Source of the DNA: Brevinematales bacterium
GTDB taxonomy: Bacteria; Spirochaetota; Brevinematia; DTOW01
Direction of reading: 5' to 3'
DNA length: 64,000 bases
Assembly: GCA_026415355.1 (NCBI GenBank)
Contig: JAOAHF010000012.1
Span: 1 to 64,000, forward strand
Part shown: piece after piece, positions 1-64,000 of the stretch
How the letters are laid out: every line of letters starts with the position of its first letter
How positions within the stretch are numbered: the first letter of the stretch is position 1
The notes under the pieces: model-generated
What the model was told of the DNA's origin: nothing
The model's database searches: none
What the model saw: only the letters and a program-made list of their open reading frames with translations
Made by a program: the position numbers and the translations under genes

Positions 1-434
1 ATCTTAAATATGCTTTCACAAACTCATTCCCCATACCTAATCTCTAAAAACATACAGAATCCTCCAAACACCCTCAAATACTACCACCTAAACTGAATAG
101 AATCTATTGGAATATACTAGGAGAATCTAGATTAAATTGTTCCTTCCTATACACTTCTAACCTATTTATTTTTACTTTCAGTTGATTATCAATCAAATCT
201 ATAAAAGTCATATCTGTACCAAAGCTTCTCTAAATCTAACAAAATTCTAGATTGTCATTTCTACTTAGGTTAAGAGACTCTTTAACATTTCTCTACTTTC
301 CCACTTATTTAACAAGGCATAGGATTCTATTTAAAATACATTTTTACGAAAATACTCTACAAAACTTTTAGATACTAAAATGTTGTTTTTAAGAAACCTA
401 TTATATAAAATATTTTTAGGTATCGGAGGATAGT
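1..434. other. Left-edge intergenic region, no gene recognised
   Basis: This AT-rich stretch holds no convincing reading frame, RNA gene or repeat. Just before the next gene there is an AT-rich run (401-410) that could serve as a -10 region, followed by a clear GGAGGA ribosome binding site at 425-430. The promoter itself is not well enough conserved to call. Confidence 0.5.
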
Positions 435-776
435 ATGGAAGTAAACACCGAGATTGTAGACAATGAAATCGTAAAAATAAAAGTCAAAGGTGAGTTAAGC
501 ATATTTTACATAGATCCCTTCGAAAGTACAGTACAAAAGAGTATTATTGAGGGAAAAAGCAAGTTTATATTTGATCTAAGAGAAGTTACTTACATAGACT
601 CAATGGGCATTGGTCTGCTATCCATAGCAGCAAACAGTGCATTTCAAAAAGGAGAAAGAGTAACAGTCATAGTTAATAATCCTAAAATAAGGTACACCTT
701 AAATGTCTCTAGACTACACGATTTCATAAACATTGTAGAAACCGAGGAAGAGGCATTAAACTTATTCAGGAAATAA
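435..776 (+). CDS. STAS-domain anti-sigma factor antagonist (SpoIIAA/RsbV-like)
   Basis: This 113-residue protein is a single STAS domain. The hallmark segment YIDSMGIG places the phosphorylatable serine at S56, as in SpoIIAA and RsbV. In this family the unphosphorylated protein binds an anti-sigma kinase and frees its target; phosphorylation of the serine switches it off. The gene has a strong GGAGGA site at 425-430, and its stop is 2 nt before an RsbW-like kinase gene, so the two are almost certainly co-transcribed. No sigma factor gene or matching phosphatase lies beside them. The target could therefore be a sigma factor elsewhere or a non-sigma partner. Domain assignment is firm; the target is unknown. 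Confidence 0.88.
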   Translation: MEVNTEIVDNEIVKIKVKGELSIFYIDPFESTVQKSIIEGKSKFIFDLREVTYIDSMGIGLLSIAANSAFQKGERVTVIVNNPKIRYTLNVSRLHDFINIVETEEEALNLFRK

Positions 777-778
777 TT

Positions 779-1204
779 ATGGTTTTCAAGAAGAGGATTT
801 TCTCTACCTTCTCAGATTTAAAAGAACTAGAAAATGATTTTGAAAGTTTTCTAAGGGTAAACAGGGTACCAAGTGATGGAATATACGACTTAAAAATGGC
901 AGTTCATGAATACCTTTTAAACATTATGGAGCATGGATATCACTGGATACCAGATAAAACAATAGAATTCGAAGCAGAAGTCAAAATGAAGGGCAAAAAG
1001 TTCGAAATATCTATAACAATACAAGACCATGCACCAAAATTCGAAATATCAAGAGAAAAAGTCCTCAAATCAATCGACAATAAAAGCTTCAGAGGGAGAG
1101 GTCTTTTAATGATACTAACTTTTATAGATGATATAATCTATGATTACTCATTTCAAGATGGAAATAGAGTAACAATGACTAAGTCTATTTTAATATCCTC
1201 ATAA
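779..1204 (+). CDS. Anti-sigma regulatory factor, HATPase serine kinase (RsbW-like)
   Basis: This 141-residue GHKL-type ATPase domain matches the RsbW/SpoIIAB class. The N-box reads HEYLLNIMEHG, and the later glycine-rich lid is RGRGLLMI. The D-x-G box is altered to QDHAPKF, so the usual glycine is missing, although that position tolerates change in this family. It presumably phosphorylates the STAS protein encoded 2 nt upstream and sequesters a partner. Its last 6 nt overlap the convergent CBS gene. The class is clear; kinase activity and partner are inferred. Confidence 0.85.
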   Translation: MVFKKRIFSTFSDLKELENDFESFLRVNRVPSDGIYDLKMAVHEYLLNIMEHGYHWIPDKTIEFEAEVKMKGKKFEISITIQDHAPKFEISREKVLKSIDNKSFRGRGLLMILTFIDDIIYDYSFQDGNRVTMTKSILISS

Positions 1205-1594
1205 AAGCTCAGAAAGATATCTTACTACATCAACCATACTAAAAACACCAACTATATCTCCTTTCTTATTAACAACTGGTAATTTTCTTTTATTCTTTGA
1301 GATCATTAACCTCAACGCATCTTTTAAAAGCATATCTTCATTTAAAACTATTTCTTCTTGTTTCTCAACGATCTCTTCAGCCGTTATATCCTTTGCTTTA
1401 TCAGGAGCAAATATGTACTTAATTAGATCAGTCGCATAAATCATACCAACAGGTCTGTCTTTATCTAAAACAATAACACCACTTATCTTTGACTTTATCA
1501 TTTTATCAACTATCTTCGTCAAAGGATCTTTCAAGCCAACATAGTAAACAGGAGAAACCATGAATTCTTTAACTCTAGCATTTGATAAATCCAT
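1199..1594 (-). CDS. CBS-domain pair protein
   Basis: This 131-residue protein consists of two tandem CBS motifs, roughly residues 8-60 and 70-130, and nothing else. Such pairs usually bind adenine nucleotides or other ligands and act as small regulatory modules. The reading frame stays open further upstream, to 1666. The start at MDLSNARV is chosen because a TAAGGAGG site lies 5 nt before it and a promoter lies immediately upstream. The gene ends in a 6-nt tail-to-tail overlap with the anti-sigma kinase gene. Function beyond ligand sensing cannot be assigned. Confidence 0.83.
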   Translation of the reverse strand: MDLSNARVKEFMVSPVYYVGLKDPLTKIVDKMIKSKISGVIVLDKDRPVGMIYATDLIKYIFAPDKAKDITAEEIVEKQEEIVLNEDMLLKDALRLMISKNKRKLPVVNKKGDIVGVFSMVDVVRYLSELL

Positions 1595-1611
1595 TTCATC
1601 CTCCTTAGGAA

Positions 1612-1641
1612 AGTATAACCAAAACATACTACAAATTACAA
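1612..1641 (-). promoter_or_regulatory. Sigma-70-type promoter of the CBS gene
   Basis: Reading the minus strand, TTGTAA (1641-1636) is followed after 18 nt by TATACT (1617-1612). Transcription from it would give a short leader carrying the TAAGGAGG site at 1606-1600, which fits the start at 1594. Confidence 0.5.
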
Positions 1642-1806
1642 CTGAATACTGTGGATAAAGACACAAATTTACAAAAGTACGCTAATCAATAGCATAACCT
1701 TGGGTAAAAACTACAACAGAATTAAAGATCAAAGCAGTTCCCATCCACACCATAATACTTAACCTACTATATGAAGTATAGTAAAAACCAAATCAACTTG
1801 CGACGA

Positions 1807-2316
1807 TTATCTTTGTTCCTCACCTTCAATTATATCTTCAATCTTATCTTCAGAACCGGACAGAGATACTATGAAAACAGCATGCTCATATGAATATCTT
1901 GCAACTAAAGAATTATCAACATATTTTTTGAAACCAATAAAAGGAATTTTTGTCAAAAAAAATAATACAGCACCAAAAAGCAAAAATACAACCCATCCAC
2001 CCACCAACACACCTAGTAATCTGTTTATAACACCAATCCTGAATAAATCTATTAGATTTTTGAGCAAAATGTAAACTATGAAAAAAACTATAAGGGAAAC
2101 AAACATCATAGACAAAACAGCAATTGCAAACGAATATTCTTCGGCCACACCCACATGTTTAAAAAATGAAGACAACGGAGTAGCAAATGCATCTATAAGT
2201 ACTATAGTTACAATGATACCTATCACAAGCACAAATATACCTATGAAACCTTTCTTAGCACCCCAAATTATACCCATAACCACTAAAGACATAAGTATTA
2301 CATCAAGAATATTCAT
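1807..2316 (-). CDS. CvpA-family membrane protein
   Basis: This 169-residue protein has four hydrophobic segments (about residues 4-22, 25-46, 62-88 and 98-121). It carries the CvpA signature: an N-terminal ILDVILM...KKGFIG stretch and INRLLGVLVGG before the last helix. CvpA proteins are inner-membrane proteins first linked to colicin V production and to envelope homeostasis; their molecular role is still vague. The gene lies 92 nt downstream of ribE on the same strand. A TAAAAT box sits about 14 nt before the start, so it may have its own promoter. Confidence 0.75.
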   Translation of the reverse strand: MNILDVILMSLVVMGIIWGAKKGFIGIFVLVIGIIVTIVLIDAFATPLSSFFKHVGVAEEYSFAIAVLSMMFVSLIVFFIVYILLKNLIDLFRIGVINRLLGVLVGGWVVFLLFGAVLFFLTKIPFIGFKKYVDNSLVARYSYEHAVFIVSLSGSEDKIEDIIEGEEQR

Positions 2317-2408
2317 AACTCTTTAAATTATTTTACATCCAACCATATTATTTCAAATTGAAAAACTATTCAGAAATATATAGTAAAATAACCTGTAATA
2401 GCTAAACT

Positions 2409-3050
2409 TTAGGTTTCCCAAAGATCTTTCAATTTATCCATTATACCCTTTTGATTTCCAAGCAACATTATTCTCTCAACATACTTTGCGAGTATATCAA
2501 ACTCTATATTTACCAAATCACCATTCCTCAAAAATTTTAAATTTGTTGTCTCATAAGTAATAGGAATAACAGCAATAGAAAAACTACTAGAGATATCGTC
2601 AACCTCGTAAACAGTAAGACTAATTCCATCAACAGCAATCGATCCTTTATACACAACATACTTGATAAAGTGCTTAGGAACAGAAATTTTCAATTTATAT
2701 CCGTCACCTATTTTATCAATTTCCATTATTTCCCCTGTAGTATCAACATGCCCTAAAACAATATGACCATCTAGAAAAGTACTAGGTGTCAAAGGTAATT
2801 CAAGATTTAGAATAGTTCCTTCTTTCAGAGTAGATACTGTACTTCTTTCAGACGTCTCATAACTTACGAAAAATTCTAAATTACCGTTTTCCTTGTTGAC
2901 AACAGACAAACATACTCCATTAACTGCAATACTGCCACCTAAATAAGTAAAATCAAATATTTCTTTAGCTTTGACTACAATTTTACCCTGGTAGTTCCCA
3001 TTAAGTCCCCTAACCAATACACCTGTATGTTTAACTATACCTGAAAACAT
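2409..3050 (-). CDS. ribE: Riboflavin synthase, alpha chain
   Basis: This 213-residue enzyme would join two molecules of 6,7-dimethyl-8-ribityllumazine to make riboflavin and a pyrimidine. It begins with the canonical MFSGIVKHTG. It contains two lumazine-binding repeats of about 97 residues, each with a matching core (SIAVNGVCLSV and SIAVDGISLTV). Length is normal. No other rib gene is nearby, and no FMN riboswitch fits in the 15-nt gap to the TPR gene upstream, so the gene is probably expressed as part of the TPR transcript. No Shine-Dalgarno site is visible before its start. Confidence 0.95.
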   Translation of the reverse strand: MFSGIVKHTGVLVRGLNGNYQGKIVVKAKEIFDFTYLGGSIAVNGVCLSVVNKENGNLEFFVSYETSERSTVSTLKEGTILNLELPLTPSTFLDGHIVLGHVDTTGEIMEIDKIGDGYKLKISVPKHFIKYVVYKGSIAVDGISLTVYEVDDISSSFSIAVIPITYETTNLKFLRNGDLVNIEFDILAKYVERIMLLGNQKGIMDKLKDLWET

Positions 3051-3065
3051 AAATTGCTATCACTA

Positions 3066-4814
3066 CTAAAAATTTTGTAATACTTTGTCAACCAAATTCA
3101 TTCTATCAAAATTAGGATATTTATCTTTTATTCTTCTGTAATATACAATAGCTTCTTCTCTATCGCCATTCTTTTCAAGAGATACCGCAAGTTCAAATAA
3201 AGTTTCTGGTGTTTCTTTGACATTTACTGCTTGTTTATAAAAGCTTATCGCTTTACTAAAATCATTTTTCCTTGCATAGGATTTACCCAATCCGACAAGT
3301 GCCCTATACGAATCCCTAAACTTATCTCTCACTTTAGAATAATATTCTATAGCGTCATCATATAATCCTTCATTAAGCATGGCATCTCCCATACCTATAA
3401 GTGCATTGTAATCGTAAGGGTTTATCGAAAGTGCCTTCTTAAACAACTTTATTGCTTCAGCAGACTTATTCCTCTTGAGATAAACAAAACCTAGTCCAGC
3501 ATAAGGTTCTGATAGATTCTGATTTTTCTTTATAATCTCTGAAAAAATTGAAGATGCTTTATCAATATCACCTTGACTTAAGTAAAGATTAGCAAGTGTT
3601 GTAAGTAAAAGTGGATCATCTTTATTTATCGAATACGCCTGCTCTATATACTTTCTTGCCATACTAGGATCTTCTTTAACAAATAGGTAAGAATTTCCAA
3701 GATTGTAAAGTGCTGCAAAATTTTTTGAGTTAATTTTAACAGCACTAGCATAAAATGGCATAGCCTTATCTGGCTGTCCTAGTTTATCATAAGTATTGCC
3801 TATCTTAACAAGCAAAGAATCATTATTCTTCTCATATTTATAAGCAGATAAAAAGTAATTAAGTGCTTTTTCATACTCACCATCAATATAGTATATAGTA
3901 CCTAAATTAATATAAGGCTTAGAATAAGAAGGATTAACAGATATTGCTTGATTAAAAGCTTTTATCGCCTCACCTTTATCTCCAAGAACATAGTAACTCA
4001 ACCCTAGATTATAATAAGCCTTGTCAAAACTTGGACTTATCTCAACTGCTTTCTTAAACTCTCTAACTGCATCATTATACATCTTCCTTGTATAATATAT
4101 AATCCCCATTCTATATCGCATATCAGGATCATCTTCTCCCGACTGTAAAACTTTGTTAAACTCGTTTAAAGCATTATCATAGTCATTATTGTCATACAAT
4201 ATATTACCTTTAGTAAGGTGAGAGTACGGCTCATCAGGATTAGAAGACATAACTTCATTTGCTAATTTAATAGCTCTATCAGGATTTCCTTTACGATAGG
4301 TAGTATAAGATAAAGCTCCCTTTGCTTTAGAGTTCTCAGGATCAAGTTCATTCGCTTTCTCAAACCTTACGTGCGCATTGTTTATATCTCCCTTCCTTAA
4401 ATATGTAATCCCATCTTTATAAATTTCCTCTGCTTGCTCTTTTTTATCCTTACCTTTTGTTTCTTTCAGTGGCTGAATAGGACTATCTTGAAACTGTCTC
4501 TCTTGAGATATGTCTGGTACCTCAACTTTAACCTTAACTTGCCTATTTATCATTTCTTCTTCCTTAATTCTTTTCCTTTTCATAACCTCCTTTCTCAAAT
4601 TAGAAACTTCTTCATCACTAGGGTTTTCCATATATAGTTTATCAAGATAATCAAGAGCTCTTGAATAGTCACCTTCCTGAATATATATCTTGGCCAAACT
4701 AATTAGCTTATCTCTATTGCTACTACCATCCCTAATAATCAAAAATAATACTACTAAAAGAGCTATAATCAACAAACCTATAAAACCAATTATACTAACT
4801 TTCTTAAAATCCAT
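3066..4814 (-). CDS. Membrane-anchored TPR-repeat protein
   Basis: This 582-residue protein has an N-terminal membrane anchor (residues 7-28). After it come one TPR pair, a charged linker (about 85-128), and then about a dozen tandem 34-residue TPR units to the C-terminus. Typical repeat consensus is visible, for example AYYNLGLSYYVLGDKGEAIKAF. The anchor followed by basic/acidic residues suggests that the solenoid faces the periplasm or cytoplasm as a scaffold; the side cannot be decided by eye. A GAGGAGG site lies just before the start. It sits between the TamB-like gene and ribE on the same strand. The partner is unknown. Confidence 0.85.
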   Translation of the reverse strand: MDFKKVSIIGFIGLLIIALLVVLFLIIRDGSSNRDKLISLAKIYIQEGDYSRALDYLDKLYMENPSDEEVSNLRKEVMKRKRIKEEEMINRQVKVKVEVPDISQERQFQDSPIQPLKETKGKDKKEQAEEIYKDGITYLRKGDINNAHVRFEKANELDPENSKAKGALSYTTYRKGNPDRAIKLANEVMSSNPDEPYSHLTKGNILYDNNDYDNALNEFNKVLQSGEDDPDMRYRMGIIYYTRKMYNDAVREFKKAVEISPSFDKAYYNLGLSYYVLGDKGEAIKAFNQAISVNPSYSKPYINLGTIYYIDGEYEKALNYFLSAYKYEKNNDSLLVKIGNTYDKLGQPDKAMPFYASAVKINSKNFAALYNLGNSYLFVKEDPSMARKYIEQAYSINKDDPLLLTTLANLYLSQGDIDKASSIFSEIIKKNQNLSEPYAGLGFVYLKRNKSAEAIKLFKKALSINPYDYNALIGMGDAMLNEGLYDDAIEYYSKVRDKFRDSYRALVGLGKSYARKNDFSKAISFYKQAVNVKETPETLFELAVSLEKNGDREEAIVYYRRIKDKYPNFDRMNLVDKVLQNF

Positions 4815-4863
4815 AAAACCTCCTCATTAAATATATTACTATAGAATAAACAAATTAATCAAC

Positions 4864-4883
4864 TTTGTCTTAATCCAGACAAA
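4864..4883. terminator. Small hairpin between the TamB-like gene and the TPR gene
   Basis: TTTGTCT and AGACAAA pair as a 7-bp stem around a 6-nt loop. On the minus strand it lies after the TamB-like stop and is followed by a T-rich stretch, so it could be a weak terminator or attenuator. Confidence 0.3.
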
Positions 4884-4970
4884 ATCTAAAACTGAATACA
4901 ACTACTAAACTCTTGAATAAAACATAACATTAGCACCAAAAACTAAACGTTCAACAAAGTCTATAAAAGT

Positions 4971-7900
4971 TTAAAATCTCCTATTATACCTTATATTAAC
5001 CTTAGGTTCAAACTCCATGATCTTCCTACCCAAATCATCATTAAGCACAACTGAACCATACTGAAACTCAAGAAAGAAATCATAAAAAGAGACACCCAGA
5101 ATAAAATTGTGTAACGGCACATTCGTAAAGACATTATTATCTCCCAAAGTATCAAACACCAATCTATACTCCAACAATAAACTTGACAGGATTGACTTAC
5201 CTATTCTAATCTCAGTACCCTTTATTAAATCTCTTGTAGTGAAAAAAGAATTACCTTCAAGTATAGAAGTAAAGTATGTTGACAAAAGCGGAGATCTAAA
5301 TACAAAAACATCAAGTCCAGTATACCTCCTTATATTATAAGACAGTACATCGTAAATTCCCACAGACTCAAAAAACGAAACTCCTTGTTTAACAGTGTCT
5401 CTAAACTGAGTAGGTAATCCTAAAAGCATAGCAATTTCCGACTGTGCTCTTTCAGGTTCAGATCTATACGAAGTTCTCAAAGATGTAATTCTACCAGACA
5501 CATCCATAATTATCTTTACGTTTTCTTCAGTCCTATTATCAAAAGTAAACGTGTAAAGAGTTCCACTAACAAAAGGAACAAAGTCCATCTCATTACCATA
5601 AAACACCATTTTTATGTTATCAACATTAAAATACCTACCAAGATACTTCAAAAATCCTGAACCAATCGTAACTGTACCTGTCAAAGAAAGATTATTTCTA
5701 GCTACACTCCCTCTAACTAAAACATTACCATCAACTATATTCCCTTCAAGAAGCTCAGATTCAAAATAACTCTCTGAAAGATTAAGAGTTAAATTCCACT
5801 CCGAAAGTTGAGCAAAATTATAACCCCAAAACTCATCTTTAGATTGTTCATTGTAAAATATAAGGTAAGAAACCCTACTACCCTTGAGAAGCTTCATATT
5901 ACCGCTTATAATCGGTGAATTTGCTCTACCTTTTATGTTCAAAGATATAGAAGAAGCACCACTTAGTTTAAGATTTCCCAAATCAAGATTTTGATTTAAA
6001 ACTCCCCTAATCTGATGTAGTGTTATGTCAAGAGTCGGATCTGAAAGATTCTTCAAATCTATTAACGAGGACAACATCACTGATGTGTTACCATTCAATA
6101 GATAAATATTTCTAGCAATTACTTTGTTTCCCTGAAATTCCACTCTCGATTTTTCCGAAAAGAATGTTTGATCAATAAAACTTACCTTAACAGATTTAAT
6201 ACTGATAATACCATATCCTGTAGCCTCTAAAGTACTAACATCAAAACTTACTTTAACATTTTCAAAAAAAACATCTCCATCAATACTATCAATAAACCCC
6301 GGAATTAACAGAAAAGACAAAGGAATTCGACCTTTCAGAGTTCCAACAACCCTATCACCAATTTCTCCTGAAAACGAATATAGTTCAGTACCATTGCGAT
6401 AATACGAAAAATTAATCACCTTATTGCTATTATAAATATTCAATCCATCTCCATCCCCATAAACGCTTAAAAAGTCTTTACTCCAGACTATCATTCTATC
6501 CCACTTTTCTTCGAGACCAGAAAACCCCTGAGTATTAACTTTGATTTTACCCTTAAACATATCATCTTGAAAAACACCACTTAAAGATAGTATTTCTTTA
6601 TCTCGCCTTACACCACCAATCCTCTCTTTGAAGGAAAGTTTCGAACTTACAAAACTACCATCAAAATACGTACTAATAGTAAATGTATTGAAATAGTTAA
6701 ACAAAAACAAAACAACACTAATACTATCATCCATTTTATTAGCACTAAGTTTGATTCTATTGAAAACACCTTCTGATTTCAAAGATAAATCAGCATTAAA
6801 CTCTTGTATACTACTAAAACCTGACTTTTGAAGATCAATCCCAACTTTTATTCTTCCACTAACCAAAGATAAAAATCCATAAGACACAGGAAATTTATCA
6901 AAGTTACCTAACACACTCAAAAAACTATCAGAAGGATTAAAATTAAATTCTATGCCAGAATTACCAATTCTAAATTTACCACTTATGACATCATCAAAAA
7001 CTATATTCCCGTAGAACTCAACAGCTCTAGTATGCGTATACAAAAATCCATTCGTTACTACAAGATTACTCAAGTTTCCCAAAATAATAAACTTTGATGA
7101 AAAAACTCCTGTAGAAATATCAAAACTTAAGTTAACATAAGGATAACTCATCAAACCAAAAACCTTATTTAAACAAACATTACCAAAATCTAGATTAGTC
7201 AATGACAATCTAAGAAGCTGCCTTTGAGGATCTAAAACAATATTGCCATACTTAGTAGAATTAATAAAAACGGCTTTAGTATCACCATAAACTTTTAGAT
7301 AATCTCTCAAATCACCTCTTATCAAAGTTAGAAAACCTTCAAATTTTTCACCACTAATAAGGATCTTTCCGCTGAGAGATGTATCTAATCTCTTTATAAT
7401 CAAATTATCCAAAACTAAATTATAGTTGTTCAAATACAATCCAAAATAAAGATCATCGTTTTCACCGAACATTTTCAAAACAAAGTTAGTATTTGTAAAA
7501 AACAACGACATCTCTAAATCTTCTAAATTACCAAGTTTTAAATAATCTAGTATCTGAGAAGAAAATGCTTTATCTAATACTATAAAACCTTCAAACTTAT
7601 TCAAATCTAGTCTAACCTTCGCATAAGAGTTATCAAGAAGCAAATAATTAGAATAAATCTTTAATCCATCTAATATCTTCCCCCTGACAACATCAGTATC
7701 AAGATACGAGTACTCAACACTAAATACTTTCCCCAACCTTGATACCATACTTAAGTTCACATCTCTGCCAGCAAATAATATACTTTTTACATATACAGAA
7801 AGTTTATTACTATCAAGATTGACAACAATTCTTCTATTACCATTCTTATAGATCCCAAATAGATAAGTATTTTCATAATTACCTAAATAATAAACATATA

Positions 7901-8855
7901 AATTACTTGAAACAACACTAAAAAAAGTGTTACTAGAATAGCTCTTTATCTTAATACTTGTATCTTTGAGAATACTTTTTGCTATCGTATCAATTTCAGG
8001 CACAAAATTCTTGAGTTTAATTATATTATTCCTAAAACTCTCAATCTCGTATGCTTTACTAAGAAGATCCTCTATATACAACTCTGCCTCTACACCACTA
8101 TTACGTATCTGGACATATCCATTATAACCATTACCTAATGCTACTCCAACAATACTCCCGTTATCCTCATAGAAGTTAAACTTCACATCATCAACAGCAA
8201 CTCCTAGAATCTCGTTGCTAGTAAAAGCTAAAATTCCATTTAGGCTTTTTATACTACCATCGTTCGAAATACTCATAACACTAGAACCATTCAAAACTGT
8301 TGCAAATAATTTTATAGTTTCCCTAGAACCAATTTTCACTTGAGTTATAAAATCAAATGAAATGTAATTTTTAGAAACCCTAAAATACAACTCCTTAAAT
8401 TTAAAATCAATATTGTTCCAACGAAAATTAACATCATTTATCTCAATTCTAGTCCTTTGAAAAAATCTAACCAAATCGTATGTGTTTAGTCCAATATTAC
8501 TAGTGTAATTACTATTGCTAGATACCAAAAGTATGTCAACATTCGATAAACTAACATAACTAACAGGTAACCTATCAAACAGTAATTTTCTCACATCCAA
8601 GTGTATAAAAACATCATTAATCTTGCTACTCAAAATAGCATTCGAAATAGACAAATCCTTGAAAAAAACTTTTAAGTCAGGAGTTATAGCAAAATACTCA
8701 AAGTCAACATTTATACCACTTGAGGATAAAAAAACTCTGATATCATCCTTAAAGTTGTTTAGCACTATATTCATAGTGAATATAGAAAAAAAGTAAATCA
8801 CTACAACAAAAATAATAACGTATAGTATTTTCAGAATCTTCAAAACCTTCATCAT
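4971..8855 (-). CDS. TamB-like (DUF490) inner-membrane-anchored envelope protein
   Basis: This 1294-residue protein has one N-terminal membrane helix (about residues 9-32) and a long, repetitive, beta-rich body. Its C-terminal region resembles the TamB/DUF490 domain, including the segment EPERAQSEIAMLLGLPT, and it ends in beta-strand-like aromatic residues. TamB and related AsmA-like proteins span the periplasm from the inner membrane and help deliver outer-membrane proteins or phospholipids, often with an Omp85 partner (TamA). No tamA gene is adjacent; an Omp85-type barrel lies at 57.4-60.3 kb. The gene begins with two Met codons and has a promoter whose -10 box is only 8 nt from the first ATG. 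Family call is good; substrate unknown. Confidence 0.78.
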   Translation of the reverse strand: MMKVLKILKILYVIIFVVVIYFFSIFTMNIVLNNFKDDIRVFLSSSGINVDFEYFAITPDLKVFFKDLSISNAILSSKINDVFIHLDVRKLLFDRLPVSYVSLSNVDILLVSSNSNYTSNIGLNTYDLVRFFQRTRIEINDVNFRWNNIDFKFKELYFRVSKNYISFDFITQVKIGSRETIKLFATVLNGSSVMSISNDGSIKSLNGILAFTSNEILGVAVDDVKFNFYEDNGSIVGVALGNGYNGYVQIRNSGVEAELYIEDLLSKAYEIESFRNNIIKLKNFVPEIDTIAKSILKDTSIKIKSYSSNTFFSVVSSNLYVYYLGNYENTYLFGIYKNGNRRIVVNLDSNKLSVYVKSILFAGRDVNLSMVSRLGKVFSVEYSYLDTDVVRGKILDGLKIYSNYLLLDNSYAKVRLDLNKFEGFIVLDKAFSSQILDYLKLGNLEDLEMSLFFTNTNFVLKMFGENDDLYFGLYLNNYNLVLDNLIIKRLDTSLSGKILISGEKFEGFLTLIRGDLRDYLKVYGDTKAVFINSTKYGNIVLDPQRQLLRLSLTNLDFGNVCLNKVFGLMSYPYVNLSFDISTGVFSSKFIILGNLSNLVVTNGFLYTHTRAVEFYGNIVFDDVISGKFRIGNSGIEFNFNPSDSFLSVLGNFDKFPVSYGFLSLVSGRIKVGIDLQKSGFSSIQEFNADLSLKSEGVFNRIKLSANKMDDSISVVLFLFNYFNTFTISTYFDGSFVSSKLSFKERIGGVRRDKEILSLSGVFQDDMFKGKIKVNTQGFSGLEEKWDRMIVWSKDFLSVYGDGDGLNIYNSNKVINFSYYRNGTELYSFSGEIGDRVVGTLKGRIPLSFLLIPGFIDSIDGDVFFENVKVSFDVSTLEATGYGIISIKSVKVSFIDQTFFSEKSRVEFQGNKVIARNIYLLNGNTSVMLSSLIDLKNLSDPTLDITLHQIRGVLNQNLDLGNLKLSGASSISLNIKGRANSPIISGNMKLLKGSRVSYLIFYNEQSKDEFWGYNFAQLSEWNLTLNLSESYFESELLEGNIVDGNVLVRGSVARNNLSLTGTVTIGSGFLKYLGRYFNVDNIKMVFYGNEMDFVPFVSGTLYTFTFDNRTEENVKIIMDVSGRITSLRTSYRSEPERAQSEIAMLLGLPTQFRDTVKQGVSFFESVGIYDVLSYNIRRYTGLDVFVFRSPLLSTYFTSILEGNSFFTTRDLIKGTEIRIGKSILSSLLLEYRLVFDTLGDNNVFTNVPLHNFILGVSFYDFFLEFQYGSVVLNDDLGRKIMEFEPKVNIRYNRRF

Positions 8856-8863
8856 CCAGAATA

Positions 8864-8891
8864 ATTATACTAAAAAGTACAAATTTAACAA
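8864..8891 (-). promoter_or_regulatory. Leaderless-type promoter of the TamB-like gene
   Basis: On the minus strand, TTGTTA (8891-8886), a 16-nt spacer and TATAAT (8869-8864) lie just ahead of the ATG at 8855. Only 8 nt separate the -10 box from the start codon, so transcription would begin at or next to the ATG. Confidence 0.55.
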
Positions 8892-8920
8892 AAATTAAAT
8901 ACCAGAGAATAAATTACTCT

Positions 8921-8952
8921 CAAAAACACAAAACGAGGGGTAAAGTCCCCTC
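8921..8952 (-). terminator. Rho-independent terminator of the FecR-propeller gene
   Basis: On the minus strand, GAGGGG and CCCCTC form a 6-bp GC-rich stem (8952-8935) with a 6-nt loop, followed at once by GTTTTGTGTTTTT. It lies 8 nt after the stop codon of the gene ending at 8960. Confidence 0.8.
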
Positions 8953-8959
8953 TTAAAAC

Positions 8960-11143
8960 TTACTTAATATCCAAAACTAAAGTTTCGCTGCTCGAAACAA
9001 CATAAAGCTTATCACCAATTATCAAAGAAGTACTAGCCTGAATATCGAATTCTTTTACCATTTCACCATTATTTACGTTATAAACAAACACACCTTGAGT
9101 TGTAGTAGCAACTATGTACTCACCCACATAAGGCATTCCTTTCTGTTTTCCGTTCAAATCAATCTCATATTCAATTTCACCATTTTTCTTTACAGATACA
9201 ATCTTTCTATCTCCAAATAGTATAATTCTATCTCGTGTCGATATAGGTAATGATTCTGTTTGTATGTCGGTATTTACTGATATTTCTTTAAACTTTTCAA
9301 GATTCACGATATGAAGTCTACCTTTCAAAAACACGAATAAGTTTTCACCATCCGAGGATAATGATGCTTTCCTGACAATAGATAGACTCATCTGACCAAT
9401 TTTGGAATGAGAACCATCTCCAGATATTGAATAAACTTCACCTATTTCATTAATTGAAATTGCTCTATCCTTTATTGCTACTATATCAGAATAAACACTA
9501 CCTATCTTTGCAACTTTTTTATCACCAGTCTTTATATCAATTATGTAAACACCATCTATTGATGGAACAAAAACTTTATCACCTAAAACAGCAGGTCGCG
9601 ATACTACTAGAGTACCCCTAGATGACTCACCTAAATTGATCGACTGCAACAATCCACCATCAAATGAAGATATATTAACTACAATAAATTCATTCTCATC
9701 CTTTGATAATGAAACAATAATTCCATCACCAAATCCGTAGGCCAATCCTTTCACACCTACACTCTTAATACTCTTACCATCAAATACTATAACACCTGAA
9801 GATGATGGTATTAGAGATATGGTACCATGTTTTGCCCACTTGCCATATCCAGAGACAATATTCATACCAAAATTCATTTTCACAGTTTTCTCTTCTTTAG
9901 GCTTCAACTCTTCTTTAACATCAATTGTGATTTTACTATCCTTTGTGAATCTCATCTTTTCTTTAAATATAAACTTATTATCCTTTTTAACTCCGATAAT
10001 ATAATCAACATTTTTCCCCAAAATTCTTTCAACAGGAATACTTGAAATCTCAACATTATTTATGTACAACATAGCATCTTTAGTTGACTCTGTAGGCAAG
10101 AAAGATACTCTCACCGAATTCTCATAATCAACCATTATATCCTTTGAAATAGACTTATCAATAGATGCCAAAACCTGTTTATTAGCACTTTCAACCACCA
10201 AGCGATTTTTTGAAGATATCTGCTTAACTATTTTATTAATCTCCTCAATAAAATCATCGGTAGTATCAAAAGCTCCGACAGGTAAAGAAGATTGAACAGA
10301 TTGTTCTACTTTTTTCTGAATCTTTTTATCTACATAAACTTGCTCACCTTCTTTTACAACTACACTCAAAAGAACATTTTTTTCAATATTTTTTCTCTGC
10401 TCATCATTAAGCTTTTGAATTTGCTCTTCAAGAGTTTTAGACCTAATTCCTACTGAAACCTTACCTTCCGATACAATAACTCTAGTTCCACCATTTTCAT
10501 CAGAGTAAACCATAAATTTTGTTCCCCTAACAGCAGCAATCGCCGTTGATGTCCTGACTTTTAACTCACCTCCCTTCAAGTTACCAACAGCAGATTTAAC
10601 AGTACCTTTTACTAAGTCAACGATACTTTCTTTTTTACCTTCTACCACAGAAACAATCTCAGATAGGGAAATTTCAGTTTTTTCTCCAATTCTCAAAACT
10701 ATTCTTTTATCAACTTGCACTTCACATTCAGACGACTTACCAGTTCTTATGACATCTTCCTGTTTGAGAATGTAACCAACTTCAGCATCAAAAATAACAC
10801 CTCTACTCTGAATCTTAACATCACCCACCACCATAGATACAATACCTCTGGTATATACATTTCCCGAAACCTCTGGTACTTCTTCTTTAGTAGTTTGCTC
10901 AGTAGATAATACCTTATCTTCTTTAACAACAGTCTTTTCAGAAACCTTTAGAAACTGATTAACCAAGAGCAATCCTCCTATTAAAACAGCAAGAATCGGC
11001 AAAGAAACAATTAAAATCCTGGATACATTCATAGTTTTTTCCTCCTTTAAAAACAACTCTCCTTTAAACTCCTTAGAAGTACTTTCAAACTTACTGAAGC
11101 TTAAGCTTTCTTTTAAGAGCTTTTCTATGTCTTCCATTTTCAA
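8960..11143 (-). CDS. FecR-domain membrane protein with C-terminal PQQ-like beta-propeller
   Basis: This 727-residue protein has a cytoplasmic N-terminal stretch (1-40) and one membrane helix (about 42-63). Next comes a FecR-type domain (about 95-232) with the family motif AVRGTKFMV. A Glu/Lys-rich linker follows, and then a propeller-like C-terminal half (about 450-727) with repeated beta strands and segments such as YIIDIKTGDKK and VYNVNNGEM. FecR domains were named for iron-dicitrate signalling, but outside that system they are common extracytoplasmic modules. No sigma factor or TonB receptor is next to it, so iron signalling is unsupported. It has an AGGAG site 6 nt before the ATG and a strong terminator. 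Confidence 0.8.
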   Translation of the reverse strand: MKMEDIEKLLKESLSFSKFESTSKEFKGELFLKEEKTMNVSRILIVSLPILAVLIGGLLLVNQFLKVSEKTVVKEDKVLSTEQTTKEEVPEVSGNVYTRGIVSMVVGDVKIQSRGVIFDAEVGYILKQEDVIRTGKSSECEVQVDKRIVLRIGEKTEISLSEIVSVVEGKKESIVDLVKGTVKSAVGNLKGGELKVRTSTAIAAVRGTKFMVYSDENGGTRVIVSEGKVSVGIRSKTLEEQIQKLNDEQRKNIEKNVLLSVVVKEGEQVYVDKKIQKKVEQSVQSSLPVGAFDTTDDFIEEINKIVKQISSKNRLVVESANKQVLASIDKSISKDIMVDYENSVRVSFLPTESTKDAMLYINNVEISSIPVERILGKNVDYIIGVKKDNKFIFKEKMRFTKDSKITIDVKEELKPKEEKTVKMNFGMNIVSGYGKWAKHGTISLIPSSSGVIVFDGKSIKSVGVKGLAYGFGDGIIVSLSKDENEFIVVNISSFDGGLLQSINLGESSRGTLVVSRPAVLGDKVFVPSIDGVYIIDIKTGDKKVAKIGSVYSDIVAIKDRAISINEIGEVYSISGDGSHSKIGQMSLSIVRKASLSSDGENLFVFLKGRLHIVNLEKFKEISVNTDIQTESLPISTRDRIILFGDRKIVSVKKNGEIEYEIDLNGKQKGMPYVGEYIVATTTQGVFVYNVNNGEMVKEFDIQASTSLIIGDKLYVVSSSETLVLDIK

Positions 11144-11208
11144 CTCCTACTATAATATACCGTTCAAATACTAACTTTTTGCAATATCAGAAAAATCATT
11201 TGTGAAGA

Positions 11209-11261
11209 TTCTACAAAACTTAACATCAAACTCTAGTTTAGAATCGAAAGATTTTGTAGAA
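11209..11261. repeat. Inverted repeat between guaA and the FecR gene
   Basis: TTCTACAAAA (11209-11218) and TTTTGTAGAA (11252-11261) are perfect 10-nt inverted arms, with a smaller TCTA/TAGA hairpin inside the 33-nt loop. It lies between the guaA stop and the FecR gene start on the minus strand. It could be a weak terminator for guaA or an operator for the FecR gene. Confidence 0.4.
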
Positions 11262-11287
11262 CATAGAAAATCAAATTATAATTCCAT

Positions 11288-12823
11288 TCACTCCCACTCT
11301 ATCGTAGCTGGTGGCTTTGATGTTATATCATATACTACCCTAGTTATCTCATTAACTTCTCTTACTATCCTATTAGCAACTTTGTTAAGAAATTCGTAAG
11401 GAAGCTTAGACCAATCTGCAGTCATGCCATCAACACTATTCACACTTCTCAAAGCAACAACAAAACCATAACTTCTTTCATCACCCATAACACCAACAGC
11501 TTTATCAGAAAGCAAAACAACAAAAGACTGCCAAACTTTGTCATAAAGATTTTCCCTCTTAAGTTCATCTATGAATATCTTATCAGCCTTTCTCAAGATA
11601 TCGAGTCTTTCTCTTGTTACTTCTCCGATTATCCTAACAGCAAGACCTGGTCCAGGAAATGGATGCCTATTTAGTATGTTATCAGGTATGCCTAATACTT
11701 TACCTAGCTTTCTAACTTCATCCTTAAACAAAAACTTAAACGGCTCAAGAATTCTACCTTCCTTTTCAAGTTGCCTTATTTCTTTAACTCTGTTGTGATG
11801 TGTTTTTATAGTAGAAGACGGACCCTTAACAGAAGAAGTCTCAATAACATCCGGATATAAAGTACCCTGAGCAAGTATATCAATATTCCCTACATTCTTA
11901 ATGAAAACTTCAATAAATTTTTTACCTATTATCTTCCTTTTATCTTCTGGATCTTTAACTCCTTTCAACGCTGATAGAAACTCTTCTTCGGCATCTATAT
12001 ACTCAACTTCAATTCCAAGAGATCTAAAGTTATTTATAACCTCATCAGTCTCGTTCATTCTTAACAATCCTGTATTCACAAACACAGGTTTAAGCCGCTT
12101 ACCTAACACAATATTCAAATAAACAGCCATAACTGTTGAATCAACCCCACCGCTAACAGCCATAACTACATTTCTATCACCTACAAAATTTACTATTTTC
12201 CTCCTCTCATCTTCCATGAACTTTTCAACAGACCAAGATTTCTTTGCATTACAGACCTTAAAGACAAAATTCGATATTATCTCAGTTCCATATTGCGTAT
12301 GAAAAACTTCAGGATGAAATTGAACACAGAAAAACTTACCATCATCAGATTGGACAGAAGCGATAATATTATTTTTTGTTATAGCAATTGGTTTGAATTT
12401 TGAAGGCAATTCAACAACAGAATCTCCATGGCTCATCCAAACAACTATATTTTTAGGTATGTCATGAAATAAAATTGAATCAGACAAAATCTCTAACTCA
12501 GTATAGCCATATTCCCTATATTTTGATTTTTCTAACTTACCACCCATAACTTTACACAACAATTGCATACCATAACATATACCAAGAATAGGAACACCAT
12601 ATTTTGCCAAAAAATCCAACGATATCGTTGGAGCACCTGGATCAACAACACTAGAAGGCCCTCCAGATAAAATTATACCTTCTATAATCTCTTCACCTAA
12701 ATGAGAATGCAACCCTTTTTCGTCTATATTATAAGGAAATATTTCTGCATATACTCCTAATTCTCTTATTCTTCTTGCGATAAGCTGAGTGTATTGGGAT
12801 CCAAAATCTAATATAACTATCAT
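11288..12823 (-). CDS. guaA: GMP synthase (glutamine-hydrolysing)
   Basis: This 511-residue cytoplasmic enzyme converts XMP to GMP using glutamine and ATP. The N-terminal class I amidotransferase domain has the nucleophile elbow GICYGMQLL (C83) and FHPEVFHT. The ATP-pyrophosphatase domain starts with the PP-loop AVSGGVDSTV. The C-terminal dimerisation domain ends in the conserved KPPATIEWE. Full length and all motifs are intact. It stands alone, without guaB beside it. No Shine-Dalgarno site is evident; a TAAAAT box ends 9 nt before the ATG, so its mRNA may have almost no leader. Confidence 0.97.
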   Translation of the reverse strand: MIVILDFGSQYTQLIARRIRELGVYAEIFPYNIDEKGLHSHLGEEIIEGIILSGGPSSVVDPGAPTISLDFLAKYGVPILGICYGMQLLCKVMGGKLEKSKYREYGYTELEILSDSILFHDIPKNIVVWMSHGDSVVELPSKFKPIAITKNNIIASVQSDDGKFFCVQFHPEVFHTQYGTEIISNFVFKVCNAKKSWSVEKFMEDERRKIVNFVGDRNVVMAVSGGVDSTVMAVYLNIVLGKRLKPVFVNTGLLRMNETDEVINNFRSLGIEVEYIDAEEEFLSALKGVKDPEDKRKIIGKKFIEVFIKNVGNIDILAQGTLYPDVIETSSVKGPSSTIKTHHNRVKEIRQLEKEGRILEPFKFLFKDEVRKLGKVLGIPDNILNRHPFPGPGLAVRIIGEVTRERLDILRKADKIFIDELKRENLYDKVWQSFVVLLSDKAVGVMGDERSYGFVVALRSVNSVDGMTADWSKLPYEFLNKVANRIVREVNEITRVVYDITSKPPATIEWE

Positions 12824-12896
12824 AATTCAAACATTTTAAATAATTCATCAACCCAACTTCTAATTGAAAAGCTCCTCTATAACCTGTAGTACTAAT

Positions 12897-12926
12897 TTGT
12901 TTAGCAGATCATTACATTTTCATAAT
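12897..12926 (+). promoter_or_regulatory. Leaderless-type promoter of the MCP-like gene
   Basis: TTGTTT (12897-12902), an 18-nt spacer and CATAAT (12921-12926) precede the ATG at 12934 by 7 nt. The predicted transcription start coincides with the start codon, and no ribosome binding site is present. Confidence 0.5.
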
Positions 12927-12933
12927 TGCTACT

Positions 12934-14487
12934 ATGTATAAAGATTTTCTATTTACAGTACTGTCAAGCCTTATATCTTCGTTAATAATAGCATTATCCG
13001 TACTATTCATAATTACGGAACAACCAAGTGAAAATGTAATAAGATTAGTAACTTATTTACTCATAATTTCAATAACAACAAACTCCTTATTAAGCTTCAC
13101 ACTATTATCATTAAAATTAAAAATGCCATTTATAAGAACAATATCATTTATAGGTAACCTAACCTTTCTTCTTTTACCTATACTTCTAAAATTAGAAGAT
13201 CATTCATCAATTATTAAAATAACGTTTCTCCTTACTATGTCCTTTATTCTTCATATGTCAATATCAGACATCTTTATTAAAATAGACAAACAAAATACTA
13301 TCTTAAACATATTTTCCTCTAGATTACTCAATATGTCTCTCTTCTCAATTTTAGGTCCAATAATAACATGGGATACTAAATTCTCTATTATAAGCTTAGC
13401 ATTTGTAACATTAGCTATAATAATATCAGAAACAAATAGATACAGAGTTATATCAAAAAACCTAGATTATTCTGGAACAGACATTCTTTTAAAAACATTT
13501 AGTAAAACTGTTAAATCTATAAACAAAAAGCTAGAGGAAAATAATGCATTAGTAAATGCACTTAAACTACAAATGGAAATATTCACAAACTCAAAAAAAG
13601 AAATATTATCAATCATAGAATCACTCAAACAAAATATCACGGAAGTAATATCATCAATTGAAGGATACGAAGATGAATATGAAAATATAATTCAAATAAC
13701 AAACACAACCATAACAGAGTACTCAACCTATATTTTAAGTCTTGAATACAATCTTTCAATTTTCACGGAAAATATAAATTCTATAAAAAAAATCCTAATA
13801 GAATTTAATTCAACAATATCATCAAAAATATCAAAAAAAGAAGATATATTCAAGAACTTCAAGGAAACAGAACCAATATTGGATTCACTTATCAACAAAA
13901 TAGACTCTGTTTCAGAAATTTTGACTAATATTATTACTAACGAAATATCTCTATCAACTACTATAAACTACATATCCGATGAACTAAGTGCACTAAATGT
14001 TATCTCAACAAACGCTCAGATTGAATCAACGAAGATAAAAGGATCTAGGACCATGACAACAATAATAAATGAGATAACAAATATCCAAAATAATATAAGG
14101 GCATACGTAACATCAATGCAAGATATATTCTCAAAAATCAAAGATCTCTTTGATTACATTTCTTCAACGTCACAAAGCCTTCTAAAACATTCAGACAGAG
14201 TAAAGTATAATATAGGACTAATCAACAACACATTACAAGATGTTATAACAACATTTTCAAACGAAACACTTAAAATAGACAAACTCATTTCAATGATTGA
14301 AAACATACAAGACGCAATATCATCTTCTCAAGAAAAAATAAGGGATTTCAGAAACTTCCTAGAAAAGCTTACAAGAGGTTCAATAGTATTAGAAAAAGTA
14401 AAATCTAGTATAACTTCAACCAAAAGCCTAATTAATGAAATACTTATATCCTTAGACGAAATACAGCAAAATGTATCAGAAAGTTAA
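12934..14487 (+). CDS. Six-TM membrane protein with divergent methyl-accepting chemotaxis-like domain
   Basis: This 517-residue protein has about six membrane helices in its first 165 residues and no evident periplasmic sensor. A long helical coiled-coil region follows (about 185-515). Around residues 350-390, ALNVISTNAQIESTKIKG and later ITNIQNNIRAYV align loosely with the MCP signalling hairpin tip, whose usual form is LLALNAAIEAARAGE followed by GFAVVA.E. The match is weak: the tip is not well conserved, so coupling to CheA/CheW is uncertain. It may be a decayed or specialised receptor. Its last 17 nt overlap the radical SAM gene downstream in another frame, indicating co-transcription. 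Confidence 0.6.
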   Translation: MYKDFLFTVLSSLISSLIIALSVLFIITEQPSENVIRLVTYLLIISITTNSLLSFTLLSLKLKMPFIRTISFIGNLTFLLLPILLKLEDHSSIIKITFLLTMSFILHMSISDIFIKIDKQNTILNIFSSRLLNMSLFSILGPIITWDTKFSIISLAFVTLAIIISETNRYRVISKNLDYSGTDILLKTFSKTVKSINKKLEENNALVNALKLQMEIFTNSKKEILSIIESLKQNITEVISSIEGYEDEYENIIQITNTTITEYSTYILSLEYNLSIFTENINSIKKILIEFNSTISSKISKKEDIFKNFKETEPILDSLINKIDSVSEILTNIITNEISLSTTINYISDELSALNVISTNAQIESTKIKGSRTMTTIINEITNIQNNIRAYVTSMQDIFSKIKDLFDYISSTSQSLLKHSDRVKYNIGLINNTLQDVITTFSNETLKIDKLISMIENIQDAISSSQEKIRDFRNFLEKLTRGSIVLEKVKSSITSTKSLINEILISLDEIQQNVSES

Positions 14488-15661
14488 ACTATTTGCAAAA
14501 AAAGACACTCTATCTTTCGTTCTATCAGAAGAGGAATTCGTAATACTAGATTACGAAGGTAGACTAAACTTAGTATTTAACAAAGGTATCATGTATAGAA
14601 GGGGATACGACAATATTATAGTGTGTAGTAAAACAAATAACACTAATTATTACGAAACTATACCTAACAATCAAAAAACAAGGATCATAGATAGATATTA
14701 TACAAAAATAAAAGAGATTATAGATAAATCACTTTTTGACATTATGCTACTGGAAACTAATAATCAGATACTCAGATATACACTGGAAAAGATCAAAGCT
14801 TTAAACAGTAATGCTTTAGAAGAAGACGGTAAAAAATTTAGAAGTATATTCAAACCAATAACCATAATCCCACCCGAGAATTATCTTTCGTTATACATAC
14901 CTATAACAGAAGGATGCTCTTACAACAAGTGTAGCTTCTGTAATCTCTATAAAGATAGAAGCTTTAGAATAAAAAACCCAACAGAAATCGATAAACTTAT
15001 GAAGGATATTATAGACTTTTTTGGACTATCACTACTCACAAGAAAGAGTATATTCTTAGGCGAAGGTAATGTAATAGTAGAAAATAACCAGACGATCTTA
15101 CAGTCGATACAAATTATAAAAGAACACCTGAGTAAAACTAAACATATATCGTTTAATTTTGAAGACTCATTCTATGGGTTTATGGATACTTTCCACACTA
15201 AAAAAACTATAAAAGAACTAGAAGAACTCAAAAAAGCAGGAATAAGAAAAGTATACATTGGACTTGAAACAGGAGACGATGAATTAATCGCAAAAATACT
15301 CTTAAAACCATCAACTTCAAAAGAAACTATTCAGGTAGTAAATAATCTAAAAAGTGTAGGCATCAATGTTGGTATTATAATCATAGTAGGAATTGGTGGT
15401 AAAAAGTATAAAAATTCTCACTTTGATAAAACAATTCAAACAATATCAGAAATGAACTTAGACAGTCAAGATACTGTATTTTTATCACCCCTGATTGAGT
15501 ACTCAAACCTTGATTATTCAAGAATAATAAATGAGCTAGGAATAGAAAGAATGTCAAAAGATGAAATACACCAAGAACTCAAAAGATTCAAAGAAGCACT
15601 AACTAAGATAAAAAAGTTAAAAACTCCTATCTACAAAGTAGATAGATTTTTGTATGCATAG
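14471..15661 (+). CDS. Radical SAM protein with CX4CX2C cluster motif
   Basis: In this 396-residue protein the radical SAM core begins near residue 140, after an N-terminal region with no recognised fold. Cluster ligands are C149, C154 and C157 in CSYNKCSFC. That spacing is CX4CX2C rather than the textbook CX3CX2C, and is followed by NLYKDRSF. GLETGDDELIAKIL and VGIIIIVGIGG later match the barrel of Elp3/HemN-like enzymes. The substrate is unknown. The start overlaps the MCP-like gene by 17 nt, so both are probably translated from one mRNA. Its last 31 nt overlap the convergent sigma-like gene. Confidence 0.78.
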   Translation: MYQKVKLFAKKDTLSFVLSEEEFVILDYEGRLNLVFNKGIMYRRGYDNIIVCSKTNNTNYYETIPNNQKTRIIDRYYTKIKEIIDKSLFDIMLLETNNQILRYTLEKIKALNSNALEEDGKKFRSIFKPITIIPPENYLSLYIPITEGCSYNKCSFCNLYKDRSFRIKNPTEIDKLMKDIIDFFGLSLLTRKSIFLGEGNVIVENNQTILQSIQIIKEHLSKTKHISFNFEDSFYGFMDTFHTKKTIKELEELKKAGIRKVYIGLETGDDELIAKILLKPSTSKETIQVVNNLKSVGINVGIIIIVGIGGKKYKNSHFDKTIQTISEMNLDSQDTVFLSPLIEYSNLDYSRIINELGIERMSKDEIHQELKRFKEALTKIKKLKTPIYKVDRFLYA

Positions 15662-16392
15662 TTTTTAAACCTATCTCTCAACCTCTTCAAGCTTATTCCC
15701 ACATTACTAACAGTCATACCAAGAAGTTTAGCAACATCAGAATATCCACACAAAATATTCATCTTCTTTAACCTTTCAATTCTATTTTCAGTGGGTTTTT
15801 TATTTATTAACTGTATCAACTTTTTTCTTAATTCACACTTCTTAAAAACTTTCTTAAGTATATCCTGATACTCAGACAAAACTTGTTCAACAGGCTTGTT
15901 TGTATATTTTGAGATTAATTTTATATCCTCCGGAGTTAGTTCAAAGATAAACGTCTTTATTATAAGCTTTGAAAACTCATCAAGACTTTCAAAAAACTCA
16001 ACAGCAATAGATATAAGACTATCATCAAAACTAAGATTATCACTAGAAAGCACGCTAAAAATATTTACATCGTTCAATTCAGATTCATAAACTATCTTCA
16101 AAGTGCGTCGCTTCCCTGCCAGAAAATTCTTGTAATAATTGATAAGAGAAGCCGTCAAGTATGTTACAAACTTACATCCTTTATCTTTAAATTTGGCTAC
16201 TACACTTTCAACTCTTTCCATAAAGTAAATATAAAAATCACTAGCGTCATCTCTTGAGGAATTATACAAAACTATCGGAAAGTTATATACATATAGAGAA
16301 ATTTCTCTTATTATAGCATTCATAACAGATTGATTTCCATTCTGATACTCACTAATAAGAGATTTGACTCTATTCTCATCTACAAGTGCCAT
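15631..16392 (-). CDS. Sigma-70-like helix-turn-helix protein
   Basis: Residues 15-95 of this 253-residue protein resemble sigma region 2: an acidic helix DDASDFYIYFMERV and then a basic FVTYLTASLINYYKNF. The C-terminal 50 residues hold a clear helix-turn-helix, GYSDVAKLLGMTVSNVGISLKRLR, as in sigma region 4. Between them is another possible HTH-like stretch (about 130-175), so this is not a standard ECF sigma factor. It could be an alternative sigma or a DNA-binding regulator derived from one. It lies 115 nt downstream of tlyA on the same strand. A TATATT box sits 10 nt before its ATG. Confidence 0.55.
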   Translation of the reverse strand: MALVDENRVKSLISEYQNGNQSVMNAIIREISLYVYNFPIVLYNSSRDDASDFYIYFMERVESVVAKFKDKGCKFVTYLTASLINYYKNFLAGKRRTLKIVYESELNDVNIFSVLSSDNLSFDDSLISIAVEFFESLDEFSKLIIKTFIFELTPEDIKLISKYTNKPVEQVLSEYQDILKKVFKKCELRKKLIQLINKKPTENRIERLKKMNILCGYSDVAKLLGMTVSNVGISLKRLRDRFKNYAYKNLSTL

Positions 16393-16507
16393 ATAACTGA
16401 AAAATATATTTACACTAAGTATTACTCTCTATCAAGTTAAAAATATTTTAAAAACCAAACTCAAAATCAACCAGATACTCCAAAAAGAAACTCAAGCTAA
16501 GTTAATG

Positions 16508-17251
16508 TCATGTTACAAAATAGATAAAGTATTCTTGGTTCCCATCGGTACCTTTGAGTTTTGATTTTGTTATTCCAATAACATTGAACCCTTTATTCTT
16601 AATAAAACACTCTATCTTCTCAAGCGCTAAATGATGATATTCTTCTTTTGCTATCCCATACTTACCTATATATCTAGGCTCAAGCTCAAACTGGGGTTTT
16701 ATAAGCACAACAAATTCGACTTCTTTACCTACAACATTAAAAACAGAAGGTATAACCTTCTCAAGCGATATAAAAGATAAATCCATAACAACTAAATCTA
16801 TTCTATAGTCAAAAAATACTTTACCTTCCTCAACGAATTTATCCAGATATCTAGCATTTATTTTTTCATAAACCTTAACTCTAGGATCTGTCCTTATTTT
16901 AGAATCAATCTGCCCTATTCCAACATCAACTCCGTAAACAAACTTAGCTCCTCTCTGCAAGAGACAATCAGTAAACCCACCTGTTGATACTCCAACATCC
17001 AAACATACTTTGTCTTTTACATCTATTTTAAACTCCTCAAGAGCACCTTCCAACTTGTATCCTCCTCTACTCACATACCTTGGTTTCTCAATCTCTTCTA
17101 TTATATCACTTTGTTTCACTTCGTAGGAAGGCTTATAAACTTTTTCTCCATTAACTTTAATTATACCTGCCATTATCATTCTTTTGGCTAATTCTCTTGA
17201 CGGCACAATCCCTCTATTCACCATAGCAACATCTAACCGCTCTTTTTTCAT
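16508..17251 (-). CDS. tlyA: TlyA-family rRNA 2'-O-methyltransferase (hemolysin A family)
   Basis: This 247-residue protein has an N-terminal S4 RNA-binding domain (1-60) and an FtsJ-like methyltransferase domain. The SAM site reads LDVGVSTGGFTDCLLQRGA, with likely catalytic residues in SRGGYKL, VVMDLSFIS and LIKPQFE (K-D-K pattern). In Mycobacterium, TlyA methylates cytidines in 16S and 23S rRNA; the spirochaete homologues were first called hemolysins. Full length. There is no Shine-Dalgarno site. TATACT lies 7 nt before the ATG (17264-17259), so the mRNA is probably leaderless. It is divergent from the amidotransferase gene. Confidence 0.93.
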   Translation of the reverse strand: MKKERLDVAMVNRGIVPSRELAKRMIMAGIIKVNGEKVYKPSYEVKQSDIIEEIEKPRYVSRGGYKLEGALEEFKIDVKDKVCLDVGVSTGGFTDCLLQRGAKFVYGVDVGIGQIDSKIRTDPRVKVYEKINARYLDKFVEEGKVFFDYRIDLVVMDLSFISLEKVIPSVFNVVGKEVEFVVLIKPQFELEPRYIGKYGIAKEEYHHLALEKIECFIKNKGFNVIGITKSKLKGTDGNQEYFIYFVT

Positions 17252-17378
17252 AATTATAAGTATAATGTATCTGGATTCAGATATACTAACTCTATCTCAT
17301 ATAGAGTATCCGCAACACAAAACAGAGAATATTTCTATCCTTCTAAATCCAAAAAACAAGGTATATCCTTTGATTAAT

Positions 17379-17408
17379 TTGAAAACACCCAAAGCTGATA
17401 ATTATATT
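17379..17408 (+). promoter_or_regulatory. Leaderless-type promoter of the amidotransferase gene
   Basis: TTGAAA (17379-17384), an 18-nt spacer and TATATT (17403-17408) lie 6 nt before the ATG at 17415. The predicted transcription start falls on the A of that ATG, which helps decide the start codon. Confidence 0.55.
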
Positions 17409-17414
17409 AGTCTT

Positions 17415-18104
17415 ATGATTTTAGTCTTAAGGAACTCACCCATAGAAGGATTAGGATACCTCGAAGAAGTACTATCAAACTACCACATAAGGTATAACTA
17501 TTTTGACACTAAAAATCTATCAGATGATATTCTGGAAACATTAGCACTAGATAAATACAGCGGTCTAATAATACTAGGGGGGCCCCAATCGGTTTACGAA
17601 GAAAATATATACCCATATCTAACAGTTGAGAAGAAAGTGATAGATAATTTCATAAATAACAATAAACCAATTCTAGGCATATGTTTAGGATCACAGCTAA
17701 TAGCAAGTACTTTAGGTGCTAGAGTATACAAGGGTGATAAAGGCGAAGAAATAGGATGGTACGATATAAAAATAACCGGAGATGGAGCAAAAGATCCCGT
17801 ATTCTCAAAATACTACTCCTTAAAAGTCTTTCAATGGCATAGTGATACTTTCGATTTACCCAAAGATGCAGTTAGAATAGCAACTTCTGACAACTACCTA
17901 AATCAAGCATTCAAATACAAAAAAAATGTATACGCTATTCAATTCCATACCGAAGTAAGGTTATCAGATGCAAAACTATGGATAGAAAAATCAAATCTAA
18001 ATCGAAGTAAAATAGAACAAATACTAGGAGATTTTGATATTCATTTCAATCAAGTAAAAAACATAAACAATGAGATTGTTTGGCACTTGTTTGTAAATGT
18101 ATGA
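17415..18104 (+). CDS. Class I glutamine amidotransferase (GMP synthase-like)
   Basis: From MILVLRNSP this is a 229-residue stand-alone class I amidotransferase. The nucleophile elbow is GICLGSQLIA, and the His-Glu of the triad are in AIQFHTEV. An oxyanion-type LGGPQSV is also present. Stand-alone members hydrolyse glutamine or act on gamma-glutamyl compounds; the acceptor is unknown. The frame is open upstream with another ATG at 17265, giving 279 residues. The later start is preferred because homologues begin here and a promoter lies 6 nt upstream. The stop overlaps the next gene as ATGA, so the two are translationally coupled. Confidence 0.8.
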   Translation: MILVLRNSPIEGLGYLEEVLSNYHIRYNYFDTKNLSDDILETLALDKYSGLIILGGPQSVYEENIYPYLTVEKKVIDNFINNNKPILGICLGSQLIASTLGARVYKGDKGEEIGWYDIKITGDGAKDPVFSKYYSLKVFQWHSDTFDLPKDAVRIATSDNYLNQAFKYKKNVYAIQFHTEVRLSDAKLWIEKSNLNRSKIEQILGDFDIHFNQVKNINNEIVWHLFVNV

Positions 18105-19975
18105 TTGATAAAACATATGCTCTACCCAGTAGGATAGAAAATATACTTTATATCTCATCGGCAATCAGCACATTTACCGATATAGCAATAGTGGATGTTG
18201 AAAGAAAGGTCATATACCTTAAAAACACTAGCCAAATATCTAATCAAGATATGATAAGTATCCATAAAAGAACCATAGAAGAATATAACATATTTAAAAT
18301 ACCGTTTCTTTTCGGATCACATAATAATACAAAGTTTTTATCATACTATTTCAGAACCAAAGATTCAGAACTAACTCTGATAGGCTTTAGTGAAAATGAA
18401 CTGGAAATACAAGATATCGCAACTTTCAAGCTAATAGCAATAAATATAAAAGAACTTTTTGAAATAATTGAAACAACAGCAACTATAATCGAAAAACTAA
18501 CAGAACTTGAGTCAATAATCTCCTTCTACAAATCTATAACAACTCCACTCAATAGAGAACTATTTTTAGCATACATACTTGATAAAATAATATCCGAACT
18601 TGGAGCAGAAGTAGGAAGTATAATGATACTCGACAAAGATAAAAATATATCTTCTTTGTTTCAATTAGGACTTGAAGAAGAAACTACCAAAAACATATTT
18701 TACAAAATAAGGAAAGAACATGAAATAGATAAAATCACAATAATAACGCCAAAAGAAATACCTAATCTGATACCTAACAATTCTAAAAGACTAGAAAATC
18801 TAATACTATACCCCATAAAGTTTGAAAACGAAGTAGTAGGGGTAATAATGCTAGCAAATAAAAGAGTAGGTATAAATTACATACCATTCCAAGATCAAGA
18901 CATACATAAATTGAACGTTTTGATAACCCCAGTAGGTATAATAATAAAAAACTACATAATGTTTAGAGATTTATTCATATTCAACCAGTTGAACCAGAAA
19001 ATACTTTCAAACATAACAAGCATAATAGCACTAACCGACCCAAACTACAAAGTTAAATACATAAACAGAGAAAATTCAAAAGAAACCATAGAAAAACTTA
19101 TAGAAAAAGCAAAGGAAGAGGATAACCAAATTCTATCATCAAGAGGAATAGAGATAGAGATAAACGGCAATTTTTATGAAGTAAAAGCACAACCAATATT
19201 TGAAGAATCAGGAAACCTTACAGAAATACTATGGACTATCGAAGACATAACCTACAAGAAAGAACAGATAAATAGGCACATACTATCTGAGAAAATTAAC
19301 ATAATAGGAGAATTAGTCTCCGGTATAGCACACGAAATAAGAAACCCTCTTACCTCAATAGGTGGTTTCGTTGAACTTCTAAAAACAAGAAAAAATGATC
19401 AGGACTTCATTAATAAGTTTATAAACATAATTTCAAAAGACATAGGTAGAATAACAAATCTACTTAATAGCTTTATAAGATTCTCAAAACCTGTAAGCTA
19501 CGAAATAACAGACGTAGACATAAAATCAGTAATTTCTGAAACACTTGATATACTAATGTATCAGATAACACAAAAAAACATAAAAATCATAAACAAACTT
19601 GAAGATGAAATAATAATCAAAGGTAATTACAATCTTCTACTACAGGTATTCACAAACATAATCCTAAACTCAATTCAAGCAATAACCCACAACAAAGGTA
19701 AAATAGAAATAGGATATATGAACTACTCAGATGAAACAAATAGTTACATTGTAATTTACATAAAAGATAATGGTATTGGAATACCAAAAGAAATACAAAA
19801 CAAAATATTCGATCCATTCTTCACTACAAAACCAGATGGGACAGGTCTTGGGCTATCCATATGTCAAAAAATAGTAATGGATTTAGGTGGCTTTGTGAAA
19901 GTCAAAAGCGATGAGGAATTGGGAACCAATATGATGGTATTCTTACCTTACCGCAAAACTAAACAGTTGTCCTAA
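18101..19975 (+). CDS. GAF-PAS sensor histidine kinase
   Basis: This is a 624-residue soluble kinase with no membrane helices. After an N-terminal region of unknown fold come a GAF-like domain (about 140-295), a PAS-like domain (about 300-385), and a HisKA helix with the phospho-acceptor His in SGIAHEIRNPLTS. The HATPase follows, with N-box FTNIILNSIQA, DNGIGIP, FDPFFTTK and GTGLGLSI. All catalytic boxes are intact. The start at 18101 forms an ATGA overlap with the amidotransferase stop and is preferred over an ATG at 18080. No response regulator is adjacent, so the partner is unknown. The last 17 nt overlap flgB. Confidence 0.9.
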   Translation: MIDKTYALPSRIENILYISSAISTFTDIAIVDVERKVIYLKNTSQISNQDMISIHKRTIEEYNIFKIPFLFGSHNNTKFLSYYFRTKDSELTLIGFSENELEIQDIATFKLIAINIKELFEIIETTATIIEKLTELESIISFYKSITTPLNRELFLAYILDKIISELGAEVGSIMILDKDKNISSLFQLGLEEETTKNIFYKIRKEHEIDKITIITPKEIPNLIPNNSKRLENLILYPIKFENEVVGVIMLANKRVGINYIPFQDQDIHKLNVLITPVGIIIKNYIMFRDLFIFNQLNQKILSNITSIIALTDPNYKVKYINRENSKETIEKLIEKAKEEDNQILSSRGIEIEINGNFYEVKAQPIFEESGNLTEILWTIEDITYKKEQINRHILSEKINIIGELVSGIAHEIRNPLTSIGGFVELLKTRKNDQDFINKFINIISKDIGRITNLLNSFIRFSKPVSYEITDVDIKSVISETLDILMYQITQKNIKIINKLEDEIIIKGNYNLLLQVFTNIILNSIQAITHNKGKIEIGYMNYSDETNSYIVIYIKDNGIGIPKEIQNKIFDPFFTTKPDGTGLGLSICQKIVMDLGGFVKVKSDEELGTNMMVFLPYRKTKQLS

Positions 19976-20390
19976 TAACAGATTCTATTTTCTTTATATT
20001 CCTATTGTATATCTCAACTAGAAGGTTATACCTCATAGCATTCTTAGAAAATTCAACCATTTCTTTATCTATGTCAACACCATTTTTATCATTTCTATAG
20101 AAAGTATCGTATTCTATACTTATTCTCGGTTTCACAGTCCTATAGTCTATTCTTTCATCAAAAGGTATATGTCTGGAATCAGACATCCTAGCAGGATACA
20201 AAGGCTGCTTTTCCGAATCTAGTGCTCTTTTAAGTTGAGACTCAAAGCTAACTTCAGCTCTCCTAAATCCTGGAGTATCCGCATTAGCTATGTTATCAGA
20301 TATAACATTATGCCTTATCACAACAGCATTTAAATCTCTTTTTATTATGTCAAGTAACTTACCATCTTTGTGAGATGTTGAAAATATCAT
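19959..20390 (-). CDS. flgB: Flagellar basal-body rod protein FlgB
   Basis: This 143-residue proximal rod protein carries the family signature in VIRHNVISDNIANADTPGF followed by RRAEVSFESQL, and a typical C-terminal helix. FlgB sits at the base of the rod, next to FliE. In most bacteria flgB is followed by flgC and fliE. Here the next same-strand gene downstream is a sigma-like gene across an opposing block, and the 3' end overlaps the histidine kinase gene by 17 nt, so flgB is on its own. No ribosome binding site is visible directly before its ATG; a short leader frame with a good site lies just upstream. Confidence 0.95.
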   Translation of the reverse strand: MIFSTSHKDGKLLDIIKRDLNAVVIRHNVISDNIANADTPGFRRAEVSFESQLKRALDSEKQPLYPARMSDSRHIPFDERIDYRTVKPRISIEYDTFYRNDKNGVDIDKEMVEFSKNAMRYNLLVEIYNRNIKKIESVIRTTV

Positions 20391-20391
20391 A

Positions 20392-20427
20392 CTAATATTT
20401 TCGTTTCATTATCCAAAATCTAAACAT
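20392..20427 (-). other. Possible 11-codon leader frame before flgB
   Basis: On the minus strand GGGAGG (20442-20437) lies 9 nt before an ATG opening MFRFWIMKRKY. The stop TAG ends 1 nt before the flgB ATG. The arrangement suits translational coupling to flgB, which itself lacks a site. It is short and could be chance. Confidence 0.3.
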
Positions 20428-20531
20428 TTCAATATTCCTCCCACAACTAAGTCTATTAGCAAAATATCCTTACTAATTTCAAAAACTACTAACTACAGTA
20501 AAAAAACTATAATTGCAAACCTATGACATAA

Positions 20532-22001
20532 CTATAATTCCATAGAAAAACCTATACTAATACTATCAAAATCTTTCATTCTCGCAAGAGACGATTTACC
20601 ATTTCCATCGATACCTAAAATATTTATATACATTTTCATTCCAATTACCGGGTAATAACCAACTTCAATTCCCCCAAGTACACCAGAATTATTTAAAACA
20701 TCACTAAATCCATTACTAAATCTACTCATAATATCATCAACATTCAAGATGGAATACAATCTTATCTTAAGAACATCACCAAAAAACTTTCTTTCAAGAT
20801 TGATTATGAAATAATCCTGTAGTTTCTCTTCATAAAATCCTCTCTCAAGCCCTAAGCCATGGGCAAACTGGAAATTGATATAAAAAACTCCTTCGATATC
20901 TCTATCGACACCGAATATGTATTTGGTATATATGTCTTTCAGATAATTTACTGAATAGTTTGTAGAAACATAATTTGTATTGGTTCCAGTAGGTAATGGG
21001 GAATAAGCGATAACAGCATTGTCAATGTTATAGCTTCTACTAATCTCCTGTGGAATAAATATTCCCATCTCAAACCACCCAACAACAAAGTCAAAATCTT
21101 TCGACAAATCAAATCCTATGATATTCTCTCTATGATACGATAATCTATAATTCAAACCATACACGAAAGTGTTGGTTTCAACAATCGGTGGAAGTAAGCT
21201 AATAGGTTTTATTGTTATGATATTGGAAATATAAAGATTTTCAAAATAAGGTAAATCATTAATTCTACTAACAAATGAAACTGAACCATCAAAACCCCAA
21301 ATTCTACCTCCTACTTTTACTCCAAAGGAAACATTTGTTATATTTAAATCAACATTTTTTAGTTCCCCAACTGGATTACTATAAATCTTGCTACTAATCA
21401 TCCTTACCTCATCCAATATGCTTTTAGTTATGGTATCAAAATACATATTAGCAAAACTACCACCAAATTTGGCACTCTCAAAAACAGGTTGAGATACAAA
21501 TTGAATGTAACTCTCGTCAAGTAAAGGTAAAAATATCTTTAAGTTTAAAAGCCATGTTGGATACTTGGTAGAGAAATCAATAGCACTCATAAGGTCAAAT
21601 CTATTCAATACATCTGTAGGATTAATCCTATCAGCCCTACCCCAAGATAGTCTCTGCCTACCGATAGAAAGCGATACAAAATCAAATATAAATTCATCAA
21701 CTTTGAGATATACCTCATAAAGTGATATTTCAAAATCATTAGGATAAATGATGGACACTAAATTTTTTGAGCCTATATTAGGCACAATAAAAGAATACCT
21801 AGCAAGAAGAGAAGAATAAATAAGGGTATCATTACCTAGATCAGATGATAACTTTAGCTTTGAAGACAATGCACCTCCATCGAGATTACCGTTGTCAATC
21901 CCAAAAGATAAAAAAGAAAATATATCAACACTCAAATCGGTAGCAGAATAACACACTAGAGGTATAATAAAAACGAGTATAAAAAATATTACATACCTCA
22001 T
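20532..22001 (-). CDS. DUF1302-like outer-membrane beta-barrel protein
   Basis: This 489-residue protein has a signal peptide (about 1-20, cleavage near CYSA). The mature part is made of alternating beta strands. The segment LSIGRQRLSWGRADRINPTDVLNRFD closely resembles the G.Q...WG..D..NP.D motif of DUF1302-like barrel proteins, and the chain ends in SISIGFSMEL, as barrels do. It is 8 nt downstream of a LolA-like gene and has a GGAGGG site. In other bacteria this pair sits beside an MMPL/RND exporter moving lipids or hydrophobic compounds to the outer membrane; no exporter gene is here. Barrel nature is likely; the cargo is unknown. Confidence 0.68.
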   Translation of the reverse strand: MRYVIFFILVFIIPLVCYSATDLSVDIFSFLSFGIDNGNLDGGALSSKLKLSSDLGNDTLIYSSLLARYSFIVPNIGSKNLVSIIYPNDFEISLYEVYLKVDEFIFDFVSLSIGRQRLSWGRADRINPTDVLNRFDLMSAIDFSTKYPTWLLNLKIFLPLLDESYIQFVSQPVFESAKFGGSFANMYFDTITKSILDEVRMISSKIYSNPVGELKNVDLNITNVSFGVKVGGRIWGFDGSVSFVSRINDLPYFENLYISNIITIKPISLLPPIVETNTFVYGLNYRLSYHRENIIGFDLSKDFDFVVGWFEMGIFIPQEISRSYNIDNAVIAYSPLPTGTNTNYVSTNYSVNYLKDIYTKYIFGVDRDIEGVFYINFQFAHGLGLERGFYEEKLQDYFIINLERKFFGDVLKIRLYSILNVDDIMSRFSNGFSDVLNNSGVLGGIEVGYYPVIGMKMYINILGIDGNGKSSLARMKDFDSISIGFSMEL

Positions 22002-22009
22002 AATCCCTC

Positions 22010-22738
22010 CTACCTCTCAAGAAATCTTTGAGAAAATATACCTCTCGCTTCAAGACCTTGGTCAAACTTAACATCTTTGCTTATTATTTCAGTAGAAGTA
22101 TTATTAGCTATCGATGTCATCCTAATTCTAGAAAGAACAAAATAGTTTGCTTTCTTTTCAGTTTCAAGTACATCCAAAACTTTCTTTAACTTGCCCTTTT
22201 CATACATCTCAAGCTTCTTCGGTAAGAAAACATCCTTTAAAACAACCATCAATATTCTATCATAAGACCAATCAGAGTTAGGTTTTCTTACCAGCTCGAG
22301 AGTATAAGTTGTGCTATCTTCTGATAGTATCTTTGGATCAAAATCTTCTGAGTAATCAAATCCTCCCATTTCTCTATATGAAAAGTCGGTACCCTGAAAA
22401 TTCTGATCTTTCATACTTCCTTGAACAGCTCTAACTTTTTTATAAGCTGGTAAGTAAACATACATCTCATTATTAGGTAAAGTCAAAATACCTACATTTT
22501 TAACACTTTCTGGTGAAATAAACTTTGCAACTCTTTTATCATTACCAGCGCTCCATATTCTCATTTCTCTCCTTTCTTTCTCCTTACCCTCCTTGTAAAG
22601 TATTACCTCTACAATACTTTCTCTATCTTTCTCTTTCGAGAGATTATTCTCTACTTTATCAAGTATTTCTTTAGCACTCAAACCATAAACATAGCTAATA
22701 ACAAACATCATAATCAAAGAAAAAATCACTCTCTTCAT
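22010..22738 (-). CDS. Outer membrane lipoprotein-sorting protein family (LolA-like fold)
   Basis: This 242-residue periplasmic protein has an N-terminal signal peptide (1-19). It matches the LolA-like 'outer membrane lipoprotein-sorting' family: RVAKFISPESVKNVGILTL, then EMYVYLPAYKKVRAV, then FQGTDFSYREM. These are not true LolA lipoprotein chaperones. They usually accompany RND/MMPL exporters and probably bind a lipid-like ligand in the periplasm. The next gene 8 nt downstream encodes the barrel protein, so the two form an operon. A strong AAAGGAGGGG site precedes the ATG. Confidence 0.85.
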   Translation of the reverse strand: MKRVIFSLIMMFVISYVYGLSAKEILDKVENNLSKEKDRESIVEVILYKEGKEKERREMRIWSAGNDKRVAKFISPESVKNVGILTLPNNEMYVYLPAYKKVRAVQGSMKDQNFQGTDFSYREMGGFDYSEDFDPKILSEDSTTYTLELVRKPNSDWSYDRILMVVLKDVFLPKKLEMYEKGKLKKVLDVLETEKKANYFVLSRIRMTSIANNTSTEIISKDVKFDQGLEARGIFSQRFLER

Positions 22739-22899
22739 ATTCCCCTCCTTTAACTAACTAGTTATATAATAACCAAACTCAGATATTTTTTTCAACGAAA
22801 TATTAATATCATAAAAAAATTACACTTTCTCAAAGGCAACAAGTTTTCAATAGATTTTGAATAAACCACAGATTTTAGAAACATTTACATTCGTAAGTT

Positions 22900-22905
22900 T
22901 ATAAT
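22900..22905 (+). promoter_or_regulatory. -10 box, leaderless-type, for the RCK protein gene
   Basis: A perfect TATAAT lies 6 nt before the ATG at 22912. The -35 region is poor (TTAGAA-like, 19 nt upstream). No ribosome binding site exists, so a leaderless mRNA is predicted. Confidence 0.45.
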
Positions 22906-22911
22906 CTTCAT

Positions 22912-23610
22912 ATGAAAGTATTTCTCATAGGAGATGGAGATATTGTCGAGATAATAACAGAAGAATTCTTGAAGAATAATGTTGACGTGTATGTTGTTTC
23001 GATAGACAAGAATTTTGCTATGGGTCCTAATTTTGAAAAGGTTGACAGTTACTCAGAAGTTAGCAAAAACTTCTTTGAAGACAGAGATATATCTTCCTTC
23101 GACAAGTGCATAGTAGCAATAGGTGAAAAAAACATATTAGATGCTATCAACATAGCAGCAATACTACAAGAAATTGGTATTGATACTCTTGTTATTGTAC
23201 CAACAAAAAAATACGAAAGTATATTTAACAGGATCGGAGTCAACTTTGTTGTACCTTCTTATGACATTGCTTCCAAAACAGTTGGTGAATTACTACTCAA
23301 GTCTGGTCCTGTTGAAAGTGCATTACCATTTATAGAAGATTACTTTATCGCAAGGATAAATATACTACCCGAATCAAAGATATGTAATAAAAAAGTATCT
23401 GAACTAGATATAAGAAATAGATTCAATATTAATATCATAATAGCTTTCAAAAGAGAAAGTATTCAACTTGAAAAAGGAATATCAAAAACATTTTTTAGTA
23501 AGATAGATGTAAAAGCACAAACAGTTCTTGATGAAACAATGTCAATAGTAGTAGTAGGGCCTCTAGATGATATTAAAAAATTTATCGACTATATGTATGG
23601 AGAAACCTAA
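22912..23610 (+). CDS. TrkA/KtrA-type RCK protein, potassium transport regulator
   Basis: This 232-residue cytoplasmic protein has an N-terminal Rossmann RCK_N domain (1-135) and a C-terminal RCK_C domain (about 140-225). Such proteins gate Trk/Ktr potassium channels in response to NAD(H), ATP/ADP or cyclic di-AMP. The nucleotide loop reads IGDGDIVEI: the third glycine of GxGxxG is replaced by valine, so ligand preference may differ from typical TrkA. No TrkH/KtrB channel subunit gene is adjacent. The 3' end overlaps the convergent membrane sensor gene by 29 nt. Confidence 0.82.
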   Translation: MKVFLIGDGDIVEIITEEFLKNNVDVYVVSIDKNFAMGPNFEKVDSYSEVSKNFFEDRDISSFDKCIVAIGEKNILDAINIAAILQEIGIDTLVIVPTKKYESIFNRIGVNFVVPSYDIASKTVGELLLKSGPVESALPFIEDYFIARINILPESKICNKKVSELDIRNRFNINIIIAFKRESIQLEKGISKTFFSKIDVKAQTVLDETMSIVVVGPLDDIKKFIDYMYGET

Positions 23611-25864
23611 TTTCCAAGATAAACTTATCAGGCAAATCCGTTATAAGTTTTTGAGGAGTAAATTTTTTTACTCCCATATCTTTTATCTCCTGTAACTGGA
23701 TCACTATTTCTTCACCGCTTATGAAGAAGAAAGTATCTCCCTCTTTTATCTTAGAGAAGTTAAAATACCTCTTATGAACTGGCATAGGAATTACTGAGTT
23801 GTATTTAGTAACAAGAAGTATTGAAGACTTACCATCATTTACAACATTCATTTCCATATTCCTAATTACTCCACAAACTATATTGGTATCAACTTCAATA
23901 GGACTCAAGGAATAAACTATATTCCTTATTTCTCTTGGTAATTTATCAATGCTAATCCTTCTATTATGGAAATAATCTTCCAAGAATCCCTTAATTGTTG
24001 CTACGAGTACAGAAGAATGAATTGAATTAGGTAGTATCCAAACTATACAGAAAAATACACCATTTTCAGTTTCCTTGAGTTTGTAAACTACTGGCTTATC
24101 AAGTTCACTTTTAACATAAGCATTTATTTCAAAAGCGTCACCTCTCAAACTACGAGAGTATATGAGCGGCTTAATAAAAACATTAGTAGATACAGAATAG
24201 CTTAATTTAAGGATATCTTTACTATGTCTATAAGTTGTATATTTTACCAATGAATTCATAAATCCTCCTACCAACTTTGCTACAATTTCCAAAAGTTCAA
24301 TCTCTCTTGATGTCAATATACTACCTCCAACTTCCTTACCAAGCATTACAACACCAAAGAACCTAGTACCATATTTTACAGCCATAGCATATCTTGATTT
24401 TTCAATTAAATCCCTAAACTTTTCATCTCTAGCACTTTTACAACAGTTTATTATATCATCTTTATTAATAAAGTATTTACTTGATAAAAACAACATCTTC
24501 CTAACATCTTTAGGGATCAGCTTGTAAGAAACAAACTTCGAAAAAGAAAAATTGAGTATTCTCCCCAGATCTCTGTCTAAAAACGAGAAAAATTTACTTA
24601 TCTTATCTATCATCCTAAATTTGCTTATAATATCATTGATGACATCCTTATTTACAGTAGATGTCTTGAATTTTACCCTAGACCTTATTATAGAGAATAC
24701 AACAACAGACAAAACTGAAAAAATCAATGTTATTACCATGAAAAGTAATGTTTTTGGTATAAACGTAATTTTGTTATACACAGTTACATACAAAGTTGTA
24801 AAAACAAACGAAATAAGTATTATCAAAAGAAGATTCAATGAAGTCTCTTTTACAAAGTTTATATTATACACCATTACAGTAGACATAACCAATATAGGAT
24901 ACCCTATTATGAAAATAGGTATATAGTACGATGGAAAAGAAAAAGCAGTAGTAAGAATAGCAATAACAGATGGTATCAAAATAAATACAAACGAACCAAT
25001 CATGAGCGGTAACAAAGCCCTAGAAAGATTATGTATTCCATGCTTAACTGCTCTTATATAATCATACACAGGAGACAAAACAGCAAATATTCCACCTATC
25101 CCTGGATAAAAATAATACATCTCCTGAAAAGAAACTACTTCCCTATTATTAGTATAACCTATCAAAGAAATAAACACAAAAGATAGACCTATACTAGCAA
25201 CAATTGATGTTATAACATATCTCACATGTTTCTTAAACTTTACTAAAGGAAAGTGTAAGAAAAGGTACACCATACTAACAGGGAAAATAGAAAACGTCAA
25301 TCTTTCTACAAATGTTATTATGAATACATCTGAAAACAAAGAACTAGATGGAGTTGTGATAAAATTAAGTCCCGTAAAAGTATTAGCAACAAGCCACATC
25401 ACTCCCTTCTTACTCCTATTACTCAAAAACATCACAAAACCTAAGAGTAATAAAAGTACTCCTGAAGATTGCCAAAACAATGTAAAAAATATAAAGTCTT
25501 TGGCTTCAAATCTTTGTGATTTGACAAACTTTACGTACTTTTCACCATCCATTTCATAATAAACCTCATACTCAATTTCCCTATCCAGATTTTCAAATAC
25601 CTCATTCCAAAAGTCAGAAGGAGTTTTAACCTCCCTATCATTTAGCCTGATAAGAACAGCTCTATTTGGTATTCCATGTGTTTTACCAGCCCACCACTCT
25701 GGGATATCGTAGATATTTATAACACCAGTATAATATATGAAAAATCCTGGGAAATACTTATTAAGCATAAAGTAACTACGATAAAGAGTTGAAAATATAA
25801 CAAAAAAGGCAAATATGAAAGAAATTACACTGAACCCTATAAGTACATTATCTCTCATCCTCAT
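23582..25864 (-). CDS. Membrane sensor with PDZ-like region, multi-TM domain, GAF-like domain and degenerate SpoIIE-type domain
   Basis: This 760-residue protein has one N-terminal helix (8-30), an extracytoplasmic region of about 80 residues resembling a PDZ domain (LIRLNDREVKTPSDFWNEV), and then about eight helices (125-390). A GAF-like domain (about 440-540) and a C-terminal domain (about 565-760) with the layout of a SpoIIE/PP2C phosphatase follow. That last domain keeps an opening RGDAFEI and a late KEGDTFFFISGEEI, but the metal-binding D..GHG site is replaced by WILPNSIHSS and the final DG pair by SGEE. It is probably not an active phosphatase. It could bind a STAS or kinase partner, such as the pair at 0.4-1.2 kb; that is inference. 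Confidence 0.6.
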   Translation of the reverse strand: MRMRDNVLIGFSVISFIFAFFVIFSTLYRSYFMLNKYFPGFFIYYTGVINIYDIPEWWAGKTHGIPNRAVLIRLNDREVKTPSDFWNEVFENLDREIEYEVYYEMDGEKYVKFVKSQRFEAKDFIFFTLFWQSSGVLLLLLGFVMFLSNRSKKGVMWLVANTFTGLNFITTPSSSLFSDVFIITFVERLTFSIFPVSMVYLFLHFPLVKFKKHVRYVITSIVASIGLSFVFISLIGYTNNREVVSFQEMYYFYPGIGGIFAVLSPVYDYIRAVKHGIHNLSRALLPLMIGSFVFILIPSVIAILTTAFSFPSYYIPIFIIGYPILVMSTVMVYNINFVKETSLNLLLIILISFVFTTLYVTVYNKITFIPKTLLFMVITLIFSVLSVVVFSIIRSRVKFKTSTVNKDVINDIISKFRMIDKISKFFSFLDRDLGRILNFSFSKFVSYKLIPKDVRKMLFLSSKYFINKDDIINCCKSARDEKFRDLIEKSRYAMAVKYGTRFFGVVMLGKEVGGSILTSREIELLEIVAKLVGGFMNSLVKYTTYRHSKDILKLSYSVSTNVFIKPLIYSRSLRGDAFEINAYVKSELDKPVVYKLKETENGVFFCIVWILPNSIHSSVLVATIKGFLEDYFHNRRISIDKLPREIRNIVYSLSPIEVDTNIVCGVIRNMEMNVVNDGKSSILLVTKYNSVIPMPVHKRYFNFSKIKEGDTFFFISGEEIVIQLQEIKDMGVKKFTPQKLITDLPDKFILEIRFLHTYSR

Positions 25865-26015
25865 ACTAGAAATGATTTTATATGATTAATACAAAACTTT
25901 GTATAGAGTAGCTATTTTTTCACAGTGTCTAATAAAGTATAAATCATCACTAATTTGATATTATTTCAATTTTCTTTTAGAATTTTGGTAAATATTGTTT
26001 CACATAGGGGGTAGA

Positions 26016-26954
26016 ATGAAAACAAGAATACTTGTACTCGCTATCATTCTTAGTTGTATCAATTCATTTGGTATAGAAATTTCTATTTTTCCTACTAATT
26101 ACCTAGAGCGAAAAGGAGAAACAATAGGTATAGTAATACAAGAAACTGAAAATCTTAAAGTATCATCCATATCCTTAGAAGAATACTTCGAGTATGAAAT
26201 TTATAAAATACAAAGTAACCTTGTTTATTCGCTTATAGGAATACCATACACAATCACAACTAATTTTAATCTTAATATAAAAATAAAAGATATTAATACT
26301 GACACTATCATCACAAAAACAATACCATTCGAGCTAAAAATTGACATTTTATCATACGCCAAACGAAAACCTCAGAAAATAACAAGCTTCGAAATCAAAA
26401 ACGAATTTAACTTCAAAACTAACAAATTTCGAATAGAAAGCTTCTATACATCCAGAATAAGTAATTTTTCAAGACCTATAAGTGGTGAGATAGGAGATGC
26501 CTACGGAGTTAATAGATCAAGAGGAGGTATACTATACGGAAGAATACACTTAGGCATAGATATACTACGGGAAAAAGGTGCAAAAGTTTTCTCTACATAT
26601 GATGGAATAGTTTCAATAACCTCGTACGAAAGGAATGCTGGTAATTATGTAGTAGTCAACCACGGATACGGTGTATGTTCCGTATACATGCACTTGAGCA
26701 AAATACTCGTCCAAAGAGGGCAATTCGTAACTACAAAAGACGTAATAGGTTTAGTTGGATCAACTGGTAGATCAATAGGACCACATCTACACTTTGGTAT
26801 ATCAATCAACAACATATATGTTGATCCTATACCGTTCTTTGAAAGAAATTACTCGCCAGAAAATATTATCACCAATGGAATGAAAATAAAACTAATACCT
26901 AAAGATACAGAAATAAGTTATGTTACAAATATACAAACTATGAATTTTGATTGA
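26016..26954 (+). CDS. M23 (LytM-type) zinc metallopeptidase
   Basis: This 312-residue exported protein has a signal peptide (about 1-18) from the start MKTRILVLA. That start is chosen because AGGGGGT lies 5 nt before it; a second in-frame ATG lies 21 nt upstream. Residues 18-150 have no recognised fold. The M23 domain follows, with the metal-binding HLGID, GPHLHFG and an intermediate YMHLSKI, so the active site looks complete. It would cleave peptidoglycan cross-links or act as an envelope remodelling factor. It has a stand-alone position between two divergent blocks. Confidence 0.88.
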   Translation: MKTRILVLAIILSCINSFGIEISIFPTNYLERKGETIGIVIQETENLKVSSISLEEYFEYEIYKIQSNLVYSLIGIPYTITTNFNLNIKIKDINTDTIITKTIPFELKIDILSYAKRKPQKITSFEIKNEFNFKTNKFRIESFYTSRISNFSRPISGEIGDAYGVNRSRGGILYGRIHLGIDILREKGAKVFSTYDGIVSITSYERNAGNYVVVNHGYGVCSVYMHLSKILVQRGQFVTTKDVIGLVGSTGRSIGPHLHFGISINNIYVDPIPFFERNYSPENIITNGMKIKLIPKDTEISYVTNIQTMNFD

Positions 26955-27053
26955 TTAATTAAAATACCTAAAAACTTCAAATAATTTTTTCATTCCTTTT
27001 AATTTGAAAAATCTCCTAATTTCAAAAAAAATAAACCTTGTGAGGAGGAATGT

Positions 27054-27959
27054 ATGAATAGAAGATACTTACCAATTTGGTTTTACCTTGGAATTGTAAT
27101 ATTACTATTGCTCATACTAGGAATAGCTTTAAAAGTACCCTTCTTTCTACAGTGGGCTACTCCAATATTTTGGACAGGTTATATACTACTAATTGATAGT
27201 ATAATATTCTCCTTCAAAGGTAAATCATTCGTTTTCTTTAAAGGATTTCCAATAGTTTTCATAATATCAATTATCGTATGGTGGTTTTTTGAATGGACCA
27301 ACATATTTCTATCAAACTGGCACTACAAGGGATTACCAGATACAGCAATTAGATATATAGGATACTTTTGGGCTTTTGGGACTATACTCCCAGGAATCCT
27401 AATAACTTACGCCCTTTTACTACTAATCTTCAAAGATGTAAAAATTGAATTTCATAGCTTACATTTTAAGCAATATCACCTTGTATTTATGATAATCTTA
27501 GGAATACTATTCCTACTACTTCCTACTTTACCTTTAAGCATGAATTACTTAAACAGAAGTGCCGATCCCGAATTGTTTCTATGGCTGAGATGGCTTGGTG
27601 ACATAAAGTTTAGTGAATACATGGCTTTTGCGGTTTGGTTATCGTTTTTCCTAATACTCGACCCAATAAACTACCTTATGAGCAAACCATCAATACTAGG
27701 ATACATTGAAAAAGGTAATTACAAGGTAATATTCCTTTTATCTCTAGCAGGACTTATGTGCGGTTTTCTATGGGAATTTGTTAATTGGTTTGCCCAAACA
27801 AGATGGGTATATAACGTTCCAATACTAGGACATATAAAAATTTTTGAAATGCCAGTACTAGGATACTTAGGTTTTATTACCTTCGCTTGGGAATTATACG
27901 ATATAGCATCATTCCTCTACAAACCCAGCATCATTAGAATTCAAGAATGGTTCGTTTAA
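27054..27959 (+). CDS. Uncharacterised 8-TM integral membrane protein
   Basis: This 301-residue protein has eight predicted membrane helices covering nearly the whole chain. It is rich in Trp and has conserved-looking polar spots within helices, such as WWFFEWTN (helix 3), WLRWLGDIKFSEYMA, and WEFVNWFAQTRW (helix 7). These E/W/N pairs resemble an intramembrane active or binding site, but I do not recognise the family. A GAGGAGGA site precedes the start. The stop is 1 nt before the PseG-like gene, so both are in one operon, and a shared role in glycan or cell-surface metabolism is possible. Confidence 0.75.
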   Translation: MNRRYLPIWFYLGIVILLLLILGIALKVPFFLQWATPIFWTGYILLIDSIIFSFKGKSFVFFKGFPIVFIISIIVWWFFEWTNIFLSNWHYKGLPDTAIRYIGYFWAFGTILPGILITYALLLLIFKDVKIEFHSLHFKQYHLVFMIILGILFLLLPTLPLSMNYLNRSADPELFLWLRWLGDIKFSEYMAFAVWLSFFLILDPINYLMSKPSILGYIEKGNYKVIFLLSLAGLMCGFLWEFVNWFAQTRWVYNVPILGHIKIFEMPVLGYLGFITFAWELYDIASFLYKPSIIRIQEWFV

Positions 27960-27960
27960 A

Positions 27961-28959
27961 ATGACATTATTACTAACAAAGCTTGGTAACAATTTCGGAA
28001 TGGGACATTATAAGAGGATGGAAGTATTGAAAAACTTTTTAAACTCTAACGGAATAGAGGCAGAAATATCAACACAAAAACTTCAAAAACTAGAAAAATA
28101 CCAAGTAGCAGTAATAGACTGTAGAGAAGTTGAATTAGATTTGATTAATAATCTATTATCCAAAAATATTAGGATTATATCACTCGACGATACCCAAACA
28201 TTCAAACCTTCACTTATATCAGTTATGTCATTACCATATCTCGCCTTAGAAGGACCCAATCCAAACTTTGAAGGATTAGAATACCTAATTCTTGATCCAA
28301 AACTACTAGAATTACAAATATCTCAAGAAATCGACATACTAATAACATTTGGAGGAGAAGATCCTAAAGGATTAACAACTATAACCCTAAAAAATTTCTT
28401 ACCCCTATTAAAAAACAAAAACGTATGCATATATGTAGGAAAGTTGTTTAAAAACCAAAAAGAATTACTCGAAATATGTACTCAAAACGAAGTAGAAATA
28501 TTTGAATCCCAAAATACCAACCTTCATCACCTAATAGCAAAATCAAAATACGTAATAACATCATTCGGAATAACACTCTACGAAAGCATCTCTCTTGGTA
28601 AGAGAGTACTACTCATAAACAATTCAAAATATCATCATGAACTATACACCATAAGCAAACTGAATAAAAAGGGAGTTTACGAAATAGGCTATATTGATGA
28701 TGAAGGTAAACTATGTATAACACAAGACATTCAGCAACTAATTTCAAATGAAATCTCAACAGAAAAATTCGAAATTGACATAACATCTAATCTTTTTAGA
28801 TGGAAAGATATTATAGAACGTATTACGGAGCTAAACATTGATTTTGAAATGTCTAAATTGATAAACAGCAAAAGTATTCACAGAAGTACCACAGAAACAA
28901 TTTTCCTAATAGACAAAGAAAAGATAAAAATATCCATACCTAAAGCTCACTCTTCGTAG
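27961..28959 (+). CDS. PseG/SpsG-like nucleotide-sugar hydrolase or glycosyltransferase-fold protein
   Basis: This 332-residue cytoplasmic protein has two GT-B-type halves. The N-terminal half carries FGMGHYKRMEVLKNFL, whose GxGH..R pattern holds the catalytic His of PseG. The C-terminal half has ITFGGEDPKGLT, VITSFGITLYESISLG and NNSKYHHELYTISK, typical of PseG and SpsG. PseG removes UDP during pseudaminic acid synthesis, a sugar used on flagellins of some bacteria. No other pse or neu gene is nearby, so the pathway is not established. It is translated 1 nt after the 8-TM gene, with no ribosome binding site. Its 3' end overlaps queD by 13 nt. Confidence 0.72.
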   Translation: MTLLLTKLGNNFGMGHYKRMEVLKNFLNSNGIEAEISTQKLQKLEKYQVAVIDCREVELDLINNLLSKNIRIISLDDTQTFKPSLISVMSLPYLALEGPNPNFEGLEYLILDPKLLELQISQEIDILITFGGEDPKGLTTITLKNFLPLLKNKNVCIYVGKLFKNQKELLEICTQNEVEIFESQNTNLHHLIAKSKYVITSFGITLYESISLGKRVLLINNSKYHHELYTISKLNKKGVYEIGYIDDEGKLCITQDIQQLISNEISTEKFEIDITSNLFRWKDIIERITELNIDFEMSKLINSKSIHRSTTETIFLIDKEKIKISIPKAHSS

Positions 28960-29294
28960 TATTCAACTTTATTTGAAGGAGTTTCCCAAACTGTTACTTT
29001 CAATAACTTTATACCTCTTTTCTTAACTTCATCGTATACGTACTTAGCTAAACTTTCTGCAGTTGCGGGAGATATAAAATCGTTTAAATGCTGATGATCT
29101 AGATTGAGATCTACTAATGCTTTCTTTATATCACCAAAATCAACTCCAATACCTATTTCATTGAGAGCATCAACTTCTACAGAAATTTCTATCTTCCAAC
29201 GATGTCCGTGTAATCTAGCACATGGACCACTATATCCTTCAACAACATGAGAAGCATCTATTTCAATACTCTTTGATATTATCCATTTACCCAT
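28947..29294 (-). CDS. queD: 6-carboxy-5,6,7,8-tetrahydropterin synthase QueD
   Basis: This 115-residue protein of the 6-pyruvoyl-tetrahydropterin synthase fold converts dihydroneopterin triphosphate to carboxy-tetrahydropterin in queuosine synthesis. Zinc-binding histidines are in DASHVV and LHGHRW, and the catalytic Cys precedes them in PCARLHGH. The active-site E of WETPSNKVEY is present. No queC, queE or folE gene is beside it. It lies 4 nt after the PLP-enzyme gene on the same strand, an unusual pairing. Confidence 0.9.
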   Translation of the reverse strand: MGKWIISKSIEIDASHVVEGYSGPCARLHGHRWKIEISVEVDALNEIGIGVDFGDIKKALVDLNLDHQHLNDFISPATAESLAKYVYDEVKKRGIKLLKVTVWETPSNKVEYYEE

Positions 29295-29298
29295 GTTA

Positions 29299-30513
29299 CT
29301 ATATTATTCCTAATGCCTTTCCATGCTTTTCAAATACTGTTAAAGCCCAATCAAGTTGCTCATCGGTATGAGTAGCCATATAACTAGTTCTTATTATAGT
29401 TTCTGAAGGTGGCACTGCAGGTGGTAAAACGGGATTTACAAATATACCATCATCTGAAAGTGCTTTCCAAAACTTAAGTGTCTTTTCAAAGTCATTTATC
29501 TTGAGTGGTATAATAGGAGTACATGATGTACCTGTATCGAAACCCATATCTTTGAATGCCTTTAGCATTTTATGAGTTATTTGCCATAATCTTTCTATCC
29601 TATACGGTTCTTCATATATTATATCAATTGCCTTACTAACAGTACCTACAGTTGCTGGTGATGGACTTGCACTAAATATCAAAGCCCTAGCTTTATGCTT
29701 GAGATAATTTATTAACCTTTCACTACCTGCTACAAATCCACCTATAGAAGCAAAACTTTTACTGAACGTTGACATTATAATATCAACCTCTTCATCAAGG
29801 CCGAAATGATGTACCGTACCTTGACCATACTTACCACCAAGCACTCCCATACCATGAGCATCATCCACCATTATCCAAGCACCATATTCCTTACATGCCT
29901 TAACAATCTCAGGTAAATCTGCTATATCACCTTCCATACTAAAAACACCATCAACTACTACTAACTTGGCCTTCTCTTCAACCTTTTCAAGCACTCTTCT
30001 AAGGTGGTTAATATTATTATGAGCAAACCTGTACATCTTAGCACCTGATTGCCTACAAGCATCAATTATACTAGCATGATCAAGCTTATCAGTAATTACT
30101 GCATCACCTGGACCTAGTAACCCTGCTATCGCAACTAGGTTAGCCATATAACCTGTACTAGTAAGTACAGCTGCTTCCTTATTCACAAATCTAGCTAGTT
30201 TCTCTTCAAGCTCTTCGTGTATACTAAGAGTACCATTTAAAAACCTTGATCCTGCATTACCAGTACCATACTTTCTCGTAGCTTCAACAGCCGCTTCTAT
30301 AACCCTAGGATCATTTGTCAAACCTAGATAAGCGTTAGAACCTAACATTAGATATTTTTTCCCATTTATATAAACTTCATTACCATTAGTTTCTTCAATA
30401 GGTCTAAAATAAGGATAAAGCCCCATTTCCTTAGCATCATCCGCATCTCTATAATTGACTACCCTGTTATACAGCTCTTCATTCTTAAGGTGTGCTTCTA
30501 AATGCTTAGACAT
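29299..30513 (-). CDS. PLP-dependent alpha-oxoamine synthase, serine palmitoyltransferase-like
   Basis: This 404-residue class II aminotransferase-fold enzyme condenses an acyl-CoA with an amino acid. The PLP lysine is in STFSKSFASIGG; LDHASIID and DDAHGMGVLG are also present. The N-terminal GSNAYLGLT, then GSRFLNGTLSIH, and the C-terminal PVLPPAVPPSE with RTSYMATHT, resemble bacterial serine palmitoyltransferases (from memory of Bacteroides sequences) more than BioF. Alternatives are 2-amino-3-ketobutyrate CoA ligase or another AOS enzyme. A GGAGG site lies 8 nt before the ATG. It forms an operon with queD 4 nt downstream. Confidence 0.75.
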   Translation of the reverse strand: MSKHLEAHLKNEELYNRVVNYRDADDAKEMGLYPYFRPIEETNGNEVYINGKKYLMLGSNAYLGLTNDPRVIEAAVEATRKYGTGNAGSRFLNGTLSIHEELEEKLARFVNKEAAVLTSTGYMANLVAIAGLLGPGDAVITDKLDHASIIDACRQSGAKMYRFAHNNINHLRRVLEKVEEKAKLVVVDGVFSMEGDIADLPEIVKACKEYGAWIMVDDAHGMGVLGGKYGQGTVHHFGLDEEVDIIMSTFSKSFASIGGFVAGSERLINYLKHKARALIFSASPSPATVGTVSKAIDIIYEEPYRIERLWQITHKMLKAFKDMGFDTGTSCTPIIPLKINDFEKTLKFWKALSDDGIFVNPVLPPAVPPSETIIRTSYMATHTDEQLDWALTVFEKHGKALGII

Positions 30514-30663
30514 AATTATTACCTCCGAACTTTTGTAATAGAATGAATTTTATATATACTATAATCACAAATTCAAAAAACTCTTTCAGATTTCAGTGAA
30601 ACTCAAATATGAGAAATCCTAATTCACAAATTTATCTCCACTAACATTTAAAATATCCATAAT

Positions 30664-31308
30664 ATGGATAAAGAAAAATTCATCGACTTTTTAATTGATT
30701 CTAGAGTTCTCTTATTTGGAGACTTCACAACCAAAAGCGGTAGAAAAACCCCATACTTTATAAACACAGGTATATTTGATGATGGTAGAAAACTTTCTAT
30801 ATTAGCTGATTACTATGCCGATATAGTACACGAAAAGTTTCCTGGTGCCACACTATTATTCGGACCTGCCTACAAGGGAATTCCACTATCAATTATAACC
30901 TCAGTTAAATTGTATGAGAAGTATAGAAAAGTTATTGGCGTATCTTATAACAGAAAAGAAGTAAAAGATCACGGTGAAGGTGGAATGATAATAGGAAGGA
31001 AACCAACACCCGATGACAAGGTTGTTATAATTGAAGATGTTATCACCTCAGGTATCTCTATCAGGGAAAGTATTGATATTCTTAAAACTAACGGAAATCC
31101 CATAATCATAGGCGCTGTAGTTTCAGTTGACAGAATGGAAAAAGGCAAAACTAAACTAGCTACTCAAGAAATAAAAGATGAATTTGGTATAGATATTATT
31201 CCAATAGTAAATATAATCGATATCCTAGATTACCTTAAAAGCAAAAAAGGTAATAATATACCCGGAGAAATCGTAAAAGCTATCGAAACCTATTTAGGTA
31301 TTCATTAA
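30664..31308 (+). CDS. pyrE: Orotate phosphoribosyltransferase
   Basis: This 214-residue enzyme of pyrimidine synthesis transfers a phosphoribosyl group from PRPP to orotate. The PRPP-binding motif VVIIEDVITSGIS is intact, FTTKSGRKTPYFINTG binds the substrate pocket, and the flexible-loop sequence YNRKEVKDHGEGG is typical. Normal length. It is monocistronic and divergent from the PLP-enzyme gene. No ribosome binding site is visible; a TAAAAT box lies 9 nt before the ATG. Confidence 0.95.
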   Translation: MDKEKFIDFLIDSRVLLFGDFTTKSGRKTPYFINTGIFDDGRKLSILADYYADIVHEKFPGATLLFGPAYKGIPLSIITSVKLYEKYRKVIGVSYNRKEVKDHGEGGMIIGRKPTPDDKVVIIEDVITSGISIRESIDILKTNGNPIIIGAVVSVDRMEKGKTKLATQEIKDEFGIDIIPIVNIIDILDYLKSKKGNNIPGEIVKAIETYLGIH

Positions 31309-31491
31309 CATCTAAATGGGTAGGAAAGATAAAAAAACTTCTACACTTACATATCACTCTTCCCTCGAATTCCCGAAATAACTGTACTGAAAATTTGCAG
31401 ATTTTATATAAATAGTTCATGATGACTATTCAAGCAGATATTAAGTTGATTTTTTTTCTCTTTTATGATAACTTTATTGTAATTTGTCATT

Positions 31492-32307
31492 ATGGATAGT
31501 TTATTCCCTAACTACGATTCAGATATAAAGAAAAAGCTAGATGAGCTTTATACCAAGTATTGTGTTCCAGAGTTTATTGATAAAGATCCTATACAGTTTA
31601 TTTACAAGTTCGATGATGAAAAAGAAAAAGAGTTAGCTGGATTTATAGCTTCCATAATGGCACAAGGTAAGAGGAAAAACATAATTCAAAAGACTAGAGA
31701 GTTAATCTTTGATCTCATAGGCGCAAATATATACGATTATATCTTAAACTTCGATCTTGATAAGATTACCCCCAACCTTGCTGAATTTAGTTATTTCGCT
31801 TACAGAAACATAACAGGTATTCAGATAGCCTATATTCTATTTTCTCTAAAGTTAGTTCTCAAAAAATGGAAATCACTCAAGAATTTATTTTTCGAGATTG
31901 AGAAAAAAAACAAAAACAAGCCTAATGTTAAAGATACCATAGAAGGAGTAGTAGAAGAATTATTCGGATGGAGCCCAAAAATACCCCATGAAGTACTTTC
32001 ACTTGTTCCCTCCCCCAAAAGGGGTAGCGCTTGTAAGAGAATAAATATGTTTCTAAGATGGATGGTTAGAAAAGATAATGTAGATAGTGGATTGTGGAAA
32101 GATATTATACCTACTCGCAAGTTAATCATACCCCTTGATTTTCACGTTTCTAAGATATCAAGAGAGCTAGGTCTTACAAAAAGACAACAAGATGATTGGA
32201 TAACCGCCGAGGAGATAACCAATAAACTCAAAGAGTTTGATCCAGAAGATCCAGTTAAATACGATTTCGCAATTTTTGGATATGGTGTAAACAAAGGCGA
32301 TAAATAG
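31492..32307 (+). CDS. TIGR02757 (DUF2400) family protein
   Basis: This 271-residue protein of the TIGR02757 family is found in Bacteroidetes and spirochaetes among others. The characteristic DPIQFIYKFDDEKEKELAGF and the C-terminal PLDFHVSKISRELGL with DPVKYDFAIFGYG match. Its function is unknown; the middle helical part recalls HhH-type DNA glycosylase folds, a weak resemblance. It is preceded by 183 nt with no gene. It ends exactly where the convergent TPR-GGDEF gene ends. Confidence 0.75.
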   Translation: MDSLFPNYDSDIKKKLDELYTKYCVPEFIDKDPIQFIYKFDDEKEKELAGFIASIMAQGKRKNIIQKTRELIFDLIGANIYDYILNFDLDKITPNLAEFSYFAYRNITGIQIAYILFSLKLVLKKWKSLKNLFFEIEKKNKNKPNVKDTIEGVVEELFGWSPKIPHEVLSLVPSPKRGSACKRINMFLRWMVRKDNVDSGLWKDIIPTRKLIIPLDFHVSKISRELGLTKRQQDDWITAEEITNKLKEFDPEDPVKYDFAIFGYGVNKGDK

Positions 32308-35280
32308 TCAATTCACTTTGTTCTTGGACTTTTTTGACATATATAACCTTTTATCAGCAATGCTAAAAAGTCTTTCTATATCATAATTCGCCTCTATTAT
32401 ATCACTTACTCCTACCGACATCGATAGTTTTTTATCCTCAGGTATTTCTATTTTATTATTCCCGTAGTCTAAAATTACTTCTTCCCAGAAGCTATTTTCA
32501 AACACTCTAAACCACCTCTTCGCAGCTAGTAGTGCTTTAGTCCTATCTGTGTAAGGCATTATTACAACAAATTCATCTCCACCAAACCTACCAACAAAGT
32601 CAACCTTTCTGACAACTCTTGATAGTTTTTTAGCAAACTCTCTTAGTATCACATCTCCTATTATGTGTCCGAAAGTGTCATTATAGAATTTAAAGTTATC
32701 TAAATCAATTATAGCAAGACTAAAACAGTAATTCGAAACACGACTACATCTTTCAAGCTCCCTTACTATGAAATTATCTATCTCAACTCTGTTTGGAATC
32801 CCTGTTAGAAAATCAATTTTTGCTAATTTTTCAAGTTTATTTTGGCTTTTTATTATTTCCAGCTTGTTTGATAGTAATAAAGCACTTATTTTTACCGTCC
32901 CAATCTGTTCCTCTTCAATAAAGTAGCTAGGATCATTACTCGCTAATATTAAAAAACCTTTTGTTTCTCCATTTGAAAATATTATCGGTATTATTTTATT
33001 GTATTTGTAAGGAAGGCTATCATCTGGATACTCTATATCCGATATCTTAATATTTTCTATGTAGTACTTCTCAATATCTGAAATATCAGGCATTGATATT
33101 AGCAAATTTTTTTCTCTATCAAAAAATATTACCTTCTCCACTAGAAAAGAGTTTTTTATAAGTCTTACTATCCTATTCACTAATACGTTTTCTTGATTCT
33201 CTCTTATCAGTACTTCTTGGACTTTATTCAAAAATCTTAGTTCGTTTTTCTTACTTTGCAATGACGTGATTTGATATTGATGTTGTGCTTGTTGAATTAA
33301 TATATCTCCTGGTATCCTTATTTTTCCAAGCTTTACAACAGGAACATTTTTGAAAAGTATATCTTCGTAAAGGGGATGCTGTAACTTTCTCATAGCTATG
33401 AAATTTCTGATGTTGTCTAAAAAACCATTCGAATCTCTATTATTCTCAAGCTGGTATATCAAATCTCTGATTATTTTAGCTTCTATGTACTTGAATTCAT
33501 TTTTTGTTATATAATCCAAAGCTTGTCTTAAATGGTATATTTTTGCTCTTGGACTCTCTTTTATCATTGAAAGTCCCCAATGATAAAACGCTTTGCCCTC
33601 AGTATCTAGATATTCTATTTCTTCATCCCGCATTGATAGTAATTTACTAAACAATGATGATATACCACTTAGTTGCCTCTTCACATACATATCCATAACC
33701 CACAACTTAGTATTCGAGTGAATTGGTAATTTAGATATATTTGCCCTCTGAATTAAACTCATAAGAGTCTCGATTACTTCATTCGCATAATTAAAGTAAT
33801 TCGTTATAATGTACACATATGCTATGTTAACTAAACTCATACACACTTCTTTTATATCTATTTTTGATATACTTTCCTTTAAAGATAACTTTGAAAAATA
33901 CAGAGCCTTATCAAACTTATCTGTTGTATAATATATGTGTGATAGACTATTGTAAATATGAGATATGTTAGGAGAATTTACTTCTCTTGCTGTCCTAAGT
34001 GCCTTAAGGTCATATTTTATTGCTTCTTCAAAATTACCAAATTCAACCATAACATTTGCTAAAAGGTGATAATGCAGTACAAGCTTGAATTTATCGTTTG
34101 ATCTAATGAGATCCTCTTCTGTAGCTTTAGCTATTTTTAGTATTTCCTCTAGTTCTATTTTGTTCCTAATTACTATATAAAAATAGTAGAAATTTGTTAT
34201 ATAGTTATAGAGCTTCTTAAAAAGCTGTTTATTTTCTCTCAGATAGTTAAACAATTCGAATAACTCATTACTATCCATCAATCCTACAAAAAACATAAGA
34301 GATTTTGATAGAATTATCTCTCTTTCATCCCCAGACCTTAAAGCAAACTCATAGGATTTTCTAGCAGCATTAATTGCTAACTTCCACCTAGACTGAGATA
34401 TAGAGTAAAGTGAGGCAAGAAGTCTATTTAACCTTGATAATGTTACCATATTTTCATTATCTTTTAAGTTCTCCAACATACTATAAAAATCATCAATCGC
34501 ATCATCAATACTATTATTACCGACCATCGAAATCACTGCTTTCAATTTAATACTTTTGTTGTTCCTCAATTTCTCATCTATACTATACAGTAAAACACAT
34601 ACCTCCCAACACATCCATCTATAGTGTTCGAGAAACATATTTTTATTGCTCAAAACTTTTCTTGGTTTTCTATGCTTGCTACTAAATAGTAGGATATGCT
34701 TTTCTACACCCATATTACCAGATACACTTTCAGTATCACTTATATCTTCGATCAGTACCAAACGAGGTCTTTTTGGAGTTTTTAGAAATACTTTAAGAAT
34801 ATGACTACTAGAAGTGAAAATTTCTGAACAGGTTACATGTATTACTAGATTCTTAACGTTACTTTTTAGTATTAATTTTATGAAAAATTCTGCTATAAGA
34901 TTATATAGTTCGTTCCTCTTTATTGAGAATTCTACTATCTCAAAGTACTCTTCAAAGAATTCCATAACATCAACCTCTCGTTCCTGAATAAGTTTCAGGA
35001 AATATTCAACTATGTCCAAACTGTATTTTTTGCTTATTTTCTGAAATACTTTTTCATCGAAATTTGTTTTCAAGAATGTAGAAAATGGGCTCAACGGATA
35101 AGTAGTTTGTTTTAGTATTACGTAATCCTGAAGCTTTTCTATAACATTTTTAGTAGCTTTTTTAGGTGAATCTGTTTGGATAAAGACATCTTTATTTAGA
35201 TCAAGAAGCTTTTTGATATGTTCCATTTTCTTGGTAGTATTATGATATAACAAAGATTTATCAAATTCAAATCCTAGCAA
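32308..35280 (-). CDS. Large TPR protein with C-terminal GGDEF domain (putative diguanylate cyclase)
   Basis: This protein of up to 990 residues has an N-terminal 230 residues resembling a decayed STAND-type NTPase: DVFIQTDSPKKATKNVIEKL sits where a P-loop would be, but the glycines are gone. Helical TPR-like repeats follow (about 240-660), then a GAF-like domain (about 670-815) and a GGDEF domain (about 830-990). The GGDEF signature is intact (GRFGGDEFVV), with DLDNFKFYNDTFGH and an inhibitory-site RKVD five residues before it, so cyclic-di-GMP synthesis with product feedback is expected. The longest frame begins at TTG (35280); an ATG at 35226 is an alternative. Confidence 0.8.
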   Translation of the reverse strand: MLGFEFDKSLLYHNTTKKMEHIKKLLDLNKDVFIQTDSPKKATKNVIEKLQDYVILKQTTYPLSPFSTFLKTNFDEKVFQKISKKYSLDIVEYFLKLIQEREVDVMEFFEEYFEIVEFSIKRNELYNLIAEFFIKLILKSNVKNLVIHVTCSEIFTSSSHILKVFLKTPKRPRLVLIEDISDTESVSGNMGVEKHILLFSSKHRKPRKVLSNKNMFLEHYRWMCWEVCVLLYSIDEKLRNNKSIKLKAVISMVGNNSIDDAIDDFYSMLENLKDNENMVTLSRLNRLLASLYSISQSRWKLAINAARKSYEFALRSGDEREIILSKSLMFFVGLMDSNELFELFNYLRENKQLFKKLYNYITNFYYFYIVIRNKIELEEILKIAKATEEDLIRSNDKFKLVLHYHLLANVMVEFGNFEEAIKYDLKALRTAREVNSPNISHIYNSLSHIYYTTDKFDKALYFSKLSLKESISKIDIKEVCMSLVNIAYVYIITNYFNYANEVIETLMSLIQRANISKLPIHSNTKLWVMDMYVKRQLSGISSLFSKLLSMRDEEIEYLDTEGKAFYHWGLSMIKESPRAKIYHLRQALDYITKNEFKYIEAKIIRDLIYQLENNRDSNGFLDNIRNFIAMRKLQHPLYEDILFKNVPVVKLGKIRIPGDILIQQAQHQYQITSLQSKKNELRFLNKVQEVLIRENQENVLVNRIVRLIKNSFLVEKVIFFDREKNLLISMPDISDIEKYYIENIKISDIEYPDDSLPYKYNKIIPIIFSNGETKGFLILASNDPSYFIEEEQIGTVKISALLLSNKLEIIKSQNKLEKLAKIDFLTGIPNRVEIDNFIVRELERCSRVSNYCFSLAIIDLDNFKFYNDTFGHIIGDVILREFAKKLSRVVRKVDFVGRFGGDEFVVIMPYTDRTKALLAAKRWFRVFENSFWEEVILDYGNNKIEIPEDKKLSMSVGVSDIIEANYDIERLFSIADKRLYMSKKSKNKVN

Positions 35281-35779
35281 ATTTCAAAGTTTTGTAAATA
35301 GTTTAGCATTTTTTGTAAAGGAGAATTCTAAACACCTTAGTGATAACCTATTTAAGCAATTAAATTATTCTCCTATCTCTAGTGCACCCACTTTACCTAA
35401 AACGTTGAAGAATATAAAAAGCCCCGAGTGTTTCAACCATACCTCCTACTCAAATCTACTACTTTTTAACCTTTCTATCACCCTAACACTGATATAGTAC
35501 ACAGTAAATTAATAACTTCCATAAAATCTCTCTTCATATTCTAGAAACTTTGATCTACCTTCATCCTACTATTATAACCTTCACCAACCCGAAAGCAAAA
35601 GTAGCAATAACATTATTTGTAGATGAAACTTTCCAAAATCTTAAATTTTAAACTAACATCAATATCAACTGTCTACCTTATCTTTCCTTATAAATTAATA
35701 CTTATTGAACTTCTTTCCAAAAACTTCAGTAATGTATGAAACTCCGATACTAGTTTGGTATTATTCTATTCCATTAACA
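35281..35779. other. Intergenic region, no gene recognised
   Basis: A 499-nt gap between the phosphatase gene and the TPR-GGDEF gene on the minus strand. AGGAGAAT (35319-35326) and ATTCTCCT (35367-35374) are 8-nt inverted arms 40 nt apart. I see no convincing frame or RNA gene. Confidence 0.45.
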
Positions 35780-36439
35780 TCAAGATAGTATATTTTTTAT
35801 ATCCATAGGATGATGCATAATGTAGTCAGGTTTAACTTCTCCTATTTCATCGAGTGATTTAAAACCCCAAGATACCATCACCGAAATCATATTTGAATTT
35901 TTAGCTGTTATCACATCTATCACGCTATCACCTATGAATAGAATCCCTTGAGGTTTTACTTCCATAATTCTGGCTATTTCAAGTGCTAATTTAGGATTTG
36001 GTTTCCTATCTTCGGAGTTTTCAATACCCCTTACTACTATAAAATCAAAATCTTTGAAAAAATGTTCAACAAGCTCCTTAGTAAAGAAATGTTGTTTGTT
36101 TGACAAAATTGACATTTTATACTTTTGCTCTTTTAGGAATTTTAGCATGTCGTATATACCATCGTATGGTTTTGTCTTGTTCAAGTAATTCCTTGAATAC
36201 TCCTCTTTCATAAGTATTAATGACTTTTCAAGTTTCTCTTCAGAAAATTCATTTCTGTAATTTAGTAATCTTATAAAAAGCTCTTTAACACCCCCTCCTA
36301 TAAAATCTCTATATTTTTCTTTTTCAACTGGCACAACACCTAGCCTTCTCAAGACATTATTACCGGCATCAACTATGTCATCGAGAGTATCTAAAAGCGT
36401 TCCATCAAGGTCAAATATTATCCCTTCTATGTTAACCAT
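35780..36439 (-). CDS. HAD-superfamily phosphatase, phosphoglycolate-phosphatase-like
   Basis: From the ATG at 36439 this is a 219-residue HAD hydrolase. Motif I is IFDLDGTLLDT, motif II the SILSNKQ segment, motif III the Lys of DRKPNPKLAL, and motif IV GDSVIDVITAKN. The helical cap between motifs I and II is that of subfamily IA, as in Gph and PGMB. The substrate cannot be fixed; phosphoglycolate or a similar small phosphate ester is plausible. The frame is open to a TTG at 36475, but family members begin near this ATG. It is divergent from fusA across a 296-nt gap. Confidence 0.82.
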   Translation of the reverse strand: MVNIEGIIFDLDGTLLDTLDDIVDAGNNVLRRLGVVPVEKEKYRDFIGGGVKELFIRLLNYRNEFSEEKLEKSLILMKEEYSRNYLNKTKPYDGIYDMLKFLKEQKYKMSILSNKQHFFTKELVEHFFKDFDFIVVRGIENSEDRKPNPKLALEIARIMEVKPQGILFIGDSVIDVITAKNSNMISVMVSWGFKSLDEIGEVKPDYIMHHPMDIKNILS

Positions 36440-36700
36440 AGAATATTTTACAACACACTCCAGAAAAACTTCCAATTGATTAACCTATTTAGCTACATAT
36501 CCCAACTTCAGATGGAAATTAGAGAAATTTTCAAAGTTTGGAAAATCTTAAAAATTATAAACAACATAGTACCAATACTATTCTTACGATGAATTTTTAG
36601 TTCACATAACACATAAATCCACAACTTGTATCAAAAAGAAGAAAAATCCAGCATTTAGCTTTGTAGAGTTCGGAAATGGAAAGGATGGACTTAATGTTTT

Positions 36701-36706
36701 TATAAT
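36701..36706 (+). promoter_or_regulatory. -10 box upstream of fusA
   Basis: A perfect TATAAT lies 30 nt before the fusA ATG, leaving room for a leader with the GAGGAG site at 36724-36729. The -35 region is unremarkable. Confidence 0.4.
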
Positions 36707-36735
36707 TAAGCTCAAAAATCTTTGAGGAGAGTGTT

Positions 36736-38826
36736 ATGGGAGAAGTTATACCTATTGAAAGGATAAGAAATATCGGTATTATAGCACATATTGACGCTGG
36801 GAAAACAACTACTAGCGAAAGGATACTTTTCTACACTGGTAAAATACATAAGATGGGAGAAGTTCACGAGGGTGCTGCGGAAATGGACTGGATGATTCAG
36901 GAAAAAGAAAGAGGCATCACTATTACAAGTGCTACTACTACTTGCTTTTGGAAAAACCATAGGATAAACCTTATTGACACTCCAGGACACGTTGATTTTA
37001 CAGTAGAAGTTCAGAGATCACTCCGAGTACTCGATGGAGCTGTGACAATACTTGATGGTAGTGAAGGAGTTGAACCTCAATCTGAAACTGTATGGAGACA
37101 AGCTGATGAATACAAGGTACCGAGAATTATCTACATAAATAAACTTGATAAAGTTGGCGCTGATTTTTACATGTCTCTTGAGTCTATAAAACAAAAACTT
37201 GGTGTTAAACCATTACCTTTACAAATACCTATAGGTTATGAGTCTTCTTTTGTAGGTGTTGTTGATTTGGTTGAAATGAGAGGAATTTATTGGGATACCG
37301 ATGAATTAGGCAAAGAATATAGAATTGGAGAAATACCTTCTGAACTCAAAGAAAAAGTAGAAATTTATAGAAACAAATTAATTGAAGCAGTTTGTGAAGA
37401 AGATGAAGAACTTCTTGAACTCTATCTTGAAGGGAAAGAACCTGATGTGCCTACAATAAAGAAAATGATAAGAAAACTTACCATTAGCACAAAAGCATTT
37501 CCTATTGTTGCTGGAACATCACTAAGAAATAAAGGAATACAAACATTACTTGATGCTATTGTAGACTACCTACCAAGTCCCCTAGATTTACCACCTGTTA
37601 AAGGATACAAAGAAGATGGGAGTATAATTGAAAGAAAACCTGTTGATTCTGAACCATTTACAGGATTAGCGTTTAAAGTAATGACTGACCCCTATGTCGG
37701 TAAGATAGTTTTCACAAGGATATACTCAGGCACTCTAAAATCGGGTATGTACGTATATAACTCCACAAAAGACAAGAAAGAAAGAGTATCTAGAATCCTT
37801 CTAATGCACGCTAATAAGAGGGAAGAAATAGAACAATCAACTTCTGGTAATGTTGTTGCTCTCGTTGGGCTAAAAGATACAACAACAGGAGACACCCTTA
37901 TTGCTGAAAATTCTGAAAAAATAGTCCTTGAGGCAATAAAGTTTCCAGAACCTGTTATCGCTATTGCTATCGAGCCAAAAACAAAAGAAGATCTTGACAA
38001 ATTGTCAAACGTACTATCTAAACTACAAGAAGAAGATCCCACATTCAAAGTCAAAACAGATCAAGAAACAAATCAAACTCTTATAATGGGAATGGGAGAA
38101 CTACACCTTGAGATCATGGTTGATAGAATGATCAGAGAGTTTAAAGTACAAGTTAACACAGGTAAACCACAAGTTGCTTATAGAGAAACTATAGAATCAA
38201 AAGCTAGAGCTGAAGGTAAGTACATAAAACAAACAGGTGGTAGAGGTCAATACGGACACGTGTTTATAGACATAGAACCATTACCAAGAGGTAGCGGATT
38301 CAAGTTTATCGATAAGATAGTCGGTGGTAGAATTCCTAAAGAATACATACCTGCCGTTGAAGCAGGTATAAGAGAAGCTATGGATAGTGGAGTTGTCGCA
38401 GGATACCCTGTCGTTGACGTCCAAGTCACACTTTTTGATGGATCATACCACGAAGTTGACTCTTCAGAACTTGCTTTCAAAATTGCTGCATCAAAAGCAT
38501 TTAAAGATGCTATGAGACAAGCTAATCCCGTTATACTTGAACCTATAATGAAAATAGATGTTATAACTCCTGAAGAGTACCTTGGAGATGTATTGGGTGA
38601 CCTTAATTCAAGGAGAGCAAAAATAATAAATATGGATCAGAGAGGAAATACAAGAGTCATAACTGCACACATACCACTCTCTGAGACATTTGGATATACA
38701 ACCGTATTAAGGTCAATAACACAAGGTAGAGCAAGTTACATAATGTTCTTTGAGAAGTATGAGCCTCTACCCAAAAACTTGTATAACTCTATACCAACGT
38801 TGAAAACTTATCAAGTTGAAGAATAA
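36736..38826 (+). CDS. fusA: Elongation factor G
   Basis: This 696-residue translocase GTPase drives tRNA/mRNA movement on the ribosome. The P-loop is [15 protein letters not shown]; switch regions and guanine-binding motifs [17 protein letters not shown] and NKLDKVG are all intact, and domains II-V follow at full length. It is not in a str operon (no rpsL, rpsG or tuf beside it). A GAGGAG site precedes the start. The stop is only 6 nt before tRNA-Thr, so the tRNA may be made by read-through. Some spirochaetes carry more than one EF-G; whether this is the only copy cannot be told here. Confidence 0.96.
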
Positions 38827-38832
38827 AAAAAT

Positions 38833-38904
38833 GCCGATGTAGCTCAGTGGTAGAGCAACTCACTCGTAATGAGTAGGTCGTGGGTTCGAATCCCACCATC
38901 GGCT
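38833..38904 (+). tRNA. tRNA-Thr (anticodon CGT)
   Basis: A complete cloverleaf of 72 nt: acceptor GCCGATG/CATCGGC, D-arm GCTC/GAGC, anticodon stem ACTCA/TGAGT with loop CTCGTAA (anticodon CGT), variable loop AGGTC, and T-arm GTGGG/CCCAC with TTCGAAT. The discriminator is T, and CCA is not encoded. It starts 6 nt after the fusA stop, and its 3' end overlaps the convergent smpB stop by 2 nt. Confidence 0.96.
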
Positions 38905-39358
38905 AAATATATCTACTCTTTATCCTTTTCATCTCTAACTCAATATCTTTTTTCTTTAAATCCTCTCTCTTATCATATTCTTTCTTACCCTTGCATACAC
39001 CTATTTCAACTTTACACCATTTTCCATTCTTTATATAAACTTTCAAGGGTATCACCGTAAAACCTTTTCTCGATATCTGACCTGATATTCTATCTATTTC
39101 TTTCTTGTGTAAAAGTAGTTTCCTTTTTCTATCAGGATCTGGCCTGAAAACACTAGAAGCATGATACGGTGATATATGCATATTATGCACAAATATCTCA
39201 CCATTTTCTACTAGGCAAAAACTATCATCTATATTAACTCTGTGTTCCCTAATTGACTTAATTTCACTTCCCTTTAGTTCAATTCCTGCTTCGTAGGTAT
39301 CGAATATTTCATAGTTCTTTTTGGCTTTCCTATTTGTCGAAACTATCTCTATTGACAT
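38903..39358 (-). CDS. smpB: SsrA-binding protein SmpB
   Basis: This 151-residue RNA-binding protein delivers tmRNA to stalled ribosomes. Family blocks NRKAKKNYEIFDTYEAGIEL, GSEIKSIREHRVNI, and HISPYHASSVF with DPDRKRKLLLHKKEI are present. The basic C-terminal tail, which enters the mRNA channel, is there but short. An AGGGAG site lies 6 nt before the ATG. Its last 2 nt overlap the tRNA-Thr gene on the other strand. The ssrA gene itself is not in the window. Confidence 0.95.
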   Translation of the reverse strand: MSIEIVSTNRKAKKNYEIFDTYEAGIELKGSEIKSIREHRVNIDDSFCLVENGEIFVHNMHISPYHASSVFRPDPDRKRKLLLHKKEIDRISGQISRKGFTVIPLKVYIKNGKWCKVEIGVCKGKKEYDKREDLKKKDIELEMKRIKSRYI

Positions 39359-39563
39359 AACATTCTCCCTTATTTTTTAAAATTATATTTGCACTATGCG
39401 TAAGCTTTCTAAACAAATATCAATACTGTAGCAAAAATCATGAATACAAGGTAGCCAAGATTTAGAAAACTTTATCAATTTCTGGACTTTTGCTGAAGTC
39501 ACTTACTAATAACTAGACACTGACAATATCTGTTTATTATAATTCGTTTTGGAAGAGGGATAT

Positions 39564-40316
39564 ATGTTTATTCCTTTGTTTGACTTTGAAGAAAGAGATC
39601 GATGGGAAGGAATTGGAAGCGTTCCTAAACTACTTACCCCTGTAATGACATTAATAATAATAATATGTGTCCTAGTCTTCATCTACCAGACATTTTTTGT
39701 TAAAAACGAAAACAAGTTCTATATGGAATGGGGAGCAGTTCCTTATGAGATTATAAAAGCAAGAGAGCAGAATTCGTTTTTCGGCTATATAAATCTAATA
39801 ACTTATGCTTTTTTACATGGTGGTTTTTTCCATTTACTTGGGAACATGTGGTTTTTTTTCATTTTTGGCAACAATGTTGAAAAAAGAATGGGTTCATTGG
39901 TCTTTATTTTGTTTTATCTAAGCTCCGCAGTGGTTTCAGCTCTTATACACATGTATGTACTTTATCCGCAAGAAATGCTAGGAATAGAAAAAATCTCAGC
40001 TAGATCCTCCGGTGAACTAATGATACCTTTAGTAGGTGCTAGTGGTGCAGTTAGTGCTGTCCTAGGAGCTTACCTAAAGTACTTTCCTAGAAATTACGTT
40101 GCTACTCTTGTCTTATTCTTCATAATAACTGTCATTCCAGTATCTGCTTCAATATTTATAGGGGTATGGCTTATAGGACAAATCGCAAACGCAATACTAA
40201 ATCCATCATCAAACATCGCATGGTTCGCACACATAGGTGGTTTCCTATATGGGTACATTTTTGCAACTGTCTACAAAGGTAGATCATCTCAACAAACAAA
40301 TTACTATTACAACTAG
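39564..40316 (+). CDS. Rhomboid-family intramembrane serine protease
   Basis: This 250-residue membrane protease has about six helices. The catalytic dyad is visible: S160 in VGASGAVSAVLGAY and H223 in WFAHIGGFLYGY. The supporting FLHGGFFHLLGNMWFFFIFG supplies the oxyanion-site His and Asn. It cleaves membrane-anchored substrates inside the bilayer; the substrate is unknown. The start is taken at the ATG after GAGGG (39555-39559) rather than at a TTG 15 nt upstream. Its stop is 2 nt before fliR, so the two genes are coupled. Confidence 0.92.
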   Translation: MFIPLFDFEERDRWEGIGSVPKLLTPVMTLIIIICVLVFIYQTFFVKNENKFYMEWGAVPYEIIKAREQNSFFGYINLITYAFLHGGFFHLLGNMWFFFIFGNNVEKRMGSLVFILFYLSSAVVSALIHMYVLYPQEMLGIEKISARSSGELMIPLVGASGAVSAVLGAYLKYFPRNYVATLVLFFIITVIPVSASIFIGVWLIGQIANAILNPSSNIAWFAHIGGFLYGYIFATVYKGRSSQQTNYYYN

Positions 40317-40318
40317 TA

Positions 40319-41113
40319 ATGCCAGTTGATATAACCAACTTTCTTATATACAACTTTCAGTTTTTTCTTATTGCTTTTGCAAGAGGAATAGGGTTTTTAA
40401 CTATACTACCATTATTTGGAGGAGTTAATGTTCCTAATAGAATAAGAGTCTCTTTATCTTTTTTCCTATCATACATGGCTTTTCCTATACTAACCCAACT
40501 GGGATACGAAATTCCAACATCACTTGGTGGTTTCTTCTTCATACTTTTGGGAGAACTTATAATAGGACTACTCATGGGATTTTTTGTTTATCTTATATTT
40601 ATAGCATTTCAATTAGCAGCTCAGATATTTTCAACTGTTTTTGGTATTGGATTTGTTGAAGTAGTTGATCCTTTATCTGAAACTAGCATACCAACTTACG
40701 GAACGCTACTACTTATATTCGCTACTCTTGTCTTCGTATCAATAGATGGTCCATTCCTATCTTTCCAAGCGTTTATCGAAAGCTATAGAAAAATATGGCC
40801 ATATAATTTGGATTTAGACAATATCAAAACAATATCACAATTCATAGTAAGTGGCTTCAACGCTATGTTCTCTATTGCTATTAAAATATCTCTACCTATT
40901 ATAGCAGTTATTCTTGCTATTGATATAGTTGTAGGAGTTATAGCTAAAACTGCTCCTCAGATGAACGTCTTAAACTTAAGCTTTGACGTAAAGATAGTTG
41001 TTGGACTAATACTAGTAATAATATTTGCTCTACCTATTCTGACAATTATGCAAGATACATTAAAAGAAGCATTTTACAAACTTTGGTCCTTCATGAAACT
41101 GTTTAAAGTTTAA
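40319..41113 (+). CDS. fliR: Flagellar export apparatus protein FliR
   Basis: This 264-residue integral membrane protein of the type III export gate has six helices. Family hallmarks include an N-terminal FARGIGFLTILPLFGG, then FSTVFGIGFVEVVDPLSET and the C-terminal PILTIMQDTLKEAF. FliR assembles with FliP and FliQ. In most genomes fliR stands with fliP, fliQ and flhB. Here it follows a rhomboid gene by 2 nt, and the next gene is convergent, so the export genes are dispersed. No ribosome binding site is seen, which fits translational coupling. Confidence 0.92.
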   Translation: MPVDITNFLIYNFQFFLIAFARGIGFLTILPLFGGVNVPNRIRVSLSFFLSYMAFPILTQLGYEIPTSLGGFFFILLGELIIGLLMGFFVYLIFIAFQLAAQIFSTVFGIGFVEVVDPLSETSIPTYGTLLLIFATLVFVSIDGPFLSFQAFIESYRKIWPYNLDLDNIKTISQFIVSGFNAMFSIAIKISLPIIAVILAIDIVVGVIAKTAPQMNVLNLSFDVKIVVGLILVIIFALPILTIMQDTLKEAFYKLWSFMKLFKV

Positions 41114-41150
41114 CTCTGTGTATTTTAATTAAGTATCAAAGTATACTGAA

Positions 41151-42128
41151 TTATCTATTATGTTGTGTTTTATCAGTTTCATGAAAAAGTTTTTGTGGTA
41201 CGAACCAAATGTAGAAAATCATTCCTAAAAGTTCAACAAGGGATTGAAATATTACTATGACAGATGATATTTTGAATGGCTCAGGTAAAGCCAAAGCTAA
41301 AGGTAATACAACAAAAGAATTCCTAGTACCTAAACTGAAAGCAATTACTCTACTCTGAAAAGCAGATAGTCTAAAAATAGCACTTAAGAACTTCGATATT
41401 ACAAGTGAAACTGCTAAAAACATAAAAAATATTGGTACCAACGACAATAAGGTTTTATACTTATCAAAAACCAAACCTGCCTGAATTGAGGAAATCAAGA
41501 ATATTATAACACTTAACGTAGGAATAGTCATCAACGACAATTTATCAATATATTTGGACCTTTCTCTACTTTTGAGAATGTATTGAGTAAGAAAAGCCAT
41601 AAGTAAAGGCAATAATATTACAAATCCAAAAATTCTTAGAATATGAGTACCAGAAAAACTAATGAAAATATCTCTACCTAAGAATATGAATACGTAAACT
41701 GGTAATAATATCACTTGTAATACAAGGCTTATTGGAGTAAATACAATCGCCAACTTAGTATCACCTTTACCTAGATGAGAAAAGGTTATAAACCAGTCCG
41801 TACAAGGCACTAACAACACTAAAATTACCCCTAGTCTAATACCGATATCGTTAGGAAGTAATAATAGAATTACCCATACTACTATAGGTAATATAAAAAA
41901 ATTGCCTATTATTGCTGCAAGTATAAACTTTATATCCAAAAAAGCATCCCTCATACTCAGTATTGGTACCTGAACAAAAGTAAGGTACAAAAGAAAACCT
42001 AGACAAATCCAAATCAAAACCTCAATAGTTGAATTTAAATCTCTTAATACCAAACCAAAAGTTAAACCAACAATAACTGAAAACAGATAATAAAAAACTT
42101 GATATCTCTCAATTATCTCCCTTTTCAT
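41151..42128 (-). CDS. Bile acid:sodium symporter/arsenite-type (BASS/ACR3-like) transporter
   Basis: This 325-residue protein has about ten helices with the BART fold. The segment VLLVPCTDWFITFSHLGKGDTKLAI matches the arsenic-resistance subgroup, where a Cys in this region is typical of ACR3-type arsenite exporters. The remaining sequence is too general to choose between arsenite efflux and organic-anion uptake. No arsR or arsC gene is near. The upstream ccdA gene is 160 nt away on the same strand. The 3' end is 37 nt from the convergent fliR stop. Confidence 0.78.
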   Translation of the reverse strand: MKREIIERYQVFYYLFSVIVGLTFGLVLRDLNSTIEVLIWICLGFLLYLTFVQVPILSMRDAFLDIKFILAAIIGNFFILPIVVWVILLLLPNDIGIRLGVILVLLVPCTDWFITFSHLGKGDTKLAIVFTPISLVLQVILLPVYVFIFLGRDIFISFSGTHILRIFGFVILLPLLMAFLTQYILKSRERSKYIDKLSLMTIPTLSVIIFLISSIQAGLVFDKYKTLLSLVPIFFMFLAVSLVISKFLSAIFRLSAFQSRVIAFSLGTRNSFVVLPLALALPEPFKISSVIVIFQSLVELLGMIFYIWFVPQKLFHETDKTQHNR

Positions 42129-42288
42129 ATCTTCACTGTAAAAAAAACTTTAAATAAATTCCAATTTATATCCTCAAGCAAATTTGTAAATACTACTATA
42201 ACATCTCAACTACGTTTATACTTCATGATCACTACCAAAGTGATTTAATCTTCTTTAGCACACCAAATCTATAAAACAAGCCTTCATT

Positions 42289-43029
42289 TTATCCTAGCGT
42301 TCCTAAGAATGGAAATAAATCAAGCAAATATCCAGATATTATCCCAAGCGAATCTGTAACCAATGCTAACCCTATGAGTATTAGTATAATTCCACTTGTC
42401 ACCTCAACAACTTTAACAACTTTCTTTAGTTTTGATATTAATGAAACTGCAGAGTTTATAAATATTGATACCAACAAAAATGGTATCGATAAACCCAAAG
42501 AATAAACAAAAAGTAACACCCCCCCATAGATCAAATTACCACTATAAAATGCTATACTAGTAATACCACCAAGAATAGGTCCTATACAAGGTGTCCATCC
42601 AAACGCAAATAATAATCCCATAACAAAAGAAGTAAAAAAGTTTGACTTCTCAGGAGTAAAGCTTGTTATTCTCCTCTCATAGTCAAGAAACGATATTCTA
42701 ATTATCCCTATCAAATGTAATCCAAACGCCAATATTATAATCCCCGCAATCCTAGACATAATATCCTTGATAGATATAAGAATACCTCCAATCTGTCCAG
42801 CTACTATCCCAAATAGCAAAAATACAATTGTGAATCCTAACACAAAATAAGCCGTAGACAATATTATCAATACTCTATCTCTTGTTGTTATATTCTTATC
42901 CTTCATGTTCAATACCGATATCCCAGATATAAAAGAAATGTAAGGTAAAACTAAAGGTAGTATACAAGGAGAAAGAAAAGATAATATACCCGCAACAAAA
43001 GCAACAAGAATACCTATATCTACATACAT
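42289..43029 (-). CDS. ccdA: CcdA-type thiol-disulfide transmembrane protein
   Basis: This 246-residue protein has six helices of the DsbD/CcdA core. The two redox Cys-Pro motifs are present: FLSPCILPLVLPY in helix 1 and GWTPCIGPILGG in helix 4. It would carry electrons from cytoplasmic thioredoxin across the membrane to periplasmic thiols, for example for cytochrome c or outer-membrane protein maturation. No thioredoxin-like partner or cytochrome gene is beside it. A TATTAT box sits 4 nt before the start. Confidence 0.9.
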   Translation of the reverse strand: MYVDIGILVAFVAGILSFLSPCILPLVLPYISFISGISVLNMKDKNITTRDRVLIILSTAYFVLGFTIVFLLFGIVAGQIGGILISIKDIMSRIAGIIILAFGLHLIGIIRISFLDYERRITSFTPEKSNFFTSFVMGLLFAFGWTPCIGPILGGITSIAFYSGNLIYGGVLLFVYSLGLSIPFLLVSIFINSAVSLISKLKKVVKVVEVTSGIILILIGLALVTDSLGIISGYLLDLFPFLGTLG

Positions 43030-43369
43030 CTTGATAATAAGATACTATATACTTCTACCTAGTTTCAACTTTTATCTACCTTGGTAAAATAAAACTTCTA
43101 CCGATAGTCTTCAAAGATGATTCCAGGGTTTTGAGCAAATTTAAAAACTTTCCTCTCGAGTAGAAGTATGGTAGCCAAAATGTACCTTAATTTACTGAAA
43201 ATATCCTAGAGGAGAACATACTTAATATCCAGCCAAACTATATCTTAGGATTAGTTTATAATTCTTATATTTTTGTTTCAAAACCCACCAATTTTGGATC
43301 TTTAAACGATTAATCGTTCCTCAAAATTTGAAAGTATTTGTAAAGTTATTACACTATTACTTTCAAGTT
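43030..43369. other. Divergent intergenic region between ccdA and cheB
   Basis: No gene is seen in these 340 nt. Near the cheB end, TTGAAA (43328-43333), a 16-nt spacer and TACACT (43350-43355) are a plausible cheB promoter, 14 nt before the ATG at 43370. Confidence 0.4.
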
Positions 43370-44470
43370 ATGGACAAGATAGAAGTTCTAGTAGTAGATG
43401 ATTCTGCTTTAATGAGAAAGATGATTAGCGATATTCTTTCATCTCATCCGATGATCGAAGCAAAAGATACTGCGATTAATGGTAAGGTAGCATTAAATAA
43501 ACTAAAGAAGAATACATATGATGTTATACTACTTGACATAGAAATGCCTGAGATGGATGGACTACAGTTTTTGGATGAATACATAAAATTAGGTATAAAT
43601 ACACCCGTTATAATACTATCTTCTTTTGCCAAAAGAGGTGCCGAAGTAACAATAAAAGCATTATCTCTTGGAGCCAAAGACTTTATAACCAAACCTTCCG
43701 GACCTATATCTATCGATATTGAAAAGGTGAAAAATCAAATACTTGAGAAAGTTTTGGTTTGGGGTTTAAAGAGTCCAAGAAATACAAAAACTGAGGATGT
43801 TGAAATTACTCCTAACTTATCAATAGTTGAAACCAAACACGTAGAGTTTCGGAATCCCTCCATACGAGAGGTAGTAGCAAAGAAAAACATATTGCCCAAA
43901 GTTTTAGGTATAGGTATATCTACAGGTGGCCCTCCAACAATAAGAAAGTTTTTATCCAGTTTGGGAAACAATTTCCCTCTAGGTATAGTTATAGCACAGC
44001 ATATGCCTGAGTTTTTTACTTCAGAGTTTGCTAAATCTCTTGAACTTTCGTTTCCACATTTTACTATCGTTGAATCAAAAGAATATGATATTGTAGTTCC
44101 AGGTAAGATAATAATAGCAAAAGGGGGTAAGCATATCATCATTGACTCAAAAGACAATAGAGTTTTTACGAGAACAGTTGATGATGATAGGTTTATCTTT
44201 AGACCCTCTGTAGATATGTTATTTGAGAGTATGGCAAATAGCTTAGGAAGAAATGCTATTGGTATTATAATGACAGGTATGGGATCTGATGGAGCAAAAG
44301 GACTTAAGAAGTTACACGATGCTGGAGCTATAACTATAGCACAGGGAGAAAAATCATCCGTAATATTCGGTATGCCTAAAAGTGCTATAAAGATGTCAGC
44401 TGTGGACTTTGTATGGGAACTTGATGAAATGGGACAAAACCTAAACCAGCTATTATCCTTACTCTTATAG
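43370..44470 (+). CDS. cheB: Chemotaxis protein-glutamate methylesterase/deamidase CheB
   Basis: This 366-residue protein has a receiver domain (1-125) with the phospho-acceptor Asp in VILLDIEMPEMDGL and a later KPSG. A linker and the methylesterase domain (about 180-366) follow. The catalytic triad is visible in GIGISTGGPPTI (Ser), IAQHMPEFF (His) and TGMGSDGAKGL (Asp). It removes methyl groups from chemoreceptors after phosphorylation by CheA. It is isolated from other che genes. The ATG at 43370 is chosen over a TTG 42 nt upstream because the receiver begins here. Six nt overlap the convergent GGDEF gene. Confidence 0.94.
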   Translation: MDKIEVLVVDDSALMRKMISDILSSHPMIEAKDTAINGKVALNKLKKNTYDVILLDIEMPEMDGLQFLDEYIKLGINTPVIILSSFAKRGAEVTIKALSLGAKDFITKPSGPISIDIEKVKNQILEKVLVWGLKSPRNTKTEDVEITPNLSIVETKHVEFRNPSIREVVAKKNILPKVLGIGISTGGPPTIRKFLSSLGNNFPLGIVIAQHMPEFFTSEFAKSLELSFPHFTIVESKEYDIVVPGKIIIAKGGKHIIIDSKDNRVFTRTVDDDRFIFRPSVDMLFESMANSLGRNAIGIIMTGMGSDGAKGLKKLHDAGAITIAQGEKSSVIFGMPKSAIKMSAVDFVWELDEMGQNLNQLLSLLL

Positions 44471-45325
44471 TAAATCTTTACTCCATGCAATTATTCTGTC
44501 CTTACCTCTAAATTTTGCTGTATATAGTGCTTTATCCGCTAGTTCAATTAACAATGCTGGATCTTTTGTATCTGATGGAAATTCACTTATCCCTACACTT
44601 ATTGTTGCGTTTATATCCTTTTCTCTAAGTGCTTCTTCAAATTTTCTCTTTATCCTGCTTATAAATGCTATAGCTCCAGATTTACTTGTTTCTGGTAATA
44701 GTACTATAAACTCATCTCCACCATACCTACATATAGTATCCTCTGCTCTTTTATTCAGATCTATCACCTTAGCTAGTGTTTTTATTACAGCATTACCTTT
44801 ATCCTCACCAAACCTTACATTTATGTTCTTAAGATTATCTATATCTATTATAGCAAGAGAAAAAACTAGATTGTATCTCTCGGACCTTCTCGTTTCACTC
44901 CAAAGTGCTTCTTTGAAATACCTGTAGTTATAAACACCTGTCATCTCATCTACAAAAACCTTCATCTCAGACGAATCATACAAGAATATCTCAATAACAA
45001 CTGGATTTTTAAGTGTACTATTATTGTATGTAAAATAGTCAATAACAGATGTTCTTATACTCACATTTCTTCCAAGTTTCTTTACAAGTTCTCTATGCCT
45101 TTCTACTATATTATACCAATGTAACTTTGCTACCTCTTCATTAAACTCTAGATGAGACAGTATGTACAAAAAAGAAGAAAAAAAGCTTTCCTTGTCTTTT
45201 GGATCATCAACTGAGTTGTACAATTCTTCCAACTTATCAAAAAATACATCACCAAGTGCATATTCTTGATTTAAAAGATCTATTACCTTTTGTCTCAAAA
45301 TTTTACTTATCTTCCTTTCAAACAT
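44465..45325 (-). CDS. GGDEF-domain protein (putative diguanylate cyclase)
   Basis: This 286-residue soluble protein has an N-terminal helical region of about 120 residues without recognised sensor fold. The GGDEF domain covers about residues 125-286. The active-site CRYGGDEFIVLL is intact, with DIDNLKNINVRFGED upstream and an inhibitory-site RAED five residues before the GGDEF. It should make cyclic-di-GMP with feedback control. A promoter with the -10 box 8 nt from the ATG lies directly upstream, and there is no ribosome binding site. It ends in a 6-nt overlap with cheB. Confidence 0.9.
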   Translation of the reverse strand: MFERKISKILRQKVIDLLNQEYALGDVFFDKLEELYNSVDDPKDKESFFSSFLYILSHLEFNEEVAKLHWYNIVERHRELVKKLGRNVSIRTSVIDYFTYNNSTLKNPVVIEIFLYDSSEMKVFVDEMTGVYNYRYFKEALWSETRRSERYNLVFSLAIIDIDNLKNINVRFGEDKGNAVIKTLAKVIDLNKRAEDTICRYGGDEFIVLLPETSKSGAIAFISRIKRKFEEALREKDINATISVGISEFPSDTKDPALLIELADKALYTAKFRGKDRIIAWSKDLL

Positions 45326-45333
45326 ATTAGAGA

Positions 45334-45363
45334 TTTATATTTGATTTTCGAGAGTAAAATCAA
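45334..45363 (-). promoter_or_regulatory. Leaderless-type promoter of the GGDEF gene
   Basis: On the minus strand, TTGATT (45363-45358), an 18-nt spacer and TATAAA (45339-45334) stand 8 nt before the ATG at 45325, so transcription would begin at or next to the start codon. Confidence 0.5.
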
Positions 45364-45573
45364 ACTAAAGCATGGTTTCAGTACTTCTCTAGAGTCATCA
45401 CATTCTTAAGAATATTTGATTGTATCCTTAACAAAATAACCTTCTTTTCATTTTTGGTAACATTTCCAGTTTTAATTGAACCTAAGAATTAGCTACTCTT
45501 CGACAAGAAATATTCACACATCTATATAAGACTCTAATGAAAATATTTAACTTTGAAGACTACTAAAAAACAA

Positions 45574-46461
45574 TTACAAATCATGAATCAATCTATCTAC
45601 AGTCTTGTACCATCGTTTAACAAAAGAAGGCAAACTGCCATACTTCGACACCCACATTTTAATCCATCTAATAGTTTTAGGGTCAGAAACATTACCCGAT
45701 CCTGGAAATTCACCATTTATAACATATTCTTCGTTTATCTTCTTTAGAAAAACTTCTCTATGATACCTTGATATTATAGAAGCAACCTTACATTCAAGAT
45801 AATTGTCATCCGCCTTATTCTCAATAATAACCAAAGCATTTATACATTTATTTATTATAGTTTGTTTATCTTTTTCTTTTATTCCAAAATCATCAATAGT
45901 AACTCTTGTCTTATTACTAAGCCCTTTCTCAACAAATTTATTAAGAACTAATAGGTAATACCTTATCATCAAACTGTACATATTTCCATAATTGAGTTCT
46001 TCATTTGGTATCTCTTCTATCACGTACTCAACACCCATTTCAATTAACCGATCAAATATACTTTCATATTTCTCAAATCCAACCTTACCTTTGGTATTAA
46101 TTGTCGATACAATCCTTTCAATTTCATTTTTTCTATCCTGTATTTTAACTCCACAGATGATTATATTACCAAATAACTCTCCTTTTCCTGTCTCATCAAT
46201 ACCTATCAAAACATCATACTTTTGTTCATCTCCCATCGATATCAAGAAGTCTTCAATAAAATCAAGTTGATCATGCTGAAGCAAAACTTTTCCACTCTTG
46301 TAAATTACAAGCGTTCCTCCGTAAGAAGAAAACCTAAAAAGCTCATAATTACTTTTTGTGGGTTCAGGATGTAAAATCTCTCCAAACTCTTTACTTATTT
46401 TTTCTTTTACCAGATAAACATTTTCTACATCAAATTTCTTCAAAAAAGTTTTTTTAGACAT
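45574..46461 (-). CDS. rnhC: Ribonuclease HIII
   Basis: This 295-residue enzyme removes the RNA strand of RNA-DNA hybrids. An N-terminal substrate-binding region (1-85) of the type seen in RNase HIII comes first. The catalytic domain follows, with IGIDETGKGELFGNIIICG (Asp-Glu pair), TIDDFG, and the later ADDNYLECKVASIISRYHR. The end has FPGSGNVSDPKTIRW. The N-terminal domain and DETGKGE favour HIII over HII. It starts 1 nt after the gpsA stop without a ribosome binding site, so it is coupled to gpsA. Confidence 0.85.
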   Translation of the reverse strand: MSKKTFLKKFDVENVYLVKEKISKEFGEILHPEPTKSNYELFRFSSYGGTLVIYKSGKVLLQHDQLDFIEDFLISMGDEQKYDVLIGIDETGKGELFGNIIICGVKIQDRKNEIERIVSTINTKGKVGFEKYESIFDRLIEMGVEYVIEEIPNEELNYGNMYSLMIRYYLLVLNKFVEKGLSNKTRVTIDDFGIKEKDKQTIINKCINALVIIENKADDNYLECKVASIISRYHREVFLKKINEEYVINGEFPGSGNVSDPKTIRWIKMWVSKYGSLPSFVKRWYKTVDRLIHDL

Positions 46462-46462
46462 A

Positions 46463-47443
46463 TTAAAACTCCAACTTTAGCTGTCTTGACATAAGATCCC
46501 TTAGAGAATTCAAAGGATTTTTATTGTTGTATATTATTTCATAAACTTCATTTGCTATTGGAAGTTCAACACCTTGTTTTTCAGAAAGCTTTTTTATTGA
46601 GACTACATTGTAATATCCCTCTGGAATCATTTTAGATGAAGATATAAAATCTTCTGGTTTAACACCCTTTGCTATCATTTCACCTAGTTGTCTATTTCTA
46701 CTATATCTACCAGTACACGTTAGAATAAGATCTCCAATACCAGCAAGCCCATAAAATGTCTCAAGCTTACCACCCAATCTTACCCCCAATCTTACAATCT
46801 CACTCAATCCTCTTGTTATAAGAGAGGCTTTAGCATTGTAACCAAGTTCAAGACCATCTATAATACCAGCAGATATAGCAATAACATTCTTGTAAGAACC
46901 TGCTATTTCCATACCTCTTATATCATTCCAACCGTAAACCCTGAAATAACTTGTACTTATAGAGGATTGAATAGTAGATGTAACCCTATCATCAGAAGTA
47001 GACAAAGTTATAGCGCAAGGTAGTTTTCTAGCAACTTCTTCAGCAAAACTAGGTCCAGATAAAACCCCCACTACTCTACTACCTATTTCTTCTTTTATTA
47101 TATCTGTAGGAAAGCTAACACTCTCTACTTCTATGCCTTTTGTACAACTTATTATAGGTTTGTCATCAATAACACCTTTAAAAAGTCTCAAAGTTTGTCT
47201 TAGATATTTTGAAGGCACAACCACAAATATAACATCTCTGTCAGACATATCTTCACAAGAATTAGTCACATTTACGCTATCTGGTATCCTTACCCCCTTA
47301 AGATAATCAGGACTTTCTCTGTGTTTTAAAATATATTCCAAGGTCTCTACCTTTCTCACCCAAAGTCTGACATTATTTCTATCTGAAAAAACAACAGCCA
47401 AAGCAATTCCCCAGCTACCTGCCCCTATTAAACCTATCCTCAT
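46463..47443 (-). CDS. gpsA: Glycerol-3-phosphate dehydrogenase [NAD(P)+]
   Basis: From the ATG at 47443 this is a 326-residue enzyme that reduces dihydroxyacetone phosphate to glycerol-3-phosphate for phospholipid synthesis. The nucleotide site is IGLIGAGSWGIALA. SGPSFAEEVA, the catalytic Lys in AGSYKNVIAISAG, and GIGDLILTCTGRYSRN are all present. Another in-frame start (GTG at 47470) lacks a ribosome site. A TATAAT box lies 12 nt before the ATG, predicting a leader of only a few nucleotides. rnhC follows 1 nt later. Confidence 0.94.
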   Translation of the reverse strand: MRIGLIGAGSWGIALAVVFSDRNNVRLWVRKVETLEYILKHRESPDYLKGVRIPDSVNVTNSCEDMSDRDVIFVVVPSKYLRQTLRLFKGVIDDKPIISCTKGIEVESVSFPTDIIKEEIGSRVVGVLSGPSFAEEVARKLPCAITLSTSDDRVTSTIQSSISTSYFRVYGWNDIRGMEIAGSYKNVIAISAGIIDGLELGYNAKASLITRGLSEIVRLGVRLGGKLETFYGLAGIGDLILTCTGRYSRNRQLGEMIAKGVKPEDFISSSKMIPEGYYNVVSIKKLSEKQGVELPIANEVYEIIYNNKNPLNSLRDLMSRQLKLEF

Positions 47444-47455
47444 AAATTCTGAAAT

Positions 47456-47461
47456 ATTATA
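47456..47461 (-). promoter_or_regulatory. -10 box of gpsA-rnhC
   Basis: A perfect TATAAT on the minus strand ends 12 nt before the gpsA ATG. TTGTAT lies 18 nt upstream as a poor -35. The predicted leader is about 5 nt. Confidence 0.4.
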
Positions 47462-47619
47462 CTCAAGCACTCACTTCGAATACAATCTTTAAATATACTA
47501 ATATTAACAGTAAACTCTCAAACCTCATAACGTTCTTGTACAGTTCTTTTCAGATATTAAGTTATTTCAAGTTGTCCAAAATAACCTACCAAAAAATTTT
47601 ACAGTTCGCTGTGTTGATC

Positions 47620-47648
47620 TTGAAAAAGTGAAAGTATCTTAGTATTAT
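47620..47648 (+). promoter_or_regulatory. Sigma-70-type promoter of gltB
   Basis: TTGAAA (47620-47625), a 17-nt spacer and TATTAT (47643-47648) precede a short leader with AGAGG at 47669-47673, 7 nt before the gltB ATG. This is a conventional arrangement, unlike the leaderless promoters elsewhere in the window. Confidence 0.55.
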
Positions 47649-47680
47649 TTTTAAAATTTACCAACCGTAGAGGTGTATTT

Positions 47681-50600
47681 ATGGATATAGATTGGAGAAA
47701 GTTCTATGAAAACATGCATGATGAATGTGGAGTAGGTTTTGTTGCGGATACTAGAGGACACAGAAGTCATAGTGTTGTTGTTGACGGTATAAACGCAGTT
47801 TCCAATTTGACTCACAGAGGTGCCGTTAGTTCTGATGCAAAAACTGGTGACGGATGTGGAATACTCACTAGAATTCCTTATAAGTTCTTCAAGAGAGTTT
47901 TTAACCCTTCTCTTGAAGAAGGCAAATTCGCTGTAGGTGTTATATTTCTACCTAGAGATCAAAATAAAAAAGATATTGCCACAAAGATAATAAACGAAGT
48001 TCTTAACAATAGAAATTTCGATGTAATAGGGTGGAGAAATGTTCCTGTAAGAAAAGAATTCCTGGGAGATTCTGCTTTAGAAAGTCTTCCTGATATAAAG
48101 CAAGTTTTTATTCATGTCGATAACTCTTCTAAAGAAACAGAGAGAAAACTATATATAACCAGAAAACATATTGAATATCTTTTCTATCGGAATAACCTAG
48201 AAAATCAATGCTACATAGCTTCGCTATCTTCAAGAACTATAGTCTACAAAGGTCTTCTTATTGCCCCTCAACTTCCTAACTTTTTCGTTGACTTGGGAGA
48301 AGAAGATTTCGAATCAGATTTCGTTATTTTTCACCAAAGGTACAGTACTAATACGCTACCCAATTGGTTTATAGCTCAACCTTTTAGAATGCTAGCACAT
48401 AATGGAGAGATAAATACTCTTCAAGGTAACTACTATTGGATGAAGTCAAAAGAATCATCTTTTAGCGAAAGCATTTGGGGAGAAGATACAAAATACTTAA
48501 AACCTGTGATATGGCCTTATGGTAGTGATTCTTCTCAATTAGACAATGCTCTTGAACTTCTCTACATGTCTGGTAGAGACTTACTACATTCTATTATGAT
48601 TCTTGTACCAGAAGCATATAAATATGATCCCTACATAGATAGCGACGTTAAGGCCTTTTTTGAATATAATTTAACTATTTCTGAACCTTGGGACGGACCC
48701 GCAGCACTCGTTATGACAGATGGAGAAGTTATTGCATCTATACTTGACAGAAATGGATTAAGACCAACAAGATATATAATTACTGACGAAAGGATTATTT
48801 TAGGATCTGAAGTCGGAATGATAGAAATCGATGAAAGCAAAGTTGTCGAAAAAGGAAAGTTAGGACCTGGAGAAATAATCGCTTTTGACCTAATCAACTG
48901 CAAAGTCTTAAAGAATGAAGAAATAAAGAAAAAATACTCAAAGAAACATCCTTACTCAGAATGGATAAAAAACATTCAAGTTGTTAAGATTTCTGACGTA
49001 CCAGGGGAAAACTATCATCTTTCTTTTGAAGGAGAAGAACTAATAAGACAGCAAAGAGCTTTTGGATATGACGCAGGAGAAAAAGAAAAACAACTCGCTG
49101 AAATGATAAAAACTGGAAAAGAACCTGTAGGGGCAATGGGAGATGATACTCCGCTAGCCGTCTTATCGTTTAAACCCAAGAGTATTTTTGAATACTTCAG
49201 ACAGAGGTTTGCACAAGTTACTAATCCACCAATAGATCCATACCGAGAGAAATTAGTTATGTCTCTTGACACTTATGTGGGATCTTACGGAGACATATTA
49301 GTCGATAAACCTGAAAATGCTAAACTTCTCAAGTTTTCATCACCCATTATAACAGATGCTGAGCTTGATTATCTTAAAAAATTGAACAATGAAGATTTTA
49401 AATCAATCGTTATAAAGACACTATACAAATCAAAAGACAATTCAACTAACCTTGAAAAGGAACTTGAGAGGATTATAGAAGAAGGTGTCAGAGCTGCAAG
49501 AAATGGGTATAACATAATAATATTGAGTGACAAAGGAGTTAATAGAGAGTTTACTTATGTACCCATACTTCTTGCTAGTGCTGGATTACACCATAGGCTA
49601 ATAAAAGAAGGTATCAGAGCAAAATGCTCTATAGTCGTTGAAACTGGTGAAGCTAGGATAGACCATCATTTTGCTGTACTTATTGGATATGGTGTTTCTT
49701 TGATAAATCCCTATCTTGCTTATGATGTTGTTGTAGATATGGCTCAATCAGAAGATATAGAAAAGCAAGTAGAGTTTCCTTCCGACTACACTACAGTTCT
49801 TAGAAACTATCGAAGTGCTATCGAAGCCGGACTTTATAAGATAATGTCAAAAATGGGAATATCCGACATAAATAGCTATAGAGGAGCTCAAATATTCGAA
49901 GCTTTAGGTTTATCAAGTGAGTTAGTCGATAAGTATTTTACAGGTACTGTCACTAAAATACAAGGAGTAGGTATTAAGGAAATAGAAAAAGATTATCAGG
50001 AGTTTTACAAGAAAGGTTACGGAGATAATTTTGTCCCCATGGTTGATGACTATGGTTTCTACAAATACAGAAAAGACGGAGAGTTTCATGAACATAATCC
50101 AGAGATGTTAAGAGCTATACAGAAAGCAACTAGGCAAGGTGATGAAGAAGCATACAGAGAATTTTCAAAAATTGTAAACACTAGACAGCCATCATCTTTG
50201 AGAGATTTGCTTGAGATAAAGAGTGATAGAAATCCAATATCTGTTGATGAAGTAGAGTCTGAATATGAGATAGTAAAAAGATTTACCACACAGGCAATGT
50301 CTTTTGGTGCCTTAAGTAAGGAAGCTCACGAAACCATCGCTATTGCTATGAATAGATTAGGAGCAAAGAGTAATAGTGGTGAAGGTGGAGAACTTGACGA
50401 ACGTCTCTATAGCGAATCAAATAGTAAGATAAAGCAAGTTGCTTCAGGTAGATTTGGAGTTACTCCTTCTTATCTTATATCAGCAGAGGAGATGGAGATA
50501 AAGATAGCGCAAGGTGCTAAGCCCGGTGAAGGTGGACAATTACCAGGTAAGAAAGTCAGCGGCGATATAGCAAGAGCAAGGCATACAAAACCTGGTATAA

Positions 50601-52183
50601 GTCTTATATCTCCACCTCCTCATCATGACATCTACAGCATAGAAGATATAGCACAACTTATATATGACCTTAAGCACATAAATCCTGATGGCAGAGTTTG
50701 TGTGAAACTTGTTTCCGAAACTGGTGTTGGAATAGTAGCAGCAGGAGTAGCAAAAGGATATAGCGACAGTATACAAATAAGTGGGCATAATGGCGGCACA
50801 GGTGCATCTCCTTGGGGATCAATAAAGTATGCCGGTATGCCTTGGGAACTTGGACTTGCTGAAACTCAAAGAATATTAGTTGATAACGGTCTAAGACATA
50901 AAGTCAAGTTGAGAGTCGATGGTGGCTTCAAAACTGGTAGAGATGTTATCATAGCAGCCTTACTTGGTGGAGACGAGTATGGTTTTGGTACTATGGCTAT
51001 GATCGCTGAAGGTTGTATAATGGCTAGGATATGTCATACCAATAAGTGTCCTGTAGGCGTTGCTTCACAAGACCCAGAACTCAGAAAAAGATTCCCAGGT
51101 AAACCAGAATGGGTGATAAATTACTTTATATTTGTCGCCAGGGAAGTCAGAGAAATACTCGCTCAAATGGGATATAAAAAACTCGATGATATAATAGGAA
51201 GAACAGATTTACTTAAACCCAAATCTGAAGTTTATCTACCAAAAACTACTAACATAGACTTATCCTATTTATTGCAAAATTACTCTAATTGTGATAATAA
51301 TCTTTTGAGATACGGTGGTAAGAAAAACGATATACCAGAAAAAGATCATATTGATGATACTGTTATCAACAATGAGGAATTTAGAAAGGCTGTCGCGGAA
51401 GATAATGGTGAAGTTAATTTTGAACTTAAGATTAAAAATACAGATAGAACAGTGGGTGCAAAAATATCAAACTATATTGTCAAAACCTACAAGAAAAACA
51501 ATCCACTTGAAAACGCAAATATAAACATAACATACAGAGGTAGTGCTGGCCAAAGCTTTGGTGCCTTCATAGTAAAAGGCATCAACTTAACCCTAATAGG
51601 TGATGCTAATGATTATCTTGGTAAAGGTATGTTCGGTGGTAGAATAGTCGTAAAACCTTCTGAAAATATTAAGTTTGATCCAAGTAAGAATATTATCGCT
51701 GGTAATGTTCTTTTGTATGGTGCTATAGGTGGTGAAGTTTATATAAGAGGTAGAGTAGGAGAAAGATTTGCCGTCAGAAACAGTGGAGCTAAGGCTGTGG
51801 TAGAAGGATTAGGTGATCATGGATGCGAATACATGACAGATGGTATTGTCGTGGTTTTAGGTAATGTAGGAAAGAATTTCGGTGCAGGAATGAGTGGTGG
51901 ATTAGCTTTTGTGCTCGATGAAGAAAATAGATTCCAAAAACTCTATAATCCCCAAATGGTAACTATAGTCAAAATGACACCTAATGATGAGCATATCAGC
52001 ATCCTAAAGAATATGATAGAAAATCATTACAAATACACTCAAAGTACTAAGGCAAAAGAGATTCTAGATAACTTTGATAAATATGTATCGCTATTCTGGA
52101 AGGTAGTACCACTTTCAGTTGAAGACTCATCTATGGTAAAACAATATCAGGAAGAACAAAAACAACTTTCAAAAACATTTTAG
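47681..52183 (+). CDS. gltB: Glutamate synthase large subunit
   Basis: This 1500-residue enzyme converts glutamine and 2-oxoglutarate to two glutamates. The catalytic Cys is C16 in DECGVGFVADTRG, so a 15-residue propeptide would be removed. In order: amidotransferase domain (16-400), central domain, the FMN-binding synthase domain with SGHNGGTGASPWGSIKYAG and the 3Fe-4S ligands in CIMARICHTNKCPVG, and a C-terminal beta-helix (about 1250-1480). No gltD small subunit is next to it, so it may use ferredoxin or a distant partner. A hydrolase gene follows 4 nt later. Promoter and ribosome site are clear. Confidence 0.96.
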   Translation: MDIDWRKFYENMHDECGVGFVADTRGHRSHSVVVDGINAVSNLTHRGAVSSDAKTGDGCGILTRIPYKFFKRVFNPSLEEGKFAVGVIFLPRDQNKKDIATKIINEVLNNRNFDVIGWRNVPVRKEFLGDSALESLPDIKQVFIHVDNSSKETERKLYITRKHIEYLFYRNNLENQCYIASLSSRTIVYKGLLIAPQLPNFFVDLGEEDFESDFVIFHQRYSTNTLPNWFIAQPFRMLAHNGEINTLQGNYYWMKSKESSFSESIWGEDTKYLKPVIWPYGSDSSQLDNALELLYMSGRDLLHSIMILVPEAYKYDPYIDSDVKAFFEYNLTISEPWDGPAALVMTDGEVIASILDRNGLRPTRYIITDERIILGSEVGMIEIDESKVVEKGKLGPGEIIAFDLINCKVLKNEEIKKKYSKKHPYSEWIKNIQVVKISDVPGENYHLSFEGEELIRQQRAFGYDAGEKEKQLAEMIKTGKEPVGAMGDDTPLAVLSFKPKSIFEYFRQRFAQVTNPPIDPYREKLVMSLDTYVGSYGDILVDKPENAKLLKFSSPIITDAELDYLKKLNNEDFKSIVIKTLYKSKDNSTNLEKELERIIEEGVRAARNGYNIIILSDKGVNREFTYVPILLASAGLHHRLIKEGIRAKCSIVVETGEARIDHHFAVLIGYGVSLINPYLAYDVVVDMAQSEDIEKQVEFPSDYTTVLRNYRSAIEAGLYKIMSKMGISDINSYRGAQIFEALGLSSELVDKYFTGTVTKIQGVGIKEIEKDYQEFYKKGYGDNFVPMVDDYGFYKYRKDGEFHEHNPEMLRAIQKATRQGDEEAYREFSKIVNTRQPSSLRDLLEIKSDRNPISVDEVESEYEIVKRFTTQAMSFGALSKEAHETIAIAMNRLGAKSNSGEGGELDERLYSESNSKIKQVASGRFGVTPSYLISAEEMEIKIAQGAKPGEGGQLPGKKVSGDIARARHTKPGISLISPPPHHDIYSIEDIAQLIYDLKHINPDGRVCVKLVSETGVGIVAAGVAKGYSDSIQISGHNGGTGASPWGSIKYAGMPWELGLAETQRILVDNGLRHKVKLRVDGGFKTGRDVIIAALLGGDEYGFGTMAMIAEGCIMARICHTNKCPVGVASQDPELRKRFPGKPEWVINYFIFVAREVREILAQMGYKKLDDIIGRTDLLKPKSEVYLPKTTNIDLSYLLQNYSNCDNNLLRYGGKKNDIPEKDHIDDTVINNEEFRKAVAEDNGEVNFELKIKNTDRTVGAKISNYIVKTYKKNNPLENANINITYRGSAGQSFGAFIVKGINLTLIGDANDYLGKGMFGGRIVVKPSENIKFDPSKNIIAGNVLLYGAIGGEVYIRGRVGERFAVRNSGAKAVVEGLGDHGCEYMTDGIVVVLGNVGKNFGAGMSGGLAFVLDEENRFQKLYNPQMVTIVKMTPNDEHISILKNMIENHYKYTQSTKAKEILDNFDKYVSLFWKVVPLSVEDSSMVKQYQEEQKQLSKTF

Positions 52184-52187
52184 GTTT

Positions 52188-53039
52188 ATGATCGATAATA
52201 AGATATTCAAGGTTGACAAAGATAGATTCATTTCGTACTTTGAGATAGGTAAAGGGAAAGAAGTATTATTATTTATACATGGCTGGCTAACTTCAAAAGA
52301 AAGCTGGATACCCGTCATACAAAATATTGATAAACGTAAGTATAAAATAATTGCTATCGATATGCTAGGACATGGTCAAAGTTCAAGATCACTAAAACTC
52401 AACTTCAATACTTCAGAGAACATATATATCTTAACCAGATTCATAGTATCACTTGGTTTGAATAATGTCATACTTATAGGTCACTCTACAGGAGGCAAAA
52501 TATCCCTCTTTCTTGCTAATAAGTTATATGAAATATCAAAAACTCTAGTTAAGAAGGTTATAATCGTCAATTCAATAGGTTCATATGAGTTTTGGAGATT
52601 ACTCCACCCTATACTAAAAATTTCTTTTTGGAAACCAATACGTTTTTTAATAGGTATTTTCACAATACCACTTTTTATAAAATTTTACTTTAAGAATTTT
52701 CTATTTTTCCTTCCAATATCAGATAAAGTCAAAGAGAATATATCAAAGTACCTATCAGACTACACATCAATTCATTTCAATTCACTAAGAAATAAAATAT
52801 GTGCGCTCAGAATAACAAAAAATCTTTTCGATATGTTCGTTGAGGATATAGATAGAAGTATGTTACCTGACGTTGAAATTATATGGTCACATCACGACAA
52901 ACTAGTACCTATACAGGTTCAATACAAATTCTCAAAAATTTTCAAAAAACCAGTGTACATAATCTCAGAAGGAGGACACATGACTCCTATTGAAATTCCA
53001 GAAAAGCTAGCCAGCATCATAGATCATCTTGCTAAATAA
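52188..53039 (+). CDS. Alpha/beta-hydrolase
   Basis: This 283-residue protein has the alpha/beta-hydrolase fold. The oxyanion segment is LLFIHGWLTSKESW, and the nucleophile elbow is LIGHSTGGKISLF. The acid is in IIWSHHDKLVPIQ and the catalytic His in EGGHMTPIE, so the triad is complete. A hydrophobic cap region (about 140-185) could dock to membranes or bind an acyl chain. The substrate is unknown. It starts 4 nt after gltB, making it the second gene of that operon, with only a weak TTTTAGG site. Confidence 0.85.
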   Translation: MIDNKIFKVDKDRFISYFEIGKGKEVLLFIHGWLTSKESWIPVIQNIDKRKYKIIAIDMLGHGQSSRSLKLNFNTSENIYILTRFIVSLGLNNVILIGHSTGGKISLFLANKLYEISKTLVKKVIIVNSIGSYEFWRLLHPILKISFWKPIRFLIGIFTIPLFIKFYFKNFLFFLPISDKVKENISKYLSDYTSIHFNSLRNKICALRITKNLFDMFVEDIDRSMLPDVEIIWSHHDKLVPIQVQYKFSKIFKKPVYIISEGGHMTPIEIPEKLASIIDHLAK

Positions 53040-53206
53040 TCGCTCTAATAAAATTGATGACATTAAATAACAGTACCTTTCTTCTAATACTTTTATTCAT
53101 TAAGTGTTTTTACTATAGAAACTTATAGTACAATGCTCAAAATAATCTATCTCAATTTGAATAAAGAAAAATTTTACAAATAAAATTTTGTTTGATAGAT
53201 TTATTT

Positions 53207-54109
53207 ATGGTAGATGTATTAAGTTTAATAGGGAATACACCTATTATCAGGATAGAGCCTTGGATTAGTAGCATATCGAAAAATGTTTTGATCTATGCCA
53301 AGTTAGAGTTTTACAATCCTGGAGGATCCATTAAGGATAGACCAGCTTACTTTATAATAAGAGATCTTGAGACTAAGGGAATTTTGAATAGTAGTAAGAT
53401 ACTTATTGACTCAACTTCAGGGAATACAGGTATAGCCTACGCTATGATATGTAGTATAAAAAAGTATCCTCTAACCCTTGTTGTACCAAGTAACGCTAGT
53501 GAAGAGAGAAAAAAAATACTTAGTTTCCTTGGTGCAAATGTTATCTACTCTGATCCACTTGAAGGTACTGATGGAGCTCAAGAGATAGTTTATGAGATAA
53601 TCAAGAAAAATCCAGACAAATACATTCTACTTGACCAATACAGTAATCCAAATAACTATTTAGCTCATTACAACACTACTGCTCTTGAAATAATATCTCA
53701 AACTAATGGTAAGGTAACACATTTTATTTGCTCTATAGGTACAAGTGGTACATTCGTTGGTACTTCTAAAAGACTTAAAGAATTTAATCCTCTTATAAAG
53801 ACATATACTGTCGAACCTGATTCTGAATACCACGGTGTTGAAGGAGTAAAACATCTTGCTTCATCCAAAATTCCAGCTATATTTGATAGCTCTTTAGTTG
53901 ATGGAAAGTTCTTTATATCTACTGAAGATGCTTACAGAATGGTTAAGGAAATTGCAAAAAGGTTAGGTATTATGGTAGGTCCATCTTCAGGATTAAACTT
54001 ATGCGCTGCTTTCGAGTTAGCAAAAAGAATCGATAGCGGTGTAATTGTTACAGTGTTTCCTGATAGTATAACCAGATACTTTAGTAACCAATCTCTTTGG
54101 AATTTTTAG
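53207..54109 (+). CDS. Cysteine synthase-family PLP enzyme (CysK/CysM/CBS-like)
   Basis: From MVDVLSLIGNTPIIRI this is a 300-residue PLP enzyme that would add sulphide or another thiol donor to O-acetyl- or O-phosphoserine. The PLP lysine is K43 in NPGGSIKDRPAYF. The phosphate-binding STSGNTGIAYA and the GTSGTFVGTSKRLKE loop are intact. A TTG 15 nt upstream is an alternative start. A TTGAAT-18-TAAAAT promoter (TAAAAT at 53181-53186) fits. A JAMM peptidase gene follows 9 nt later, recalling the mycobacterial mec-cysO-cysM locus, where CysM uses a protein-bound thiocarboxylate. No CysO-like gene is here. Confidence 0.87.
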   Translation: MVDVLSLIGNTPIIRIEPWISSISKNVLIYAKLEFYNPGGSIKDRPAYFIIRDLETKGILNSSKILIDSTSGNTGIAYAMICSIKKYPLTLVVPSNASEERKKILSFLGANVIYSDPLEGTDGAQEIVYEIIKKNPDKYILLDQYSNPNNYLAHYNTTALEIISQTNGKVTHFICSIGTSGTFVGTSKRLKEFNPLIKTYTVEPDSEYHGVEGVKHLASSKIPAIFDSSLVDGKFFISTEDAYRMVKEIAKRLGIMVGPSSGLNLCAAFELAKRIDSGVIVTVFPDSITRYFSNQSLWNF

Positions 54110-54118
54110 GGGTGTTTT

Positions 54119-54520
54119 ATGAAGATAAAAAAAGATGTTTACAATCAGATGATAGATTGGATGAAAAAAAATATTCCTTTTGAGGCATGTGGTTTACTTG
54201 TTGGAAATGGAGATACCATTGATGAGTTCATACCTATGAACAATATAGCCAAAAGCGAAACATTCTTTGAGATGGATCCTGTTGAACTTATGAATACGCT
54301 CGATAAAATCGATGAAAAGGGCAAAGACTTTATAGCAATATTCCACTCTCATCCTGTTACTGACCCATATCCTTCAAAAACTGACTTAGACAGAAACGAG
54401 TTAATTGATCATTTAATTTTTGTTATATCTTCTATGAAAGACGGCTCACCAACAGTAAAGGCATACAACATAAAAGATAAAAACGTAAAAGAAATTGGAG
54501 TTACCATATTAGATGAATAA
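54119..54520 (+). CDS. JAMM/MPN+ metallopeptidase (Mec-like)
   Basis: This 133-residue protein is a single JAB1/MPN domain with the full zinc site: E22 in FEACGLLVG, H76 and H78 in FHSHPVTDPYPSKTD, S86 and D89 (HxHx7SxxD). Bacterial members cleave C-terminal extensions from ubiquitin-like sulphur carriers; the Mycobacterium Mec releases cysteine from CysO. An AGGGGTG site lies 4 nt before the ATG. It shares an operon with the cysteine-synthase gene 9 nt upstream, which supports a sulphur-transfer role. The carrier protein gene is not in the window. Confidence 0.88.
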   Translation: MKIKKDVYNQMIDWMKKNIPFEACGLLVGNGDTIDEFIPMNNIAKSETFFEMDPVELMNTLDKIDEKGKDFIAIFHSHPVTDPYPSKTDLDRNELIDHLIFVISSMKDGSPTVKAYNIKDKNVKEIGVTILDE

Positions 54521-54775
54521 CTAGCAGAAGCTTTATGAATACAACAAAATATTTCCAAAACTTCACTCAGAAATTTCAAATATAGTTAAGGTTCCGACTT
54601 TCAAATACTAATCTTAAAAAGACTTAACCTACTATTCGTACTTTCGTTTTAAACTTCTCTTTGTAGCTAAGCAATAAAGTATACACTAACCTCAATGTTT
54701 AGACATTTTAAAAGCTAATACCCTCAAGAACAAATGCCCCCAAATAAGTAGGGGGGGGATTACCCCCTTGTCTTA
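54521..54775. terminator. Bidirectional hairpin region between convergent genes
   Basis: An eight-G run (54751-54758) can pair with CCCCC at 54763-54767 over a 4-nt loop, or with CCCCC at 54737-54741 over a 9-nt loop, so the two stems exclude each other. It is the only well-spaced terminator-like structure at a convergent junction here. The rest of the gap holds no gene. Confidence 0.5.
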
Positions 54776-56731
54776 TTATAATTCTTCTAACTTTTCAACT
54801 GTTTTCTTAGGTGATATATCTGCTTTACCCTTAACCTTCGGTTCTTCTTGTTTTGATACATCAGACACTTTCTTATAAGCCATTTCTGAAACACTTTCTT
54901 TATCCTCAGGTTGTGCAAAAGATTGATCTATATCAGTTCTCACAGTTGATCTCCTTCTACTATATTGAGCAAACGCAACATCAGTAAATCCTTTCGACAA
55001 CTGGAATAGGAACTCATTGATAACTTCAGCCATCTGTCTTAGTATAAATTGTTTCCTCTTTATTGTAGTTATATCTAATTCTAAAACTAGACCTGGTTGT
55101 ATATGGTGTGGATTTAACGAGTAAGCAAACTCATTAAACCTTTCAAGGACAAAATTAATTCTTTCTTCGAGTATCACTCTTTCTAGTGGTTTTTCTTCTC
55201 CATGCATTTTCTTTAATAGATCTTGTATGAACCTTATCCTTCTAAATAAGTTATCAGTTTCCGGTATGTAGTGAGGATTACTTTCTTCAACAACAGTATC
55301 ATCTGGTGATAGAAAACCTAGTTCTTGCCACTTTATTTCATCTCCACCATTCTCTGCATTTGCTTCAAAGTACTCTTTTGCCCAATCTCTTGGCATATAC
55401 CTCAAAACCATATCATCAAAATCTTTTATGTTAAATCTTTTTTTGTTTTTAAGGTAGTACTGATAAGTTAACTGCCATAATCTTCTTACTTCTCTCTCAA
55501 ATGCTTCAAAGTGTTTGTCATATTCTTCCCTAAGTTTGATTAATTGATTTTGATCATAGTATGCTATCTTTATTCTATAGTTTTCGTGCGGTAACTTAGT
55601 AGGATCAGATTCTTCATACTCTTTTATTACACATACTCTGGCATTTTTGAAGTTATTTATGTACTGATACCCTAATTTACCTGTATCAAGTATTGAAGTT
55701 AAAACATTAACAGCAGAGTTATATCCTCTATTTCTTATATTTTCTATATCAAATATTTTCTTTATGACTTCTCTTATATTCAAAGGATCATACTCATCAG
55801 GTGGGATTTCTGCTCTTAGTCCCTCTATTTTATCGATAAATTTCTTTGCTAAAATAGTATACCTCGTCGAGTTTTCATCTTCCTTTTCATCGCTAGTGAA
55901 GTTTTCTATCTGTCTTATCTTCTCAAATATTATTTCCGTTTTATCTAGTTCTGCTTTACCTTGATCTATCAGTTCTTCATTTATTCTTTCAATCTCCTTA
56001 TCTATAAGTTCAATGATTCTATGCTGTATAGCTTCTTTTATTATCAAAGACAGTGGTACTTGATAGTGGTATATTGGGCTTATTAGCTCATTCTCAAGGA
56101 TATTTATAGAGAGCTTTACATCATAGACATAGGTAGGATTGTAGGGATTATTCCTGAAGGTACCTTTCATTATCGCATAAGCATTTTGTCCTCTTACTAG
56201 TGCTCCAACATCAGTTTTTTGCCTTAATAGAGCATTAGTTCTTTCTTCTACCTCTGTAACTTCTCTTTGAATATGACCTTGTAAGTGACCATACATATTA
56301 ACTATCGACTTTTCAATTTCTCCTGTGTGAAACTTATCAGGACCTGCTATCTTATCAAGTAGCTCAACTAACTCCCTTGGTGTGTATCTTGCCATCTGTC
56401 TGTTTTCTTCTCTGTCTACAAATGTTCTCACCTTCTTCAAAAATTCATCCTCAACAGTCTTTAAGTACCTATTCATCATGTTTTGATATGTGATGTTAAT
56501 ATAGTTATAGATTTTGTCCCTTATACTTCCCATTATGTCAAGCTTATCAGACATTTCAGGAGGGAGTTTAGTTATTATTTTATTCATTAATTCATTAGTC
56601 AAATCATTAACAAACTTCTTATCTTCAGCTTCTTTTGACCTCCCTTCCTGAACTAAACTTTCGTGGCTACCAACCGCACTAGGTATATTGGGGTCAAAAA
56701 TATTAGGCCCCTTTGGAAATTGATCTAACAT
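54776..56731 (-). CDS. Probable cytoplasmic filament protein (CfpA-like)
   Basis: This 651-residue (about 77 kDa) soluble, highly charged, helix-rich protein has no signal peptide or membrane segment. It begins LDQFPKGPNIFDP and NIPSAVGSHESLVQEGRS, and has coiled-coil-prone stretches (about 60-150 and 240-300) and a Lys/Glu-rich tail (600-651) likely to be disordered. Size, composition and the opening resemble spirochaete CfpA, which builds ribbon-like filaments under the cell membrane of treponemes. This is from memory and not aligned. A GAGGAGG site precedes the start. If right, it is the best taxon marker in the window. Confidence 0.55.
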   Translation of the reverse strand: MLDQFPKGPNIFDPNIPSAVGSHESLVQEGRSKEAEDKKFVNDLTNELMNKIITKLPPEMSDKLDIMGSIRDKIYNYINITYQNMMNRYLKTVEDEFLKKVRTFVDREENRQMARYTPRELVELLDKIAGPDKFHTGEIEKSIVNMYGHLQGHIQREVTEVEERTNALLRQKTDVGALVRGQNAYAIMKGTFRNNPYNPTYVYDVKLSINILENELISPIYHYQVPLSLIIKEAIQHRIIELIDKEIERINEELIDQGKAELDKTEIIFEKIRQIENFTSDEKEDENSTRYTILAKKFIDKIEGLRAEIPPDEYDPLNIREVIKKIFDIENIRNRGYNSAVNVLTSILDTGKLGYQYINNFKNARVCVIKEYEESDPTKLPHENYRIKIAYYDQNQLIKLREEYDKHFEAFEREVRRLWQLTYQYYLKNKKRFNIKDFDDMVLRYMPRDWAKEYFEANAENGGDEIKWQELGFLSPDDTVVEESNPHYIPETDNLFRRIRFIQDLLKKMHGEEKPLERVILEERINFVLERFNEFAYSLNPHHIQPGLVLELDITTIKRKQFILRQMAEVINEFLFQLSKGFTDVAFAQYSRRRSTVRTDIDQSFAQPEDKESVSEMAYKKVSDVSKQEEPKVKGKADISPKKTVEKLEEL

Positions 56732-56830
56732 ATAAACCTCCTCTTGAAGAATTTTTATAAAAACACTTCATAAATCAAACAAAAAAATTTTAAATATCTT
56801 TTAACTGTTTTTGTGATTATTGCCTAGAGC

Positions 56831-56864
56831 AAGAAATGGGATGCAGAAATACTTTCTGCATCCC
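56831..56864 (-). terminator. Terminator of the glycogen-binding-type lipoprotein gene
   Basis: On the minus strand, GGGATGCAGAA (56864-56854) pairs with TTCTGCATCCC (56848-56838) as an 11-bp stem with a 5-nt loop, followed by ATTTCTT. It lies 20 nt after the stop at 56884. Confidence 0.75.
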
Positions 56865-56883
56865 CAACTCAACATAGAATCAA

Positions 56884-57330
56884 TTACTCAACTACTAAAA
56901 CTGCGTTTTTGCCACCAAAGCCGTCATCGACATACTCAGTTGGTTTTGGTGATATATATTGTTCTAATTCACTCATATCTTTTGGCCAATTCCCGTCGAT
57001 ATAATACTTGTATAAATACTTACCTGAATCCCACTCAACCTCTATTTCAAAAATACCATCTCCATCTGGATCTTCCATAGCATAATTAGGATCTGTTGGA
57101 TTCCATCCATTAAATGAACCAACTAAGTTAACAGAAGATGCTCCACCATACTCGCTAGAGTTAAAAGAGAAAACTATCTTACCAGCCTTTATTTTACCTT
57201 CACCTGTAGTCACTTTTGCCGATTTTCGGTCTTTTTTTGCACTTGCTTTTTTAGTACCACCAGCAGGAGCACAAGATACCAGTGCCATACCAAAAGCTAG
57301 AACAACTAGCAAACCTATTAGCCTTCTCAT
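56884..57330 (-). CDS. Lipoprotein with AMPK-type glycogen-binding (CBM48-like) domain
   Basis: This 148-residue protein has a lipoprotein signal: hydrophobic residues 4-19, lipobox LVSC with Cys20. A Lys/Ser/Thr-rich spacer (24-48) follows, then a beta-sandwich domain (about 50-148). NLVGSFNGWNPTDPNYAM and KYLYKYYIDGNW are the typical W-K signature of the E-set glycogen-binding domain of AMPK, branching enzyme and others. It is probably tethered to a membrane on the periplasmic or outer side and may bind a carbohydrate; the ligand is unknown. A strong AAAGGAGGG site and a clear terminator suggest it is well expressed and monocistronic. Confidence 0.82.
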   Translation of the reverse strand: MRRLIGLLVVLAFGMALVSCAPAGGTKKASAKKDRKSAKVTTGEGKIKAGKIVFSFNSSEYGGASSVNLVGSFNGWNPTDPNYAMEDPDGDGIFEIEVEWDSGKYLYKYYIDGNWPKDMSELEQYISPKPTEYVDDGFGGKNAVLVVE

Positions 57331-57415
57331 AATTTACCCTCCTTTGCTTTAGCTTTATTTTAAGAATTTGGTTTTTCATTGTCAAGAAAAAATAAAGAAC
57401 ACTATAAAGTAAAGA

Positions 57416-60337
57416 TCAGAACTCATATCCTATTTGGAAGTAAGTTTTCCAATCCTGAGTATCAAGCAATTTATGTCCATCAAAAGGTGAAGCAAAATCA
57501 AATCTTAACTTAAATCCTGTCCCTAACAATACCCCTATTCCTACACCTACACCAACCTTCAAATCTTTTAGCTTAAAGAGTCCATCAGTTGTGTCAAAAT
57601 ATGTAATCTGCCATTTTGTAGGATCATCTCCTATAATTCCAACATCAACAAAAGCACTAGCAAAAACAGGTGGAAACGAGAAACCAAAAGGTCCTAATAA
57701 CGCTCTTATAAGAGCAATTCTAATTTCAAGATTGGATAAAAGAAAAGTTGTACCACTAAACTCTCCAAACCTATATCCTCTTATCGTCCCAATACCACCC
57801 AAGAAAAACCTAATATCCTTAGCATCATCTCCAAACTTACTACCTCCAACAAATCTAAACGCTAAAGTATCTATAAGTGTTATCATTAAATACCCTCTAA
57901 AATCTCCTATCACAGAAAATAAACTCTTATCACCACTAAAAAACGCAGGATAATATGAAAACTTCATCTGAGTTCTTATACCATTAATAGGTCCTACCAC
58001 AGTCCATAGAGTAGAATCATATGAATAACTCAAAGAAATACTATTCAAAGAGTATAACTTTTTCGATAGGTACAACCTATTAATATAGTCAAAAATAGGA
58101 ACATCATAATATTCAGTTCTTTCAGCATACAAATCTATCCTCGAAAATGTAGAAAATGGGTAAGAAACAAATCCTGAAAATCCTGCCTTTGAATAATAAT
58201 TGTTTTCTATTTCATAAAACATCGAAGGTAAATAGAAAAAGTTCATCAATGAAAAAAGGTAGTCTCTTATATTATATGCTTGAAGACCAAAATCAAAATA
58301 GTATTTATAATTAACATAAGACAGTACAAAGTTAAGTTCAGAGATACTAAAACTATCTATACCACTTACATATGCATTGTTAAATAGAATAGAAAGCCTT
58401 TGATCTCCAAGAATATCACTAAACCCTGCACCAAAAAGTAAAATAAACCCTAAATCCGAACTTAAAGTAAAGGCACCCGTAAGATAATCAACTGTAGGTA
58501 TCATCAAATATTTACTCACTTCTCTTGGATTTATACCAGAAATTCTAGAATACTCAAAGTTAAAGTTACTGATATCAGATACTAAAATCAATGTACTATT
58601 TGACAGTTCATCACTATATAGTTTAGATGGATCAAAATCCTTTTCATACAAGTTATAAGTAAAGTTATTTACTGATGAAAATATGACTTTCGTTGACGTG
58701 ATATCCAATTTCGGCGAGAAAGCACCTGTAATAATTTTTGAAAATCTCCTTATTATATTACTCTCAAAACTATAAACGAATATATTCCTGACTCCATCGA
58801 TGGTTGATACAAAAAATAAATATTTACCATCACATGATAAAAATGGATTCTGCTCTTCTCCACCTATATCGATAAACTTCTCTATACTACCATCAGATAA
58901 CCGCAAACGGTATATATCTGTATCTTGAGAGAAGAGACTAGGTTTGTTTCTAGTAGAGATAAAATACACGTAATCCTTATCTGGGGATATCCTTGGCTCA
59001 GAATCATAGAATATATCATCTGTAAGTCTCTTTAGATCTTTAGTAACAAGGTTAAAAATGTATATATCCTCTCTTAGCCCATCAAAACCAGAAAATACAA
59101 CAACTTCTCCATCAAGAGAAATATCCGGAGATGAAATTATCCTAATATCTCCAAATGGTATCTGATAAGAATAATCGCTCGATATATTATATATATTCAA
59201 GACATCCCTACCTCCAGATCTAGAAACAAATACTATAATTCCATTAGTTGAAGAAGATATGTTGTTCCTAGTTATATGAAACTCCAGATAATTCTCGTCA
59301 AATCCCCCTATAACAAGTGTCCTAACAACTTTTTTCTGATTTATATCAAAAAGGACTATTTTAGGATATATATCTTTGTATGTCAAAAACGCAACTAGAT
59401 TAGATGAGATAAAAGTTGGTATAAACTTACTATAAGATTGGGAACCATAAGGTTCACCAGTTATTGATTTAGCAAAGCCATCAGCTTCTTCGTAAGAAGA
59501 CATCATAGAGAGATATTTCTTCCTAGTTTCATATACAAAAGACTTTTCGATATCTTCAAGAGCCATACCTACTTCTGACTTGAAAGGATCCTTATCACCC
59601 TTGAGATAAGACTTGAAAATCTTATATATGGTTGGCTTACCAAATTTATCACCGATATATTTCAGTATAGCTTGTCCTTGTTTATATATGAGTATATACT
59701 CTCCAGGCATTAGTTTATTAATATCCGATAACCTAGATATGGGTACTATTGAATTATTTACTGCAACATCTCTTATAATTTCTTCAGTTGAAAAATCCCA
59801 CTCAACAGAGTAATATTCTGCCATTCCCTCAACAAACCACAAAGGTATATTAACATCCACACTTCTTAAAATCTTTCTGAACTGCGGGGACTTAAAAGAA
59901 TCAAACTGATATACATGAACCATTTCATGCTGCAAAACTCTTCTGAAAAATCCCCAATTACCATTTATTGGCATGACAAGTCTATTTTTAAGTCCTTCAG
60001 TAAACCCACCAGTACCCTCACCTACAAAACCATCTATTACATTATTTGCCTGAAAATCAATTTGGTTAGGAAACAAGATAACAGGAAATACTTCGTATAA
60101 CTCTCTTTGAGTAATCACTCTCAACTCATCATCAGCATCTTTTAATGCCCTAATTACGATTTTTGAAATGTTTGTCTGCTTTTCATCTATAAATACCCTA
60201 TAATTACCTATGTCATATATATACCAATCATGCGTATCATAAGTAACTTTATTCTTACCAAAACCCCATCCGTTATAACCACTTAAAAATATATGATAAA
60301 AAGCAAAAAACCAAATTAGAAGCCTTACCAACTTCAT
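57416..60337 (-). CDS. Fusion of MA-type zinc peptidase domain, TolB-like propeller and Omp85-type barrel
   Basis: This 973-residue exported protein has a signal peptide (1-20). Next comes a zinc-peptidase-like domain: HEMVH at 137-141 (HExxH) and a gluzincin-style WFVEGMAEY with E170. A beta-propeller (about 320-560) follows, with repeated DG-containing strands such as SPDKDYVYFIST and SCDGKYLFFVST. The C-terminal barrel (about 600-973) has GTIRGYRFGEF, matching the conserved R-G-Y/F lid motif of Omp85 proteins, and ends in Phe. The order suggests a secreted or surface proteolytic module anchored by its own pore. It could serve TamA's role for the TamB-like protein. The mRNA is probably leaderless. 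Confidence 0.75.
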   Translation of the reverse strand: MKLVRLLIWFFAFYHIFLSGYNGWGFGKNKVTYDTHDWYIYDIGNYRVFIDEKQTNISKIVIRALKDADDELRVITQRELYEVFPVILFPNQIDFQANNVIDGFVGEGTGGFTEGLKNRLVMPINGNWGFFRRVLQHEMVHVYQFDSFKSPQFRKILRSVDVNIPLWFVEGMAEYYSVEWDFSTEEIIRDVAVNNSIVPISRLSDINKLMPGEYILIYKQGQAILKYIGDKFGKPTIYKIFKSYLKGDKDPFKSEVGMALEDIEKSFVYETRKKYLSMMSSYEEADGFAKSITGEPYGSQSYSKFIPTFISSNLVAFLTYKDIYPKIVLFDINQKKVVRTLVIGGFDENYLEFHITRNNISSSTNGIIVFVSRSGGRDVLNIYNISSDYSYQIPFGDIRIISSPDISLDGEVVVFSGFDGLREDIYIFNLVTKDLKRLTDDIFYDSEPRISPDKDYVYFISTRNKPSLFSQDTDIYRLRLSDGSIEKFIDIGGEEQNPFLSCDGKYLFFVSTIDGVRNIFVYSFESNIIRRFSKIITGAFSPKLDITSTKVIFSSVNNFTYNLYEKDFDPSKLYSDELSNSTLILVSDISNFNFEYSRISGINPREVSKYLMIPTVDYLTGAFTLSSDLGFILLFGAGFSDILGDQRLSILFNNAYVSGIDSFSISELNFVLSYVNYKYYFDFGLQAYNIRDYLFSLMNFFYLPSMFYEIENNYYSKAGFSGFVSYPFSTFSRIDLYAERTEYYDVPIFDYINRLYLSKKLYSLNSISLSYSYDSTLWTVVGPINGIRTQMKFSYYPAFFSGDKSLFSVIGDFRGYLMITLIDTLAFRFVGGSKFGDDAKDIRFFLGGIGTIRGYRFGEFSGTTFLLSNLEIRIALIRALLGPFGFSFPPVFASAFVDVGIIGDDPTKWQITYFDTTDGLFKLKDLKVGVGVGIGVLLGTGFKLRFDFASPFDGHKLLDTQDWKTYFQIGYEF

Positions 60338-60345
60338 ATATAAGA

Positions 60346-60374
60346 ATGATAATAAAAACCTGTCTTTTAATCAA
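60346..60374 (-). promoter_or_regulatory. Leaderless-type promoter of the peptidase-Omp85 gene
   Basis: On the minus strand, TTGATT (60374-60369), a 17-nt spacer and TATCAT (60351-60346) lie 8 nt before the ATG at 60337. No ribosome binding site is present. Confidence 0.5.
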
Positions 60375-60449
60375 ACTGAAAACAACAACTTCAAAAGTTT
60401 CAATTAGTGTAACCCCTCATAATACCAAAAATCAAGAGAGTTGGACATA

Positions 60450-60923
60450 TTATTTAATATTCTTTCTAGCATTTCTAACCATACTTATAGTTTCAAAGAA
60501 AATTTGAAGAGATTCTTTTACTTCATCATCTTCTACACTTGACACTAAACTACTTATTCTCGTCTTATCTCGATGAGTTAAATAAAATTCAATAGCCGGT
60601 TTTGAACTATGGTCAATAATACTTTTGAATTTACTAAATTTGTTTATATCATAAACAGTTTTCAAAGTTTTTACTTCTAGGTTGAGTACTAACTTTATTC
60701 TACTTTTTAATATTTTTTGATTTAAGTAAAGTTCAGTGGCAATAACTGGATCATCACATGCTAGGTAAAGCTCTGAATTTTTTACAAAAAACTTATAAGG
60801 TACAGAATGAGAGTAAAAAAAACTACCTGCTATTTCTTTCCAGTCTATTAATATTGAGTAAAGTATCAATACACTCGGTGGAACAGTATTTGATAAAACT
60901 TTCTTAATATAAGAAGACATCAT
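60450..60923 (-). CDS. DUF721-family protein (DciA-like)
   Basis: This 157-residue protein has a DUF721 module (about 10-100): WKEIAGSFFYSHSVPYKF then SELYLACDDPVIATELYL. The family includes DciA, a replicative helicase loader, in many bacteria without DnaC. The role here is inferred only. The start ATG overlaps the proC stop as ATGA (4 nt), so it is translated with proC. Two Met codons open the gene. Confidence 0.6.
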   Translation of the reverse strand: MMSSYIKKVLSNTVPPSVLILYSILIDWKEIAGSFFYSHSVPYKFFVKNSELYLACDDPVIATELYLNQKILKSRIKLVLNLEVKTLKTVYDINKFSKFKSIIDHSSKPAIEFYLTHRDKTRISSLVSSVEDDEVKESLQIFFETISMVRNARKNIK

Positions 60924-61765
60924 TTCGACAACTCCTTTGATTTTTTAGTTGCACCTTCTACTGCTTTCATAAACGCATATCTAACTTTGTTTTTCTCAAG
61001 AACTTTTATACCTTCTGCAGTAGTACCTCCTGGAGACATAACCATATCTTTAAGTTCTTCAGGGTGTTTGCTACCAAGATTCTCAATAACCATTTTAGCA
61101 CTACCCAAGACAGTCTGAGCAGCCAATAACAAAGCATCACTTCTACTGAGCCCCATTCTAACGGCTCCATCAGCTAAAGCCTGTATAACAACAAATATAT
61201 ACGCAGGACCGCTACCAGAAAGACCTGTTATAACATCCATTAAATCTTCATCACTAACAATAACACACCTACCAAGAGCGCCAAAAATCCTAAGTATAAT
61301 ATCTTTATCTTCATCTCTGATATCACTGGAGAAACAAATTCCAAAAGCACCCTCACCAACTAAAGTGGGAGTATTCGGCATAACTCTTACAATTGGTATT
61401 TCAAACCCCACAGCATCCCTCACACGGCTTATCTTAGTTCCAGCAAGTATTGAAATCAAAACTTTATTTTCAATTAAATTGTCATACTTAATATCCAAGC
61501 CTTTGAGATTCCTAATCTCTTCTAGTGAAACAAATAAATCTTTGGGTTTAACACAAAGAAATACAAAATCTGTATTTTCAAAAAGATTAACAACACTATT
61601 AGCAGTCTTCAAACCAACCCTTCTGGCCTCTAATATCTTTGCTTCTTCCTTATCGTACACAAATATTTCATCTTTGGTAGCAATACCTTTATCAACAATA
61701 CCCTTAGCAAGAACACTTCCCATATTACCAAAACCTATAAAACCTACTTTCTTTCCAAGATCCAT
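60920..61765 (-). CDS. proC: Pyrroline-5-carboxylate reductase
   Basis: This 281-residue enzyme carries out the last step of proline synthesis. NAD(P)-binding motif IGFGNMGSVLAKGI is N-terminal; RVMPNTPTLVGEGAFGI, GLSGSGPAYIFVV and the C-terminal MVMSPGGTTAEGI are all intact. Full length. No proA or proB gene is here; the DUF721 gene follows with a 4-nt overlap. It has no ribosome binding site. A promoter with a -10 box 6 nt before the ATG predicts a leaderless mRNA. Confidence 0.95.
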   Translation of the reverse strand: MDLGKKVGFIGFGNMGSVLAKGIVDKGIATKDEIFVYDKEEAKILEARRVGLKTANSVVNLFENTDFVFLCVKPKDLFVSLEEIRNLKGLDIKYDNLIENKVLISILAGTKISRVRDAVGFEIPIVRVMPNTPTLVGEGAFGICFSSDIRDEDKDIILRIFGALGRCVIVSDEDLMDVITGLSGSGPAYIFVVIQALADGAVRMGLSRSDALLLAAQTVLGSAKMVIENLGSKHPEELKDMVMSPGGTTAEGIKVLEKNKVRYAFMKAVEGATKKSKELSK

Positions 61766-61771
61766 AACTAA

Positions 61772-61800
61772 AGTATCAAAAATGCCATAAGAAATTTCAA
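61772..61800 (-). promoter_or_regulatory. Leaderless-type promoter of proC
   Basis: On the minus strand, TTGAAA (61800-61795), an exact 17-nt spacer and GATACT (61777-61772) lie 6 nt before the proC ATG at 61765. Confidence 0.55.
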
Positions 61801-62472
61801 ATTTCTTTGATTATAAAAACTCCAAATTTCACCAGATCAGTTATTAGGATTCATACTCCCACTAAAAACAGTTTATCCGTAGTAATTTATAACACATCAC
61901 TTCAAAATAACCTACTTCAATACCGAAATACCAATATTACTACACCTAAAGCACATAACTCAATCTAACTATCAAATATCAAAATTACATTGTTTAAAAA
62001 CAATCGTACCCCTTATCATTACCACAATCTAAATGATAAAAATTACTTTTGATAACCCTAATATAAAGGGTTACCCAATTACCAGAAGTAATAACTCTTA
62101 TGCTTCTACATTTTTTACAGTTTAATCATATAATACAAACTCTACACAACCATACATTACAGCATTATGCTCACCTCTAAAACGAAAGTAACACTAAAAC
62201 GCAATAATATTATCCTAACTATAGACAATCTAACATCTTACTGTCTCAATATTAACTAATACCCAAATCAACGCGCAATAAAAGAAATTTAGGGTAAAAA
62301 CTCATATCATCCAGTTACTAAATTTTAACTTCTGAAATCTCCTTTAGTTAGATCCGAAACCTAAATCAAAAGGTACGACTGTAAAAAAGCTAAGGAGAAG
62401 TTAAATCCTAATCATTATCATTACCTCTAGTCAAAATTAAATAAAAACTCACTAAGAATAGACTAGCAATAT
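61801..62472. other. Long intergenic region, no gene recognised
   Basis: About 670 nt between the proC promoter and the 3' end of the inositol-monophosphatase-like gene. No frame with protein-like character, no tRNA and no strong hairpin was seen. It is the longest unexplained gap in the window and could hide an unrecognised RNA or a decayed gene. Confidence 0.4.
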
Positions 62473-63273
62473 CTAGGGCGATTTAACATCCTTAAGTATT
62501 TCAATAATCATATCATGCACAAGTCCATTTGAAGCAACAACAGTTTTTGAATGAATTGTATATTCATTTCCGTAATAGTCAGTAACTTTGCCACCTGCCT
62601 CTTCAACAATAATCTTACCAGCAGAAGTATCCCATGGTTTAAGGTTTTCTTCATAAAAAACTTCAAAACTACCTCTTGCAACATAAACAAAATCCATACA
62701 AGCAGATCCTAACCTTCTAAACCCTTGATAATCTTTTAGTATAGCTCTCATTGGTTTTATAAGCTCCTCAATTCTACCTTCTCTTCTATATGGAAAACCC
62801 GTAACTACTAAAGAGTGTTGAGAACTACTAATTTTAGATACATATATTTTTTTGTTATTCATATAGCTACCATCACCTAATGAAGCATAATACATTTCAC
62901 CTAGTATTGGATTATATATCACTCCACCCACAATTCTGCCATCAACTTCTAAACCAATAGAAACCGAAACAAAAGGCACAGAATGTATGAAATTTACAGT
63001 ACCATCTAACGGATCAATTATCCACTTTATACTACTTTCTGAAACAACTTCTCCACTTTCTTCAGCAACAATACTTGAAGAAGGATATCTTTCAAGTAAC
63101 TTGCTTATTATGAGATTCTCAGACTTCCTGTCATACTCAGTGACAGGATCAGCATAACCTTTGAGTTCATAATGTATCCCCTCATCAAGGATCTTATAAT
63201 ATCCCTCTTTTATAATTTCCCCAGCTTCAAAAGCAACCTCCGATGCAAACAAAACCATATCTCTATACTTCAT
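62473..63273 (-). CDS. Inositol monophosphatase family protein
   Basis: From the ATG at 63273 this is a 266-residue enzyme of the Li+-sensitive phosphatase superfamily. Metal sites VAEESGEV, WIIDPLDGTVNF, and the C-terminal WDTSAGKIIVEEAGG are complete. Substrates in the family include inositol phosphates, 3'-phosphoadenosine phosphates and fructose bisphosphate; this one cannot be assigned. The frame is open to a TTG at 63354, but the extra 27 residues look unlike the family. No same-operon partner; the next gene is 152 nt upstream. Confidence 0.9.
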   Translation of the reverse strand: MKYRDMVLFASEVAFEAGEIIKEGYYKILDEGIHYELKGYADPVTEYDRKSENLIISKLLERYPSSSIVAEESGEVVSESSIKWIIDPLDGTVNFIHSVPFVSVSIGLEVDGRIVGGVIYNPILGEMYYASLGDGSYMNNKKIYVSKISSSQHSLVVTGFPYRREGRIEELIKPMRAILKDYQGFRRLGSACMDFVYVARGSFEVFYEENLKPWDTSAGKIIVEEAGGKVTDYYGNEYTIHSKTVVASNGLVHDMIIEILKDVKSP

Positions 63274-63425
63274 AAACAAATTCCCATAGCAGGATATTAT
63301 CTTAAAAGATATACATACCAAAAAATAAACATCAAAAACCTCTAAATAAATCAATGGTTAAAAAATCAAATATTCCACGTTAAGCAATCTACATCATAAA
63401 GAAGAATACAAAATAACTATCAAAA

Positions 63426-64000
63426 CTACTTAATTCCCACCATTACCATAGAACTCATAATAGTTAAATCACCAAACCTAATTTTTCCGAGTATATGATA
63501 AGCAGCTGTCTTGAGTAACCTAAGAACTCTATAAATTCTATTAGTGTTTAAGAATACCTTGACAAGTTTTGGAAACAATCCAAACTCTACAGGATAAAAC
63601 TCATAAACTTTTTTGTACCCAACATCAAAAAGCAATCTGCGCAAAGTTTTGTTCGTAAAATAATGTAAGTGTCCTGGAAGATAATAGTGATATTTATTAC
63701 CCCAAAACTTGCTCTGAAGACCATTCATGTTTGCAGTTTGTATTAGGATAAGTCCTCCTTTAGTTGTCGAATTGTATAGTTTAGTTATCACTCTCCTAGG
63801 ATCCTCTAAATGTTCTATAACTTCAATCATAGTTATCATGTCAAACTTATTCTGATCCAAACATACATTACTAACATCACCTTTGAATACTGTTAAACCT
63901 CTCTGAACAGCATAGGTATAAGCATATTCTGAAATCTCAATACCATATGGTTCAAGCCCAAATAGCTTAGCCCTTTCTAAAAAACCTCCAAATGAACATC
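63426..64000 (-). CDS. Class I SAM-dependent methyltransferase, N-terminus beyond the window
   Basis: The frame stays open to the right edge, so at least 190 residues are visible and the start is missing. The visible part begins near motif I (CSFGGFLERAKLFG), followed by an acidic loop PYGIEISEYA, DMITMIEVIEHLEDP as motif post-I, and GGLILIQTANMNGLQS with FWGNKYHYYLPGHLHYF. These are typical of Methyltransf_23-type small-molecule or glycan methyltransferases. The substrate is unknown. A TTG within the frame (63860) should not be taken as the start, because the conserved motifs lie upstream of it. Confidence 0.8.
   Translation of the reverse strand, partial: CSFGGFLERAKLFGLEPYGIEISEYAYTYAVQRGLTVFKGDVSNVCLDQNKFDMITMIEVIEHLEDPRRVITKLYNSTTKGGLILIQTANMNGLQSKFWGNKYHYYLPGHLHYFTNKTLRRLLFDVGYKKVYEFYPVEFGLFPKLVKVFLNTNRIYRVLRLLKTAAYHILGKIRFGDLTIMSSMVMVGIK

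Follow-up and report, generated by a model that had tools for sequence, protein, structure and literature searches.

The locus examined here raises a question about a missing partner. In a Brevinematales bacterium, a CysM-type cysteine synthase and a JAMM metallopeptidase are encoded side by side, with no CysO gene at the locus. In Mycobacterium tuberculosis (Mtb), CysO is turned into a thiocarboxylate by MoeZR and added to O-phosphoserine by CysM, after which Mec releases cysteine (PMC3227635); the CysM substrates are stated again in PMC11361707. Does the pair serve such a pathway, and where would its carrier be encoded? We analysed a window of 64,000 nucleotides (contig JAOAHF010000012.1, positions 1 to 64,000) together with the genome to which it belongs, a 1.76 Mb draft that is 96.8% complete. 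We conclude that the two genes are likely to be the CysM and Mec parts of the known CysO-type cysteine pathway, with the carrier and the E1 encoded elsewhere in the genome.

The first gene (53207–54109, plus strand; ATG at 53207, stop codon at 54107–54109) encodes a PLP enzyme of 300 residues. It matches Pfam PALP with 215 bits, and its best NCBIfam model is TIGR01138 cysM at 311.7 bits, under the model's cut-off of 394. The second gene (54119–54520, plus strand) encodes a JAMM/Prok-JAB metallopeptidase of 133 residues (Prok-JAB 64.6 bits, cut-off 25). Both active sites are complete, as an earlier note on this DNA had described them. The PLP enzyme has the NPGGSIKD motif with its lysine at K43, TSGNTG from residue 70 and PSSG, and the JAMM motif E...HSHx7SxxD is intact, with E22 followed by H76-S-H78, seven residues, S86, two residues and D89. 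The same note had placed the genes 9 nt apart, and nine bases are indeed counted between the CysM stop and the JAMM start. Read directly, the stop codon and the gap (TAGGGGTGTTTT) occupy 54107–54118 on the plus strand; within the gap is a purine-rich stretch that may be the ribosome-binding site of the JAMM gene. This arrangement suggests that the genes are co-transcribed as an operon. The PLP enzyme is predicted to be a CysO-dependent cysteine synthase and the JAMM a Mec-like release peptidase, possibly one that also trims carrier tails. Just downstream lies the gene for the cytoplasmic filament protein CfpA (789 bits), a protein that points to a spirochaete. Between JAMM and cfpA, which are convergent, is a G-rich/C-rich inverted repeat (54735–54785) that may be a terminator for both. 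Further along, the minus strand (57416–60337) encodes a 973-residue protein that unusually combines a Peptidase_MA-like match with a TolB-like propeller and an Omp85-like match at the C terminus.

When the genome was searched for the ThiS family, two ThiS/MoaD-family genes were found, one on contig C8 and one on contig C7, and none on the window's contig. The statement that there is no CysO gene therefore stands for the locus and fails for the genome, as the C8 gene (C8:14060–14350, minus strand) encodes a CysO-like carrier of 97 residues. This is the dispersed, ThiS/MoaD-like carrier that had been predicted, a small protein with Gly-Gly, with or without a tail: it ends in AIAGG-NLSN, four residues past Gly-Gly. 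The AGG is invariant. The best PDB sequence matches of the C8 protein are two CysO proteins, that of Amycolatopsis (4n6e_B, E=1.1e-11), where the match reaches Gly-Gly, and that of Mtb (3dwg_C, E=1.9e-11), where it covers all 93 residues up to Gly-Gly. The top Foldseek match of its AlphaFold model (pLDDT 88.8) among PDB chains is again 3dwg_C, the Mtb CysO chain from the CysM–CysO complex. Among the ORFs fetched, a CysO profile made from Acidobacteriota and Omnitrophota only recovers the C8 carrier at E=1.8e-23 and does not list the C7 ThiS. The C7 protein was rejected as the carrier of the pair; its gene adjoins a thiG-like gene and it reaches the thiS cut-off, which makes it the carrier for thiamine and a weaker candidate. 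A MoeB/ThiF-type activator, also foreseen in the note, is present as the single full E1 of the genome (C3:107633–108436, minus strand; ThiF 273 bits); it is MoeB-like, and no rhodanese domain was found in it. Because the genes are dispersed, what ties the pair to carrier and E1 is homology and co-occurrence, not linkage.

A carrier of this family could also serve other ends. The C8 protein passes the cut-off of the MoaD-family subfamily TIGR01687 (55.1 versus 49.5 bits), as might be expected of a MoaD for the molybdenum or tungsten cofactor, but a residue tail follows its Gly-Gly and CysO is the better structural match. In addition, the search for MoaE gave no match in the window's genome, while a control search matched in 11 of 14 genomes. 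This makes a MoaD function very unlikely, and the assignment was rejected. Alternatively, the CysO-like protein and the JAMM might form a conjugation and deconjugation system like SAMP1/HvJAMM1, or the carrier might feed tRNA thiolation in the manner of TtuB. The top-ranking NCBIfam models are SAMP1 (57.8 bits) and desampylase (75.6 bits), and SAMP1 structures rank beside CysO in the fold search. However, both scores are under the cut-offs of 60 and 130 bits, respectively, the best sequence and fold matches of the carrier are to CysO as described above, and three genomes of the genus pair the JAMM gene with that of CysM. We therefore consider such a system improbable. A single carrier may be in dual use.

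The position of the PLP enzyme was analysed in a maximum-likelihood tree of 44 sequences, among them the window CysM, CysO-linked homologues, CysM from Mtb and E. coli, MtCysK1 and the genome's own CysK. The Mtb CysM and CysK1 references are identical to PDB entries, and the E. coli CysM sequence was taken from a PDB alignment. The window enzyme falls in a clade of 13 CysO-linked sequences (support 100/97), on a CysM side that includes Mtb and E. coli CysM and is parted by a 99/98 branch from a CysK side holding MtCysK1 and the genome's own CysK (contig C2). A placement among CysK, which had been named as an outcome that would speak against a CysM role, is thus not what the tree gives. Outside the genus, the nearest relatives in a contig search are Acidobacteriota CysM proteins with 45–52% identity. 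In all ten non-genus members of the clade, from Acidobacteriota and Omnitrophota, the carrier gene adjoins that of the enzyme, either free or fused to E1. Nine Acidobacteriota loci have CysM, JAMM, CysO and E1 side by side, usually in the order CysM-JAMM-CysO-E1; the one Omnitrophota locus has CysM with CysO-E1, and no JAMM was seen there. Two of the Acidobacteriota and the Omnitrophota carry CysO fused in frame to E1-rhodanese (L032:4875-6326, L034:6866-8335 and L035:7413-8849).

Closer to the window, the CysM-JAMM pairing is retained in two congeneric genomes, G002 and G003, with 66–79% identity. Its retention there, and its recurrence in Acidobacteriota operons with CysO and E1 added, indicates that it is not due to chance. 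Of the four genomes of the genus, the window's (G000), G002 and G003 have JAMM, CysO and this CysM; G001, which is 95% complete, has none of them and keeps an E1 match (65% identity, one in-frame TGA). This joint presence and absence in four genomes of one genus is suggestive rather than statistical evidence. The cysO gene lies away from the pair in all three genomes that have it. Convergent to it in two of these is a thioredoxin/TlpA-like gene (L108:934-1485 in G003, L109:986-1492 in G002), but in the window's genome no such neighbour of cysO was seen. The two family members without CysO, G004 and G001, have a distinct enzyme of the CysM side, with GMRNP as its lid motif (L123 and L124).

These data also bear on whether CysM might be an ordinary cysteine synthase using free sulfide with O-acetylserine or O-phosphoserine, while the JAMM and CysO do something else. 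Some CysM homologues, that of E. coli among them, function without a carrier, and the JAMM tree gives no firm placement with CysM-linked JAMMs. The window JAMM has a long branch in that tree. In pairwise comparison its closest matches are E1-linked JAMMs from elsewhere in the phylum, and with PfJAMM1 left out it joins the Acidobacteriota set at no more than 85/87 support. A free-sulfide enzyme is nonetheless unlikely, given the carrier next door in ten of ten non-genus clade members, the presence or absence of the three genes together within the genus, and the failure to find CysE.

Neither the window's genome nor its four family relatives (G000–G004) yielded a CysE, the best matches scoring about 24–26 bits; elsewhere in the class there are often full-length matches near 165 bits. 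Partial CysE-like matches on contigs C14 and C5 (22–24 bits) were rejected, the C14 one looking like a gamma-carbonic-anhydrase-like protein. The earlier note had counted a CysE gene, together with a placement among CysK, against its proposal, and the 96.8%-complete draft yielded none. SerA is present, with an ACT domain, and a class V aminotransferase on contig C19 resembles serine/AGXT enzymes. As the cut-off of the curated SerC model is not reached, this enzyme is only a candidate phosphoserine aminotransferase by sequence. Taken together, the lack of a CysE match, SerA and the C19 enzyme make O-phosphoserine a plausible acceptor, and in the pathway proposed below it would probably be the activated serine for CysM. 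The lid is less informative. The position of Mtb Arg220 is Lys215 in the window enzyme, and also Lys in the aligned clade members, but it is not diagnostic of the acceptor, since E. coli CysM has Arg there like Mtb.

The genome encodes, in addition, the separate CysK on C2 and an O-acetylhomoserine sulfhydrylase of MetY type on C7, so the CysO route may not be the only path to cysteine. CysK-type enzymes occur in several of the G000–G004 genomes of this family (f1) though no CysE was found there; a MetX-type serine acyltransferase may supply their acceptor. The MetY-type enzyme brings up homocysteine as the product, with the carrier supplying an O-acetylhomoserine sulfhydrylase as in HcyS/HcyD. 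Elsewhere in the phylum there are JAMMs with a linked E1 and, at some loci, a ThiS-like gene or TusA as well, which would be in line with this. Here, in contrast, the neighbour of the JAMM is CysM and not MetY, and the carrier is CysO-like rather than ThiS-like, which leaves homocysteine synthesis with quite a low probability. In G004, a TusA-like ORF precedes a divergent JAMM (L024:1219-1881), which suggests a different sulfur-carrier set in that relative.

The residues after Gly-Gly vary among the carriers. Within the genus they are NLSN in the window's genome, Y in G003 and none in G002, and in Acidobacteriota R, AR, NHGR, SYA, WAGERA or GHGDQHHQCAC. Tailed or fused carriers need cutting ahead of activation, and the CysO-E1-rhodanese fusions can yield a free carrier only by cleavage behind Gly-Gly. 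The JAMM is kept in G002, where there is no tail, and this fits a release step on CysO-Cys. We tentatively suggest a dual role, in which the JAMM trims tailed or E1-fused CysO to Gly-Gly and then frees cysteine from CysO-Cys; this is possible rather than probable, and another peptidase could be the trimmer. Literature searches on tailed carriers yielded nothing directly useful on this point.

The pathway we propose draws on the presence of its parts, their homology and phylogeny, their complete motifs and their co-occurrence, and its chemistry is predicted. A tail such as NLSN would be removed behind Gly-Gly; the JAMM is the most economical choice for this step, although its part in it is speculative. 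By analogy with M. tuberculosis, the MoeB/ThiF-type E1 would adenylate the Gly-Gly end of the carrier, and a persulfide donor, which could be the SufS-like enzyme encoded on C8, would make the thiocarboxylate. CysM would then form an aminoacrylate from the activated serine and add the sulfur of the thiocarboxylate. An S-to-N shift would give CysO-Cys, and the JAMM would cleave CysO-Cys to free cysteine, again as in Mtb.

These results point to a likely CysO-dependent route to cysteine in a spirochaete-like lineage where no CysE was found, and indicate that the genes of such a pathway can be dispersed with CysM and JAMM still side by side. Natural variation of the tail (NLSN, Y, none), like the fusion of CysO to E1, provides a ready set for asking whether Mec-type JAMMs also mature the carrier. 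For the reading of genomes, when such a pair seems to lack a neighbour, the rest of the genome should be searched before a new carrier is proposed.

Tailed carriers processed by JAMM peptidases are known from QbsE/QbsD and HcyS/HcyD, which feed thioquinolobactin and homocysteine synthesis. The system described here shares with them a carrier with residues past Gly-Gly and a JAMM peptidase, but those systems are not defined by a partner of CysM type. The closer likeness is to the MoeZ-CysO-CysM-Mec pathway of Mtb: a CysM-type enzyme, a CysO-like carrier that matches Mtb CysO over its full length, an E1-type activator and a JAMM peptidase, here a putative counterpart of Mec, are all present. Unlike in Mtb, the carrier has a four-residue tail, the E1 is without a rhodanese domain and both are unlinked to the CysM-JAMM pair; the CysM sequences are distant, with Arg220 replaced by Lys. 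The pathway is already known and was described bioinformatically in 2006, when Iyer et al. (PMC1779556, Table 1, row 4c) listed operons of ThiS/MoaD, E1-rhodanese, JAB and cysteine synthase, including one Acidobacteria genome. The same four components are found here, and the nearest relatives of the window CysM outside the genus sit in loci of that type. In contrast to those operons, only CysM and JAMM are still adjacent in this genome, and the lineage is a relative of the spirochaetes.
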